Shown in pieces: positions 1 through 40,595 of a stretch of 40,595 nucleotides of DNA. The translations under genes were made by a program, and so were the position numbers. The notes below the pieces were generated by a model, which worked only from the letters and a program-made list of their open reading frames with translations, did no database searches and was not told where the DNA came from. The stretch spans positions 1-40,595 of the forward strand of contig JAJTXZ010000045.1 of the NCBI GenBank assembly GCA_021463195.1, read 5' to 3'. Each line of letters starts with the position of its first letter. Position 1 is the first letter of the stretch. Source of the stretch: Anaerolineae bacterium. Its GTDB lineage: Bacteria > Chloroflexota > Anaerolineae > UBA4142 > SHND01.

Positions 1-96
1 CGCGGGTGCGCCAAACCAAGCAAATTGCCCAGAAACCCCAAAGGTCTTTCGACCAAGTACTCTGTTAAAGATGCACTAGAGCGAATTCCTAATTCG

Positions 97-150
97 TTTG
101 TGGGGCAAGGCCCTTCGGGTTTTCGGAAACCCGAAAAGCCCACTCACAAA
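97..150. repeat. Long imperfect inverted repeat
   Basis: The core is a perfect 9-bp stem, TTCGGGTTT (114-122) with AAACCCGAA (127-135), closed by a TCGG loop. GGGC (103-106) with GCCC (138-141) and TTTGTG (97-102) with CACAAA (145-150) extend it outward with internal loops. There is no T-run, so an intrinsic terminator is unlikely. It could be a REP-like element. Confidence 0.6.
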
Positions 151-319
151 TCAAAGTGGAATCGGCTCTAGTTCGCCACAGTCAGTTTGCGAACAAATCC
201 AATGCGCGCCAATAACCACACGCAACATTCCCGCGGACATTCGCGCGCGCATGCCACGCAAAACACAACGTGAGGTATAACTCGCGTTACGCGCCCTGTC
301 TAAAAAATTGCGGACAAAC

Positions 320-346
320 GTACGGCAAATTTGAAATTTGCCCTAC
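320..346. repeat. REP-like palindrome
   Basis: Perfect 9-bp arms GGCAAATTT (324-332) and AAATTTGCC (334-342) flank one G, extended by GTA/TAC with one mismatch. It resembles the short dispersed palindromes common between genes in Chloroflexota. Only one copy is visible in this window, so dispersal is inferred. Confidence 0.6.
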
Positions 347-363
347 CGCTGCGTAACATGAGT

Positions 364-369
364 TATAAT
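364..369 (+). promoter_or_regulatory. Candidate -10 box for the aldo/keto reductase
   Basis: TATAAT lies 53 nt upstream of the GTG start. No convincing -35 hexamer sits 16-18 nt upstream; TTGCCC at 338-343 is 20 nt away. Tentative. Confidence 0.35.
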
Positions 370-421
370 ACTGACGCGCGGTTTTGTTGGCACAGCCGCG
401 CGCGGCGCAAAGGAGCAGCGA

Positions 422-1399
422 GTGCAATATACCAATCTCGGCAAAACCGGCTTGAAAGTTTCGCGCATCTGTCTCGGCATGATGTCGTACGGCAACCCGC
501 AATGGCGCGAATGGGTTTTACCGGAAGCGGACGCGCGTCCCTTCGTTCAACGCGCGCTCGAAATGGGCATCAATTTTTTTGATACCGCGAATGTTTATTC
601 CATCGGCGTCAGCGAAGAAATCACCGGACGCGCGCTGCGCGACTTGGCGAAACGCGATGAGGTGGTCGTCGCGACCAAAGTGCATGGCCGGATGAGCGAC
701 GACCCCAACGGACGCGGTTTGTCGCGCAAACACATTTTGAGTTCGATTGACGCTTCGCTGCGGCGGCTCGGCATGGATTATGTGGACTTGTATCAAATCC
801 ATCGCTGGGACCAGGAAACGCCGATTGAAGAGACGATGAGCGCGCTGCACGATATCGTCAAAAGCGGCAAAGCGCGTTATATCGGCGCGTCATCCATGTA
901 CGCGTGGCAATTTCAAAAAGCGCAGTATATGGCGGAGAAAAATGGCTGGACAAAATTTGTCTCGATGCAAAATCATTACAATCTGGTGTATCGCGAAGAA
1001 GAGCGCGAAATGATTCCGCTGTGTCGCGACCTGGGCGTCGGACTCATTCCGTGGTCGCCGCTCGCGCGCGGTTTTCTCGCGGGCAATCGCACGCGCGACA
1101 AGGGCGGCGAAACCATACGCGCAAAAAGCGACCCATTCGCGCAAGAGATGTATTATCGCGACGCTGATTTCCAAGTCGTTGACCGCGTGAGCGAGCTCGC
1201 CGCGCGCATGGGACACAAACCCGCTTCGGTCGCGTTGGCATGGCTGTTGAATCAACCGAGCATTGATGCGCCCATCATTGGCGCGACAAAAATGTATCAG
1301 CTTGAAGACGCCCTCACCGCCACAACGATCAAACTCTCGCGCGAAGAAATGAAATATCTCGAAGAGCCATACGTGCCGCATCCCATTTTAGGACACTAA
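422..1399 (+). CDS. Aldo/keto reductase family protein
   Basis: A 325-residue NADPH-type oxidoreductase of the AKR superfamily (TIM barrel), probably reducing a small carbonyl substrate or oxidising a sugar; the substrate cannot be read from sequence. The catalytic tetrad is visible as Asp54 (FFDTA), Tyr59 (NVYS), Lys86 (ATKVHG) and His127 (YQIHRWD). The C-terminal cofactor region contains PIIGATKMYQLEDAL, typical of the family. Length is normal. The start is GTG at 422 with AAAGGAG at 409-415. A sugar isomerase and a Gfo/Idh oxidoreductase follow on the same strand, suggesting carbohydrate or polyol metabolism, but a strong terminator-like hairpin separates it from the isomerase. Confidence 0.93.
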   Translation: MQYTNLGKTGLKVSRICLGMMSYGNPQWREWVLPEADARPFVQRALEMGINFFDTANVYSIGVSEEITGRALRDLAKRDEVVVATKVHGRMSDDPNGRGLSRKHILSSIDASLRRLGMDYVDLYQIHRWDQETPIEETMSALHDIVKSGKARYIGASSMYAWQFQKAQYMAEKNGWTKFVSMQNHYNLVYREEEREMIPLCRDLGVGLIPWSPLARGFLAGNRTRDKGGETIRAKSDPFAQEMYYRDADFQVVDRVSELAARMGHKPASVALAWLLNQPSIDAPIIGATKMYQLEDALTATTIKLSREEMKYLEEPYVPHPILGH

Positions 1400-1400
1400 C

Positions 1401-1463
1401 GACGCCAGACAATGGGCGACAGACCGCCGGCAATACACCGCGGCCTGTCGTCCGTCGTCCACC
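1401..1463. repeat. Heptamer-phased intergenic array
   Basis: The gap after the aldo/keto reductase divides cleanly into nine 7-nt units. The left units start with GAC or GGC (for example GACGCCA, GACAATG), and the right units are of the opposite orientation (GCCTGTC, GTCCGTC, GTCCACC). Units differ in sequence but keep the period. The two halves pair to form the hairpin of the following terminator. Confidence 0.65.
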
Positions 1464-1472
1464 TTTTTTTTT
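1408..1472 (+). terminator. Strong intrinsic terminator abutting the next start codon
   Basis: Arms 1408-1427 and 1440-1459 form a stem of about 20 bp with G-T wobbles and one or two mismatches. The inner part pairs GACAGACCGC with GCGGCCTGTC. A 12-nt loop, CACC and nine T residues (1464-1472) complete it. It should end aldo/keto reductase transcripts, yet the isomerase ATG is at 1474, one nucleotide after the T-run. Confidence 0.75.
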
Positions 1473-1473
1473 C

Positions 1474-2376
1474 ATGCACATCGGTTTTCTCACCAACTGT
1501 TTTCATCATCGCAATTTGCCCGAAATTATCGAGTGGGCGGGCGCGAATGGTTTTCCTTCGCTTGAACTCGCGTGTTGGCCTCGCGCCAAGAACGCGGTGG
1601 ACCCGTCGCTCGATGTGGCGAATTTCACCGGACGCGACGCGGACGCGCTGTACGCGCTAGCGCAAAAACATAACGTCGCGTTCACTTGCTTGACATACTG
1701 CCCCAATACGCTCGCGCATAATCCCGCCGAACGCGAAGCGCAGCTCAATCAGCTTTATCGCATCCTCGACGCAGCCAAAGCGCTCGACGTCACCATCGTC
1801 AGCACATTCATCGGGCGCGATGAAACCAAAACACAACAAGAAAATTTTGACGAAATGGTCAAGGTGTTCGCGCCGCTGCTCGATTACGCGGGCGCGCGCA
1901 ATGTGCGAATCGCGATTGAAAATTGTCCGATGCCCGGTTGGCAATTTGAAGGCTTGCCCGGCAATCTCGCGTACGCGCCCGCGCTGTGGGACGAAATGTT
2001 CGCGCGGCTGCCACATCCGAATTTTGGCTTGAACCTTGATCCGTCGCATTTGGTGTGGCTCGGCGTGAATTATTACGATATTGTGCCAAAATACGCCGCG
2101 CGCATTTTTCACACGCACGCCAAAGACACTGTGATTTACGCGGACAAACGCGCGTACAATTCGATTCTCAATTCGGGTTGGAACACGTGGTGGCAATATC
2201 GTTTGCCGGGCAAAGGCGAAATTGATTGGAAGCGCTGGGCGCAGGTCTTGCGCGCGAACGGTTATGACGGCGTATTATCCATCGAACATGAAGACCCGGA
2301 ATACGAACACACCGAAGAATTGGTCAAAGAAGGTTTATTGCTCGGCAAACAAAATCTAAGCGCGGCAATCGCCTAA
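1474..2376 (+). CDS. Sugar phosphate isomerase/epimerase (AP-endonuclease-2-like TIM barrel)
   Basis: A 300-residue member of the xylose isomerase-like TIM barrel family, which isomerises or epimerises sugars or inositol derivatives with a divalent metal. Metal ligands are visible at Glu149 (AIENCPM), Asp189 and His192 (NLDPSHL), the HTHAKD motif and Glu271 (SIEHEDPE). The N-terminus MHIGFLTNCF is where family members normally start, so ATG 1474 is kept although no Shine-Dalgarno is present and a terminator T-run ends one base earlier. It is followed by a Gfo/Idh oxidoreductase, a common partner in inositol or sugar catabolism. The substrate is unknown. Confidence 0.9.
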   Translation: MHIGFLTNCFHHRNLPEIIEWAGANGFPSLELACWPRAKNAVDPSLDVANFTGRDADALYALAQKHNVAFTCLTYCPNTLAHNPAEREAQLNQLYRILDAAKALDVTIVSTFIGRDETKTQQENFDEMVKVFAPLLDYAGARNVRIAIENCPMPGWQFEGLPGNLAYAPALWDEMFARLPHPNFGLNLDPSHLVWLGVNYYDIVPKYAARIFHTHAKDTVIYADKRAYNSILNSGWNTWWQYRLPGKGEIDWKRWAQVLRANGYDGVLSIEHEDPEYEHTEELVKEGLLLGKQNLSAAIA

Positions 2377-2405
2377 AAGCAAAGCTTGGGTTTATCCAAA
2401 AATTC

Positions 2406-2438
2406 GCCCATGCGCTTGGACAACTCGAGCGCGTGGGC
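2406..2438. promoter_or_regulatory. Hairpin upstream of the Gfo/Idh gene
   Basis: GCCCATGCGCT (2406-2416) pairs with AGCGCGTGGGC (2428-2438), 11 bp with one G-T wobble and an 11-nt loop. There is no T-run. It contains a possible GTG at 2433, so translation more likely starts at GTG 2454, after the GAGGAAAA just past the hairpin. Confidence 0.55.
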
Positions 2439-2453
2439 TTGAGGAAAAGCACT

Positions 2454-3467
2454 GTGAATAAAATTCGCGCTATCGTCATCGGCACAGGTTTAATGGCGCG
2501 CTTTCACATCGAAATGATGTTGAAACAACAGGACACGACGGAAATCGTCGCGCTGTGCGACCCTTCGCCGCAGCAACTGGAACTGGCGACAGAATTGTTC
2601 GAGAAAAATGATTTGCCCGTGCCTGCCACTGGGCCCAACCTGGAAATTCTGCTCCAAGAATTTCGCGGCGAACTCGACGCGGCGTTGATTGTGACGCCGC
2701 ACGCGTATCATTTACGCCAAGCGACCGCGTGTTTGGAAAGCGGTCTCGACATTTTGTTGGAAAAACCGATGGTGCTGAACGCGCGCGAGGCGCGTAAACT
2801 CATCAAGGTTACGCAAACCACCGGACGGCTGCTCGTCGTCGCGTTCCCCGGTTCCCTTTCGCCGCAAATCCGCGAAGCGAAAAATATTTTGCGCGCGGGA
2901 AAAATCGGCGTCATGCAAAGCGTCAATGGCATCGCGTGGCAAAATTGGAAAACGAACACCGCGAACACGTGGCGCCAAATGCCAAAACTTTCGGGCGGCG
3001 GCTTTTTATTTGACACTGGCGCGCATCTTTTGAATACCACCTGCGATTTGGTGGGCGAAGATTTTGTCGAAGTCGCGGCATGGCTCGATCAGCGCGGCGC
3101 GCCCGTTGACATTATCGGAACAGTGATGGCGAAAACGAAATCCGGCGTATATGTGACGATGCACGCGTGCGGCGACGCATTCCCCACTTGGGCATCGGAA
3201 ATCATCATCGTCGGCAATGGCGGTTTGCTCCGCACCGGCATTTGGGGCGAACGTCTCGAAATCCAAATCGGCAAACCACGCGGCGAAGGATTCAAAACTA
3301 AAAATATAAAATTGCCGCCATCGCTCGGCGTATGGGAACAATTTCTCGATGTGCGCGCGGGCAAAATGGAAAATCCGTGTCCGCCCCAAGTCGGTTTGCG
3401 GATGGCGAAATTGTGGGACGCCATTAACGCTTCAGCGCGGCAAGGCGGCAATCCGGTACAAGTATGA
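2454..3467 (+). CDS. Gfo/Idh/MocA family oxidoreductase
   Basis: A 337-residue NAD(P)-dependent dehydrogenase. The N-terminal Rossmann fold shows VIGTGLMA at residues 8-15. EKP at 103-105 is the family signature with the catalytic-region lysine, and [14 protein letters not shown] contains the conserved histidine. It probably oxidises or reduces a sugar or cyclitol together with the upstream isomerase, but the substrate cannot be told. I chose GTG 2454 because GAGGAAAA stands about 4-11 nt before it and the Rossmann strand begins at the right distance; an in-frame GTG at 2433 would add seven residues lying in a hairpin. Confidence 0.9.
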
Positions 3468-3501
3468 ATCTCGCTCTCTCGGACAAAAGGATAATGCGAA
3501 T

Positions 3502-4377
3502 ATGAAAATCATGCGCGTATTGTTTGGCGTGAGCGCGTTATGGCTCGGATGGTTCGCGTGGTCTGCCGCCGCGCCGGTCCACGCCGCTGAAACCGCCCCG
3601 CTGCGCGTCCAAGTCGCGGTGAACGCCTGGGGCGGCTGTCAATATCTCGTGCGCCCCGGCGATAATTTATTTCGCATCGCGATTCGGCACGGCGTTTCAT
3701 ATTGGTATCTCGCGCAAATCAACAGATTGCATAATCCGAATTATATTTACGCGGGGCAAATCCTCTTTGTGCCGTGCGGCAATATCCCCCCCCCCAATCC
3801 GCCGCGCCCGCCGCAATCTTGCGCGCCTTCGACCACGTATGTCGTCAAACCCAAAGATAATCTGTTTCGCATTGCGTTGAATCACGGCACGACTATCAAC
3901 GCCATTCGCGACGCGAATCAATTATGGGGACGCGTTTTACGTCCGGGCATGACGCTCGTGATTCCATGCCCCGGTTCGGTGCCGTACGGCAATCAAACGC
4001 CGCTGCCGCCCGCGCCGGGTCCAATTCCCGTCGCGCCGCAACCCGAAGTGACAGCGCTGCCGCCGCCGCCCACGCCCACGCCGCTTTCACCCACCGCGAT
4101 TCCGCCGCGTTCGGACGCGACGATAAAATTGCAAAATGGACAGCTCGAGCCGCCGATGATTGAAATCAAGGCGGGCCAAACCGTCTTGTGGGTAAATGAT
4201 TCTCAAAACACCTACACCATTCTAAGCGGCATTCCGGGACAGCCCAATCAATTCTTTGCGTCGCCGCCGCTGCCGCCTAATGGTTTTTATATTTTCAACT
4301 TTGAGGCAGCCGGCAACTATTCGTTCTATATCCATGAAAATCCGACGCTGGTCGGACAAGTGAATGTAACACCTTGA
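3502..4377 (+). CDS. Secreted protein with two LysM domains and a degenerate cupredoxin domain
   Basis: A 291-residue exported protein. A signal peptide (about 1-28, ending VHAA), LysM domains at about 47-91 and 112-156 (both with xxDNLFRIA), a Pro-rich linker (160-203) and a plastocyanin-like domain (205-291) follow in order. LysM domains bind peptidoglycan or chitin-type glycans. The four usual copper-ligand positions of the cupredoxin read Tyr238, Ile277, Asn280 and Leu283 instead of His, Cys, His and Met, so copper binding looks lost. ATG 3502 follows AAAGGAT. A run of ten C (3786-3795) encodes Pro96-98 between the LysM domains. Confidence 0.85.
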   Translation: MKIMRVLFGVSALWLGWFAWSAAAPVHAAETAPLRVQVAVNAWGGCQYLVRPGDNLFRIAIRHGVSYWYLAQINRLHNPNYIYAGQILFVPCGNIPPPNPPRPPQSCAPSTTYVVKPKDNLFRIALNHGTTINAIRDANQLWGRVLRPGMTLVIPCPGSVPYGNQTPLPPAPGPIPVAPQPEVTALPPPPTPTPLSPTAIPPRSDATIKLQNGQLEPPMIEIKAGQTVLWVNDSQNTYTILSGIPGQPNQFFASPPLPPNGFYIFNFEAAGNYSFYIHENPTLVGQVNVTP

Positions 4378-4391
4378 CGAAAGGCACAAGC

Positions 4392-4426
4392 CAAGTAAAA
4401 AGCGGGCTCATTAAGTTTTTTACTTG
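4392..4426. promoter_or_regulatory. Inverted repeat before ilvD
   Basis: CAAGTAAAAA (4392-4401) and TTTTTACTTG (4417-4426) form a perfect 10-bp stem with a 15-nt loop. It may be a weak terminator for the LysM gene or a leader structure of ilvD. The stem is AT-rich and lacks a GC core. Confidence 0.5.
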
Positions 4427-4438
4427 CGCTGAAAATTT

Positions 4439-6112
4439 ATGAATCCTGATCCTCGTTCTCGTTCGCGCGTGCTGCTTGATGGCGTAAATCGCGCGGCAGC
4501 GCGTTCGTATTTTCACGCGGTCGGTTATTCGAGCGACGATTTGCGAAAACCGCTCATTGGCATTGCGGTGCCGTACGCGCAAATGAGCTGTAATTTTCAT
4601 TTGCCGGAATTGGCGGCGCGCGTCGCGGAAGGCATTCACGCGGCAGGCGGCACGCCGTTTCAATTCAACACCGTGTCCGCGCACGATGGCATTACGATGG
4701 GCACCGAAGGCATGAAGACTTCGCTCATCAGCCGCGACCTCATCACCGATTCGATTGAATTGATGACGCGCGCGTATTATTTTGACGCGTTGGTGATCTT
4801 GTGCGGCTGCGACAAGACTATTCCGGCGGCGGGCATGGCGCTCGCGCGGTTGAATATTCCCGGCATCGCCTTGTATGGCGGCACAATCATGCCGGGGCAT
4901 TGGCGCGGCCAAGATTATGCGGTCGGTTCGATTTTTGAAGCGATTGGCGCGGTCGCCGCAGGCAACATGGCGGAAGCCGATTTGCATGAATTTGAACAGG
5001 TCATCTGCCCGGGCCCCGGCGCGTGCGGCGGTCAATATACCGCCAACACGATGGCGACGGTGATGGAAATCATCGGACTTTCGCCGTTCGGCGTCAACGG
5101 CGTGCCAGCGGTTGACCCGCGCAAAGCAGAGGTCGCGCGCAACGTCGGCGCGATGGTTTTGGAAACATTGAAACGCGATATTAAACCGCGCGACATTCTC
5201 ACGCGCGCCGCGTTCGATAACGCTATCGCGTGCGTGGCAATGACAGGCGGCTCGACGAATGCGGTGCTGCATTTGCTCGCGATGGCGCGCGAAGCGGACA
5301 TCGCGTTGACGATTGACGATTTTGATCCCATCAGCGCGCGCACGCCATTGATGGCGGATTTGGTGCCGGGCGGAAAATATACCGCGGTCGAAGTGGACCG
5401 CGCGGGCGGCATTCCGGTGATTGCCAAACGTTTGCTCGATGGCGGTTACGTTCAAGGCGATACGCTCACCGTCACCGGCAACACGTACGCGCAAGAGGCG
5501 GCGCGCGCGCATGAAGTCGCGGGCCAAATGGTGATTCGCGCGCTCGATAACCCGTTGAAACCGACGGGCGGTCTTGTGATTTTAAAAGGCAATCTCGCGC
5601 CCGATGGCGCGGTGGTCAAAATGGCAGGCCACGAGCGGCCCTATCATCGCGGGCCCGCGCGCATTTTCGACCGCGAAGAAGACGCGATGGACGCGGTGAC
5701 CCAAAGCAAAATTCAAGCGGGCGATACAGTGGTGATTCGCTACGAGGGCCCGCGCGGCGGACCGGGCATGCGCGAAATGTTGGGCGTAACCGCCGCGATT
5801 GTGGGCAAAGGTTTGGGTGAATCGGTCGCGTTGATTACGGACGGACGTTTCAGCGGCGCGACGCGCGGTTTGATGGTGGGACATGTCGCGCCGGAAGCGT
5901 ACGTCGGCGGACCCATTGGCTTGTTGCAAGAAGGCGATATGATTGTGATTGACGCAGACCGCCGCGCGTTGAACGTCGAATTATCCGCGACAGAGCTTGC
6001 GACGCGTCAGCGCGCGTGGAGCGCGCCGCCACCCCGTTACACGCATGGCGTCATGGCGCGCTACGCCGCATTGGTGAGTCAGGCGAATGAAGGCGCGGTG
6101 TTGAAACCGTAA
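4439..6112 (+). CDS. ilvD: Dihydroxy-acid dehydratase
   Basis: A 557-residue enzyme that dehydrates 2,3-dihydroxy-3-methylbutanoate and its isoleucine-pathway homologue to the 2-oxo acids in valine, leucine and isoleucine synthesis. Iron-sulfur cluster cysteines are visible at Cys51 (QMSCNFH), Cys124 (LCGCDKT) and Cys196 (GACGGQYTANT). Lys126 in CDK is the usual carbamylated metal-binding lysine, and GRFSGATRG holds the conserved serine. Length is typical. No Shine-Dalgarno is obvious before ATG 4439. Other ilv or leu genes are not adjacent. IlvD/Edd relatives act on sugar acids, and the sugar-type neighbours make that a weaker alternative. Confidence 0.94.
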   Translation: MNPDPRSRSRVLLDGVNRAAARSYFHAVGYSSDDLRKPLIGIAVPYAQMSCNFHLPELAARVAEGIHAAGGTPFQFNTVSAHDGITMGTEGMKTSLISRDLITDSIELMTRAYYFDALVILCGCDKTIPAAGMALARLNIPGIALYGGTIMPGHWRGQDYAVGSIFEAIGAVAAGNMAEADLHEFEQVICPGPGACGGQYTANTMATVMEIIGLSPFGVNGVPAVDPRKAEVARNVGAMVLETLKRDIKPRDILTRAAFDNAIACVAMTGGSTNAVLHLLAMAREADIALTIDDFDPISARTPLMADLVPGGKYTAVEVDRAGGIPVIAKRLLDGGYVQGDTLTVTGNTYAQEAARAHEVAGQMVIRALDNPLKPTGGLVILKGNLAPDGAVVKMAGHERPYHRGPARIFDREEDAMDAVTQSKIQAGDTVVIRYEGPRGGPGMREMLGVTAAIVGKGLGESVALITDGRFSGATRGLMVGHVAPEAYVGGPIGLLQEGDMIVIDADRRALNVELSATELATRQRAWSAPPPRYTHGVMARYAALVSQANEGAVLKP

Positions 6113-6130
6113 GCGGCGTTGGCGTGTCAA

Positions 6131-6150
6131 GCGCCCGAGTGTCAGGGCGC
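6131..6150. terminator. Possible weak terminator hairpin after ilvD
   Basis: GCGCCC (6131-6136) pairs with GGGCGC (6145-6150) around an 8-nt loop. No T-run follows, so termination is uncertain. Confidence 0.3.
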
Positions 6151-6187
6151 GCGCACACAGAGAATGGCGCGTCGGCGCGCGGCTCGT

Positions 6188-6223
6188 TATAATCCTCCTC
6201 GAATGTCCAGTTTGAGGAGGATT
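6188..6223 (+). promoter_or_regulatory. TATAAT box and 10-bp inverted repeat covering the Shine-Dalgarno
   Basis: AATCCTCCTC (6191-6200) and GAGGAGGATT (6214-6223) are perfectly complementary, and the second arm is the Shine-Dalgarno of the radical SAM gene (ATG 6228). A TATAAT at 6188-6193 overlaps the first arm. If transcription begins near 6200 the arm would not be in the RNA and the repeat might be an operator; if it begins upstream, the hairpin would mask the ribosome site. Confidence 0.55.
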
Positions 6224-6227
6224 TGTT

Positions 6228-7649
6228 ATGCGAGTTAAAATGATTCTGCCGGCGTTGACCGAAGCCACCAGTCCCTTTTTTCGCCCCATCAAATATGCGC
6301 TCTTTCCGCCGCTCGGACTCGCCACCCTTGCGGCGCATCTCGACCCCGCCGATGAAATTGAGTTACAAGATGAACACGTCGAAAAATTGAATTTGAACGA
6401 CGACCCGGAACTCGTCGTGATTCAAGTCTATATCACCTCGGCGCGGCGCGCGTACGAACTCGCCGACCATTATCGCCAACGCGGCGCGCATGTGTGTCTC
6501 GGCGGTTTGCATGTGACCTCGCTTCCGCGCGAAGCCGCGCAACATGCCGATACGATTTTTCTCGGGCCGGGAGATGACACCTTTGCGCGATTTCTCCGCG
6601 ATTTTCGCGCGGGGCAACCGCGCGCGTGTTATCAGGCGCCCGCGCAGCGCGCGCTCGAACATCTGCCGCCTTTGCGCCGCGACCTCATCAAACGCAATTT
6701 ATATCTGGTGCCCAATTCGATTGTGGTGTCGCGCGGCTGTCCGCATCAATGCAACTTTTGTTACAAAAACGCGTTCTTTGAAGGGGGCAATTCTTTTTAC
6801 ACGCAGCGCGTGGACGCGGCGCTTGCGGAAATCGAACGCTTGCCGGGACGCCATTTGTATTTTCTGGATGACCATTTATTTGGCAACGCCAAATTCGCCG
6901 CGGCGTTATGCGAGGGGATGCGTGGGATGAACCGCGTATGGCAAGCGGCGGCGACGGTGCAAAGCGTTTTGAAACCCGGGTTGGTGGAAAAAGCGGCGGC
7001 AGCGGGTTTGCGCAGCTTGTTTGTCGGCTTTGAAACTTTGTCGCCGCAAAATTTGCGCGCGTCGTCGAAATATCAAAATCTGCGCAAGGATTATGGCGCC
7101 GCCATCAGACGTTTGCATGATAACGGCGTGATGGTGAACGGCAGTTTTGTCTTTGGCATGGACGACGACGACGCGAGCGTGTTTGACCGCACGGTGGAAT
7201 GGGCGGTCGGCAACGGCATCGAGACCGCCACGTTTCACATTTTAACGCCGTATCCGGGGACGGGCTTGTATCAGCAGATGCAAGCGCAGAATCGCGTCTT
7301 GCACAGCGATTGGGATTTGTACGATACGCGGCACGTGGTGTACCAGCCCGCGCGTTTGTCCGCTAACGAATTGGAAAATGGATATTGGCGCGCGTACCGC
7401 GAATTTTATGCGTGGAAAAATATTTTCGCGGGCGCGTGGACGAGCGCGAGTTGGACCGAACGCGCGCGCCATATCGCGTATGCCGGCGGTTGGAAAAAAT
7501 TCGAGCCGTTGTGGGACCTGGCGATTCGCGCCAAACGCGTGACGACAATGCTGCCAACGCTGGAAGCGGTGTTGGGCGCGCATTCACGGCGCGATGACGC
7601 TCCAACGCCTTTGCCCGCGTCGGAGCATTCCGAACCAATGCTCGGCTAA
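6228..7649 (+). CDS. B12-binding-domain radical SAM protein
   Basis: A 473-residue radical SAM enzyme of the cobalamin-binding class. An N-terminal B12-binding-like Rossmann region (about 1-130) precedes the 4Fe-4S motif CxxxCxxC at Cys171, Cys175 and Cys178 (RGCPHQCNFCYKN). The radical SAM barrel and a C-terminal tail rich in basic and aromatic residues follow. The classic DxHxxG cobalamin motif is not obvious, so cofactor use is inferred from family layout only. Relatives carry out methylations or ring chemistry on lipids and tetrapyrroles, and no substrate can be assigned. ATG 6228 has a perfect GAGGAGG at 6214-6220. Confidence 0.87.
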   Translation: MRVKMILPALTEATSPFFRPIKYALFPPLGLATLAAHLDPADEIELQDEHVEKLNLNDDPELVVIQVYITSARRAYELADHYRQRGAHVCLGGLHVTSLPREAAQHADTIFLGPGDDTFARFLRDFRAGQPRACYQAPAQRALEHLPPLRRDLIKRNLYLVPNSIVVSRGCPHQCNFCYKNAFFEGGNSFYTQRVDAALAEIERLPGRHLYFLDDHLFGNAKFAAALCEGMRGMNRVWQAAATVQSVLKPGLVEKAAAAGLRSLFVGFETLSPQNLRASSKYQNLRKDYGAAIRRLHDNGVMVNGSFVFGMDDDDASVFDRTVEWAVGNGIETATFHILTPYPGTGLYQQMQAQNRVLHSDWDLYDTRHVVYQPARLSANELENGYWRAYREFYAWKNIFAGAWTSASWTERARHIAYAGGWKKFEPLWDLAIRAKRVTTMLPTLEAVLGAHSRRDDAPTPLPASEHSEPMLG

Positions 7650-7762
7650 CGCTTTTAATCTGAAATTATATCGCGCGCATTCCCGAATGCGCTGTTAGAG
7701 AACATCTCTCTACACAGCTTGCATCGCATAAAATGCGCCGCGCATCCCAAGGAGTATGGCGT

Positions 7763-7942
7763 ATGACGTTCACCGCTATCTTTGCTCTCTTTGCGTTCGT
7801 GATTCTGTGCATTGTATTCGGCGCTGGTTATGCCGGCAAAGGATTGAAATACGCGCTCTTGGCGACTGGCATCACCTTTGTCGCGTTACTGCTCTTGTTT
7901 GCCGCGACGCTGTACGCCATCACCACGATGATGCCCAACTAG
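7763..7942 (+). CDS. Small membrane protein
   Basis: A 59-residue protein with two probable membrane helices (about 3-22 and 29-52) joined by a short basic loop, GYAGKGLK. I do not recognise a family. ATG 7763 is chosen because AAGGAG at 7749-7754 stands eight bases before it; an in-frame ATG at 7733 lacks this site. It stands alone between the radical SAM gene and a convergent methyltransferase. Confidence 0.6.
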   Translation: MTFTAIFALFAFVILCIVFGAGYAGKGLKYALLATGITFVALLLLFAATLYAITTMMPN

Positions 7943-7996
7943 CGCGGATTTTATTTGGCGTATTTCTAGTTGACTTGAACAAGCGAGAATCAACAT

Positions 7997-8038
7997 TTCC
8001 AGACTTTAAGGGTTTTCGAAAACGCTTGGGGTCTGGAA
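7997..8038. terminator. Long hairpin between convergent genes
   Basis: Outer arms TTCCAGAC (7997-8004) and GTCTGGAA (8031-8038) are perfect. TTTAAG pairs with CTTGGG using wobbles, and the apex contains GGTTTTCGAAAAC. It lies in the convergent gap and could work on both strands as a terminator or be a dispersed palindromic repeat. No clear T-run follows. Confidence 0.5.
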
Positions 8039-8078
8039 GCAGTCACGCGACCATGCCGCGCGACGCGCGCGACAAATA

Positions 8079-8828
8079 TCATGTCGTTTCGCGGCACGCG
8101 GCATAAAGATAGCCAAACGGAACGCCCGGCTTGGCGCGCAACCATACCGCGAAACCCGCCGCTTGCAAACAGCGCGCCAGCTCTGTATGTTCGAGACTCG
8201 AAGCGTTATCGTGAAATTCCAACGCGATTTTGCGCACGCGTTTGAGATAGGTCAGCGGCGTGGTTTGCAGCACGACGCCCTCCGCGCCCTCGCAATCCAT
8301 TTTAAGAAAATCTATTTGATCGAGTTGGTTTTCATCCATAAAACGCGGCAGACTCTGAATGGGCGCGGTCGCGTCCCAGTCCGCCAAAGCGAGCGTGCCA
8401 GCGCCGCCGCCGAGCGCGCCGCGCCACACGCGCGCGTTTTTCATAGTGTTCAATTCCAGATTACGCGCCAAACCCGCCGCCAGTTGCGGCGCTGGCTCGA
8501 CCGCAAAAATCGCGCCGGATGTTTTGCGCGCGGCATAGAGCGCAAACACGCCCACATTCGCTCCAATGTCCACCACTATATCGTGAGCTTGAATTGTCAC
8601 CTGCTGACAGTACACCTGCTTGACAAAAATCTCGTACACCAAATCAATCAACGAATAATTGCCCGCTACATTTTCGATAAGGGTACCGTCGCGCAAATGC
8701 ATTCGCGCAACGCGTTTGACCTTTGCGGCATCCCACGCCATCGCGAATGGATTCGCCAATAGCAAGCTCGTCCGCGCGAGGCGGTTTGCGTATGAGAGCG
8801 CTTCAAGCGCCGAGCGTTTCATTACCAT
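8079..8828 (-). CDS. FkbM family methyltransferase
   Basis: A 249-residue SAM-dependent methyltransferase of the FkbM type, which commonly O-methylates sugars or polyketides. The SAM-binding strand-loop VVDIGANVGVFALYAA is at 85-100, the acidic residue Glu111 closes the next strand (FAVEPAP), and DFLKMDCEGAE is the typical FkbM post-motif. Length is normal. ATG 8828 and ATG 8822 are both possible. Neither has a Shine-Dalgarno, and TACAAT lies only three bases before 8828, so a near-leaderless transcript from 8822 is possible. It is divergent from the flavin reductase; no target is suggested by the neighbours. Confidence 0.85.
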   Translation of the reverse strand: MVMKRSALEALSYANRLARTSLLLANPFAMAWDAAKVKRVARMHLRDGTLIENVAGNYSLIDLVYEIFVKQVYCQQVTIQAHDIVVDIGANVGVFALYAARKTSGAIFAVEPAPQLAAGLARNLELNTMKNARVWRGALGGGAGTLALADWDATAPIQSLPRFMDENQLDQIDFLKMDCEGAEGVVLQTTPLTYLKRVRKIALEFHDNASSLEHTELARCLQAAGFAVWLRAKPGVPFGYLYAACRETT

Positions 8829-9022
8829 TGCATTGTACTACATCCGCCCGCGACGCGCGATACAGGGTTGGCAAAATCAGGCGCGTGGTTTGTCGTTGCG
8901 AACGATGCGATGCGATTCAACGCCGCAATCCGTAGTTTGCGTAATGACGCGCTCACGGCTAAGATTCGCGCGCGCCAAACGCGTACGCGCCTTAACCATC
9001 AAAAATTCGCGGAGGTTCATTT

Positions 9023-9505
9023 TTGGATATTCAAGCCAAACGCAATGTCTTGCGCTCATTCACGTATGGCATGTATGCGGTGACCGCGCAGCATGAAAAC
9101 CGCAACGGCGTTTTTCTCGCCAACTGGTTATCACAGTGTTCCTTTGAGCCGCCAATGTTAATGCTAGCGGTCGAGCGCGACGCCACCACATTAGCGTTGC
9201 TGCGCGCGAGCGGCTTTTTTGCTGTGCATGTTCTCGTTTCCGGACAGCGCGAGTTCGCGGGCATGTTGGGCAAATCCGCGCGCACCAATCCGCGCAAATT
9301 GGACGCGGCGCGTTGGCAGCCGAGCGCGTTGACGCAAAATCCGATCTTGCAAGATACGCTCGGTTATGTGGAATGCCGCGTCACGGACGAAACGCCGGCG
9401 GGCGACTCGGTCGTCGTGGTCGGCGAAATTATCGCGGCGGAATTATTTAGCGCGGAACTCGCGCCGCTCACCATGCAGGAAACGGGCTTTAAACATTTTG
9501 GCTAA
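9023..9505 (+). CDS. Flavin reductase family protein (FMN-binding split barrel)
   Basis: A 160-residue protein of the flavin reductase domain family, which uses NAD(P)H to reduce FMN or FAD or acts as a flavoprotein reductase component. The pattern TAQHENRNGVFLANW, then FEPPMLMLAV and FAVHVL, matches the split-barrel FMN site. TTG 9023 is preferred because GGAGG at 9011-9015 is seven bases upstream and the alternative starts lie inside the first strand. It is 26 bp from the response regulator and probably co-transcribed, perhaps linking redox state to the two-component pair (inference). Confidence 0.82.
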   Translation: MDIQAKRNVLRSFTYGMYAVTAQHENRNGVFLANWLSQCSFEPPMLMLAVERDATTLALLRASGFFAVHVLVSGQREFAGMLGKSARTNPRKLDAARWQPSALTQNPILQDTLGYVECRVTDETPAGDSVVVVGEIIAAELFSAELAPLTMQETGFKHFG

Positions 9506-9531
9506 GCTCTTGCGGATTGGCCCAAAGCATC

Positions 9532-10305
9532 ATGCTAAACATTTTTCTCGTCGAAGACAATCACAAATTGCGCGCGGCATTGAAACGCGGTTTGGAAGCG
9601 ACGCGGCACGCGCAGATCATTTTCGATTGCGCGCGCGGCGCGGATGCTTTGCAAGCTCTGAGCGCGCAGCTGCCCGATGGCGTGTTGATGGATGTGCAAC
9701 TGGAGGGCGAACCAAACGGCATTCAAACCGCCGTTGCGTTGCGCCGCGAAAGTCCGCGTTTGCCGATTGTGTTTTATTCCATTCAAGACGACGACGCGTA
9801 TTATCGCGATTTTCGACGCAGCGGCATCCTTTCCCATTACGCGTACGTGAAAAAATCAAATTATCTGCTGCCCGAAATGATTGTGCCGCTGCTCCAAGAC
9901 GCCGTCGCCGGACGCAGTTTCATTGACCCCGAAATCGAGGCGCGCGTACAAGAGGTGCGCGCCCGCGACGAGCAATCGCCGATGGATTTGCTCGAACCGA
10001 ATGAGCAGCAAGTGGCAACCCTATTGGCGCGCGGTTTGAGCAACGAACAAATCGCCGCGCGCATGGGATTCAAAGACAAGCGCACCATCGCGCGCACAAA
10101 CGGTCAAATTTACGCGGCGTGGGGTTTGACGGACAATGCCAACGATGAAAAAATCGCGCGCACGCGCGCGGCATTGATTGTGCGCGCGGAGCGTTTGATT
10201 CAATGGGACGACGATGGCGCGCCGTACGTGCAGGACGAACACGGCGCATGGGTCGAGTGGCAAAGCCCCGATGAAACGCGCGCGCCGCTAAAACATGTCC
10301 GGTAA
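9532..10305 (+). CDS. NarL/FixJ-type response regulator
   Basis: A 257-residue DNA-binding response regulator. The receiver domain (about 1-125) has acidic residues in VEDN, the phosphoacceptor Asp54 (VLMDVQL) and Lys107/108. A LuxR-type helix-turn-helix (about 155-205) reads NEQQVATLLARGLSNEQIA with a recognition helix in KRTIARTNGQIYAAWGL. ATG 9532 opens the first strand directly; a TTG at 9517 would add five residues. The gene overlaps the histidine kinase by 11 bp, so the two are very likely partners and translationally coupled. Confidence 0.88.
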   Translation: MLNIFLVEDNHKLRAALKRGLEATRHAQIIFDCARGADALQALSAQLPDGVLMDVQLEGEPNGIQTAVALRRESPRLPIVFYSIQDDDAYYRDFRRSGILSHYAYVKKSNYLLPEMIVPLLQDAVAGRSFIDPEIEARVQEVRARDEQSPMDLLEPNEQQVATLLARGLSNEQIAARMGFKDKRTIARTNGQIYAAWGLTDNANDEKIARTRAALIVRAERLIQWDDDGAPYVQDEHGAWVEWQSPDETRAPLKHVR

Positions 10306-12352
10306 TTTTCTACCCGATACGCTCGCGCTCGCCATTTCGCTCTTTAACACGATGGCGTTGTTGTGGTTGGGCTTGGTTGTGCTATTGAGCGCCGAGCGCA
10401 AGAGTTGGGGCATTTGGCTCGCGGGCGGCGGCTTGCTATTAAGCGGCGTCTTTTTTCTGACGCATACGGCGATTATCGCGCGCGGTTTGCGCGCCGCCAC
10501 ATTTGACCTCGATGTATTGTGGCATTTCGGCTGGCTGCCCATCATCACCGCGCCGCTTACGTGGTATGTGGTCATGTTATGGTACACGGGACAGTTGGAT
10601 GCGCTCGGCGCGGCGCGGCCGCGTTGGCGCCGTTTGCATTTCATCGGCTTGACGCTGTGCCTGACGAGCGCGCTATTTTTGTGCGGTTTGATTTTATTTG
10701 GCGGCGCGCTGCCCACCTTTCAACAAATCGTGTTATTTGAGCGCGCCGAATATGCGCGTCCGCCCGGCGCGCCGCTGCTGGTCGGCGTGTACGCGGTGTA
10801 CAACATCGCATGTATCGCGTTTTCGATTCACGCGCTGCGTCACCCTGAACCTTCGGCGCGGTGGCTCGGCGATGTGGCGCGCAAACGCGCGCAGCCGTGG
10901 TTCACCGGCGCGGGCGCGGCGCTGCTCGTTGTGAGTTTGCTCGTCTCGACGTTCATCGTCATTTTGTTTTTTTATCTCGATACGCGCGCGGTTATAGATG
11001 AAACCGCGCTGCGAAATATTTTCGCGTGGTTCGACGTTTTGGTTGGCGCGTTAATTGCGGCGGCGGCGGTGGCGGTTGGCAAAGCGACTGTATCGTATGA
11101 AATTTTTACGGGCCAGGTGCTGCCGCGACGCGGTTTCTTGCGACAATGGCGTCGCGCGCTCATTCTGGCAGCGGGTTATAGCGCGTTGACTGCGACGACG
11201 CTGACTTGGCCACTCGATACAGTGTATGCGCTGCTGGCGGCGACGCTGTTGCTCGTGTTTTTTTACGCGCTGGTCGCGGCGCGCGCGTTTGATGAACGCG
11301 AACGCGTGGTCGCGGAATTGCGCCCATTCTTGCAAACCGCCGACGCGGAGGCATTGGATGGCGGACGCGCGGCATTTGATATATTGATCGCGCAAGTGTT
11401 GAACGCGCGTGTGGCGTATCTTTGTCCGCGCATTCCGTTCGCGTCTGCTTTGGCATTTCCGCCCGACGCGCCGCCGCCATGCGAACAGCTTGCGTCGTTG
11501 GACGCGCAATTCAGCGAACATTCGCCCGCGCTGCCCATCGCGCCAACGGTCTTTCACGGCGCGCGCTGGGCGCTGCCCTTGTCCGATGAACGCGGCATGT
11601 TGGGCGTATTGTTATTGGGCGAGCGCGCCGATGATAGTTTGTACACGCAAGAAGAGATGGAGATTGCGCGCGCGGCGGGCGAACGCATCACGCAAACGCA
11701 AGCGCGCGCGGAATTGACGCGACGGTTGGTGGCATTGCAGCGCGAACGATTGGCGACGACCCAAGTGATTGACCGTCGCGCGCGCCGCGCGCTGCATGAC
11801 GATATTTTGCCGCAACTGCATTTGGCGTTGTTGAATTTGAGCGCCGGCGACGCGAATTACGCGTTGACGCAGTTACAAGCGGTGCATCACGCGTTATCGA
11901 ATCTCTTGCGCGAAATGCCGACAGGCGCGGCGCCGCAAATCGAAAAATATGGTTTATTGAACGCGCTGCGCCGCGCGGTGGAAGACGAGTTCGCGAGCGC
12001 GTTTGATAGCGTGACGTGGGAAATTGAACCGCGCGCGGCGGATGCGGCGCAAACTTTAGCCGCGCTGAACGCGGAAACGTTGTATGCCGCCGCGCGCGAA
12101 GCCATACGCAACGCGGCGAAACACGGGCGCGGTCAGACTTTGCACGCGCCACTGCATTTAACGGTGCGCGCGTTGGAACAGAATGGTTTGGTGATTGAAA
12201 TTTGGGATGATGGCGTGGGTTTGGCAAAGGCGCCGAATGGCGGAGGACAGGGTTTGCAGCTGCACAGCACGCTTATGGCGGTCATCGGCGGCGCGCTGAC
12301 ACTGGAACGCGTGGGAGATAAAACGCGCGCGCAGCTGCGCAGTATCGCGTGA
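10295..12352 (+). CDS. Membrane sensor histidine kinase (HisKA_3 type)
   Basis: A 685-residue sensor kinase. About seven hydrophobic helices fill residues 1-335, followed by a GAF-like region (about 350-475), a HisKA_3 dimerisation helix with phosphoacceptor His501 (RALHDDILPQLHLALL) and a C-terminal ATPase domain. The latter shows the N-box REAIRNAAKHG, the G1 box WDDGVGL and a glycine-rich GGGQGLQLHS. This kinase type pairs with NarL/FixJ regulators, which fits the overlapping upstream gene. The signal sensed is unknown. It ends four bases before the convergent CpXC gene. Confidence 0.9.
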   Translation: MSGNFLPDTLALAISLFNTMALLWLGLVVLLSAERKSWGIWLAGGGLLLSGVFFLTHTAIIARGLRAATFDLDVLWHFGWLPIITAPLTWYVVMLWYTGQLDALGAARPRWRRLHFIGLTLCLTSALFLCGLILFGGALPTFQQIVLFERAEYARPPGAPLLVGVYAVYNIACIAFSIHALRHPEPSARWLGDVARKRAQPWFTGAGAALLVVSLLVSTFIVILFFYLDTRAVIDETALRNIFAWFDVLVGALIAAAAVAVGKATVSYEIFTGQVLPRRGFLRQWRRALILAAGYSALTATTLTWPLDTVYALLAATLLLVFFYALVAARAFDERERVVAELRPFLQTADAEALDGGRAAFDILIAQVLNARVAYLCPRIPFASALAFPPDAPPPCEQLASLDAQFSEHSPALPIAPTVFHGARWALPLSDERGMLGVLLLGERADDSLYTQEEMEIARAAGERITQTQARAELTRRLVALQRERLATTQVIDRRARRALHDDILPQLHLALLNLSAGDANYALTQLQAVHHALSNLLREMPTGAAPQIEKYGLLNALRRAVEDEFASAFDSVTWEIEPRAADAAQTLAALNAETLYAAAREAIRNAAKHGRGQTLHAPLHLTVRALEQNGLVIEIWDDGVGLAKAPNGGGQGLQLHSTLMAVIGGALTLERVGDKTRAQLRSIA

Positions 12353-12356
12353 GCGG

Positions 12357-13442
12357 CTAGACATTGTTGGCGCGAATTTGTTCGAGCATGGCGATGCGTG
12401 TTTCAAGTTGGTCCGCCGCGTCCGGTTCGCCGTTTTGACGCGCGCCCTGCGCGAACGCGCGTAGAGCTTGCAAACCTTCGTCGCTCAAAAGAATGGGATA
12501 GGCGCGCGCGACGCCCTGCGTATCCTGAAATGATTCCGCCATCGTGAGCGCATCAAGCGCCTGCATCAATGGGTCATTACCCACTGCGCGCTGCATCAAA
12601 ACTTGCAAATCAGGATGTTCTTGGAGCGCGCGTTCGAGGTCTGCTTTGGAGCGGATATTGAGTTCCGCCAAGCGCATCTCCAATTCAAGTCGCGGGTCAG
12701 CCAAAACTGTTTCGCGCGCGCCTTCGACAAGATAATCGGCGTACGCGGCATCCACGCCTTGGGCGCGCGCCGTGCGCAAGATTTCATCATGCACGCCCAA
12801 GTCTTCGACAGCGTTCGCGTCGTTTTGCGCGCGCGCGAGGTCGAGCATCGCGCCGATCACTTGTTCGGCATCTGCGGTGAGCAGGTCGGCGCGCGCCGCG
12901 AGAAAAACCTTCGAGTCCTGCCATAGCTCTAGATTCATCCACGCCAAAAGCGCTTCGACTAACATCGGATGTTCTTGCAGCGTACGCATTGCCGCGCCAA
13001 TCACCGGGTCATTTTGCAACGCTTCGGCTTGCGCTTGCAATTCCGCCATTGCCTCGTCTAAACGGTCTTCAATCGCCGCGCTCAAGAGTTCCAGCGGCAC
13101 CGCGCGCGGCGCATCGAGATAACTGCTGCCGGGCAAAATGAGTAGCTGCGAACGCAGCTTTTCCACAAGTTGATTGCCCGTTTCCTGAATTTGCGCTTCG
13201 GTCATGCCGGGCGGATAGCTAAAGAATAATTGTTGGTTGGCGCGATCGTGATAGAGCAGCGGCGCGCCCAACATGCCGCTGTGACCATTCGGACAGGTTG
13301 CGACGTGAATGGAACCGTCGCGGCAGCGCGCGGCAAGGTCCGGGCGTTCGCCCGCGTCTATGATGAGCCAGACCTCAACGTTGAATGCGGCTTGGCATTG
13401 CGGACAGGTGAGCGCGACAGTTTGCGAAGCGGAAAGGGGCAT
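12357..13442 (-). CDS. CpXC-domain protein with a helical repeat tail
   Basis: A 361-residue probably cytoplasmic protein. The N-terminal CpXC domain (about 8-100) has CPQC, WLIIDAGERPDL and PLLYHD, which mark the family. The second zinc motif reads CPNGH rather than the usual CPxCG form, so one cysteine ligand seems lost. Residues 120-361 are acidic, helical and repeat-like (EHPMLVEALLAW, EHPDLQVLMQRA), as in TPR-like tails. No enzymatic domain is visible. It is 14 bp downstream of the beta-helix lipoprotein gene on the same strand and probably shares its transcript. Function unknown. Confidence 0.75.
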   Translation of the reverse strand: MPLSASQTVALTCPQCQAAFNVEVWLIIDAGERPDLAARCRDGSIHVATCPNGHSGMLGAPLLYHDRANQQLFFSYPPGMTEAQIQETGNQLVEKLRSQLLILPGSSYLDAPRAVPLELLSAAIEDRLDEAMAELQAQAEALQNDPVIGAAMRTLQEHPMLVEALLAWMNLELWQDSKVFLAARADLLTADAEQVIGAMLDLARAQNDANAVEDLGVHDEILRTARAQGVDAAYADYLVEGARETVLADPRLELEMRLAELNIRSKADLERALQEHPDLQVLMQRAVGNDPLMQALDALTMAESFQDTQGVARAYPILLSDEGLQALRAFAQGARQNGEPDAADQLETRIAMLEQIRANNV

Positions 13443-13456
13443 GTGAGTTTTTCTTT

Positions 13457-15712
13457 CTATTGAGATTCCAACATCCAGCGCAGCGAAATTCGCATTTTAG
13501 TTTTGAACCAACGCAAATCAAAAGATTCTTCCGGCGCGTCGGTCCACAAGGCGCGTAAAAATTCCGCGCGCGACAAGGGGCGACCCTCAAAGGTGTACGC
13601 TGTCAGCGCGCGCGGCTTGTTCGAGAATGCGACGCGCTGCGGGTTGGGCGCGTCAAGGCGATATGCGCCGCCCTGAATTTGATTGTCCTGAATGATATTG
13701 CCCGCCGTATTGCCTTCCATCACAAAATTGACCGCGTTGTTGGTCAAACGATTTTGCGTGATTTGATTTTTGATGGAATTGTTAAGATGAATCGCGGCGA
13801 CCGCGTTATTCAAAAGCGAATTATCGCACAAACAATTTTCGGTGGAAATGTGGTCGCTCGGCGCGCCCGGCACAAAGAAAAATTGCTCGCGGTCGTATTC
13901 GGATGAATAGAAATATAAACCTTCGCGGCTGTTGACAATCGTGTTGGTCGAGACGTTGTTTTGGCTGCTATTCCACGAAATGATTCCGTGATTAGCGAGA
14001 TCGCGCAGTTCATTGCCGCCATTGATTTCATTCTTTTGCGCGAAACCGAGCCAGATGCCGTCGAGCGAATTGGCGATGTGATTGCCCGCGATTTTATTGT
14101 CGCGGCAAAAGGATAATTCAATCGCGTTGTATAACGCGCCATTGATGGTGTTGCCTTGAATCACGTTGCCATCGCCGCAGGGCGTGCCGTGCGCTTTGAT
14201 AAAAATGCCGTTGCCGTTGCCGCCGGTGATGATATTGTCGCGCACCACGTTTTTGCTCGAACCCGCTTGCAGCATGATACCGCCCGCGTCGCAGCCTGGG
14301 CCCACGGTGCCGTTGCCCCACGTGCAATAGCGAATATTGTCGGCGGTCGTGTTGCCGTCAATTTCACCGAACTGCACATTGTAAAAATGCACGCCCCACG
14401 CGCTGTTTTGGCTCGCCGTATTGCCGCGCACGGTGATGCCGCTCCCGTTGCGTACGTCAATGCCAATCGCGTTGTTGTTGGTCGTATTATTTTCGATGAG
14501 CGCGTTCGTCGCCGCGCCGACGCGAATGCCGCCGCCTTCGGTCAAACCGAGAAATTGTCCAAAGCCGCGCTCATCGGTATCGCGAAAATTATCCGAGAGC
14601 GTATTGTCATGCGCGTATAAATTTTGCGCGGCGTCAATAAAAATGCCGTATTTGTGTTTGCTGCTTTTGCAGTTGCGAATCTCGATGTTTTGCGGCGCGC
14701 GTTGACTCAACACATTGCCGATTTGATGCACTACTACGCCATAGCCATTATAGTCGCGTCCGTTCAACGAATATCCTTGACAATCGAAAATCACGTTATC
14801 GCTGTGAATGGCAATACAATCCCATTGGCTGGTGAGCGAAGTCGTTAGGCGGTACAACCCGGGCGCGGTAATGGCGCCGCAGCCCGCAATGTCATACACA
14901 GCGGCGACGGAAAACGGTTTGAATTTGCTCGCGCTCGCGCCGCTGCGGCTCGCGCGCGGCGTGCCGGTTTCACTGACCACCGGCGTAATCTTGCTGCGGC
15001 TCGCGGCGGTCGGCGTGGCATCGGGCGCGGGCGTGCCGCCGTTCATCAAAAAGTTTTGCGTGACGGTTTGGTCGCATTCGACATTGAGTTCAAACGAACC
15101 TTTGTCGCCCGGCGTATAACCCGACGGCGGCGCGGCGGTCAAGGTATATTTGCCCGCGACCAAACCTGGAAAATAAAATTGACCGTTGCCGGTGGTATAC
15201 AAACCAATCACGCCCGACGCGTTGTACAAAAATAATTTAGCGCCTTGCACGCCCGGTTCGCCCGCTTCCGCTTGGCTATCGCTATTCAAATCCGCGACGA
15301 CGCTGCCGTTAATGGAACCAAAACACGCGTTCGGCGGCGCTGTCTCGGACGCGCTGATTGTCGCGGTCATTGTGCCGCGCGCGCTGGGTGTTCCCGACGC
15401 GGACACAAGCGTTTTGTTTACGGTGAGGGTCCAAGTTGGGCTGAACGCCGGCGTCGGCGAAAGCGTTGACGCAAACGTTGCGCTGGGCGTTGACGATGCA
15501 GTGACGGCAGCGGTGGCGGTTAGCGTAGGCGTAACCGTCACTTGCGTTTGCGCCGCCGAAACCTGTAGATTGATAAAGGCGGTCGGAGTCTCGTTGCCTG
15601 CCGATAAAATGGTGGTTTCAATCGGTGGTCGCTGACCACATGCGGATAACGCAACAAACAGGCCAAGGACGCTAAAAAAGCGGATTCGTAACAGAAATCG
15701 AGCGGAGATCAT
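13457..15712 (-). CDS. Lipoprotein with SdrD-B-like and right-handed beta-helix domains
   Basis: A 751-residue surface lipoprotein. The signal peptide ends in a lipobox (LSAC, Cys25). A Thr/Ser/Ala-rich stalk follows to about 130. A prealbumin-like SdrD-B domain starting CFGSINGSVVADLNSD spans about 132-230, and a long NosD-type parallel beta-helix (about 270-690) has many IxxNxxxNN turns. Such helices bind or cleave polysaccharides or serve as adhesins; I see no catalytic signature. ATG 15712 is preferred over TTG 15733 because it starts the signal peptide and stands about 16 nt after the predicted transcription start. Confidence 0.82.
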   Translation of the reverse strand: MISARFLLRIRFFSVLGLFVALSACGQRPPIETTILSAGNETPTAFINLQVSAAQTQVTVTPTLTATAAVTASSTPSATFASTLSPTPAFSPTWTLTVNKTLVSASGTPSARGTMTATISASETAPPNACFGSINGSVVADLNSDSQAEAGEPGVQGAKLFLYNASGVIGLYTTGNGQFYFPGLVAGKYTLTAAPPSGYTPGDKGSFELNVECDQTVTQNFLMNGGTPAPDATPTAASRSKITPVVSETGTPRASRSGASASKFKPFSVAAVYDIAGCGAITAPGLYRLTTSLTSQWDCIAIHSDNVIFDCQGYSLNGRDYNGYGVVVHQIGNVLSQRAPQNIEIRNCKSSKHKYGIFIDAAQNLYAHDNTLSDNFRDTDERGFGQFLGLTEGGGIRVGAATNALIENNTTNNNAIGIDVRNGSGITVRGNTASQNSAWGVHFYNVQFGEIDGNTTADNIRYCTWGNGTVGPGCDAGGIMLQAGSSKNVVRDNIITGGNGNGIFIKAHGTPCGDGNVIQGNTINGALYNAIELSFCRDNKIAGNHIANSLDGIWLGFAQKNEINGGNELRDLANHGIISWNSSQNNVSTNTIVNSREGLYFYSSEYDREQFFFVPGAPSDHISTENCLCDNSLLNNAVAAIHLNNSIKNQITQNRLTNNAVNFVMEGNTAGNIIQDNQIQGGAYRLDAPNPQRVAFSNKPRALTAYTFEGRPLSRAEFLRALWTDAPEESFDLRWFKTKMRISLRWMLESQ

Positions 15713-15734
15713 AGCATGAACTTTACGGCGCAAG

Positions 15735-15762
15735 AGTATAACACACTGTTGGTTTGCGTCAA
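15735..15762 (-). promoter_or_regulatory. Sigma-70-type promoter of the beta-helix/CpXC operon
   Basis: On the minus strand TTGACG (15762-15757) and TATACT (15740-15735) are separated by 16 nt. The start would be near 15728, about 16 nt before ATG 15712. Confidence 0.7.
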
Positions 15763-15834
15763 AGAAACGCGCCTGACGCCATTTTTAGACGTTCGCGCGC
15801 CGATGCGCGTTCCATTTCTCATCCGCATTTCGCT

Positions 15835-15863
15835 TTGACAAAGCGCCGCAAGGATGGTACAAA
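15835..15863 (+). promoter_or_regulatory. Sigma-70-type promoter of the Fn3-like surface protein
   Basis: TTGACA (15835-15840) and TACAAA (15858-15863) are separated by 17 nt. The start would be near 15870, about 45 nt before ATG 15915. It is back to back with the beta-helix promoter. Confidence 0.7.
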
Positions 15864-15914
15864 AGCGCTATTGATTGGCACACTGTCGTGCGTTCGTTTT
15901 TTCAAGAGTTGATT

Positions 15915-17120
15915 ATGCGTAATTTTTCGACGCGACGCACCGTTTTGTTGGCATTCATCCTGACGCTGACTGCCCTCGCCTTTTTCCTCCTTCCGCTCGA
16001 CGCTCCCGCCGCTGATCCGCTTGGCTGCGCCACCGCGCCCGTTACCGCCGACCCTACGCCGACCGTTTGTCTTTCCAACATGGTCGTCGTTTTTAACGGC
16101 GTCAGTCCAGACAATCAATTTGTCGTTTCCTGGCGCACTGTCAAAAGCGAAAAGGGCCAAGTGCGTTTGGGCGCCGGCGCCACGTTCGATGATATACGCG
16201 GCAGCGAGTATCAAGCCACGACCCATTATGTTGTCGTCTCGAATCTGGACGCGAAAACCAATTACACGTTCGATATTATTTCGGGCGGCAAGACGTACAC
16301 GAATAACAACGCTCATTGGAGCATTCGCACCGGTCCGCCGCTTCAGCCGGAAACGCCTTATACAATCATCGGGCGCGTTTCCAATGCCGATGGCAGCGAA
16401 GCGGACGGCGCGCTTGTTTACGCTCAAGTGCGCGACGGCGATAAAAAAGACACGTCAGGTCGTTCGACGTGGCTCTCGACGATTGTGGTTGTGCCGGATG
16501 GCGGCAATTTTTTTAATATCAATTTGGGCATGGCGCGTATTCCTAACAATACCCAAAAATATGTCTTTGATGCGAATAACGACCGCGTATTGATTATCGC
16601 CAGCAGCGCGCAGGGCAAAGCGAGCAAGGGTTTCAAAATCAACGAACTGCATCCGCCCGCCGCGCCCCCTTCGCTCATTCTCGCCGAGAACGGCGTCGGC
16701 AGCGCAGCTACCGCAACCGCAACGCCGCCGCCGCCGACATTCACGCCAACGCTTTCGCCCACCGCAACCGCGACCGCGACGCCGCTCACGCCAACGCCGA
16801 CGCAAACGTCTACCACCATTCCGCCCAGCGCGACGCCCGAAGCGGTAACGGAAACCGCGCAAGCGGAAGCGACCCAAGCGCAAGCGGAAGCGACGCAAAC
16901 GGCAGCCGCCACCGAAACGGCTGCGACGAGCGCCGCGATTGCGATGCCCGCTGACAAAGTGGAAACGTCACGTACGCGCGTTTATGGCGGCGTGCCGACC
17001 GTGATTCCGCCGCGCGAAACCAATAACATCAACTGGACGCTGCTCCTCTTGGCGGCGGTTCTGATTGTCGGCGCGGGACTGCTCGGGCTTGCCGCGTTCT
17101 TTGTCACGCGCAAGAGTTAG
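15915..17120 (+). CDS. Surface protein with Fn3-like domain, low-complexity stalk and C-terminal anchor
   Basis: A 401-residue exported protein with a signal peptide (about 1-32, ending APAA). An Fn3-like or purple-acid-phosphatase-N-like domain follows (about 50-140: FVVSWRTVKSEKGQVRLG, THYVVVSNLDAKTNYTFDI). A second beta domain spans 150-255, then a Thr/Pro/Ala-Glu stalk with EATQAQAEATQTAA (about 265-345), a hydrophobic helix (about 375-396) and a short basic tail. No catalytic residues are seen. ATG 15915 is preferred over GTG 15888 because it begins the signal peptide; the site before it (AAGAG) is weak. It was probably a displayed binding protein; the ligand is unknown. Confidence 0.75.
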   Translation: MRNFSTRRTVLLAFILTLTALAFFLLPLDAPAADPLGCATAPVTADPTPTVCLSNMVVVFNGVSPDNQFVVSWRTVKSEKGQVRLGAGATFDDIRGSEYQATTHYVVVSNLDAKTNYTFDIISGGKTYTNNNAHWSIRTGPPLQPETPYTIIGRVSNADGSEADGALVYAQVRDGDKKDTSGRSTWLSTIVVVPDGGNFFNINLGMARIPNNTQKYVFDANNDRVLIIASSAQGKASKGFKINELHPPAAPPSLILAENGVGSAATATATPPPPTFTPTLSPTATATATPLTPTPTQTSTTIPPSATPEAVTETAQAEATQAQAEATQTAAATETAATSAAIAMPADKVETSRTRVYGGVPTVIPPRETNNINWTLLLLAAVLIVGAGLLGLAAFFVTRKS

Positions 17121-17154
17121 AGCTTGGCGATTAGAGATTGGAGCTTGAAATTCG
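17120..17154 (+). repeat. Heptamer-phased array at the mazG start
   Basis: Five 7-nt units in phase, including GAGCTTG twice (17120-17126 and 17141-17147) and GAGATTG (17134-17140). The array begins in the stop codon of the preceding gene and runs to three bases before ATG 17157. Confidence 0.65.
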
Positions 17155-17156
17155 AG

Positions 17157-18185
17157 ATGGACAATCGAAAACGCGCGCACGCGGACACCATAAAATTTGA
17201 TTTACAATCCGTTCTAGAAACTCTGTCGCTTGACCCGCTGATACACGGTCTGCAAATCGTCGCGGCAAGCGAACTCGCGGACGATTATTTTCCGCGCCTC
17301 GATACCGACCGTCCCGCGCTCGTATTGGATTGCGACACCGCCGAGTTATTGGAGCGCGTCGTCAACACCTTGCGCGTCAATTATCCCGCGCGGCATGAGC
17401 TAACGCTGGCGCGCGGCAAGACAAAAAAGATTTTTCCACTCGATACCATCGCGTATCCGCGCGCCGCGCGCCGCGCCGTATTGTATGTGCCGCCCTTGCC
17501 TTATTCGAGTTCGCCACTCACGCTTGCCAACATCATGGCGCGATTGCGCGCGCCGGTCGGCGGCTGCCCGTGGGATTTGGAGCAAACGCACGAAAGCATT
17601 ACGCGCGCGCTCGTCGAAGAAGCGTACGAGGTGATCGAAGCGATTTCCGATCAAGACATGGCGCACTTGAAAGAAGAATTGGGCGATTTACAGCTGCATG
17701 TCCTTTTCCAAACTCAAATTGCGCGCGATGAAAATGAATTCGCGTTGTCGGATGTCGGCGCGGAACTCGCAGAGAAACTCATTCGTCGTCACCCTCACGT
17801 TTTTGGAAATGAAAACATCCAAGACGTAGGTGTCGTTCTGGAAAATTGGGAAAAGATCAAGCAAGCGGAAAAGAAAAGCAAAGGGCAGAAGGAAAGCGCA
17901 AACGGACTCGACGCCGGCATCCCGCGCCACCTGCCTGCGCTCACGCGCGCGCAAAAGATTTCGGAACGGGCGCGGCGCAAAAAGTTTTCTACGGCGAACA
18001 AAAAACCAAATGACGCGGAGCTTGGGTTGAAATCGAAAATCGAACGCGCGCGGAATCGCGAGCGCGTCGTGGGAGAACTATTGTTGGAGATTGCGCGCAT
18101 TGCCGAAGAGCACGGGATTGACGCCGAACGCGCGCTGAATGCGGCGAGCAAACGTTTTGTCGAAACAAAAAAGGATGAGCGATAA
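17157..18185 (+). CDS. mazG: Nucleoside triphosphate pyrophosphohydrolase MazG with residual methylase half
   Basis: A 342-residue protein that should hydrolyse (d)NTPs to monophosphates and pyrophosphate as house-cleaning. The MazG domain (about 125-330) has GGCPWDLEQTHESI, the acidic metal motif EEAYEVIEA and later KEELGDLQLHVL, then HPHVF and NWEKIK. Residues 1-115 (HGLQIVAASELA to VLYVPPLP) resemble the C-terminal half of the tetrapyrrole-methylase-like domain fused to MazG in YabN-type proteins; the SAM-binding half is missing. ATG 17157 is chosen, with TTG 17124 as a weak alternative inside a heptamer array. Confidence 0.85.
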   Translation: MDNRKRAHADTIKFDLQSVLETLSLDPLIHGLQIVAASELADDYFPRLDTDRPALVLDCDTAELLERVVNTLRVNYPARHELTLARGKTKKIFPLDTIAYPRAARRAVLYVPPLPYSSSPLTLANIMARLRAPVGGCPWDLEQTHESITRALVEEAYEVIEAISDQDMAHLKEELGDLQLHVLFQTQIARDENEFALSDVGAELAEKLIRRHPHVFGNENIQDVGVVLENWEKIKQAEKKSKGQKESANGLDAGIPRHLPALTRAQKISERARRKKFSTANKKPNDAELGLKSKIERARNRERVVGELLLEIARIAEEHGIDAERALNAASKRFVETKKDER

Positions 18186-18186
18186 A

Positions 18187-18221
18187 GCGAGTCATTGACT
18201 CGTCACTCATCGCTCATCGCT
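18187..18221. repeat. Heptamer-phased array after mazG
   Basis: Five units in phase, including TCATCGC twice (18208-18214 and 18215-18221) with AGCGAGT, CATTGAC and TCGTCAC before them. CGAGTC/GACTCG within it can form a small hairpin. It fills the gap between mazG and the convergent tRNA gene. Confidence 0.6.
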
Positions 18222-18224
18222 GAA

Positions 18225-18302
<78 letters not shown>

Positions 18303-18304
18303 AT

Positions 18305-18694
18305 CTACCAAAAGTAATCTTGCGCCATTATACAACGCTTTTGTTGACCGCTCTTCGTCGGCGCATAACGAATATAGAGCACTTCCTTGTTGTGGAAAAT
18401 TTCAGAATCGAACCAACAAATCTTGTCCATTTTAGCCAGGTAAACTAGCAAGGCATCAATCTCGCCGTCCAAATACAGTTTTCCTCGACGGTGTAAAGCC
18501 AACGGCGTAGAGCCCGAAGCATGACCAGCACTCCCATCCGCATATTTTATTTGCGCGCGATGAAATCGACCGTCCCTTTCCAACACTATGTCATATCGCA
18601 CTTCAGTTGTGGGCAGATTGATCGTATAACCCAATTCCGCTGCACGTAACATCACTTTCAGTTTTGCATACTCGCCTTTGTCACGTGTGTTCAT
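18305..18694 (-). CDS. PD-(D/E)XK homing-type endonuclease, next to tRNA-Pro
   Basis: A 129-residue protein resembling the small PD-(D/E)XK endonucleases related to group-I-intron enzymes of the I-Ssp6803I type. Candidate active-site residues are Glu8 (GEYAKLK), Asp35 (RYDIVL), Gln48 and Lys50 (AQIK), so the D...QxK spacing of that family is present. It also has a basic strand ([19 protein letters not shown]). ATG 18694 is chosen without a clear Shine-Dalgarno; TTG 18712 is an alternative. Its base composition is visibly more AT-rich than its neighbours, suggesting transfer. Its stop codon is two bases from tRNA-Pro. No group I intron is seen, so it appears freestanding. Confidence 0.7.
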
Positions 18695-18777
18695 TGTTTT
18701 GTGCGAGATCAATATGATTTAACCTGAACGAACAAGATTATATCCAGAATAGCCAAATTGGCAATTAGACGAAACGC

Positions 18778-18993
18778 ATGTCCCTTTTTCTCGATTTAGC
18801 CACTCTCGGCGAACAACTCGCCGCGACGAAAAAGAAACTCGAACACAGCGCGCTCATCGGCGCATATCTGAAGCAGATCGCGCCCGATGAAATCGCGCCC
18901 GCGTCGCGCTTGCTCATCGGACGCATTTTTCCCGAAAGCGACTCGCGCATCGTCAATATCAGCGGCACGGCGTTGAATCGCGTGTTAGCGTAG
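18778..18993 (+). pseudogene. N-terminal remnant of an ATP-dependent DNA ligase
   Basis: A 71-codon ORF whose product matches the start of the ATP-dependent DNA ligase N-terminal domain (LATLGEQLAATKKKLEHSAL, then APASRLLIGRIFPE). Full ligases of this type exceed 500 residues and hold the KxDG adenylation motif, which is absent here. Translation past the TAG gives about ten more plausible residues before another stop at about 19024-19026, so the rest is deleted or decayed. It is divergent from the endonuclease gene beside tRNA-Pro, which suggests the locus was rearranged. No Shine-Dalgarno is visible. Confidence 0.72.
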
Positions 18994-19100
18994 GTCGTGG
19001 GCGCGGAAATTGAGACGGAGGCTTGACAGGCGCACGCGGCAGAGAATCACGCCAGCCAAAAGCGCATAGCCCAAGTTTTTTTTCACGCTGTTTGCTCCGT

Positions 19101-19868
19101 TTACGGTATTTTTGTCTCGACAATTTTGGCGATTCGAATCAACTCGCCTTCAACGGTGGATTTGACGGGACCCTCTATCCCAATCAACGCGACAACATTC
19201 TTTTTGCGAAAGAGCAGATAGTATGACACGCGCTCGTCTTGATTCTGCGCGTAAAACTGTTTGGACTCGTCGCCTACGGCATGAAAGGGATTCTCCTGAA
19301 AAACGGCGTTGTACGGTTCCAAGTCTGCATTCTCGAAAAATGTTCGCGCGCCATCCGCTCCGCCAAACACAAAGGTCATTGTGGCAACACCGGGTAGCGG
19401 CTTGCCAGGTTGTTCGGGCGGCAGCATCCCGATATAAAACGCGTGACACGCCGATTTCATTCCCGCATCTTGCAAGAGTTTGCGCCAAGTATCGGGCGCA
19501 TGAAAATCATTTTTGCGCGTCTCGAGTTCGTTCAGGTTCGCAAAAATGATGGGTGAGGGTCCGTTCTCGCCATAGTTTGGCAACTCTTGGGGCGTTAGAA
19601 AAAGACACAAGATGTTCGCCGCTTGCGCGCCGACAGAAGTTGGCGTAACGATTGGCGCGCTGGCAGTCTGCGTCGCAAAAATTTTCGCGGCGATAGCCGT
19701 TTCGGTCACGCGCGGGTCAGGCGTGGGCGCGCTCGCGGTTTGTGTTGCATAGATGTTTCCCGCAATGCGCGTTTCGGTCGCGTGCGCGTCGGCGGTGGGC
19801 ACGGGCGTTGGCAGCACACTACAGCTCGCGCCAAACAAGACGATGAATAAAAGGAGCAGGCGTCTCAC
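19101..19868 (-). CDS. Lipoprotein with duplicated TQTA stalk, unknown function
   Basis: A 255-residue exported lipoprotein: signal peptide with lipobox GASC (Cys16), then two imperfect copies of a segment containing ATQTASAP (about 29-48 and 52-72), then a globular domain of about 170 residues. I do not recognise the domain. It contains TMTFVFGGADGARTFFENAD and ends in a helix. GTG 19868 is the start, with GGAG about 12 bases upstream. It is two bases downstream of the next lipoprotein gene and probably co-transcribed. Confidence 0.65.
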   Translation of the reverse strand: MRRLLLLFIVLFGASCSVLPTPVPTADAHATETRIAGNIYATQTASAPTPDPRVTETAIAAKIFATQTASAPIVTPTSVGAQAANILCLFLTPQELPNYGENGPSPIIFANLNELETRKNDFHAPDTWRKLLQDAGMKSACHAFYIGMLPPEQPGKPLPGVATMTFVFGGADGARTFFENADLEPYNAVFQENPFHAVGDESKQFYAQNQDERVSYYLLFRKKNVVALIGIEGPVKSTVEGELIRIAKIVETKIP

Positions 19869-19870
19869 TT

Positions 19871-20227
19871 TTACTTTGTTCTCCGGTATTCAATCGTCTT
19901 GCCGTCCGCCTCGAACGTCAACCGGTCTCCATTCACCACATACTTGTAGGTCGCTGTTCCCTGCGGGCCCTGAAAAGAGATGCGGTCGCTCTGCGGAAAG
20001 GAATAGCTGCCGCTCGTATTCATAATCTTGGGCAGCACGAATGTGCCGTTCTCCAAGAATTCGATCTGTTCCACGAACGCGAAAAAAGAAAAAATGCCGA
20101 GTTGCTCGGTCGGCGTCACGCGTTCCCAGGTCCCACGAATTGCCGATTGTTGACTGCCGCAGCCAATCAACGTAAAGGTGAATATGAACAGTAACAACGC
20201 GCCCGCGATTGTGGTTCTTTTAATCAT
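19871..20227 (-). CDS. Small lipoprotein, lipocalin-like or DUF-type beta domain
   Basis: A 118-residue lipoprotein with lipobox LIGC (Cys23). The mature part (GTWERVTPTEQ, then FLENGTFVLP, SGSYSFPQSDRISF, GDRLTFEADGKTIEYRR) has the rhythm of small beta-rich domains that follow a GxW motif in bacterial lipoproteins. No exact family or role can be given. ATG 20227 has AAGGAG about nine bases upstream. Confidence 0.65.
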   Translation of the reverse strand: MIKRTTIAGALLLFIFTFTLIGCGSQQSAIRGTWERVTPTEQLGIFSFFAFVEQIEFLENGTFVLPKIMNTSGSYSFPQSDRISFQGPQGTATYKYVVNGDRLTFEADGKTIEYRRTK

Positions 20228-20251
20228 GTTGTTTGACTCCTTTTTGAAATT

Positions 20252-20303
20252 GTAGTGGCGAACTCATTCGTTGAGTCAGGGGAACGAATAAATTCGTTAC
20301 TAC
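20252..20303. repeat. REP-like inverted repeat overlapping a stop codon
   Basis: Arms 20252-20272 and 20283-20303 pair over GTAGT, CGAA and ATTCGTT blocks with two internal mismatched stretches around a 10-nt loop. The right arm covers the stop codon of the SGNH hydrolase gene (20300-20302). It lies between two genes of the minus-strand cluster and may stabilise or punctuate the transcript. Confidence 0.6.
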
Positions 20304-21604
20304 CTCTGCATCCGCAAAAACTGTTCCATCACCGCGTCCGCGTACGCTTGCGCGCCTTTTTCGTTTGGATGAAAACAGTCGCCAAATTCTTCATGCGTGA
20401 TATAGTCGCGCATAAAGTCCGGCACCCTGCCATTCACGCCGTCCTGCCCCGGATATTGAATCCATGTTTCGGAAACATCGGGCGCGTTATCGCCGCATTT
20501 CGGCTGCGGCGATTCGTGTCCATAAAATTTTGGATTGATGTTGGTTACGCGCAACCTCTCTGGTCTGCCGAGCGGCACAAACACATCCAGCACCAACGCG
20601 TTGTTCAAACTCTGCACTCCATATTCCGTGCGCTCGTAACAATCCAATTGTCCGATGAGTTTGTCGCAGGGTTGAAGCTCCAACACCGGCACCGACAACA
20701 ACTTGCTCGAACGATTAAAGGGGTTATATAAATCCGTTATCACCACATACACATTCGGATGTTCGAGCAAACGCGGCAGAATATCTTGACGCAATTCTCT
20801 TGCCACTCCTTCCGAGATTCCATTCACCCAAGGCAGATATTCATCGGCGTTATCGCGAATGTGCGGCAGCAAGTTCCTTGGATTCGTCCAGCCAAAATCA
20901 TTCGCGCCGATATTGATGGTCACCAGCACGGGACGGTCATCGGGCATTTGTGTGAGCATTTCATCCACTTGATTGCGGAGCCATTTGAAACGGCACGCGC
21001 AATTCTTGTTCAGACAATCGCATTTTTCATCCAACACAGGATAGCCCGCCGTCGCGCCCGAACACGCGAGAATGGTATAGCGAATTTCTTGAAACTGCGC
21101 CTTGAGCGCCTCCGCCACTTTATACGGATATCCGCGCGGCGAACGATGACACGGCGTGCCGTCATCCATCAAACCATGTCCCGACGCGATCGAATCGCCC
21201 AACGCGAAATAATGAATCGCCCCGCCGCCGGAATTCGGCGCGCGCCGCGTTAATTCCGCGATAGCCGTTTGTTGAATGAACGCGGCTTGCGTTTCCGCGC
21301 GTTGAATTTGTTCCGCAAGCGCGGTCTGTGCGGCTTGCGCGACTTGAGTTTGCAATGGCGCGGCTTGCGTTTGCGCGCCCGCCGCGCCGGTTTGAATTGC
21401 ATCCACCGCTTGCGTTTGCGCGACGATGATGCCCGTTTGCACGGCGTCCGCCGCTTGGGTTTGAGCCATCACAACCGCAGTGCTCGCGCCGCGCGCAATC
21501 TCTGTTTCAATGATACGCTGGTCTTCCGGCGTGCAAGCAATCAGCGCAAGAATTATCCACAATGCGCCCGCAAAAAGACTCACGATCACATATTTTGATT
21601 TCAT
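20300..21604 (-). CDS. SGNH/GDSL-type esterase lipoprotein with QTQA stalk
   Basis: A 434-residue secreted lipoprotein esterase or lipase of the SGNH hydrolase fold. The signal peptide ends at lipobox LIAC (Cys24). An Ala/Gln/Thr stalk (about 45-120) repeats AQTQA and is probably a coiled or extended rod. The catalytic domain follows: nucleophile Ser138 in ALGDSIASGHG, block III with Gly233 and Asn235 (NIGANDFG), and the dyad Asp409/His412 (DCFHPNE). Many cysteines (CDCLNKNCAC) suggest disulfides. The substrate could be acyl esters on polysaccharide or lipid. It starts three bases after the zinc-ribbon gene's stop. Confidence 0.82.
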   Translation of the reverse strand: MKSKYVIVSLFAGALWIILALIACTPEDQRIIETEIARGASTAVVMAQTQAADAVQTGIIVAQTQAVDAIQTGAAGAQTQAAPLQTQVAQAAQTALAEQIQRAETQAAFIQQTAIAELTRRAPNSGGGAIHYFALGDSIASGHGLMDDGTPCHRSPRGYPYKVAEALKAQFQEIRYTILACSGATAGYPVLDEKCDCLNKNCACRFKWLRNQVDEMLTQMPDDRPVLVTINIGANDFGWTNPRNLLPHIRDNADEYLPWVNGISEGVARELRQDILPRLLEHPNVYVVITDLYNPFNRSSKLLSVPVLELQPCDKLIGQLDCYERTEYGVQSLNNALVLDVFVPLGRPERLRVTNINPKFYGHESPQPKCGDNAPDVSETWIQYPGQDGVNGRVPDFMRDYITHEEFGDCFHPNEKGAQAYADAVMEQFLRMQR

Positions 21605-21607
21605 ACC

Positions 21608-22087
21608 TTATTTTTTGTGTCTTTGTTGATACAAATAAAACGCACCCTCGGCATCGCGTCGCGCTTGTGCTTGCGCTTGCAGTTGCGCTTCCCCTTTGGC
21701 AATCAAGTCGGGATTCACTACGACATTGGGATATGGTGAACCCTCTATCCACTGCCACCGATAGCCGCATAGATCACAATACAGTTCATGTTTTTTTTGC
21801 GCCGCTGATCGGTCGCGGTTGTTGCCGCGTTTCGCCGCTAAATAAAACACGAGCAAAAGAATGGCTGCTCCAATTAGAATTGCGAGTGCAATCGGCTCGT
21901 TCTGTTTTGAGGCAGAAGCCCATGGAGCAATCATTTGCGCCAAACCCCCCAGAAGGACAAAAGACATAGATAGACATCCGCAACCACCCAATTTGGTAAT
22001 CGGTTTTTGTGTAGCGACATCAAGATGAATCATTTTGTCTGTGGTTTTGAAGCCACCACAATTGGGGCACTGCAATTGGACTGACAT
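21608..22087 (-). CDS. Zinc-ribbon membrane protein, unknown function
   Basis: A 159-residue protein with an N-terminal CPNCGG knuckle (Cys7, Cys10), two hydrophobic helices (about 40-60 and 66-84), a basic stretch and a second cysteine pair in YCDLCGYRW, ending in an Ala/Gln-rich helix. The two CxxC pairs could bind one zinc across the membrane hairpin. The family is not recognised beyond a general zinc-ribbon type. ATG 22087 has AGGAG about eight bases upstream. It is co-linear with lipoprotein genes on both sides. Confidence 0.65.
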   Translation of the reverse strand: MSVQLQCPNCGGFKTTDKMIHLDVATQKPITKLGGCGCLSMSFVLLGGLAQMIAPWASASKQNEPIALAILIGAAILLLVFYLAAKRGNNRDRSAAQKKHELYCDLCGYRWQWIEGSPYPNVVVNPDLIAKGEAQLQAQAQARRDAEGAFYLYQQRHKK

Positions 22088-22118
22088 GCATCACTCCTGT
22101 ATTCAAGCTTGGCTTTTT

Positions 22119-23231
22119 TTATTGGTTCGGACAGCCCGTCAAATCGTACACGCGTGTTGCCTCGTCTTTGCCAAACACAATCAGATGCGACGCGCGCGTT
22201 TCATCATCGGTTTCACTGATGTCGTCGTAATCGCTATCAATCGCCGCATCCAAAACAGTCACCGTATCGTGTTCCGTTTGCGCCGGACCGATGGTGAGCG
22301 GCAGTGGATACGAACGGTACTTTAGCCCGCCGCCCGGAAAGTACGCCGCATAAGTAATGTCAATTATGTAATTTTCTCCATCCAAAGCGTTCGTGTTGAC
22401 CAGCGTGTACGGCAAGTCAATGCCCTTTTGATAGAATCCCGGAATGTCGTGATACACGCACGTTCCATCAAACGTGATTTGCACTTTGGGCGAATTGCTG
22501 GCGAGTGTCTCTTGGGTCAATGCTGTGACGGGCAGCACAGGCGAACGATTCCAATCCGGCGCAGGCGCTTGCGCGGGGACAGCATTCAAATCCAAACGCA
22601 CCTCGTTCGGACCGCTCAAGACCACAGCTGTTGGATGTGCGGCTTGCGCGAAACGGAATTTTATTGTCTCGAAAATGTAACCGAGCGCGCCGGTCGTGAC
22701 TTGACGAAACGGGATTTGCGGCGGAACGGGTAATTTGAATTCGTCATCGCCAACCGTTATAACAGGCGGCGCAACTTGCGCCGGATATGTTTTGCCTTCA
22801 GCAGTTTCGACCATCACTTGGTCAAAGCGCATGGCGTTGGGCGGACAGCCCGCAGCAGTGCTTTGCCAACCGGCGGGCGTTTCGCCGAATATCAAACATA
22901 GCGGCGGCATCGGCACGTCACCGGTATTTTTGTACGCCAGATTTAAGGTTGCTTCGTTCCAACCATCGCCCGCGTCTTGAATTTGTAGATTCACCGGGAA
23001 AATTTCCAAATTCGCGGCGGGGACATTTGTGGGAGGAATCGGCGGTTGTGTTGGCGCAGCTGGCGGCGTTATCCCAAGTCCATCCGAAACCATGCCCGTT
23101 GTGTCAGAAACGTTTGTGGGTTCAACAAGCGGAGCACTCGTCGGCGCAGGGGGCGGCGTAGGAGGTTGTCCGCACGCCAACAACAATAACAACCCAACGA
23201 AACTGCATAAGGAAATAAAAAATCTTGTCAT
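22119..23231 (-). CDS. Pro-rich lipoprotein, unknown function
   Basis: A 370-residue exported lipoprotein with lipobox LLAC (Cys20), a Pro/Thr-rich linker to about 75, then a beta-rich domain (LEIFPVNLQIQDAGDGW, TLNLAYKNTGDVPMPPLC) resembling accessory domains that decorate extracellular proteins. A second domain follows (about 240-370). No catalytic motif was found. ATG 23231 is chosen because it begins the signal peptide; GTG 23255 lies in the stem of the upstream hairpin. Confidence 0.62.
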   Translation of the reverse strand: MTRFFISLCSFVGLLLLLACGQPPTPPPAPTSAPLVEPTNVSDTTGMVSDGLGITPPAAPTQPPIPPTNVPAANLEIFPVNLQIQDAGDGWNEATLNLAYKNTGDVPMPPLCLIFGETPAGWQSTAAGCPPNAMRFDQVMVETAEGKTYPAQVAPPVITVGDDEFKLPVPPQIPFRQVTTGALGYIFETIKFRFAQAAHPTAVVLSGPNEVRLDLNAVPAQAPAPDWNRSPVLPVTALTQETLASNSPKVQITFDGTCVYHDIPGFYQKGIDLPYTLVNTNALDGENYIIDITYAAYFPGGGLKYRSYPLPLTIGPAQTEHDTVTVLDAAIDSDYDDISETDDETRASHLIVFGKDEATRVYDLTGCPNQ

Positions 23232-23246
23232 ATTTTGGGCTTTTGG

Positions 23247-23277
23247 CACGGACACGACAAATTACGCCGTGTCCGTG
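23247..23277. terminator. Perfect 10-bp hairpin before the Pro-rich lipoprotein gene
   Basis: CACGGACACG (23247-23256) and CGTGTCCGTG (23268-23277) flank an 11-nt loop, with TTTT directly after the second arm on the plus strand. On the minus strand it precedes ATG 23231 and has no T-run, so in that direction it may be a processing or stabilising element. Confidence 0.45.
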
Positions 23278-23301
23278 TTTTGGCTCATGCGTATTTGACT
23301 T

Positions 23302-23691
23302 TTAATTTACCCAACAGGAATTTCCAGGCTGCCGATTCACGCCAATCGCAATCCAATCGCGGTTAGGTTGATTGACTGGCATCATAAATGTGCAAGCGCC
23401 CGTTCTGCCATCCGACATGCGATATTGCATATATGTAGTGCCTTTCCACCACCAACCGCTTAACGAATAGCTGGCGGTTGCAGGACTGAATGTGCGGCTC
23501 CACGTGGTCTTGACGCCGTTTTGATTCGTGCCATTCACGTACAGCCAGCTGATTTTGGCGCTGCCCGAGTACACATAGAAAAACAACTGCTGCCCGTTGC
23601 TGCCCGCATCGGCGGTGGGCGTCGGCGCAAGTGTCGCCAACCCAACCAACAGTCCAAACACAGCCGCAAAGAGTACGATTCTCTGATACAT
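23302..23691 (-). CDS. Small secreted Trp/Tyr-rich protein
   Basis: A 129-residue protein with a signal peptide (about 1-28, ending ADA) and a mature part rich in aromatic residues (WLYVNGT, SLSGWWWKGTTYMQYRM, DWIAIGVNRQPGNSCWVN) with two cysteines that could form a disulfide. It looks like a small beta domain; no family is recognised. ATG 23691 has AAGGAG about eight bases upstream. Confidence 0.62.
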   Translation of the reverse strand: MYQRIVLFAAVFGLLVGLATLAPTPTADAGSNGQQLFFYVYSGSAKISWLYVNGTNQNGVKTTWSRTFSPATASYSLSGWWWKGTTYMQYRMSDGRTGACTFMMPVNQPNRDWIAIGVNRQPGNSCWVN

Positions 23692-23742
23692 TTTGGTTCT
23701 CCTTGTTATTGATGTATTGATTCTTGTTTTTTTTCAGCGAAT

Positions 23743-23964
23743 TCAACGCGGCATCGCGCCAAACATTGCCGCGCAAATGCCGCCCAAGACTACAAAGTAG
23801 CAGACGACGAACGCCGCGAGGGCGCCGAACACGATGAGGATGATTTTCAGATACACCTTGCCACCCTCTTTGACCACTTGTTTGGCAAGGTCAACGTTCT
23901 CACGATTCCGCACGTGCTGTTCTTCGGCAATCCGCGCGCGTTCTTCGGGTGACAAGCCGGACAT
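23743..23964 (-). CDS. Small single-pass membrane protein
   Basis: A 73-residue protein: an acidic/basic N-terminal helix MSGLSPEERARIAEEQ, then one long hydrophobic helix (about 38-68). The N-terminal SPEERARIAEE pattern occurs in small bacterial membrane proteins of unknown role. ATG 23964 follows an excellent AGGAGGTG, which supports it as a real gene. Confidence 0.65.
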   Translation of the reverse strand: MSGLSPEERARIAEEQHVRNRENVDLAKQVVKEGGKVYLKIILIVFGALAAFVVCYFVVLGGICAAMFGAMPR

Positions 23965-24002
23965 AACACACCTCCTCTTTTGAATTTGTTTTAGATATAT
24001 CC

Positions 24003-24026
24003 GTTTATCTGTTTATCTGTTTATCT
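24003..24026. repeat. Three perfect copies of an 8-bp unit
   Basis: GTTTATCT repeats at 24003-24010, 24011-24018 and 24019-24026. The array overlaps the last codons and stop of the zinc-finger-like gene on the minus strand (stop within 24013-24015). Copy-number slippage would change its C-terminus only slightly. Confidence 0.7.
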
Positions 24027-24252
24027 CATCCGTTGACAACTCTGCCCGCGTCAACGCCCGCTCACACGCGTCATGCAAGTACCCCCAGCGCGCGAAATAA
24101 TTTGCCGTATGCGCGCGGCGCTCGTCGGGAAAGATGACGACGCCGCAATACGCGCAGCATATCGAATCGGCGCGGATGAATAGATTTTGCCTTTGACCTG
24201 CGGTTTGATTTGGCTGATACGGCATACAAGTTTGGTCAGAATGGTTGAACAT
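24013..24252 (-). CDS. Small putative zinc-binding (HNH-like) protein
   Basis: A 79-residue protein with CAYCGVVI and a later HxxxC-type pair (YLHDACERAL) that could make a CxxC...HxxxC zinc site, a little like the first half of an HNH nuclease, but the HNH catalytic part is not evident. ATG 24252 is chosen because GGAGGA stands seven bases upstream; an upstream start at 24285 would add 11 residues without a ribosome site. It is the first gene of the minus-strand cluster after the BTAD gene's terminator. Confidence 0.55.
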   Translation of the reverse strand: MFNHSDQTCMPYQPNQTAGQRQNLFIRADSICCAYCGVVIFPDERRAHTANYFARWGYLHDACERALTRAELSTDEINR

Positions 24253-24278
24253 GAAAGATTCCTCCAGATTGAAAGACT

Positions 24279-24307
24279 GTATCACACCCCGTTCAACATT
24301 CGTTCAA
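24279..24307 (-). promoter_or_regulatory. Candidate promoter of the small exported-protein cluster
   Basis: On the minus strand TTGAAC (24307-24302) and TGATAC (24284-24279) are 17 nt apart. GTTCAACATT occurs twice (24291-24300 and 24302-24311), an 11-bp direct repeat that may bind a regulator. It follows directly after the BTAD terminator. Confidence 0.5.
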
Positions 24308-24321
24308 CATTTTTTGCCACG

Positions 24322-24352
24322 CAAAAAAAATAGCGGACGTTTCCGTCCGCTA
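24322..24352 (-). terminator. Intrinsic terminator of the glyoxylate operon
   Basis: On the minus strand TAGCGGACG and CGTCCGCTA (24352-24344 and 24339-24331) form a perfect 9-bp stem with a 4-nt loop, followed by eight T residues. The stem begins in the TAG stop codon of the BTAD gene. It closes the patatin-aceBAK-BTAD operon. Confidence 0.85.
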
Positions 24353-27300
24353 CTCTGCCAATGCCGTCTTGACAATTTCGTCCAACCCAATCGTTTGCCC
24401 TCCCGTCCACGCGCGCTCAAATTCCGCGTCCCCCAATTTCTGTCGCGCGTCTCGCAGCATTGTTTCACTGCGCGCGGCATCAGCGGGAAAGAGCGGCGCG
24501 CCGAGTTCATCGCGCAAGCGCGCGGCTGCGCTCGCATACAATACCGTGCGCGGCAGCGCGTCGTGCGCCGCCGCGACCTCCGCGCACGATTCCAACGCTT
24601 CGGCAAGCCCCACTTGGTCGCCCAACGGCGCGCACACGCTCAAGCTTTGATGCGCCAATTCATACGCGCGCGGCAGCTCGCCTTGACGCGTCGCCAAGCG
24701 CGCTTGACCGCGCCACGCGCGCGCAATCCCTGAATGATCCCCCATCTTTTCAAAATGCCGCAAACACTCGTTTAACCATTCCGCCGCGCGCGCGAAATCA
24801 CCCGTCTCGATGGCGAGTAAACCCAAATTATTGGCGTTCAGCCCCAATCCCAAATGCGAATCTATCGCGCCAAATAACGCATAACTTTCGTCAAAAGATT
24901 TTTTCGCCGTCGCCACATCGCCATCCCCCTGCGCGATCACGCCGAGCGCGTAAAGCGGCATTGCCGCGCCCCACGGATTGCCGAGCGCGCGGTGCGCGTT
25001 CAAACTCGTCGTAAAAAATTCGCGCGCGCGCGGCAGAGCGCCGCGCGTGTGCGCGGTGACGCCCAACGTGTAACAGGTCATCGCCTTGCCAAACGCTTCG
25101 CCGTTTATTTCAAAATGGCGCAGCGCGGCTAATTCCCACTCTTCCGCTTCCGCGAACGCGCCGCGCCACTGCGCGATCATTCCCAAAATCAATTCCGCCC
25201 ACGCGACGCCGGACAGGTCATTTACACGCTGCGCCAGTTCACGCGCCGCATCGCAAAAATATGATGCGCGCGCGAAATCGCCTTGCGCCCACATCATTGC
25301 GCCGAGTCCGACCAACACTTGCGCGCGCGTCGCGGAATCCGCGCGCGTATTTTCCAGCGCGCTTTCGAGCCAATGCCGCCCTTCGCTCAACCAACCGCGC
25401 GCGTACCAAAAGCGCCACAACGCCGCGCCAAAACGCGCCAACGCATTCTGCTCCGCCGCCTGTTCACGCGCCCACTCGAGCGCCGCGCGTAAATTGTCCA
25501 TATCCGCGCTGAGCCGCAGGACCCATTCCACTTGCCCCGCGCCCATCAGTTCGCGATTCGCGCGTTCAACAAAGGCGAGAAAATACGCGCCATGTTGCGC
25601 GCGCAGCATAGCGGTTTCGCTCGCCGCGTTCAATTTTTCCAACGCGTACTGCCGCATCACTTCCAGCAGACTGTAACGCATTTCTTGTTGCCATGGCTTG
25701 GCTTGCAGCATTGACTTTGCCACGAGCGCAGAGAGAACATCCAAAACGCGCGCGGCGTCATGTTCCGCGCAGACCGCTTGCGCCGCCTCGAGCGAAAAAT
25801 CTCCCGCGAACACCGCGAGCCGACGCCACAACTTTGCTTCCGCGTCGACAAGCAGCGCATAACTCCAATCAATCGTCGCGCGCATCGTTTGATGGCGCGG
25901 CAGCTGCGTGCGTTCGCCCGCAACCAACAGCCGCAGCGCGTCATCCAAACCGGCGGCAATTTGTTGGACCGATAAAACATTCACGCGCGCGGCAGCCAAT
26001 TCGAGCGCCAACGGCAAACCGTCCAGCCGGCGACAGAGCTGCGCGATGACGACAGCGTTATCCGGGGTGAGCGCAAAAGTGGGCGCAACCGCTTGCGCGC
26101 GTTCTACAAACAAATACACCGCGTCAAACTTGGACAGCGCGGCAAGCTGCCGCGCGTCGAGCGCGGGGGGATATTCAAGCGGCGCCACTTGCCACAACTG
26201 TTCGCCCGCCACGCGCAGCGGTTCGCGGCTCGTCGCCAAAATTTTCAACTGCGGACAGCGCTGCAAAGAATATTTTGCAAACTGCGCCGCCGCGTCGAGT
26301 AAATGCTCGCAGTTGTCCAGAACCAACAGCGTTGGCGTTTCGCGCAACACGCGCAAAATGCGATTCTGTATCGAGTCCGCGCCTTGCTCTTGAATATTCA
26401 GACTCGCCGCAATGACATTTGGCACATGCGCCGCGTCCGCAAGCGCCGCCAACTCGATCCAATACACGCGCGTCATCCGCGCCTCCAAATGCGCGCAATG
26501 GAGGGCAAGCCGCGTTTTACCTGCGCCGCCGGGACCGGTGAGCGTGACAAGGCGCGCTTGGCGCAGCATTCCTTGGATGATTGCCGCGTTAGCGTTTCGT
26601 CCAACAAAACTTGTGAGGGGCAAGGGGAGATTCGAAGCGACGACAGACGTGTCTTGGCCGGTGCGCAGCGCGTCCGCAAGCTGCCGCGTTGCCGCGTCGG
26701 GCTCTATATCCAATTCTTGTTCGAGCCGCGCGCGCAAGAGCTGATATTGCCGCAATGCCAACGCGGCTTTGCCTTCGCGCGCATAGATTCGCATCAATGC
26801 GCGCTGCGCCTCTTCGCGCAATGGGTCCGCCGCGACAACGCTTTCCAGCAAAAGGCGCGCGTCCGCGTCCGCGCCTTGTTGTTCGTACAACTCTGCCAAT
26901 TCGACGGACAAAGTCAAATGCAATTCGCGCAATGTTTCGCGGCGCGTCAATGTCCATTCAGCGTAACGGTCTTCCGGCAGCAATTCTCCAGTGTACAACG
27001 CCAGCGCGTTTTGATACCGTTCAATGTCTGCCGCGCGTCGCGCGGCGAGAGCGGCGTCTTCAAACGCCTCGACATCAATGCGCCATGCATATTCGGGATG
27101 CAATGCGATAAGATTATTTTCCCAGACGAGCGCGGGCGGACTCGCTTTGGTCAGCGTAAGGACGCGGCGCGCAGTGGACACTGCCTCATGGAGCGCATGC
27201 CGCGCGCTCGTCGCGTCGGACGCGCGCCAGAGCTCCTCGAGCAGGACATCGGGCGCGAGCGCGTGGCCCGGCGCCAACGCGAGCCGCTGGAGCAGCTGCC

Positions 27301-27385
27301 GCGTCCGCAAACGCCACGCGCGGCGCGGAATTTCGCGCGCCCGCATCCGCACGCGAAAACCGCCGAGCAAAAAAATTTCGTTCAT
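24350..27385 (-). CDS. BTAD/NB-ARC/TPR transcriptional regulator (AfsR/SARP-like), last gene of the ace operon
   Basis: A 1011-residue putative activator. A DNA-binding winged-helix-like N-terminus (about 1-100) and a bacterial transcriptional activation domain (about 105-240) come first. An NB-ARC-type ATPase follows, with Walker A GPGGAGKT at 284-291 and Walker B LLVLDN at 353-358. TPR repeats fill about 600-1000. Such STAND proteins are held inactive until a ligand and ATP allow oligomerisation. The ATG overlaps the aceK stop by 4 bp (ATGA), so it is translated with the glyoxylate genes. It may therefore regulate them or respond to acetate or fatty acid state (inference). No Shine-Dalgarno is clear, consistent with coupling. 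Confidence 0.87.
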   Translation of the reverse strand: MNEIFLLGGFRVRMRAREIPRRAWRLRTRQLLQRLALAPGHALAPDVLLEELWRASDATSARHALHEAVSTARRVLTLTKASPPALVWENNLIALHPEYAWRIDVEAFEDAALAARRAADIERYQNALALYTGELLPEDRYAEWTLTRRETLRELHLTLSVELAELYEQQGADADARLLLESVVAADPLREEAQRALMRIYAREGKAALALRQYQLLRARLEQELDIEPDAATRQLADALRTGQDTSVVASNLPLPLTSFVGRNANAAIIQGMLRQARLVTLTGPGGAGKTRLALHCAHLEARMTRVYWIELAALADAAHVPNVIAASLNIQEQGADSIQNRILRVLRETPTLLVLDNCEHLLDAAAQFAKYSLQRCPQLKILATSREPLRVAGEQLWQVAPLEYPPALDARQLAALSKFDAVYLFVERAQAVAPTFALTPDNAVVIAQLCRRLDGLPLALELAAARVNVLSVQQIAAGLDDALRLLVAGERTQLPRHQTMRATIDWSYALLVDAEAKLWRRLAVFAGDFSLEAAQAVCAEHDAARVLDVLSALVAKSMLQAKPWQQEMRYSLLEVMRQYALEKLNAASETAMLRAQHGAYFLAFVERANRELMGAGQVEWVLRLSADMDNLRAALEWAREQAAEQNALARFGAALWRFWYARGWLSEGRHWLESALENTRADSATRAQVLVGLGAMMWAQGDFARASYFCDAARELAQRVNDLSGVAWAELILGMIAQWRGAFAEAEEWELAALRHFEINGEAFGKAMTCYTLGVTAHTRGALPRAREFFTTSLNAHRALGNPWGAAMPLYALGVIAQGDGDVATAKKSFDESYALFGAIDSHLGLGLNANNLGLLAIETGDFARAAEWLNECLRHFEKMGDHSGIARAWRGQARLATRQGELPRAYELAHQSLSVCAPLGDQVGLAEALESCAEVAAAHDALPRTVLYASAAARLRDELGAPLFPADAARSETMLRDARQKLGDAEFERAWTGGQTIGLDEIVKTALAE

Positions 27386-29145
27386 TCGACGCTGCCGCGC
27401 AGCCGTTTGCTCTCCGCGTACGGCAAAATATCAATCACTTCGCCTGCGCGCAAACGCGTTTGCACATCATCCCAAAAGGGCGTGTCGAATAAATCCGCGT
27501 GCCGCTCCAAAAACACTTGCTTCCACTGCGGCGCGAGGCCCAACCATTTTCCGAATTCTTCGGGAAAAAAATCATTTTCGCCGACATAAAACCACGCCTC
27601 GTTGGCGAACTCGTCATCCTCATCGCGCGGCAGCGGCAGTCTGCGAAAATGCAAAGCCGTAATCAAACACAATTCGTCGTAATCATACGAAATCACGCGC
27701 CCGTGCCGCGTCACGCCAAAATTTTTCAATAGAATGTCGCCGGGAAAAATATTCGCTTTGGCTAAATCTTTGATAGCATAGCCGTAATCGGTCACCGCGC
27801 GGCGCACCGCGTTATCATCCGCGTATTTCACAAACAGATTCAGCGGTTCGAGGCGACGTTCCACGTACAAATGCGAAATCACCACATGATCATTTTCCAC
27901 GCGCACCGTCTCGCCCGCTTTCATCAACATTTCTTGCAATAACGCGTCGTCAAAACGCGCGCGGTCAAACGCCAGATGCTCGTACTCTTGCGCATCCACC
28001 AAACGCCCGGCGCGGTCATGGCGAAACACAAGATTGTATTTCGCTTTCACCTCCGCGCGCGTCGTCTTTTTCGGCTCGTCAAAATTATCCTTGATGATTT
28101 TGAAAACCGCTTCGTACGATGGCAAATGAAACACGAGCATCACCATGCCGCGTTCGCCGGGCGCGATTTCAAACTTGTCGTCGGACTGTTCCAGATGGCG
28201 CAAAAAGTCGCGATACAGTTCCGTCTTGCCGTGCTTGTGATAGCCAATAGAAATGTACAATTCGGCGACGCGTTTGCGCGGCATCAGCGATTGCAAAAAG
28301 CGCGCGAGGTCGTACGGGCGATCGGCTTCGACAAAGAAATACGAACGCGTGAACGAAAACAAAATACTCACATCATCTTCATCCAACAACGCCGCGTCCA
28401 CATAAATGCCCTGCCCTTCGTTCTGCAGCGTCAGGATGAGCGGCAGCGTATGCGCGCCCGCGTAAATTTTGCCGACCAAATACGCGCGACGGCCGCGATA
28501 AAAGATTTGCGTGACAATTTGCGCGCGCGTAATCATCAGCGGCGCGCGGAGCGCGCGTAATTCTTGTTCCACCTGCGCGGCGACACGCGCCGCATCGCGC
28601 GCCACATTTTGATACGGGACGCCAAACGCAAAATCGCGGAGAATATGTTCCACCAGCGCGGCGGTCGAACTCGCTTGCGCGTACCCGCGCAGAATCGGCG
28701 CGCGCGCGTGCGTCGGCGGCGCGTCGAAATCCGTATCCACAAACTCAATGTGCGCGTTCACGCCGACGGTGGCAAAGATACGACGCGTCACGCTGTTGTA
28801 AAACGTTTCGGCGATTTCCCAATCATCGCGGTTGGCAATCAATCCCGAATAGACCGCTTTGATACCCACCCACACTGTATAATCGCGCAAGCGCGTTTCC
28901 AATAATTCGTGAATCGTTTGAACCAACCGCGCCAAAACTTTGGCGCGGAGTTCGAGCCGTTCCTGAGAATCCGCCAGATTGCCTTGCCAATCGCTTTGTT
29001 CAAAACGCGTTTTAGCGCGGCGCGTGACCGCTTTGAAAGCGTGATGATATTCTTCAAAACTGTCGCGTAGGGCTATCGCGCCGAGATTGGCGAGCCGAGA
29101 ATCAGAAAGAGATTGTGGCACTGCAATAAAATCCGCGAATAACAT
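27382..29145 (-). CDS. aceK: Isocitrate dehydrogenase kinase/phosphatase
   Basis: A 587-residue bifunctional enzyme that phosphorylates isocitrate dehydrogenase to shut it down during growth on acetate and removes the phosphate when the bypass is not needed. The regulatory N-terminal half and the kinase-like half (LPSYEAVFKIIKDNF, DILLKNFGVTRHGRVISYDYDEL) match AceK along the full length. ATG 29145 is chosen; a TTG is immediately upstream at 29148. The first codons pair with a sequence 50 nt upstream in a perfect 13-bp inverted repeat, which may throttle translation. It lies 77 bp after aceA and overlaps the BTAD gene. The isocitrate dehydrogenase itself is not in the window. Confidence 0.92.
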   Translation of the reverse strand: MLFADFIAVPQSLSDSRLANLGAIALRDSFEEYHHAFKAVTRRAKTRFEQSDWQGNLADSQERLELRAKVLARLVQTIHELLETRLRDYTVWVGIKAVYSGLIANRDDWEIAETFYNSVTRRIFATVGVNAHIEFVDTDFDAPPTHARAPILRGYAQASSTAALVEHILRDFAFGVPYQNVARDAARVAAQVEQELRALRAPLMITRAQIVTQIFYRGRRAYLVGKIYAGAHTLPLILTLQNEGQGIYVDAALLDEDDVSILFSFTRSYFFVEADRPYDLARFLQSLMPRKRVAELYISIGYHKHGKTELYRDFLRHLEQSDDKFEIAPGERGMVMLVFHLPSYEAVFKIIKDNFDEPKKTTRAEVKAKYNLVFRHDRAGRLVDAQEYEHLAFDRARFDDALLQEMLMKAGETVRVENDHVVISHLYVERRLEPLNLFVKYADDNAVRRAVTDYGYAIKDLAKANIFPGDILLKNFGVTRHGRVISYDYDELCLITALHFRRLPLPRDEDDEFANEAWFYVGENDFFPEEFGKWLGLAPQWKQVFLERHADLFDTPFWDDVQTRLRAGEVIDILPYAESKRLRGSVE

Positions 29146-29206
29146 CAAGGCGTGAATCCACTTTGCGCTAGCAAAAAGATTCGCGCGCTGGGCGTTATTC
29201 GCGGAT
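29131..29206 (-). promoter_or_regulatory. 13-bp inverted repeat sequestering the aceK start
   Basis: ATCCGCGAATAAC (29131-29143) and GTTATTCGCGGAT (29194-29206) are perfectly complementary over 50 nt. In the mRNA the downstream arm begins at the G of the aceK ATG. The loop can itself fold: GATTC (29178-29182) with GAATC (29154-29158), and GCAAA (29171-29175) with TTTGC (29162-29166). A translational brake on aceK is the simplest reading. Confidence 0.6.
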
Positions 29207-29222
29207 AAAATAAAAATGAACG

Positions 29223-30551
29223 TTAATTGATTACATGTTCTGGCGCCGGCGCGTAAAACTGCGCTTCTTCGGTCGAACCCGTCAACGCTTTGGTCGAAAC
29301 GGCTTCGCCAGTCAACGCGGTTTGCACCTCGTCGAAATAACCCGCGCCGACAAAACTCTGATGTTTGACCGCTTTATAGCCATGCTCATATTCCATTTCA
29401 AATTCTTTTTCCTGCAAACGCGAATACGCCAACATGCCCTCGAGATTGTAATTGTGCGCGAGGTCGAACATGCTCGCGTTGAGCGTGTGGAAACCCGCGA
29501 GCGTGACGAATTGAAATTTGTAACCCATTTCGCCCAGTTGCTCTTGGAACGTGAGCATCGTCTTTTCGTCCAGATGCTTTTTCCAGTTAAAGGACGGCGA
29601 ACAATTGTACGCCAACCATTTGCCGGGAAATTTTTCATGGATGCCTTGCGCGAATTCGCGCGCTTCGCCCAAATCCGGTTTATTGGTTTCGCACCACACC
29701 ACATCCGCGTACGGCGCGTACGCGCGTCCTTTGGCAATCGCGAGTTCCAAACCGCCGCGCACGACATGATAACCCTCAATCGTGCGTTCGCCGGTCATGA
29801 ACGCTTGGTCAATCGGATCAATCAGCGTGTGCATCAAATTCGCGCCTTCGGCATCCGTGCGCGCAATAATGAGCGTCGGCACGCCCATAACATCCGCCGC
29901 CAAACGCGCCGCGTTCAGTTTCGGCAAAAACTCATGCACGCCGACCAACACCTTGCCGCCCATGTGACCGCATTTTTTCAACGCCGAGACTTGATCTTCG
30001 AGATGCACCGCCGCCGTGCCGGCTTCAATCATCGCTTTGACCAATTCAAACACATTCAGCGTGCCGCCAAAACCCGCCTCCGCATCGGCGACGAGCGGCG
30101 CGAACCAATGCGTCTCGTTTTTGCCCTGCATGTGCTGTATTTGGTCCGCGCGCTGCAGCGCGTTGTTAATGCGCTTGATTAACGTCGGCACGCTGCTGAC
30201 CGAATACAACGATTGGTCGGGATACATTTGCAGCGAATCATTCGCGTCGCCCGCGACTTGCCAGCCGCTGACATAAATCGCTTTCAAGCCCGCCGCGACC
30301 ATCTCAACCGCCTGATTGCCCGACATGGCGCCGAGCGAACGCACAAAGGGTTCGGTCTCCAAAAGTTCCCACAAACGCAGCGCGCCCATTTCAGCGAGCG
30401 AATAGCGCAGACGCACCGAACCGCGCAGGCGCACCACCTCCGCCGCGGTAAAAGCGCGCGTAACTCCTTTCCAACGCGGCGATGTTTTCCATTCGTTTTC
30501 GAGCTCGAGAACTTGATCGTACGACATGGTGTTTGAGACCGCGTCGTTCAC
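29223..30551 (-). CDS. aceA: Isocitrate lyase
   Basis: A 442-residue enzyme that cleaves isocitrate to glyoxylate and succinate, the first step of the glyoxylate shunt. The catalytic signature KKCGHMGGK is present, with the acidic metal/substrate region [10 protein letters not shown] and LEDQ just before it. Length matches the bacterial form. The start is uncertain: GTG 30551 begins the right arm of a 13-bp hairpin, and ATG 30527 lies eight codons inside; neither has a clear Shine-Dalgarno. It is 103 bp downstream of aceB. Together with AceB and AceK it lets cells build C4 acids from acetyl-CoA. Confidence 0.95.
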
Positions 30552-30579
30552 GCGGCAACAGCCCGGGTGAACGACGCGG
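30539..30579 (-). promoter_or_regulatory. 13-bp perfect inverted repeat at the aceA start
   Basis: CCGCGTCGTTCAC (30539-30551) and GTGAACGACGCGG (30567-30579) flank 15 nt. In the mRNA the second arm starts exactly at GTG 30551, the possible aceA start codon. It could mask that start, set the aceB:aceA ratio or be a protein-binding site. No T-run follows, so it is not a terminator. Confidence 0.65.
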
Positions 30580-30654
30580 CGATGACTGTGAATTTTCCGC
30601 GCCGCCCGCGCGTATCGAGTGCGACCAACCGTGTCGCCGCGCGCGCGCCGAGAT

Positions 30655-32259
30655 TCAATCCAAATACTGATACGCCGGCAGCGTCAAAAAATCCGACAAC
30701 TGTTCCGCCGTGACCAACTTGTCAAACAATAGCGCGGCTTCCGCGAGACGCGATTTGGACACATTCGCTTCGCCCCACGCGCGTTTGATTTTTTCGATTT
30801 CGTCGTCCAACAGCGCGCGATACAATTCGGGCGTGACCCGCCGCCCATCGTCCAACACGCCGCCGTGATGCAGCCACTGCCACACTTGCGAACGCGCGAT
30901 TTCCGCCGTTGCCGCGTCTTCCATCAAATTGTTGAGGGCGACCGCGCCACTGCCTCGCAGCCACGCTTCAGTATATTGAATCGCCACGCTAATATTGTTG
31001 CGCACGCCCGCTTCCGTAATCGTTCCGCCCGGCACCTTGAAATCAATCAGCTGCGCGGCAGTCACCGCCACCTCTTCGCGCATCCGCTCTTTTTGATGCG
31101 GCTTGGCGCCCAACGCCGCGTCAAACACCGCGCGTACAGTCGGGACCAAATCGGGATGCGCGATCCAAGTGCCATCAAATCCGTCTTGCGATTCGCGCAA
31201 CTTGTCCTCGCGCACCTTTGCCAGCGCGTTTTCATTCACCAGCGGATCTTTGCGCGAAGGAATGTACGCCGCCATGCCGCCCATCGCGTGCGCGCCGCGT
31301 TTGTGGCAGGTGCGTACCAAAAGTTCGGTGTACGCGCGCATAAACGGCACCGTCATGGTCACTTGAGCGCGGTCGGGGAATACGACATTTTGACGCGCGC
31401 GGAATTTTTTGATGCACGAAAAAATATAATCCCAGCGGCCCGCGTTCAGCCCCGCGATATGCTCGCGCAATTCGTATAAAATTTCTTCCATCTCGAACGC
31501 GGCGAGAATCGTCTCCACCAACACGGTGACTTTGATTGTGCCTTGCGACAATCCGACGTAATTTTGCGCGAACACAAAAACATCGTTCCACAAACGCGCT
31601 TCAAGGCGCGACTCTAATTTCGGCAGATAAAAATAAGGGCCCTTGCCTTTGTCCAACAAACGCCGCGCGTTGTGAAAAAAATAGAGTCCGAAATCAAACA
31701 ACGAACCGGACATGGCGCGCCCATCCACCAGCATATGTTTTTCTTCGAGATGCCAACCGCGCGGACGCACCAAAAGCGTCGCCACCTTTTCATTCAACTT
31801 GTATTCTTTTTCGGGCGTTTTCAAAAAAATCACGCCCTCGATCGCATCCGTGAGATTGCGCTGCCCGTGCAGCATATTATGCCACGTCGGCGCGTTGGCG
31901 TCCTCGAAATCCGCCATGAACATATCCGCGCCGCTATTGAGCGCATTGATAAGCATTTTCGTATCGGTCGGTCCGGTGATTTCGATATGCCGCCGCTGCA
32001 GCGCGTCGGGGATAGGGGCTACACGCCACGTCGGGTCATTACGCACGCTTTCGGTTTCGGCGAGAAAAGTCGGGTCCTCGCCCGCGTCAATGCGCGCCTG
32101 GCGCGCCGCGCGCTCCTGCAGCGCGTCGAGACGGCGTTGATTGAATTCGCGCTGCAGCGCGACGACAAATTTCAACGCGTCGGCGGTCAACACTTGTTCG
32201 CCCGCGGCATCGAGCGCGCCGCGCAACTCAACTCCATCCGGAATAAATGGATGACTCAT
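30655..32259 (-). CDS. aceB: Malate synthase A
   Basis: A 534-residue enzyme that condenses glyoxylate with acetyl-CoA to malate, the second step of the glyoxylate shunt. Features include [16 protein letters not shown], the catalytic-region [13 protein letters not shown], and [15 protein letters not shown], the malate synthase A signature, followed by the Mg-binding and thiol-acceptor segments. Size fits isoform A rather than G. ATG 32259 overlaps the patatin stop (ATGA) and has AAGGAG upstream inside the patatin gene, so the two are coupled. Confidence 0.95.
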
Positions 32260-33545
32260 GCCTGCTCCTTTTGGGTGATATATTCGATGCGTTCCAAGGT
32301 GGTATGCAAATCGGTGAGCGCGCGCCGCAAGGGCCGCGTTGTCACGCGACGTCGTTTTAGTCGCGGGCGCGCAGGCGGATTTTCCAAAATGCGCCGCAGG
32401 GTGCGCGGCGAGGTTCCATCCTGTTGCAATTCGCGCAGCTCTTGCAGCAAGACGCGCCGCGTAATGTGAATGTCGTGCCGTTCCAATAGCATTTTATAAT
32501 GCGCGTAATCTTCGGCGATGCGCAGGGTTACGCTTTCAAAACCATGCCGCGCCAAAATCAAACGCGCGGAATAACGCATCGCGTTATAAAAAAACATTTT
32601 GTAATCATGGCGCGAAGGTTCAATGAGAATAATATCCACTTCAGGATGCGTCTTGCGTAACTGTTTGATATGATAATGCAGCGAACCATGCGCCGAGATG
32701 CGCGTGATTTGCTGCGCGATGGCGGACAACCCCTTGTCGCTCAGATAAGCGCTATTGGGACCAAGCAGCGGAATATTGCTGTGTTCGCTGTTGTCGAGCG
32801 GCACCATCGGATTAATGCAGACGACCAATTTGGCGCCATGTTCAATCGCGATATCGAGCGAAGCGTTTGCGCGCGCCGCGCCATCCACATAATCGTGACC
32901 GTCAATGCGAACGGGCTTGTACAAAACGGGGACAGCGGACGATGCCGCAATCGCTTTGGAAATCGGCACATGGCCGTGCGATTCTTTGGAAAACACGGCG
33001 CGCTGTCCATTATCCAAATCAGTGGCGATAACGTACAGTTCGCGGTCGAGGTCTTGAAAATGATCGCTCTTGGCTTGACTGTCCAGCACACGCGTAATAT
33101 ATTTTTCGAGCGCGCGATTGTCGTAAAAACCGGCGGGAAGCGCGTCTAAAAATAACCAGATGACGTCGAACAACGTCATGTCGCTCATGTGACGCAAATA
33201 ATGCGACCACGCGCCAACCAGCGTGCGCGGAATTTTGACGCCCCAGCGCGCCAAATCGCTGCGACTGAGCGAAAAGACATCGCGCGGCTGAATCGGCGGC
33301 ATGCGACTGTGTTCGCCCGCCAACGTATCCATCACCTCGTGCGGACTGATGCCTTGCGCCAAAAAGGAAGCGACGAGCGCGCCCGCGCTCGTGCCGACAA
33401 AAATATCAAAATCGTTGACAGTGCGGTCGAGCAACAAATCGTCAATCGCGCGGAGGGCGCCGATTTCGTACACCGCGCCGGTCAAACCGCCGCCGGCGAG
33501 AACCAGCGCCGTTTTAGAGTGACGCGTCTGTTTGGATAATGCCAT
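32256..33545 (-). CDS. Patatin-like phospholipase, first gene of the glyoxylate operon
   Basis: A 429-residue lipid acyl hydrolase. The oxyanion motif GGGLTG is at 18-23, the nucleophile Ser53 is in GTSAG, and the dyad aspartate is in VDGAARAN (about 216). A C-terminal extension of about 100 basic residues is unlike minimal patatins. It probably releases fatty acids from phospholipid or stored acyl lipid, which would enter beta-oxidation to acetyl-CoA and so supply AceB. It has its own sigma-70-type promoter and AAGGTGATT before ATG 33545, in a small hairpin. Confidence 0.88.
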
Positions 33546-33607
33546 GAGGAATCACCTTCTTTGGTGAATGCGCGCAACGCTTTGCGCGAACGATACGATA
33601 CGTCTAT

Positions 33608-33636
33608 AGTGTATGCGGATTTTGTTTTTTTGACAA
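33608..33636 (-). promoter_or_regulatory. Sigma-70-type promoter of the glyoxylate operon
   Basis: On the minus strand TTGTCA (33636-33631) and TACACT (33613-33608) are separated by 17 nt. Transcription would begin near 33601, leaving a leader of about 55 nt before the patatin start. Confidence 0.75.
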
Positions 33637-33642
33637 TTAGCA

Positions 33643-33659
33643 ATGACGCACTGCGTCAT
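33643..33659. promoter_or_regulatory. 17-bp perfect palindrome, candidate operator
   Basis: ATGACGCA, one C, and TGCGTCAT form a perfect palindrome six bases upstream of the glyoxylate -35 box. A related imperfect site, GACGC/GCGTC, is at 33683-33696. An activator or repressor of the operon could bind here; which one is unknown. Confidence 0.55.
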
Positions 33660-33766
33660 ACACACAATATAGCCCTCAAAAAGACGCAAGCGCGTCACGC
33701 TTTGGTGTCAATTTCGTCCAAACAGATTGCGGCAAAATAGAACGCTTGCCCGCCCCACCCATTTAT

Positions 33767-33794
33767 TTGACACTTGGCGATTTTTCCGTACAAT
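33767..33794 (+). promoter_or_regulatory. Sigma-70-type promoter of the histidine operon
   Basis: TTGACA (33767-33772) and TACAAT (33789-33794) with a 16-nt spacer make a near-consensus promoter. Transcription would begin about 33800-33802, two to four bases before the leader ATG at 33804. Confidence 0.85.
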
Positions 33795-33803
33795 CCGCGA
33801 CAA

Positions 33804-33899
33804 ATGATCGTTACACGCTTGCCCCAATTCGTTTTCAATGCGCGCCATCACGCGCAGCATCATCGTTTACACGGGGTGAGTTGGAACGCGCCGCGCTGA
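33804..33899 (+). CDS. Candidate histidine leader peptide
   Basis: A 31-codon ORF too short for usual gene calling. Its middle reads HHAQHHRLH: five of nine residues are histidine (codons at 33846-33851, 33858-33863 and 33870-33872). It starts ATG at 33804, about three bases after the predicted transcription start, so it would be translated as a leaderless or near-leaderless message, and ends at TGA 33897-33899. An intrinsic terminator follows at 33934, before hisZ. The arrangement is that of amino-acid-responsive leader peptides such as proteobacterial hisL, here with interspersed rather than consecutive histidines. The peptide itself probably has no function beyond being translated. Confidence 0.75.
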   Translation: MIVTRLPQFVFNARHHAQHHRLHGVSWNAPR

Positions 33900-33935
33900 T
33901 TGGCGCGTCGAGCCAAAATCTTTTGATTCACCCCG
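33872..33935 (+). promoter_or_regulatory. Leader RNA helix enclosing a hairpin
   Basis: CGGGGTGA (33872-33879) pairs with TCACCCCG (33928-33935), enclosing ACGCGCC (33886-33892) with GGCGCGT (33902-33908). The outer helix takes the two lowest base pairs of the terminator stem (33934-33935). A copy of ACGCGC at 33850-33855, inside the histidine codons, could compete for GCGCGT. These are plausible switching elements, but the exact scheme is not resolved by eye. Confidence 0.55.
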
Positions 33936-33967
33936 GGGCTAGTCGGTTCACGACAAGCCCCGTTTTT
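33934..33967 (+). terminator. Attenuator terminator before hisZ
   Basis: CGGGGCT (33934-33940) pairs with AGCCCCG (33956-33962), and GTCG with CGAC continues the stem after one A-A mismatch, around loop GTTCA. TTTTT (33963-33967) follows, then ATTTT. It ends only nine bases before the hisZ ATG, so full-length his mRNA requires read-through. Confidence 0.85.
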
Positions 33968-33975
33968 ATTTTCCT

Positions 33976-35181
33976 ATGCTGCCAGCATCATCTATCGAAC
34001 GACAACTGCCGCACGGCGTCGCGGATTTATATTTTGAACAAGCGGCGTTCAAGACGCGGCTCGAAACGCGGCTGCAAGAAACTTTCGCGCAGTGGAATTA
34101 TACCCAAGTGATTCCGCCGACGTTTGAATATTATAAAGCGCTCGCCGCCGAAGCGAGTCCGCAAGTGCGCGAAGAAAGCTATCGCTTTCCCGACCACGAC
34201 GGCAAAATGCTCGCGCTGCGCGCCGACCCGACGATTCCGATTGCGCGCCTCGTCAGCACAAAATTGTATGACCAACCGCTGCCGCTGCGTTTTTTTTATA
34301 TCGCAAGCGTGTTTCGCCACGAAGAACCCAAAGCGTCGCTGCGCCGCGAATTCACGCAAGCGGGGGTAGAGCTAATTGGCGCAGGCACGCCGCAAGCCGA
34401 TGCTGAAATGCTTGCGCTCGCGGTCGCCGCGCTGCGCGCCGCCGGACTGGAAGAATTTCGACTGAGTCTCGGCGCGATTGATTTTGTCAACGCGCTGCTC
34501 GCGCCGCTGCATTTATCCGCGCCGCAGCACGCGCAAATCAAATCCGCGCTCGAACGCAAAAATCAAGGCGCGCTCGCCGACACGCTGCGCGCGCTGCGAA
34601 TCGCGCCGGAATCGCAGCGCGCGCTCAGCGCGCTCCCGACGCTCGCGGGCGACGCCACGATTTTGGAGCGCGCCGCGTCCGAGTGCGCGGGGAACCAAGT
34701 CGCATGCCGCGTCATCGAACGCCTGCGCGTAATGACACGACTTTTTGACGCGTTGGGCATCGCCGATATGGTGACACTCGATCTCGGCATGGCGCGCGGC
34801 ATGGCGTACTATACCGGCATTGTGTTCGAGGGTTTCGCGCGCGGCATCGGTTTTCCGATTATGAGCGGCGGACGCTATGACAATTTGCTCGCGCACTTTG
34901 GCCGCGCGCTGCCCGCGTGCGGATTCGCCATTGGCGTCGAACGCGCGCTCGCGGCATTGCAACTGCAACGTCACGACCCGATCTCGCTCGCGCCCGAAAT
35001 TATCGCCGAATTGAGCGCGGCGCGCGCGTTGACAGAGCGCGTCGCCGCCGCGCGCCGGCAAGGCGCGCGCGTGGAATGGTATTTGCAAAATCATGCGCGC
35101 GACGAAATGCTGGCTTATGCGCGCGCGCGCGGCGCGGCGCGCGTCTGGTTCGCCGATGGCAGCGCGGCGGAGGTGACATGA
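33976..35181 (+). CDS. hisZ: ATP phosphoribosyltransferase regulatory subunit
   Basis: A 401-residue paralogue of histidyl-tRNA synthetase that lacks tRNA charging and activates the short HisG. Class II synthetase motifs are recognisable (ALRADPTIPIARL, FFYIASVFRHEEPKASLRREFTQAGVELIG, and MSGGRYDNLLAHFG near the C-terminal third). Its position directly before a short-form hisG, with a 4-bp ATGA overlap, supports HisZ over HisS. ATG 33976 has no Shine-Dalgarno and abuts the attenuator T-run. Expression is probably governed by the leader peptide. Confidence 0.9.
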   Translation: MLPASSIERQLPHGVADLYFEQAAFKTRLETRLQETFAQWNYTQVIPPTFEYYKALAAEASPQVREESYRFPDHDGKMLALRADPTIPIARLVSTKLYDQPLPLRFFYIASVFRHEEPKASLRREFTQAGVELIGAGTPQADAEMLALAVAALRAAGLEEFRLSLGAIDFVNALLAPLHLSAPQHAQIKSALERKNQGALADTLRALRIAPESQRALSALPTLAGDATILERAASECAGNQVACRVIERLRVMTRLFDALGIADMVTLDLGMARGMAYYTGIVFEGFARGIGFPIMSGGRYDNLLAHFGRALPACGFAIGVERALAALQLQRHDPISLAPEIIAELSAARALTERVAAARRQGARVEWYLQNHARDEMLAYARARGAARVWFADGSAAEVT

Positions 35182-35816
35182 ACGCGTTAACCATTGCGCT
35201 GCCCAAGGGCCGCTTGTTGACGCCCGCGCTCGATCTGTTGGAAAAAATCGGTTATGCCGCGCACGAGCTGCGCGGCGGCACACGCAAATTGATGATTCCC
35301 GACGCGGCGCGGCACACGCGTTTTCTGCTGCTCAAACCCTTTGACGTGGCGACGTTTGTGGAATATGGCGCGGCGGACCTCGGCATCGTGGGTCAAGATG
35401 TTTTGCTGGAACAGGCGAGCGATGTATTTGAACCGCTCGCGCTGCCCTTTGGTTTGTGTCGCTTTGCGCTCGCCGCGCGCCGCGAACGCGCGCAGACCGC
35501 TTGGCGCATGGAAACCGCGCTGCGAATCGCGACCAAGTACCCGCGCCTCACGCGCCAATTTTTTGTCGAACGCGGTTGGCCCGTCGAAATCATTCCGCTG
35601 CACGGTTCGATTGAAATCGCGCCCGCGTTGGGTTTGGCGGATTTGATTGTGGATATTGTGGATACGGGACGAACGTTAAAAGAAAACGGTTTGGTTGAAA
35701 TCGAAACGTTATCTCATTCGCGCGCCGCGTTGATTGTCAATCGCGCGAGCCACACGCTGCGGTTTCAGGAAATTCAAATGTTGCTGGGCGAGCTAAAGAG
35801 AGTGATCAGTGATTAG
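35178..35816 (+). CDS. hisG: ATP phosphoribosyltransferase, short form
   Basis: A 212-residue catalytic subunit that joins ATP and PRPP in the first step of histidine synthesis; as a short form lacking the C-terminal feedback domain it needs HisZ. TIALPKGRLL opens the first domain, and LADLIVDIVDTGRTLKENGL is the PRPP-binding signature. ATG 35178 overlaps the hisZ stop and has GGAGG a few bases upstream. The last codons (RVISD, then TAG) lie in a heptamer array that begins at 35800, so the native C-terminus may have been altered by that repeat. Confidence 0.94.
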   Translation: MNALTIALPKGRLLTPALDLLEKIGYAAHELRGGTRKLMIPDAARHTRFLLLKPFDVATFVEYGAADLGIVGQDVLLEQASDVFEPLALPFGLCRFALAARRERAQTAWRMETALRIATKYPRLTRQFFVERGWPVEIIPLHGSIEIAPALGLADLIVDIVDTGRTLKENGLVEIETLSHSRAALIVNRASHTLRFQEIQMLLGELKRVISD

Positions 35817-35834
35817 TCTCCAGTCTCTGGACTC
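35800..35834. repeat. Heptamer-phased array running into the end of hisG
   Basis: Five units in exact phase: GAGTGAT and CAGTGAT (35800-35813), then TAGTCTC, CAGTCTC and TGGACTC to 35834. The first two units encode the last residues of HisG and the third supplies its stop codon. Confidence 0.7.
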
Positions 35835-35854
35835 TACTTATCAAGCGGTGAAAT

Positions 35855-37204
35855 ATGATTCCAATTTTATTTGGCATTGACGCGGCGCGCGGCCGGCTCG
35901 CGCGGCAGCGCGCGTTGATCGAGAAAACGCTAACGCCCGAAAGTATGGCGCGCACGGAAAAAATTTTTGGCGCGGCGTTGACGCCCGAACAGGCGGTGAA
36001 AAAAATTTTGGATGATGTTCGCGCGCGCGGCGATGACGCGGTGGGAATATGGAATGAAAAGATTGACGGCGGAGCGCGCGAAAATTTTTTGATGAGCGCG
36101 GACGAAATTGAAACCGCGTATCAAGAAACGCCTAGCGCGGCGCGCGACGCGCTGCATCTCGCCGCGCAGCGCATTCGCGCGTTTCATGAAAAACAGAAAC
36201 CGCGTTCGTGGCTCGAGTGGACGCCCGAGGGCGGAGCGCTCGGTCAAATTATTCAACCGCTCGAACGCGTGGGCATTTATGTGCCGGGCGGCGCCGCGCC
36301 TTTGCCTTCTTCATTGCTCATGTCCGCGATTCCCGCCGCCGTCGCAGGCGTATCGGAAATTATCATCATGTCGCCGCCCGCGCGCGCCGGCAAAATCGCC
36401 CCCGTGATTCTCGCCGCCGCGCGCGTTGCCAAGGTCGCGCGCGTCTATGCGCTCGGCGGCGCGCAGGCTATCGCGGCGCTGACGTTCGGCACACAAACGA
36501 TTCCGCGCGTGGACAAAATCTGCGGCGCGGGCGGCATTTTTACGACGCTCGCCAAACGTCAAGTGTTTGGCATCGTCGGCATTGACGGCTTGTACGGTCC
36601 GACGGAAACTGTTTTGATTGCGGACGATGCCGCGAATCCAAGCTACGCCGCGGCGGATTTATTGGCGCAAGCGGAGCATGACGCGTTGGCGACGAGTATT
36701 TTGCTTACGCCGTCGCGCGCTTTGGCGGAACAGGTCGCGCGCGAAATTGACGCGCAGCTGCCCGCTTTGTCGCGCCGCGCGGTGATTGAACAAGCGCTGC
36801 GCGGGCAAGGCGCGATTTGTGTCTTGGCTTCGCTGGACGAATGTTTGGAAATCGCGAATATGTATGCGCCGGAACATTTGTGTTTGTTGACGCGCGAGGC
36901 GTGGACGCTCGCGCCGCGCGTGCGCAACGCGGGCGGTATTTTTATTGGCGAACAATCGTCCGAAGCGTTGGGCGATTACATGCTTGGACCCAGTCATGTG
37001 ATGCCGACGGGCGGAACCGCGCGTTTCATGTCGCCGCTGAATGTGAACGATTTCGTGAAAATCACGAGCGTGTTTTATGCGAGCGCGGCAGAAGCGCGAC
37101 AGTTGAGCGCGCCGGGACAATTTTTGGCGAACAGCGAAGAATTGACCGCGCACGCGAACGCGTTGAAACAACGAATGCCAAAGGCGGACGAGTCAAAAAG
37201 ATAG
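35855..37204 (+). CDS. hisD: Histidinol dehydrogenase
   Basis: A 449-residue zinc enzyme that oxidises L-histidinol to histidine in two NAD-dependent steps, the last reactions of the pathway. Family blocks include VGIYVPGGAAPLPSSLLM, KICGAGGIFTTLAKRQVFG, LLAQAEHDALATSILLT (catalytic Glu-His-Asp region) and PSHVMPTGGTARFMSPLNVNDF. Length is normal, with a slightly extended N-terminus. ATG 35855 is preceded by AGCGGTG, a weak ribosome site. It is 38 bp after hisG. Confidence 0.95.
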   Translation: MIPILFGIDAARGRLARQRALIEKTLTPESMARTEKIFGAALTPEQAVKKILDDVRARGDDAVGIWNEKIDGGARENFLMSADEIETAYQETPSAARDALHLAAQRIRAFHEKQKPRSWLEWTPEGGALGQIIQPLERVGIYVPGGAAPLPSSLLMSAIPAAVAGVSEIIIMSPPARAGKIAPVILAAARVAKVARVYALGGAQAIAALTFGTQTIPRVDKICGAGGIFTTLAKRQVFGIVGIDGLYGPTETVLIADDAANPSYAAADLLAQAEHDALATSILLTPSRALAEQVAREIDAQLPALSRRAVIEQALRGQGAICVLASLDECLEIANMYAPEHLCLLTREAWTLAPRVRNAGGIFIGEQSSEALGDYMLGPSHVMPTGGTARFMSPLNVNDFVKITSVFYASAAEARQLSAPGQFLANSEELTAHANALKQRMPKADESKR

Positions 37205-37223
37205 CGCGCGGCAAAGGAGTGAT

Positions 37224-38270
37224 ATGGCAAAACGATTCTTGCGTTCGGATTTGGATACGCTACCCATTTACACGCCCACGCCCGCGGTGGAGCCGCGGAG
37301 CGTGATAAAACTGGATTCGAATGAGAATCCGTACGGACCTTCGCCGCGCGTACTTGCGGCGCTCGCCGACGCGCGGACGTGGCAGTATTATGCCGGTCAA
37401 GACGATTTACGTAAAACATTGGCGCAGTACGCGGGGGTGCAAGCGGAAAATATCGTCGTGACGAACGGCGGCGATGACGCGATTGATTTGATTTTGCGCG
37501 CGACGCTCGAACCAAACGATATCGTGATTGACGCGCCGCCATCGTTTGAGATGTATCGTATCTGGACGCTAGCGCATCGCGGGCGAGTGATTGACGCGCC
37601 GCGTCGTGACGATTTTTCGTTGGATACGCAAGCCGTAATCAGCGCAAGTCAAACGCCGCGCGTCAAAGCGCTTTGCCTCGCGTCGCCGAACAATCCCGAC
37701 GGCGGAGCGCTGCCGCGCGCGGATTTGTTAAGGTTACTCGCGCTGCCCATGTTGACGCTGCTAGACGAAGCATATTCTGAATTTGCGGGCGTCAGCGCGG
37801 TGGATTTGATTGCCACACACCCGAATCTGGCGATTGTGCGCACGTTCAGCAAATGGGCGGGGCTGGCAGGACTGCGCGTCGGTTATGTCATTGCGGCGCC
37901 GGCATTAGCCAATGCGCTGCACCAATTACGCGCGCCGTATAATGTCAATCGGGCGGGGTTGATTGCCGCGCGCGAATCGTTGAACGATGTCGCATATCTG
38001 ATGAATAACGCGCGCGCGCTGATGGCTGAACAGGAACGCATGCGGAGCGAGTTGGCGAAATTGGGTTGGCTCGAACCGCTGCCGAGTCGCGCCAATTTTT
38101 TGCTCGTGCGCGTGCGCGGACGTGAACCGCAAAGCATCAAACAACAACTCGCGCAAAAAGGTATTTTAATCCGCGCATTCCAAGCGGCGCGTTTGCGCGA
38201 ATATCTTCGCATCAGCATCGGCACACCGGAAATGAACGGTGCGGTTCTGCAGGCATTGGAAATGCTTTGA
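37224..38270 (+). CDS. hisC: Histidinol-phosphate aminotransferase
   Basis: A 348-residue class I/II PLP enzyme that converts imidazole acetol phosphate to histidinol phosphate with glutamate. The PLP lysine is Lys210 ([16 protein letters not shown]). The N-terminal [13 protein letters not shown] is the HisC substrate motif, and the aspartate/tyrosine cofactor residues are in [14 protein letters not shown] 37224 has AAAGGAG about six bases upstream. It lies 19 bp after hisD. Confidence 0.95.
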
Positions 38271-38289
38271 AATTGGAGAACGGAGACTG
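38269..38289 (+). repeat. Heptamer-phased spacer with the hisB ribosome site
   Basis: Three units in phase (GAAATTG, GAGAACG, GAGACTG) run from the hisC stop codon to three bases before the hisB ATG. GGAG at 38282-38285 is at normal Shine-Dalgarno distance from ATG 38293. Confidence 0.6.
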
Positions 38290-38292
38290 AAA

Positions 38293-38883
38293 ATGGCGCG
38301 TCTGACGACAATCGAACGCAAAACTCGCGAAACCGAAATTCAACTCTCGCTGAATCTGGATGGCGCGGGGAACGCGGAGCTTGAAACAGGAGTCGGTTTT
38401 TTGGACCACATGCTGCATCATGTCGCAGTGCATGGTTTATTTGATTTGAATGTCCGCGCGCAAGGCGATTTGCGGATTGACGCGCATCATACCATCGAAG
38501 ATGTGGCGATTGCGTTGGGCGATGCGCTGGACCAAACGTTGGGCGAGCGCAAGGGTATCGCGCGCGTCGGACACTGCTATATGCCGATGGATGAGGCGCT
38601 GGCGCGCGTGGTCGTGGATTTGAGCGGGCGCGGGTACGCGGTCTTTGCGGGCGAATTTACCGCGCCGCTGCTCGGCGCGTTTCCGACCTCGCTGGTCGCG
38701 CATTTTTTTGAAACCATGGCGCAGCGCGGCAAAATGAATTTACACGCGTGCGTGTTGTATGGGCGCGACGACCATCATAAAGCGGAAGCGTTGTTCAAAG
38801 CATTAGGGCGCGCGCTGCAAATGGCGGTCGCGCGCGACGAACGGCGCGCGAACACTTCGACAAAGGGCACTTTGAAAGCATGA
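38293..38883 (+). CDS. hisB: Imidazoleglycerol-phosphate dehydratase
   Basis: A 196-residue monofunctional enzyme (no fused histidinol phosphatase) that dehydrates imidazole glycerol phosphate. Metal-binding histidine clusters are seen in [40 protein letters not shown] and [22 protein letters not shown] 38293 starts the conserved [16 protein letters not shown] and follows GGAG by seven bases; upstream in-frame codons belong to the end of hisC. Confidence 0.95.
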
Positions 38884-38884
38884 G

Positions 38885-38945
38885 GCAAGACGGAGGGCGA
38901 ACGGCAAAACTTGCATTCCTTCTCCGTCATTGGCCATCCGTCATT
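38885..38945. repeat. Inverted pair of heptamer arrays between hisB and hisH
   Basis: Three plus-oriented units (GCAAGAC, GGAGGGC, GAACGGC; 38885-38905) face five opposite-oriented units in exact phase from 38911 to 38945, among them CGTCATT twice. GACGGAG (38889-38895) and CTCCGTC (38922-38928) can close a hairpin. Confidence 0.65.
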
Positions 38946-38947
38946 TT

Positions 38948-39556
38948 ATGATTGCGATTATTGATTACGGGATGTCGAATCTGCGAAGCGTGCGCCATGC
39001 GTTCGAGGCGTTGGGCGCGGACGCGCGCATTGTGAATTCGCCCGCCGCTTTGCGAAACGCGCGCGCGCTCGTCCTGCCTGGCGACGGCGCATTCGGTCCG
39101 GCGATGGAAAATTTGCGCGCCTACGGCTGGCTTGAACCTTTGCGCGCGGCAATCGAACGCGGCGTTCCTTTTCTCGGTATTTGTTTGGGCATGCAGTTGT
39201 TGTTTGATTCGTCGAAAGAAAATGGCGCGCATCGCGGCTTGGGCATTTTACGCGGGACGGTGAAAAAATTTCCGTCCGCCGCGGGCAAGATTCCGCACAT
39301 CGGATGGAATCAACTGCAAATTCAAGCCAATTCAAAATTTCTCGCTGGTTTGGCGCAAAACACATTCGTCTATTTTGTGCATTCGTACTATTGCGACGCG
39401 CGCGATAAAAATGTAATCGCGGCGCGCGCCGAATATGGAATCTCTTTTACATCAGTCGTCGAAGCGGACAATGTATGGGGCGCGCAGTTTCATCCCGAAA
39501 AGAGCGGCGCGGATGGGCTGCGGATGCTAGGAAATTTCTTGCGGCTTGCGCCGTGA
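38948..39556 (+). CDS. hisH: Imidazole glycerol phosphate synthase, glutaminase subunit
   Basis: A 202-residue class I glutamine amidotransferase that feeds ammonia to HisF. The nucleophile is Cys79 in FLGICLGMQLLFD, and the His/Glu pair is in GAQFHPEKSG. IAIIDYGMSNLRSV is the usual N-terminus, so ATG 38948 is chosen; it has no Shine-Dalgarno, and TTTT from the preceding heptamer spacer adjoins it. Its stop (39554-39556) overlaps a GTG in the hisA frame. Confidence 0.95.
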   Translation: MIAIIDYGMSNLRSVRHAFEALGADARIVNSPAALRNARALVLPGDGAFGPAMENLRAYGWLEPLRAAIERGVPFLGICLGMQLLFDSSKENGAHRGLGILRGTVKKFPSAAGKIPHIGWNQLQIQANSKFLAGLAQNTFVYFVHSYYCDARDKNVIAARAEYGISFTSVVEADNVWGAQFHPEKSGADGLRMLGNFLRLAP

Positions 39557-39575
39557 GACTGGAGACTGGAGATTT
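39555..39575 (+). repeat. Heptamer-phased spacer at the hisH/hisA junction
   Basis: GAGACTG, GAGACTG and GAGATTT in exact phase. They overlap the hisH stop codon and the probable hisA start, and GGAG at 39561-39564 is nine bases before TTG 39574. Confidence 0.65.
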
Positions 39576-40347
39576 GTTTACAATTTTTCCGGCGATTGAT
39601 TTGCGCGGTGGACGCGTGGTGCGTTTAACGCAAGGACGCGCGGAAAGCGAAATAGTGTATTCCGACGACCCTGCCGCAATCGCGCGACGATGGGAACGCG
39701 AAGGCGCGGCCTGGCTGCACATTGTCAATCTCGATGGCGCGTTCGGCGCGCGCGACGCGCTCAATACACGCGCGTTGGAAAATATTCTGGCGGCGATAAA
39801 AATTCCCGCGCAGTTCGGCGGCGGGTTGCGTGATGTAAAAGCAATGCGGCGCGCGTTCGATTTGGGCGTGAGCCGCGTCATTATCGGCACGCTCGCGCTG
39901 GAACAACCCACGCTGGCGCAAAAGGCGGTGGCTGAATTTGGCGCGGCGCGCGTCGCGTTGGCGATTGACGCGCGCGATGGGTTGGTAAAAACGCGCGGCT
40001 GGGCCCAAGACTCGAAAGTGGACGCGCAAGCATTCGGCAGGCAAATGCGCGCGTTGGGCTTGACGCACGCGATTGTGACCGATATCGCGCGCGATGGAAT
40101 GTTGCAAGGCATTGACGCGAACGCGATGGCGGATTTCGCGCGCGCGACCGCGCTGCGCGTAATCGCTTCGGGCGGCGTTGCGTCATTAGAGGACCTGATA
40201 AATTTGCGGCGCGGCGAGCCGTTTGGAATTACAGGCGTGATAATCGGACAAGCGTTGTACAAAAACGCGTTCACGCTTGCCGACGCGCTGCATTGGGTTG
40301 CGCCTGAAACGCCGCGACGGCGCAAACCGCGTTACTGCGAAGGATAA
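39574..40347 (+). CDS. hisA: ProFAR isomerase
   Basis: A 257-residue half-barrel-repeat TIM enzyme that isomerises ProFAR to PRFAR. The catalytic Asp is in [23 protein letters not shown] holds a phosphate-binding loop, and the second catalytic Asp is in [24 protein letters not shown] is the C-terminal phosphate site. TTG 39574 is chosen because homologues begin right before [11 protein letters not shown] 39553, which overlaps the hisH stop as GTGA, would add seven residues encoded by the heptamer array and remains possible. Confidence 0.93.
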
Positions 40348-40348
40348 C

Positions 40349-40595
40349 ATGCTGGCGAAACGAATCATTCCCTGCCTCGACATCAAAAAGGGGCGCGTAG
40401 TCAAAGGCATCAACTTTGTCGGTTTGCGCGATGCGGGCGACCCGCTCGAACACGCGCGCTGGTACGCGGAACAGGGCGCGGATGAATTGACGTTTCTCGA
40501 CATTACGGCATCGGTGGAAGCGCGCGGCACGCTGCTGCAGATGGTCGAACGCATCGCGGATACGCTTTTCATTCCGTTCACGGTGGGGGGGGGGG
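40349..40595 (+). CDS. hisF: Imidazole glycerol phosphate synthase, cyclase subunit (3' truncated by window end)
   Basis: The first 82 codons of a protein whose full length is usually about 250. [19 protein letters not shown] is the typical start with the catalytic Asp, and [10 protein letters not shown] continues the first barrel strands. It cyclises PRFAR to imidazole glycerol phosphate and AICAR with ammonia from HisH. AAGGA stands just before ATG 40349, one base after the hisA stop. The sequence ends in a run of eleven G where TVGGG of the family is expected; the last G may be an error. Confidence 0.93.

Follow-up and report, generated by a model that had tools for sequence, protein, structure and literature searches.

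A histidine (his) operon lies at the 3′ end of the window (the whole 40,595-nt stretch of Anaerolineae DNA analysed here), and its leader most probably acts as a ribosome-mediated transcription attenuator (probability about 0.72). In the proposed mechanism, a ribosome stalled on His codons would let two RNA strands, B and C, pair (B:C), and this helix would sterically stop closure of the intrinsic terminator that it abuts. As judged by comparison of genomes, a leader open reading frame (ORF) with His codons, a covarying B:C helix, and a terminator abutted by strand C stand before hisZ or hisD in many Chloroflexota, and on this comparative evidence a widespread His attenuator in the phylum is real. 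The earlier note, written from the window's letters alone, had suggested a His leader-peptide attenuator in a probable member of the Chloroflexota, a proposal now strongly supported by about 56 homologous leaders.

The leader of the window and its relatives

The window leader, on the forward strand, opens with a sigma-70-type promoter (33,767-33,794) composed of TTGACA (33,767-33,772), a 16-nt spacer, and TACAAT (33,789-33,794), the sole 11-of-12 promoter match in the 15.6-kb region scanned. Nine bases past the -10 box is the ATG (33,804-33,806) of a predicted near-leaderless ORF of 31 codons (33,804-33,899; stop codon 33,897-33,899), which has homologous His-run ORFs in relatives. Its translation is MIVTRLPQFVFNARHHAQHHRLHGVSWNAPR, and its five putative regulatory His codons (33,846-33,872) start at 33,846, 33,849, 33,858, 33,861, and 33,870. 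The intrinsic terminator (33,934-33,972) comprises arm E (33,934-33,945), a loop, arm F (33,951-33,962), and the U-rich tract TTTTTATTTT, with 13 nt between the stem end and the hisZ ATG (33,976). The promoter and start codon proposed earlier were found as placed, within a base or two; translation of 33,804-33,899 bore out the His-rich ORF of 31 codons with its stop at 33,897; and the GC-rich hairpin and T-run described just before hisZ are present as the terminator stem (33,934-33,962) and U-rich tract. The predicted fold of the leader beats 200 of 200 dinucleotide shuffles (z -3.7).

The regulated operon begins with hisZ (33,976-35,181; TIGR00443, 321 bits) and continues with hisG, hisD, hisC, hisB, hisH, hisA, and hisF (35,172-40,595), giving the order hisZ-G-D-C-B-H-A-F. 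The identities of hisZ to hisA were confirmed with NCBIfam equivalog models; hisF, whose start was assigned by eye from the sequence, is cut by the window end. The hisZ start follows the terminator stem without a visible Shine-Dalgarno sequence (33,963-33,978), as also in L005 and L007. Upstream, the minus strand carries divergent genes for isocitrate lyase, malate synthase A, and a patatin-like phospholipase with weak resemblance to CBASS lipases (29,223-33,545).

A single-sequence hisZ search of genome contigs gave no confirmed relative, and an alignment-based search then found relatives. When hisZ was sought in 60 related genomes, 30 clear loci were obtained, the window included, and 26 of these have a short leader ORF with 2-5 tandem His codons followed by a terminator. 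At E <= 0.01, a covariance model built from the 26 leaders found through hisZ alone has matches in 59 of 396 genomes from the class. Inspection of 28 new matches identified 25 as real leaders, of which 22 lie before hisZ, two before hisD (G009 and G026), and one at a contig end (G296); the other three (G148, G188, and G106), which are among the weakest matches, proved to be unrelated terminators. Across 400 genomes of the phylum the model finds one match outside the class, and it also matches four out of 10 further Chloroflexota hisZ loci, for a total of about 56 homologous leaders, all in Chloroflexota; the named relatives are Chloroflexota/Anaerolineae MAGs. No leader for another amino acid was seen among the model matches inspected. 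Aligning the leaders upstream of hisZ, which the earlier note had put forward as a check, reveals His codons kept in 26 of 30 loci and helices that covary in 52 leaders.

Promoters and terminators alone are common, and the window arrangement could be read as the ordinary terminator of an upstream unit next to a chance His-rich ORF. The upstream gene is divergent, however, and about 56 leaders of hisZ or hisD show the ORF, His run, B:C helix, and spacing again, a comparison that refutes this reading and leaves it with a very low probability. Because the ORF, His codons, helix, and terminator all recur in relatives, the window leader lies far beyond chance.

The peptides differ outside the His run, so the His codons rather than the peptide appear to be kept. 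A typical sister-family peptide ends in KHHHxxGVxR before the stop codon, and those of other groups often end in HHHxxG; exactly three tandem His codons occur in 36 of 51 leaders, with CAT used 122 times and CAC 36 times. The spaced rather than tandem His codons remarked on earlier are thus true of the window but are a local peculiarity, the family norm being tandem HHH. One genome contains a second leader copy before hisD (L062:501-609, G009 contig C102), in which the His run has decayed to Tyr-His-Phe (MLTERFAFKYHFTSGVDR, then the stop) and B, C, and the terminator are intact.

Regulation by a His T-box instead of a leader peptide is extremely improbable. Strand B (GGGTGRRTCG) is slightly T-box-like and T-boxes are plentiful, with seven matches in the window's own genome, but the T-box covariance model (RF00230) has no match in the leader at E up to 10, the T-box TGG is not kept (mostly GGGTGA), and the His codons and open ORF are. 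As a separate observation, T-box matches number 6-11 per genome in the window's own genome (G000) and seven relatives, yet the his operon there has a leader peptide.

Each of the 16 hisZ leaders from the window's own order has a predicted promoter whose -10 box is 7-9 nt ahead of the ATG of the leader ORF. Across the family, none of the 24 leaders whose start codon is 6-10 nt after the predicted -10 box has a Shine-Dalgarno sequence, and 13 of the 19 with a start codon at least 14 nt away have a similar motif. On sequence grounds, the homologous leaders make near-leaderless initiation of the window ORF probable, and a single attenuator family would include leaderless as well as Shine-Dalgarno starts. 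Seven own-order genomes contain 5-15 copies each of the exact pattern TTGACA-N16-18-TAYAAT-N6-9-ATG, against none in a reversed control; these counts suggest that leaderless genes are common in the order.

Strands B and C, the ribosome, and the terminator

Strand B of the window (33,872-33,885, forward strand; CGGGGTGAGTTGGA), which is predicted to be gated by the ribosome, is conserved and covaries with C in 52 leaders, its typical form in the family being GGGGTGAG. Strand C (33,922-33,935; TTTGATTCACCCCG), located by helix search and covariation, pairs with B and abuts the terminator, and the folded leader places within B:C a hairpin (33,886-33,908; arms 33,886-33,893 and 33,901-33,908) that holds the leader stop codon. 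The helix proposed earlier between 33,872-33,879 and 33,928-33,935 exists and is in fact longer (33,873-33,885 with 33,922-33,934).

In the 52-leader set, which was partly chosen with a model containing B:C (the first 26 came through hisZ alone), the B:C and terminator helices are paired in 92.8% of cells, with a covariation score of 0.458 versus 0.213 for shuffled alignments (0 of 500) and at most 0.133 for slid ones. Two-sided changes are present in 16 of 19 pairs overall (8 of 9 in B:C and 8 of 10 in the terminator), and the terminator, which also covaries, is paired in 97.7% of cells across the 52 leaders. The terminator stem (A2 columns 162-190; window 33,936-33,960) has in these leaders a sequence of about RRGRCTRGTY with two fully invariant pairs, a conservation beyond what an intrinsic terminator needs and one that no cis partner explains; a search of 10 genomes found this exact sequence in his leaders only and at no other operon.

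The distance from the first base of the run's first His codon to the start of strand B is 13-21 nt throughout the 52 leaders (counted in the window from the second His pair). Ribosomes protect about 10 nt past the A site and span about 30 nt (PMC4824070), so that one stalled at the first His codon would leave B just free. In the window the second pair (33,858/33,861) is 15 nt upstream of the GGGG of strand B. In 46 of 52 leaders the stop codon falls within -7 to +20 nt of the position where B starts, the exceptions being L015 and five of the six leaders of the window's genus, and from this spacing a terminating ribosome is expected to overlap B. A free search over 60 nt for the best B:C helix put the end of C between -2 and +5 nt relative to the terminator arm for 46 of the 52 leaders. 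The gap is mostly 0-4 nt and the strand is usually not shared with the terminator, a 2-nt overlap being confined to L002 (the window) and L003; the B-C distance varies widely.

The geometry of an alternative helix exposed by the stall and masked at the stop codon therefore fits 52 of 52 leaders for the stall and 46 of 52 for the stop, the window being a stop exception. The classical form, in which an antiterminator shares a strand with the terminator, is not seen family-wide, and the window has the 2-nt overlap and possibly one further pairing (A:E, below). No competitor strand for the terminator arm is enriched across the 52 leaders (mean z -0.02 in the leader, -0.05 in the middle, and +0.68 in the B flank). 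The abutting gap and the missing competitor strand set these leaders apart from the classical attenuator. It had been claimed that the helix steals two base pairs at the terminator base; such an overlap is real in L002 and L003 and is too small by itself to decide termination, while elsewhere C merely abuts.

When His-tRNA is sufficient, the ribosome would reach the leader stop codon and, in most of the family, cover B; with B:C unformed, the terminator would fold and transcription would end. Under a shortage of His-tRNA, the ribosome would stall at the first His codons, its leading edge not quite reaching B, and B:C would form while the terminator is still incomplete. At a distance of 0-5 nt from the terminator base, B:C would then prevent the last pairs from closing inside RNA polymerase, and the operon would be transcribed. 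B:C should oppose the terminator, since starvation should open the operon and starvation frees B. In most leaders C has no strand in common with the terminator, nor was a competitor strand found, which leaves nearness as the explanation. Termination falls from about 90% to less than 10% when a ribosome stops 5 bp upstream of a terminator, and closing of the final terminator base pairs is considered essential (PMC4824070); from this precedent of a blocking ribosome we infer that an abutting RNA helix may act in a similar steric manner.

Equilibrium free-energy folding shows no such block, B:C and the terminator being allowed together; in masked folding of the window, the lower terminator stem has a probability of 0.80 with B:C present versus 0.93-0.99. 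Since the terminator forms thermodynamically despite B:C, a steric or kinetic block would be needed. The opposite polarity, in which B:C aids termination (e.g. by stacking) until it is relieved by a ribosome that stalls on later His codons and covers B, has little probability. C is contiguous with the terminator, which makes stacking possible, and a ribosome halted at the last His codons would extend to B. However, the terminators look strong by themselves, so that read-through would not follow from the loss of B:C; in all 52 leaders, a ribosome stalled at the first His codon would end just before B; and a terminating ribosome would cover B too, so that B:C would be lost when His is plentiful. 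Antitermination by B:C thus remains our preferred reading. We consider the chances even that these leaders embody a distinct antitermination principle, in which a helix gated by the ribosome, without having a strand in common with the terminator, sits immediately against the terminator base and keeps the last pairs from closing inside RNA polymerase. The switch would be stripped to one helix whose sole conserved relation to the terminator is distance, which would make the family a clean case for testing if an adjacent RNA helix is enough to halt an intrinsic terminator.

Strand A in the genus of the window

The idea that a ribosome at the stop codon disrupts B:C, also part of the earlier note, suits the family (46 of 52 leaders) but the window poorly, its stop codon being 24 nt past the start of B. 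There, a ribosome at the stop codon would leave B to pair with a genus-specific partner, strand A (33,817-33,825, forward strand; GCTTGCCCC), which by folding and shuffle comparisons can also pair with 33,935-33,939 of arm E. Strand A probably sequesters B in the window in place of the terminating ribosome. In the modelled full leader, A:B reaches a probability of 0.98 when the ribosome sits at the stop codon, and a ribosome placed at the second His pair gives B:C a probability of 0.86. In the stop-codon state, B:C outcompetes A:B until the 3′ arm of the terminator is made, and A:B must therefore win kinetically. A:B is only weakly above shuffles in the window (10 of 200; z -1.6); it is stronger than shuffles in L003, L005, and L006 and weaker in L004 and the window. 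In L007, neither the stop position nor strand A accounts for the hiding of B. As a family-wide feature strand A was rejected, being seen in the window's genus only and perhaps also in L020; the extra strand appears to have been gained in a genus whose stop codon sits farther from B.

A second role is possible for strand A in the window and L003: it may occupy the terminator's 5′ arm, so that A:B plus terminator would alternate with B:C plus A:E. This four-strand switch is possible because the GCCCC of A can hold the GGGGC of the terminator before the 3′ arm is made, and it could be a classical overlapping switch restricted to this genus that needs no steric principle. A window transcript ending at 33,940 does fold as B:C plus A:E, and A:E beats shuffles in the window (z -3.5) and marginally in L003 (z -1.9). 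Yet in the shuffle comparison of the 52 leaders A:E is seen neither in the genus's four further leaders nor in the remaining family, where the B:C-terminator arrangement is the same, and the five A:E pairs must resist a 12-pair terminator. We consider this alternative unlikely, and prefer the steric action of B:C.

Comparison with known attenuators

His leader-peptide attenuators have been described in Proteobacteria and some Firmicutes (PMC9413887, PMC2965389); a description of the Chloroflexota family was not found in the open-access papers searched, and an Rfam scan of the window leader matched no family. The enterobacterial his attenuator (His_leader, RF00514) likewise has a His-codon leader peptide, a terminator before the his operon, and ribosome position as the sensor (PMC9413887), but its covariance model has no match in the window leader at E up to 10. 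Its antiterminator shares a strand with the terminator, whereas the Chloroflexota antagonist helix only abuts, and its peptide contains seven His, in contrast to the short tandem HHH and, in the window's own order, the near-leaderless start of the Chloroflexota leaders. The hisZ/his attenuators of Firmicutes similarly combine a His-run leader ORF with a terminator (Naville and Gautheret 2010, PMC2965389; PMC9413887), but belong to another phylum, and 0 of 41 Firmicutes hisZ loci match the Chloroflexota covariance model; alternative antiterminator structures are described for them (PMC9413887).

Leaderless regulatory ORFs that begin at or beside the RNA 5′ end and carry codons for the product amino acid are known elsewhere, namely trpL of S. 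meliloti (PMC7298713) and, in the account of Canestrari 2020 given in PMC13236596, the mycobacterial poly-Cys ORFs; the predicted near-leaderless Chloroflexota leaders would resemble them. Those systems differ in phylum and in amino acid (Trp and Cys, respectively), and the Chloroflexota family would have Shine-Dalgarno starts besides leaderless ones. For the ilvB1NC attenuator of M. tuberculosis, direct masking of the antiterminator is ascribed to a ribosome positioned at the stop codon (PMC13236596), as is predicted for strand B in most of the Chloroflexota family; its antiterminator and terminator are described there as mutually exclusive, whereas the Chloroflexota antagonist helix shares no terminator strand family-wide. 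Against this background, the Chloroflexota his leaders form a family unlisted in Rfam, whose interesting part is the putative abutting-helix mechanism.
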